Assembly (NCBI GenBank): GCA_027297485.1
Contig: JAPUHZ010000339.1
Span: forward strand, 1 to 5,125
DNA: 5,125 bases
DNA from: Deltaproteobacteria bacterium
GTDB taxonomy: Bacteria > Desulfobacterota_B > Binatia > UBA9968
Direction of reading: 5' to 3'
Below the pieces are notes generated by a model that searched no databases, was not told where the DNA came from, and worked only from the letters and a program-made list of their open reading frames with translations. Below, one piece after another: positions 1 through 5,125 of the stretch. Positions within the stretch are counted from its first letter, which is position 1. Each line of letters starts with the position of its first letter. Both the position numbers and the translations under genes were made by a program.

Positions 1-638
1 CCGGCCCAGATGAATTCGCCAATTTGGCAGGCAATCTAGGTATCAGCAACGACATGACCGTCGTCATATACGACGCACCCGCTCAGCTGATGGGAATGGT
101 TGCTTGGGCGTTCCTCTACTACGGCCACTTGGACGTGCGTATACTGGACGGCGGCCTCGCGAAGTGGTCCCACGAACACCGGCAAGTCTCGACCCAAGTA
201 GTAGACTATCCACATGCCATTTTTGTTCCCAAACCGCATGAGACGCTCTACTGCTCACTGAATCAGGCAATATCTGCTGTAGGCCAGCCGAAGACCGTCT
301 TCTGGGACACGCGCAGCTTGGAGGAATTCGAAGGGACTTCGGCCGGGTATGGAGCACCGGTTCGGCTGGGCAGGATTCCAGGCGCGGCCCATCTCGACTG
401 GAGCGAACTGTTCGACCAGGATACGAAGACGCTCAAGCCAGCAAAGGAGCTACATGTTCTCCTCGCGTCGCGGGGCATCACCGCTGACTATGAGATCGAC
501 ACTTATTGACACGGTGGTGCGCGGGCGGCGCTCGCGACGATCGTGCTCAAGATTCTCGGCTACGAAAAAGCGCAGACCTATGTTGGGTCTTACGCCCAAT
601 GGGCCAGGCAGGAAGATACGTCGGTGGAGTCTGGGTAG
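1..638 (+). CDS. Rhodanese-type sulfurtransferase with in-frame UGA (selenocysteine) at the catalytic position; 5' partial
   Basis: Tandem-rhodanese thiosulfate/3-mercaptopyruvate sulfurtransferase family; such enzymes move sulfane sulfur to a thiophilic acceptor through a persulfide on one catalytic cysteine in the C-terminal domain. The frame is open from base 3, so the gene begins left of the window; a TTG at 24 is not a convincing start because family-like sequence (PDEFANLAGNLGIS) runs through it. Residues 1-60 (numbered from base 3) are the end of the non-catalytic N-terminal domain (VVIYDA, LDGGLAKW). From about residue 97 the C-terminal domain shows FWDTRSLEEFEG, GRIPGAAHLDW, then TY-[TGA]-HGGARAA, matching the C-X4-R active-site loop, and finally GYEKAQTYVGSYAQW. 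TGA (residue 169) replaces the catalytic Cys. The 42 codons after it encode the expected rest of the domain. The only other Cys visible (residue 84) lies between the domains. I read it as a selenoprotein; a nonsense mutation or base-call error is the alternative. Confidence 0.82.
507..509 (+). other. TGA probably read as selenocysteine (active-site nucleophile)
   Basis: The TGA follows codons for D-T-Y and precedes H-G-G-A-R-A-A, so it occupies the first position of the rhodanese active-site loop (C-X4-R, usually TYC-X-X-G-X-R-A). The frame continues for 42 codons with family-specific conservation and ends at TAG 636-638. A random nonsense mutation would have to hit precisely the nucleophile codon, one step from TGC/TGT, without any frameshift or other decay. 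Recoding by SelB and tRNA-Sec is the simplest explanation; the sel genes are not in this window. Confidence 0.75.
510..545 (+). promoter_or_regulatory. Candidate bacterial SECIS stem-loop
   Basis: Directly after the TGA, CACG (510-513) can pair with CGTG (542-545). Above an asymmetric internal loop, 520-526 (CGCGGGC) pairs with 530-536 (GCGCTCGCG ends this arm), giving 7 bp with one G-U and apical loop GGC at 527-529. If the top C-G pair opens, the loop is CGGCG. The apical loop starts 16-17 nt after the UGA and has G in its first two positions. As I recall the published bacterial SECIS rules, the loop should lie about 16-37 nt from the UGA with such a G. E. coli fdhF also has CACG right after its UGA. 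The fold was done by hand, and GC-rich coding sequence gives many hairpins by chance. Confidence 0.55.
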
Positions 639-950
639 GCTTGGTAGAGTCGATCCCTACTATGAACGCGACTTTACAGTATTTCTTCCCGCATAGACTT
701 TACATTTCTGGCCTAACGGCAAGTCAGTATGTGAAACAGATCCCCTTATCTGTCTCAAGTGGGCATGGGCTCTACTTTTGGGCTAAGGAAACAGCTGGTC
801 GCCAAAAACCAGTCCATAGAAGAGTTTCCATCAATACGTCGAAGGGTGAAGCGACCGAAGTATTATCCCTCCTCTATTTCGTGGAGACATTTTCGAGACC
901 TTGAAGGCCTGGTCACATCAAAAAAGCCTTATAAGCACCTGAAATCTAAC
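639..950. other. Noncoding stretch between the rhodanese gene and the tRNA fragment
   Basis: No gene is supported here. Open frames crossing it (506-904 and 759-989, plus strand) lack a credible ribosome site and recognisable domains, and the second translates the tRNA fragment antisense. Two weak inverted repeats are present: GTAGG near 635-639 with CCTAC near 656-660, and AAGGC (904-908) with GCCTT (926-930). Neither is followed by a T-run, so I do not call a terminator. Confidence 0.6.
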
Positions 951-992
951 TGCCCCCGGCGAGATTCGAACTCACGGCCCCAGGATTAGGAA
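951..992 (-). tRNA. 3' half of a tRNA, probably tRNA-Arg(CCU); attachment-site remnant
   Basis: On the minus strand, 992 down to 951 reads as a tRNA 3' half: anticodon loop TTCCTAA (992-986, anticodon CCT at 990-988), 3' anticodon-stem strand TCCTG, a short variable region, T-stem GTGAG / CTCGC closing loop TTCGAAT, acceptor strand CGGGGGC (958-952) and discriminator A (951). No CCA is encoded. The 5' half is missing: bases 993-997 do not pair with the anticodon stem and no GCCCCCG acceptor strand follows. A lone 3' half beside an integrase operon is the typical attL/attR of a tRNA-targeting element. The Arg identity rests on the anticodon loop only. Confidence 0.85.
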
Positions 993-1005
993 TTAGGTGC
1001 GCATA

Positions 1006-1140
1006 CTTCCAATGTCTTCCATTAGTTACCAATAGTTACATAAATCAAGCACTTTCCCCCAAATCTGTAACCAACCGCAGCTAACCGCAGTCGTAGGGAT
1101 GGCGGGATCGTGGCGGCATCGGCTATACATTAAATATACA
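1006..1140. repeat. Five pairs of helically phased short direct repeats (candidate integrase/Xis arm sites)
   Basis: Each pair is spaced about one helical turn: CTTCCA at 1006 and 1016 (10 bp); TAGTTAC at 1023 and 1033 (10 bp); CYAACCGCAG as a 10-bp tandem at 1071-1080 and 1081-1090; TGGCGGSATCG as an 11-bp tandem at 1100-1110 and 1111-1121; TATACA at 1124 and 1135 (11 bp). The array fills the space between the attachment core and the integrase promoter, where arm-type sites for tyrosine integrases and excisionases usually lie. Binding roles are inferred; the repeats themselves are seen directly. Confidence 0.65.
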
Positions 1141-1158
1141 AATAATTCTCCTTTTCCC

Positions 1159-1187
1159 TTGACATTACCCTCTTGAAAATATACATC
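1159..1187 (+). promoter_or_regulatory. Candidate sigma70-type promoter of the HTH-integrase operon
   Basis: A perfect -35 hexamer TTGACA lies at 1159-1164. At 17 bp spacing the -10 is TACATC (1182-1187), a weak match in an AT-rich stretch. TATACA (1180-1185) would be a better hexamer but at only 15 bp spacing. Either places the transcription start within a few bases of the ATG at 1196. Confidence 0.45.
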
Positions 1188-1195
1188 AAGTATAT
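1179..1195. promoter_or_regulatory. Inverted repeat overlapping the -10 region, possible operator
   Basis: ATATAC (1179-1184) and GTATAT (1190-1195) form a perfect 6-bp inverted repeat separated by ATCAA. It covers the predicted -10 and start point. The half-site TATACA also occurs at 1124 and 1135. A dimeric repressor, possibly the HTH protein encoded immediately downstream, could bind here for autoregulation. This is inferred from position and symmetry. Confidence 0.5.
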
Positions 1196-1378
1196 ATGGA
1201 AGGGGCAGGATTAAGACGGTTGAGAAAGCGGTTAGGGATGACCCAGGCCGAACTCGCCAAGGCCATCGGGATGCAGACAAACTCCGTAGCTCGCATGGAA
1301 CGAGATGAGAGTCCTATCCTGAAGCACACCGAGCTATCGGTCAAATATCTGTTACTCACAAGAAAGGGAGGAAAATAA
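1196..1378 (+). CDS. Small Cro/CI (XRE)-type helix-turn-helix regulator, 60 aa
   Basis: A 60-residue protein that is almost entirely one XRE-type DNA-binding domain. Residues 5-45 run GLRRLRKRLGMTQAELAKAI, then GMQTNSVARMERDE, the usual helix-turn-helix with the MTQAELA first helix and the recognition helix around NSVARME. It has no dimerisation or cleavage domain, so it resembles a minimal Cro-like regulator. The ATG at 1196 has no Shine-Dalgarno sequence and lies right after the promoter, so the message may be leaderless; no in-frame alternative start lies just upstream. The stop (1376-1378) is one base before the integrase ATG, and the integrase ribosome site lies in this gene's last codons, so the two are surely co-transcribed. 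It probably controls integrase expression and may act through the inverted repeat at 1179-1195. Confidence 0.85.
   Translation: MEGAGLRRLRKRLGMTQAELAKAIGMQTNSVARMERDESPILKHTELSVKYLLLTRKGGK
1366..1371 (+). promoter_or_regulatory. Ribosome binding site of the integrase
   Basis: GGGAGG lies 8 nt before the ATG at 1380, within the final codons of the HTH gene. It fixes the integrase start and implies translational coupling to the upstream gene. Confidence 0.8.
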
Positions 1379-1379
1379 G

Positions 1380-2501
1380 ATGGCAATAAATAAAGTTGAC
1401 TCAGGTCATTTCATGGTCGACTTCCGCGATCAGTCGAGGAAGAGACTGCAGAGGACCTTCAAGACTCACCGCGATGCGGTAGCGTTTGAGAAGACGGTCC
1501 TTGCCCAGGTTGAGAAGCGCGAATACATCAAGCCCTCTGACAAGACGGTGAGGGAGCTGGCCGATGAGTGGTACCAGAAGAAAGTCGAGAGTAAGACCAA
1601 CAACCGCCCAAGTTACCGCCGAGCCAGCCTGATCCAGTGGAGAAACCACGTGACACGATTCATCAAGCCCGAGCTGGGATCCATCAGGGTGGACGGTGTA
1701 ACGGTCAGCGCAATCGAGAAGGCAGCTTCGGCCTGGGCCGAGAACGTATCCCCAGCGACGGCCAACAAGATGCTCACCACACTCACCGCGATCTTTGCGA
1801 TGGCCAAACGCTACGACTTGAGGCGGGACAACCCGAGCCAGGATGCCGAGCGGTTGAAGGTTGCCACAGAGGAAGAGTCCACCCTCGAGATCGATGACGA
1901 TGCCGTGTACAGCCAGGGCGAGATAAGGACGTTGATCGAGTCGACCAAGCAGGGGAGCCGGGAGAGAGCGTTGGTGATGATCCTCGCACTGACGGGAGTC
2001 AGGATCGGTGAGCTGCTCGCGCTGGATTGGTCCGCGGTGGATCTCAAGGCACCCGCACTCCATGTCCGGTTGAATCTCGCCGACTCCAATGCGGGAGAGG
2101 ATCCGCTGTTCCAGCCAACCAAGACCAAGAGCAGCAAGAGGAAGATCCCGCTCCCCGAGGAGCTGGTAAAGGAACTCATGGCGTGGAAGTTAAACGGCCC
2201 GAACAGCGAGAGGCATCTGGTGTTCGCCACCAAGGAGGGCAAACCGTACCACCGCAGGGGGATGGGCAAAGTCCTTGACCGCATCATTAAGAAGGCCAAA
2301 GTGAAACGCTTGACCGCCCACGGGTTCCGCCATACGTTTGCAAGTCTACTTTTGCAGAGCAGGGTGGCGATCACCGAGGTATCGCACTTGCTAGGCCACA
2401 AAGATAGCTCGATCACACTCCGTGTCTATGCCCACTTTGTGAGAGAGGAAACTGGCGCGGTTCAGAATCTGGCAGCGAGCATATTGGGTTCAGGGGTGTA
2501 G
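1380..2501 (+). CDS. int: Tyrosine recombinase / site-specific integrase, full length, 373 aa
   Basis: Catalyses strand exchange between attP and attB through a 3'-phosphotyrosine intermediate. Three parts are visible: an N-terminal arm-binding-like segment (about residues 1-50, beginning with HFMVDFRDQSRKRLQRTFKT), a SAM-like core-binding domain (about 55-155) and the catalytic domain (about 180-365). All active-site residues can be placed: Arg208 in LTGVRIGELLALDW, Lys248 or Lys250 in the TKTKSSKRKIPL hairpin, His314 and Arg317 in HGFRHTF, His340 in LLGHKDSSIT and Tyr350 in RVYAHF. Length and organisation are normal for phage/ICE integrases, with no sign of decay. It starts at ATG 1380 behind GGGAGG and is one base after the HTH gene. 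With the tRNA 3' fragment about 390 bp upstream it is the obvious recombinase for insertion of this element. Lysine is mostly AAG, unlike the AT-rich small ORFs that follow. Confidence 0.97.
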   Translation: MAINKVDSGHFMVDFRDQSRKRLQRTFKTHRDAVAFEKTVLAQVEKREYIKPSDKTVRELADEWYQKKVESKTNNRPSYRRASLIQWRNHVTRFIKPELGSIRVDGVTVSAIEKAASAWAENVSPATANKMLTTLTAIFAMAKRYDLRRDNPSQDAERLKVATEEESTLEIDDDAVYSQGEIRTLIESTKQGSRERALVMILALTGVRIGELLALDWSAVDLKAPALHVRLNLADSNAGEDPLFQPTKTKSSKRKIPLPEELVKELMAWKLNGPNSERHLVFATKEGKPYHRRGMGKVLDRIIKKAKVKRLTAHGFRHTFASLLLQSRVAITEVSHLLGHKDSSITLRVYAHFVREETGAVQNLAASILGSGV

Positions 2502-2503
2502 CC

Positions 2504-2608
2504 ATGTTTACCACCGTTACTAAGTCTAAATGGAATATATACCATCCAGTATGCAGGGATGAATGGGAGAAGCGTGGTTTTAATGGTACACCGTTTGAGT
2601 CTGCATAG
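2504..2608 (+). CDS. Hypothetical small protein, 34 aa, coupled to the integrase
   Basis: ATG 2504 lies 2 nt after the integrase stop (2499-2501), with AGGGGT at 2492-2497 as a plausible ribosome site within the integrase end. The product begins MFTTVTKSKWNIYHPVCRDE and ends at TAG 2606-2608. It contains several aromatic residues (two Trp, one Tyr, three Phe), one Cys and mixed charge. I do not recognise a family. Tight spacing on both sides and an excellent ribosome site for the next ORF directly after its stop support a genuine operon member. Because it is so short, chance cannot be excluded; it may alternatively serve as a translated spacer between the integrase and the basic ORF. Confidence 0.5.
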   Translation: MFTTVTKSKWNIYHPVCRDEWEKRGFNGTPFESA

Positions 2609-2609
2609 A

Positions 2610-2617
2610 AAGGAGGT
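2610..2617 (+). promoter_or_regulatory. Near-perfect Shine-Dalgarno sequence for the 40-aa ORF
   Basis: AAGGAGGT at 2610-2617, 3 nt before ATG 2621, is the strongest anti-16S match seen in the window. It is the main evidence that this very small reading frame is translated. Confidence 0.75.
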
Positions 2618-2620
2618 AGC

Positions 2621-2743
2621 ATGGCAAAACAGAACGCTCGTAAGAATAAATTGAAGCGTAAACTACAGAAACGGCGCAAAAGTATTAAAGCATATTTTAA
2701 AGATAAAAAAGAAAATGATGGGCACACCCATAGTTCACACTGA
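2621..2743 (+). CDS. Small, strongly basic hypothetical protein, 40 aa
   Basis: A 40-residue protein starting MAKQNARKNKLKRKLQKRRK and ending in a His/Ser-rich tail (HTHSSH). Eleven Lys and four Arg against three acidic residues make it highly basic, and the first 27 residues could form one cationic helix. Such proteins may bind nucleic acid or ribosomes, but no family is recognised. It begins 12 nt after the previous ORF, behind a near-consensus ribosome site, and stops at TGA 2741-2743 just before an intrinsic terminator, so it closes the operon. Nine of its eleven Lys codons are AAA, whereas the integrase prefers AAG, pointing to a different origin or expression constraint. High translation is likely given the ribosome site. 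Function unknown. Confidence 0.6.
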   Translation: MAKQNARKNKLKRKLQKRRKSIKAYFKDKKENDGHTHSSH

Positions 2744-2749
2744 AACGGG

Positions 2750-2778
2750 GGGCATGGTCAGAACGATCATGCCCTTTT
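2750..2778 (+). terminator. Intrinsic terminator of the HTH-integrase operon
   Basis: GGGCATGGTC (2750-2759) pairs with GATCATGCCC (2765-2774) in a 10-bp stem with one G-U pair and loop AGAAC, followed by TTTT and then CGTTT. It starts 7 nt after the stop of the 40-aa ORF. Its 3' arm overlaps the last codons of the converging minus-strand gene (stop at 2767-2769), so on the minus strand it forms within that gene's end and has only a poor T-run. Confidence 0.8.
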
Positions 2779-3063
2779 CGTTTGATGATTTTCGAGGTAG
2801 CTCTCCACCGAGCGGCGATCAAATAAAACATACCTTCCTGGTCTCGTCGTCTTGATGTCACCAGCTCTACCTCGGTCTTCAAACCAGCGCCGTGGGATCC
2901 CGTAAAGGTTGGACAGCTCCTCGGCCTTCAACCAATCCTTCATGGGCTTAACGTCCCCGTTCGGGAGTGCCGCCTTTACTGCCTCCTGCACTATGGCGCG
3001 TAGTTCGCCAACCGATAGGGTCACCATCAATCGATCTGCGCTCTCTGTCTCTTTACCGGCCAC
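2767..3063 (-). CDS. Excisionase-like helix-turn-helix protein (HTH_17/MerR-like fold), 98 aa
   Basis: Residues 44-94 (WLKAEELSNLYGIPRRWFED, then RGRAGDIKTTRPGRYVLFDRRSVESYLEN) show the winged HTH pattern of excisionase-family and HTH_17 proteins: a helix-turn-helix, a beta-wing around GRYVLFDR, and a closing helix starting at RSVESYL. The N-terminal 43 residues contain a predicted helix (SVGELRAIVQEAVKAAL) that could mediate self-association. The start is GTG at 3063 with a weak AGGG upstream; an ATG 12 codons inside is the alternative but has no ribosome site. It begins 3 nt after the stop of the 42-aa ORF and ends inside the terminator stem of the converging operon. Position near the integrase and fold suggest a recombination directionality factor (Xis) or a regulator; which one is not determined by sequence. 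Confidence 0.8.
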   Translation of the reverse strand: MAGKETESADRLMVTLSVGELRAIVQEAVKAALPNGDVKPMKDWLKAEELSNLYGIPRRWFEDRGRAGDIKTTRPGRYVLFDRRSVESYLENHQTKRA

Positions 3064-3066
3064 AAT

Positions 3067-3195
3067 TCACGCCCTGATACAGACCCCGGGGTCGTTCTGC
3101 TCAAATTGGCCTTTTATTTGCCCTTTAAAGCCTCGATCTCTTTTCCTACAACCTGACCTATACGCCCCAAAGAACACTTTTCCCGTGTCGCTCAT
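3067..3195 (-). CDS. Possible small protein, 42 aa, coupled to the excisionase-like gene
   Basis: ATG at 3195 (minus strand) opens a 42-codon frame starting MSDTGKVFFGAYRSGCRKRD and ending at TGA 3069-3067, only 3 nt before the GTG of the excisionase-like gene. The product is basic, with two Cys and several Gly and Phe residues; no family is recognised. Support comes from spacing that would allow translational coupling and from the otherwise unusual gap between neighbours. Against it, the upstream region (GAGCGTCATTTTT) offers no good Shine-Dalgarno site. The 52 nt between it and the stop of the HTH gene upstream include a short GGATC-GATCC hairpin (3221-3233). Confidence 0.35.
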   Translation of the reverse strand: MSDTGKVFFGAYRSGCRKRDRGFKGQIKGQFEQNDPGVCIRA

Positions 3196-3247
3196 AAAAA
3201 TGACGCTCTAATTTGCCCCAGGATCAACGATCCCACCACGGGACGGC

Positions 3248-3778
3248 CTACGCCTTACCCTCCACATCCTCATCCCAGCCTTCATCGCTACGGTCAGAGA
3301 TACTCGGGCGGTCCGGGTAGTTACTCCCTCGCCGGGAGGATACACGATCCGGGGTGGCCGGCTCTGCGTTCTCATTATCCAGCTCGGCTTCTGTGATGCC
3401 GTATGCCGCGGTCAAGCGTTTGGACAGCTTGGTTGCTCGGGCTTTACCCGCAAAAAGCCTACTCATCCCCCGGAGGCGTTTGATTGCTTCAACCCTTTGC
3501 TTACGGGGTCCTGGCGGGTGCTCACATTCAAGGTCGTCTTGGCTTGGCAAATATTCGTCGATGAGCTTGCCAATCTCCTCCGCGAGGAAAACCCGCCTAT
3601 AGAAACTCCCACCGAAAAACTGGTAGCGACATTGTAGGAGCCCGTCGTGGACCCAACGAAATACCGTTCGGGTGGAGACCCTGAACAAGCCCGCGACCTC
3701 TTGCACTGTGAAATAAAGGGAAGAGCCTGGGCTGAGCCGGCTGTCGGATTGGCTTGTGGGTTGTCTTTGGGGTGGCAT
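3248..3778 (-). CDS. HTH_17/MerR-like DNA-binding protein with long charged C-terminal region, 176 aa
   Basis: Residues 21-75 form an excisionase-type winged HTH: YFTVQEVAGLFRVSTRTVFR then WVHDGLLQCR, a wing around GGSFYRRVFLAEEI and a closing helix (GKLIDEYL). Residues 90-130 are rich in Lys/Arg and probably helical (KQRVEAIKRLRGMSRLFAGK). The final 40 residues are acidic, Ser/Asp/Arg-rich and probably disordered. Plain Xis proteins are usually well under 100 residues, so the C-terminal extension is unusual. The start is ATG 3778 behind AAAGGG, 2 nt after the stop of the 138-aa ORF, indicating a coupled pair. It could be a replication-module regulator, an origin-binding accessory factor for the RepA-like ATPase, or a transcription regulator of the leftward operon. 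DNA binding is well supported; the exact role is not. Confidence 0.82.
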   Translation of the reverse strand: MPPQRQPTSQSDSRLSPGSSLYFTVQEVAGLFRVSTRTVFRWVHDGLLQCRYQFFGGSFYRRVFLAEEIGKLIDEYLPSQDDLECEHPPGPRKQRVEAIKRLRGMSRLFAGKARATKLSKRLTAAYGITEAELDNENAEPATPDRVSSRRGSNYPDRPSISDRSDEGWDEDVEGKA

Positions 3779-3780
3779 AA

Positions 3781-4197
3781 CTATTCACCCTTTCTTGGGC
3801 TCGGGCTTGGTCCTGGTTCAGCCCTGGTCTTGGTTTGGCCTTGGTCATTTGCGGTCCCCCACTGGCTCTCCCATTGCCTTAATGCGCTCAAGTGGGTTGA
3901 CACTGCGTTCCGGTCCAGGTGGAGGCCAAGGCCCTCCCAGACCTGGAGGATTAGGCTAACCTCATCCGATTCGGTTTCTGTCTCCAAGGGGGCAACCAAG
4001 GGTTTAGATGCTCTATCCTGCCCCTCTGAGCCGTTGGGCTTCGGGTCTTTGCGTCCAACCATCTCTGTACCAGGATTCTGTTGGTCGCGGACTGCTTGAA
4101 TACTCTCACCCTCTACAACTCTTACGCTGTGGTTGAGAGGTGGAGTGCAGTTGGGTGCCTGAATTGGGGTTTTAGAATGAAGATCTCTTAGCTTCAC
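3781..4197 (-). CDS. Hypothetical protein, 138 aa, first gene of a coupled pair
   Basis: No family recognised. The start is GTG at 4197 with AAGGGA about 7 nt upstream, and the stop (3783-3781) lies 2 nt before the ATG of the 176-aa HTH protein, which argues for a real co-translated pair. Residues 1-75 and 114-138 are rich in Pro, Gly, Ser, Lys and Asp and look disordered. A short segment at about 76-112 (SDEVSLILQVWEGLGLHLDR, then NAVSTHLSALRQWE) has alternating hydrophobics typical of two helices and may be the functional core. No signal peptide, transmembrane segment or catalytic motif is seen. Its place between the RepA-like ATPase and an HTH protein suggests a role in replication or its control, but that is guilt by association. 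The true start could be internal (Met46), since the N-terminal part carries little signal. Confidence 0.55.
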   Translation of the reverse strand: MKLRDLHSKTPIQAPNCTPPLNHSVRVVEGESIQAVRDQQNPGTEMVGRKDPKPNGSEGQDRASKPLVAPLETETESDEVSLILQVWEGLGLHLDRNAVSTHLSALRQWESQWGTANDQGQTKTRAEPGPSPSPRKGE

Positions 4198-4434
4198 TTG
4201 ATTTCCCTTATAGGTGCGACCGCAAAGCTACCGAAAGTTTTCCGGTATTTTCGGTTGCCGATTACGGTGCCTTGGACAAAGTAGAGGGGGATCATAAAAT
4301 GATCGAAAAGTAAGACCGCAAACCACCCCCCCTATAGGGGGTGGTTTGCGGTTTCCGATCCCTCCCCATTGTTCCTCTCTTGCCTTTCAATTTTGACCTC
4401 TACCCACTGAAAAGTCCCCGTCAATTTTCGCTGT
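4198..4434. other. 237-nt noncoding region rich in inverted and direct repeats; candidate origin or regulatory region
   Basis: No credible gene is present. It holds, left to right: GACCGCAAA at 4218-4226, repeated directly at 4314-4322 and inverted within the long hairpin; an inverted repeat ACCGAAA (4230-4236) / TTTCGGT (4249-4255); GATCAT-AAA-ATGATC at 4290-4304; a long hairpin at 4313-4354; and a direct repeat TCAATTTT at 4387 and 4421. The region separates the RepA-like ATPase gene from the 138-aa/HTH pair, so it could be a replication origin, the 3' end signal of the ATPase gene, the leader of the next genes, or a mix of these. Confidence 0.5.
4313..4354. repeat. Long perfect hairpin, 16-18 bp stem
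   Basis: ACCGCAAACCACCCCC (4315-4330) pairs perfectly with GGGGGTGGTTTGCGGT (4337-4352); a G-U and an A-T pair extend the stem to 18 bp. The loop is CCTATA. No T-run follows on the plus strand. On the minus strand the hairpin is followed by TCTTACTTTTCG, a poor but possible termination tail about 80 nt after the ATPase stop. The stem is longer than most intrinsic terminators and also resembles hairpin sites for single-strand replication initiation. Confidence 0.7.
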
Positions 4435-5125
4435 TTACGATGGGCCATAGACATATGCTGATCCCTCCTTGCCTCTGGCTAGGACCTTTAGATCAGTTAG
4501 TGCATCGAGATGGTCCCTAGCCGTTGGTTTAGAACACCCGGTCCCTTCGGCCACCTCCTTAACCTTCACCCACTTGTCTCTGCCAAGGACGAAGTTCTTG
4601 ATCTTTTCCCTGAGCTCCAAAGATGCGGTTTTTTCAGGTGGTACTCCTAGATATTCAAATTGAGTCCCCTTCTGATCTGGCGTGTCGGTAAGCCTGATGA
4701 GAAACTCAGGCTCAAAACTACCGTCCTCCGGTTCGTCCTTGAGCGCCACCCGGACACGCAGGACCCCCTTTTCCTTGGTTTTGGAGAAGAACAAAGTAGC
4801 CTCAGCAAACCCACCCAGGACCCGTGAGCCGATGATCTCGTCATGGTCATCACCTCCAGCATTGTTCTTTCGGGTATGGTGGAGAATGATAATCGTACAG
4901 TTGTACTCACGGTTTAAGTGGTCCAAAAATAGAACTATTTCGCCCATCTCCGCTGGGTCGTTAATGTTTTTGGCATGTAGGCGTGTGAAAACATCTAGGT
5001 AGACGAACTCGGGACGGAAGGAACGGATCTCCCACTCCAGCACCTCCCTCCACTGTGGATCATCGAGGCGGACCCCCTTTTTCACAGAGTAGTGAAAGAA
5101 TCCATCACTCGGCTGGATTCCCCCG
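4435..5125 (-). CDS. RepA-like RecA-fold ATPase (AAA_25-type, probable replicative helicase), C-terminal part; 5' end outside window
   Basis: The frame is open to the right edge, so the N-terminus with the Walker A motif is missing; a GTG at 5085 is internal. Numbering from the edge, residues 38-50 (PEFVYLDVFTRLH) give the Walker B strand with Asp44. Residues 75-87 (CTIIILHHTRKNN) match the sensor strand (hh-HH-x-K/R) of RepA/DnaB-like RecA ATPases. IIGSRVLGGFAEATLFF (97-113) corresponds to the GS-x-x-L-x-G-x-A-D/E-A segment of RepA-like proteins. A C-terminal winged helix at about 172-229 (REKIKNFVLGRD, WVKVKEVAEGTGCSKPTARD, LKVLARG, YVYG) could bind DNA or recognise a partner. Hexameric RepA of plasmids and AAA_25 proteins of integrative elements unwind DNA at the element's own origin. 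It transcribes toward the hairpin-rich region and the HTH genes. Helicase versus another RecA-type ATPase cannot be separated without the N-terminus. Confidence 0.85.
   Translation of the reverse strand, partial: GGIQPSDGFFHYSVKKGVRLDDPQWREVLEWEIRSFRPEFVYLDVFTRLHAKNINDPAEMGEIVLFLDHLNREYNCTIIILHHTRKNNAGGDDHDEIIGSRVLGGFAEATLFFSKTKEKGVLRVRVALKDEPEDGSFEPEFLIRLTDTPDQKGTQFEYLGVPPEKTASLELREKIKNFVLGRDKWVKVKEVAEGTGCSKPTARDHLDALTDLKVLARGKEGSAYVYGPS

Follow-up and report, generated by a model that had tools for sequence, protein, structure and literature searches.

At the start of the window, as the whole stretch of 5,125 nucleotides analysed here is called, a rhodanese (sulfurtransferase) reading frame runs into a TGA at the codon where a catalytic cysteine would be expected, and the question raised by this locus is whether that TGA is read as selenocysteine (Sec), ends the protein, or marks a damaged or misread gene. 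The comparative data favor the first of these: UGA is in all probability read as Sec in a tandem rhodanese, the machinery for which is known from the genomes of relatives.

The reading frame and its active-site TGA

ORF 3-638 on the plus strand is a tandem rhodanese, the 5′ part of which lies outside the window. An earlier note on this DNA had placed the read-through frame at 1-635; the frame does continue through the TGA, but it starts at base 3 and not at base 1. The features on which the argument draws are the following.

3..638 (+): tandem rhodanese, 5′-truncated by the window edge (ORFs, Pfam, solved structures, homologues)
252..254 (+): codon for Cys84, a possible second thiol just N-terminal of the C-terminal domain (alignments)
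507..509 (+): in-frame TGA, predicted selenocysteine codon and catalytic nucleophile (aligned DNA copies, solved structures)
507..524 (+): U-H-G-G-A-R active-site loop, UxxG motif, C-X4-R type (family alignment)
510..635 (+): 42 sense codons 3′ of the UGA, conserved as protein (pN/pS)
510..549 (+): bacterial SECIS-type hairpin region, inside the coding sequence just 3′ of the UGA (folding, comparative stem counts)
520..536 (+): predicted upper stem of 7 bp (520-526/530-536) with apical loop GGC at 527-529 (constrained fold, register test, covariation)
636..638 (+): TAG stop closing the read-through frame (ORF translation)
1380-2501: integrase, PF00589 (Pfam)

The read-through product comprises 211 aa, with Sec predicted at residue 169, and matches the Pfam Rhodanese model at 66.3 bits (cut-off 22.2) in two stretches, the better of which covers residues 88-202. 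Two rhodanese domains are thus present, the C-terminal one being catalytic and the N-terminal one cut by the window edge; in the relative L002, 280 codons are read through both domains. Among solved structures, tandem rhodaneses come closest by sequence (1uar, E 4.4e-31); in 1uar and 3aax the counterpart of residue 169 is the cysteine of the “YC” loop, which bears out the placement of the TGA at the nucleophile of a C-X4-R loop in the earlier note. Also as described there, 42 codons follow before the TAG, and they are conserved as protein: pN is 0.088 vs. a pS of 0.466 between the window and the relative L001 over the first 38 codons 3′ of the UGA. In the wider TGA group the downstream pN/pS (median 0.69, 1313 non-independent pairs) was uninformative.

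A protein search returned 363 relatives, and among the 120 listed, one of which is the window's own truncated entry (P0003, 168 aa), 51 end exactly before the UGA residue, 67 carry Cys there and 2 end elsewhere, in keeping with the prediction that a gene caller would terminate the protein at 509. At the DNA level, the nearest named relatives are L001 (Dehalococcoidia MAG, 74% identical) and L002 (Chloroflexi MAG, 65%), both of which have TGA at the same codon and TAG at the end; the window gene, too, very probably comes from a Chloroflexota bacterium of the Dehalococcoidia type. A draw of 393 genomes from the class of L001, for which the name Dehalococcoidia rests on the title of L001, gave a rhodanese match in 157 genomes at E<=1e-30, and the 150 matches listed divide into 78 with one TGA and 72 without an inside stop. 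The window, L002, all 78 TGA matches and 52 of the 72 Cys matches were aligned as 132 rows, in which the codon at the site is TGA in 80, TGC in 47 and TGT in 5. The earlier note had looked to homologs with TGA at this codon as support and to varied stop codons as grounds for doubt; the former number 80, and neither TAA nor TAG stands at the site in any of the 132 copies. Each of the 80 TGA copies has exactly one TGA in its aligned part, and a TGA 41 codons 3′ of the site in the Cys copy L111 looks like a normal stop.

The 78 TGA copies stem from 76 genomes, and hence from at least 76 of the 393 genomes drawn, so that the Sec form, which the earlier note had called rare, is common within this class. 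A draw of 301 genomes from the phylum (E<=1e-26) matched in 140, and among the matches listed a single TGA occurs only in G001 (twice), G086, G495, G032, G022 and G071, all of them except G495 already in the class draw; the same draw at E<=1e-45 matched in 1 of 301 genomes, a threshold that proved too strict. As far as these draws reach, the Sec form seems concentrated in the class of L001. No relative was found among 36 pattern matches in a search of viral contigs, and every one of 265 records from a plasmid search fell below 60% identity, with the 10 listed at ~32-35%.

These counts bear on two of the alternatives. A TGC or TGT active-site codon could have been mutated in a pseudogene or misread as TGA by sequencing error, as TGA is one base from either and an integrase-bearing element seemingly lies 3′ of the rhodanese gene. 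However, TGA recurs at one codon in 80 of 132 copies, with TGC or TGT in the rest, and across 76 class-draw genomes, and the codons downstream are conserved as protein and are accompanied by a register-specific hairpin (see below), all of which makes a pseudogene or error very unlikely for the family. Alternatively, the UGA may be a real stop, with a functional shortened protein that lacks the C-terminal catalytic tail and perhaps some selenium-dependent read-through. Any UGA-Sec gene may plausibly terminate in a selenium-dependent manner, and 51 of the 120 listed relatives are truncated, although gene callers would yield such entries either way. Against this stand the conservation of the codons 3′ of the UGA as protein and the fact that a truncated product would lack the U/C active-site loop that all 132 copies encode, and we regard a real stop as very improbable.

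The element itself invites a few remarks. The arrangement of the window suggests that a tRNA gene was the integration site of this element and that the rhodanese belongs to the flanking host DNA. A stretch resembling a tRNA 3′ end (T-arm and acceptor, by eye) is seen at 951-1000 on the minus strand, where ARAGORN found no full tRNA. Beside it, within 1196-5125, lie mobile-element-like genes: a small plus-strand ORF (1196-1378) just before the integrase, which by eye resembles an XRE-type helix-turn-helix repressor, and ORFs at 2767-3063, 3248-3778 and 4435-5124 (-). Of these, two resemble HTH_17 or excisionase proteins (below cut-off), and one encodes an AAA_25 protein (41.3 bits against a cut-off of 27) whose C-terminal end gives weak matches of the DNA-binding type. 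Small integrative elements commonly carry HTH/excisionase-like and AAA_25 genes together. A perfect 16-bp inverted repeat with a 6-nt spacer is also present at 4315-4352.

A SECIS-type hairpin and the selenocysteine machinery

In the window, the apical loop starts 17 nt 3′ of the UGA, and the segment 507-560 folds at -24.8 kcal/mol (z -2.0, with 7/200 shuffles as good), which is modest for the window alone. The rules for bacterial SECIS elements given in the available text of a recent review (PMC13188914) comprise a loop of 3-9 nt with G in the first two positions, an upper stem of 4-16 bp, a location 16-37 nt after the UGA and an MFE <= -7.5; the window, with its GGC loop, 7-bp upper stem, spacing of 17 and -22.0 kcal/mol, agrees with each. 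Energy was nonetheless dropped as evidence, as a constrained hairpin at or below -7.5 kcal/mol is found in 80/80 TGA copies but also in 36/52 Cys copies, and therefore only the register-specific test discriminates. At the fixed register, a stem of at least 5 bp is present in 71 of the 80 TGA copies vs. 1 of the 52 Cys copies, and mean stem lengths are 6.46 bp and 1.10 bp, respectively, with synonymous-codon shuffles giving 1.11 bp in both. Among the 80 TGA copies, the loop at this register is GGC 65 times and GUC 10 times, and two pairs covary, pair 12-26 being C-G in 52 and G-C in 18, and pair 15-23 being U-A in 66 and G-U in 8, figures that tally 80 related copies and not events. When all registers from 16 to 24 nt and loops of 3-6 were scanned, stems of at least 5 bp were found in 77/80 TGA vs. 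8/52 Cys copies, with ~22% of synonymous shuffles in both. Nine TGA copies have fewer than 5 bp at the fixed register; five of these (L124, L146, L153, L188, and L202) instead form 7-8 bp at a second register, the 4-nt loop of which lies 20 nt 3′ of the UGA; L095 has 5 bp at register 19, L189 and L205 have 4 bp at register 20, and in L112 no more than 3 bp are uninterrupted. Hairpins are therefore weak, interrupted or off-register in 4 of the 80 TGA copies (L095, L112, L189, and L205). A scan of the window against Rfam, with E up to 5, gave no match.

The genomes of the two nearest named relatives both carry SelB (341 and 332 bits), SelA (555 and 519 bits) and SelD (380 and 367 bits) above cut-off, compared with 2, 1 and 2 of 14 control genomes, respectively. 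ARAGORN identified the best tRNA-Sec match of each relative as tRNA-SeC with anticodon TCA and the second-best match of each as tRNA-Ser; the Rfam tRNA-Sec model is less specific, with 5/14 controls over cut-off and extra matches in the genome of L002 (G002). The SelD of both relatives has one in-frame TGA of its own (G001:C99:11065-11988 and G002:C57:9346-10269). Across the class draw of 393 genomes, 260 have SelB at E<=1e-60, 254 of them over cut-off; among the 14 controls, only E. coli and M. jannaschii do. SelB is present in 69 of the 76 genomes with a TGA rhodanese, and was not found at this threshold in the other seven (G059, G113, G198, G262, G268, G292, and G351), perhaps owing to incomplete assemblies. 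SelB alone is no predictor of the Sec form, as it also occurs in 43 of the 59 genomes whose listed rhodanese matches have no inside stop, and Fisher values for the association of SelB with TGA overstate significance because the genomes are related.

It could be argued that the whole lineage has come to decode UGA as Cys, Trp or Gly, given that the active-site UGA evidently specifies an amino acid. However, UGA elsewhere behaves as a stop: the SelB matches listed in the class draw have no inside stop, two genes of L002 with Pfam hits (GNAT and DAO) end in TGA, as apparently does the Cys copy L111, and so does the window ORF at 2767-3063, which is weakly HTH-like (HTH_17 25.6 bits, cut-off 27). 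In addition, the register-specific hairpin is as a rule confined to UGA copies (71/80 vs. 1/52), which leaves reassignment with next to no likelihood. Insertion of Sec at this codon thus remains the preferred reading, and the identification of the gene in the earlier note as a probable selenoprotein sulfurtransferase is upheld by the conserved TGA, the covarying SECIS-type hairpin and the Sec genes of relatives.

Proposed chemistry and gene neighborhood

The present data allow a model of how the enzyme may work. The hairpin at 510-549 would recruit SelB with Sec-tRNA(Sec), upon which the ribosome would insert selenocysteine at the UGA; that SelB performs this step is what we infer from the hairpin and the machinery of relatives. 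The selenolate could then take up sulfane sulfur, with thiosulfate, 3-mercaptopyruvate or a persulfide as donor, to give enzyme-Se-S-, which would pass the sulfur to a thiol or another acceptor, so that transfer would proceed by perselenide-sulfide chemistry. From 80 residues before Sec to the aligned end, 57 of the 80 Sec copies have no other Cys, and single-residue transferase chemistry is therefore favored, as it appears to fit better than a two-thiol oxidoreductase. The earlier note had stated that the C-terminal domain contains no other Cys; this is correct within the Pfam domain, yet Cys84 is found only 4 residues N-terminal of that domain, 85 residues upstream of Sec. Cys84 is invariant in the near family (25-row alignment); more widely, 51/80 Sec and 16/52 Cys copies have it. 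As it is present in only 51 of the 80 Sec copies, a resolving role for Cys84 is possible in part of the family at most.

A different view of function, compatible with the Sec reading, is that the protein acts mainly as a peroxidase or reductase, or as a carrier of selenium or sulfane sulfur, together with a thioredoxin-like partner, and not as a classical sulfurtransferase. A thioredoxin-like protein is encoded near the rhodanese in 8 of 21 loci with flanks, the conserved Cys84 could resolve a selenenyl-sulfide, and a Cys rhodanese is described, in the available text of PMC9369223, as binding selenium in a stable perselenide that may feed selenophosphate synthesis. However, the family and its active-site loop are of the sulfurtransferase type, the upstream neighbor in L001 and L002 is a gamma-glutamyltransferase, and Cys84 is absent from 29 of the 80 Sec copies; this view is accordingly a possible but rather unlikely one.

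The gamma-glutamyltransferase lies directly upstream of the rhodanese in L001 and L002, the two being ~31% identical; a search of the other loci, many of which have short flanks, did not reveal it. The link is thus only a lead, since it is confined to L001 and L002 among the loci searched. In L227 and L228, the gene for the thioredoxin-like protein immediately adjoins that of the rhodanese, and in six loci that are close kin of one another (L230, L231, L233, L234, L236, and L237 complete the eight) it is one gene further away and on the opposite strand; the neighbors in L227, L228, and L236 match Pfam Thioredoxin_10 (three of eight checked). A second protein is found within two genes of the rhodanese in the same eight loci, without a Pfam match in the two checked and, by eye, with a lipoprotein-like start in some loci.

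Known relatives, Sec/Cys switching and biological meaning

Comparison with known enzymes begins with Cys relatives. Among the matches listed, the full-length Cys tandem rhodaneses P0032, P0039, P0043, and their kin are 57-62% identical to the window copy, share its architecture and mostly have the same C-X-G-G-A-R loop, and some are named Chloroflexota or Dehalococcoidia; they differ in having Cys at the site, and the register-specific hairpin is absent from 51 of 52 Cys DNA copies. The solved enzymes 1uar and 3aax share the sequence family and active-site position, but are Cys enzymes. No NCBIfam model scored over its cut-off for P0001 or P0005. NF008557 (3-mercaptopyruvate sulfurtransferase), which comprises Cys enzymes, was considered, and P0001 is not assigned to it because it scores 85.4 bits against a cut-off of 250, the truncation of the window copy lowering the score. 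For NF041203 (rhodanese_LYCAU), P0001 is not listed and P0005 reaches 20.6 of 115 bits.

Sec rhodaneses have precedents. COG2897 is presumably the tandem family. In the available texts of two metagenomic surveys, a Sec “rhodanese-related sulfurtransferase” of COG2897 is represented by 3 sequences from the Sargasso Sea (PMC1088965, 2005), and Sec sulfurtransferases of cd01449 (8) and COG2897 (1) are listed in the GOS survey (PMC2398784, 2008). The statement in the earlier note that selenoproteome surveys had reported such proteins is thereby substantiated, while its view of a tandem form with Sec as unusual must be tempered. As far as excerpts of the respective papers show, COG2897 is labelled SseA in PMC9312934, a 2026 review describes a PF00581 “rhodanese-like form 4” with the motif UxxG (PMC13188914), to which U-H-G-G of the window conforms, and both a Sec sulfurtransferase and a rhodanese-like domain are mentioned in a paper on a deltaproteobacterial genome (PMC8318568). 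Like the COG2897/cd01449 UxxG rhodaneses of the surveys, the window gene combines an in-frame UGA predicted as Sec with a bacterial SECIS, the resemblance being judged from the descriptions in those excerpts. Other Sec rhodanese forms, on PF00581/COG0607, appear in the same surveys (PMC9312934 and PMC13188914, available parts), and NF041203, also a Sec rhodanese-related family there, is listed with a CxU motif, unlike the UxxG of the window. A term search of the texts of PMC1088965 and PMC2398784 returned no mention of Chloroflexi or SAR202, and a literature search over titles and abstract openings, from which subscription papers were largely absent, found no paper on a Sec rhodanese family in Chloroflexota. 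Sec rhodaneses of COG2897/cd01449 and the UxxG form are therefore already known, going by these excerpts, and what is apparently new within the literature searched is the scale in one Chloroflexota class, the repeated Sec/Cys switching and the second hairpin register.

Switching was followed on a quick maximum-likelihood tree of 154 rows, i.e. the 132 copies, 12 Cys database proteins and 10 truncated proteins labelled Sec by their length (P0115 among them does not end exactly at the site), with the trait column masked in the 132 rows. The tree leaves 42 of 149 inner branches open and carries a long-branch warning that includes the joining of L144 with L156. No fewer than 11 Sec/Cys changes are required on it, and starred branches force 8 of these; the count gives number and not direction. 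The window groups with L001, L002, L093 and truncated proteins, near the Cys proteins P0043/P0056 and the P0032-type clade. A 4-nt loop and 7-8-bp stem at register 20 are found in six copies, namely the five named above and L145, which has 5 bp at register 17 as well. All six belong to a single 18-row clade (support 99), the other 12 rows of which are Cys copies; in its sister Sec rows L101, L108, and L110 the hairpin is at register 17. The mean stem at register 20 is 1.75 bp in the 12 Cys rows of the clade vs. 1.73 in the other 40 Cys rows, and two of the former (L214 and L218) have 5 bp there. This distribution is suggestive of a SECIS that arose a second time, or shifted, in the register-20 clade. 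A broader proposal can be advanced tentatively, at somewhat less than even likelihood: a selenium-dependent sulfane-sulfur enzyme may be widespread in the class, with many switches between Cys and Sec and with two or more independent origins of the SECIS inside one stretch of 40 coding nt. If this is true, the register-20 hairpin would be a convergent invention of a recoding signal inside a fixed active-site motif.

For the biology of these bacteria, reconstructions of sulfur metabolism can miss a catalytically distinct enzyme, because database entries for 51 of the 120 listed relatives stop just short of the active site; two papers on rhodanese in thiosulfate use by SAR202 (Chloroflexi) contain no mention of selenium or selenocysteine in a term search of their texts. 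With 80 Sec and 52 Cys copies and at least 8 forced switches on the quick tree, the family constitutes a natural experiment on when Cys gives way to Sec in a sulfur transferase and on the evolution of a SECIS under protein constraint.
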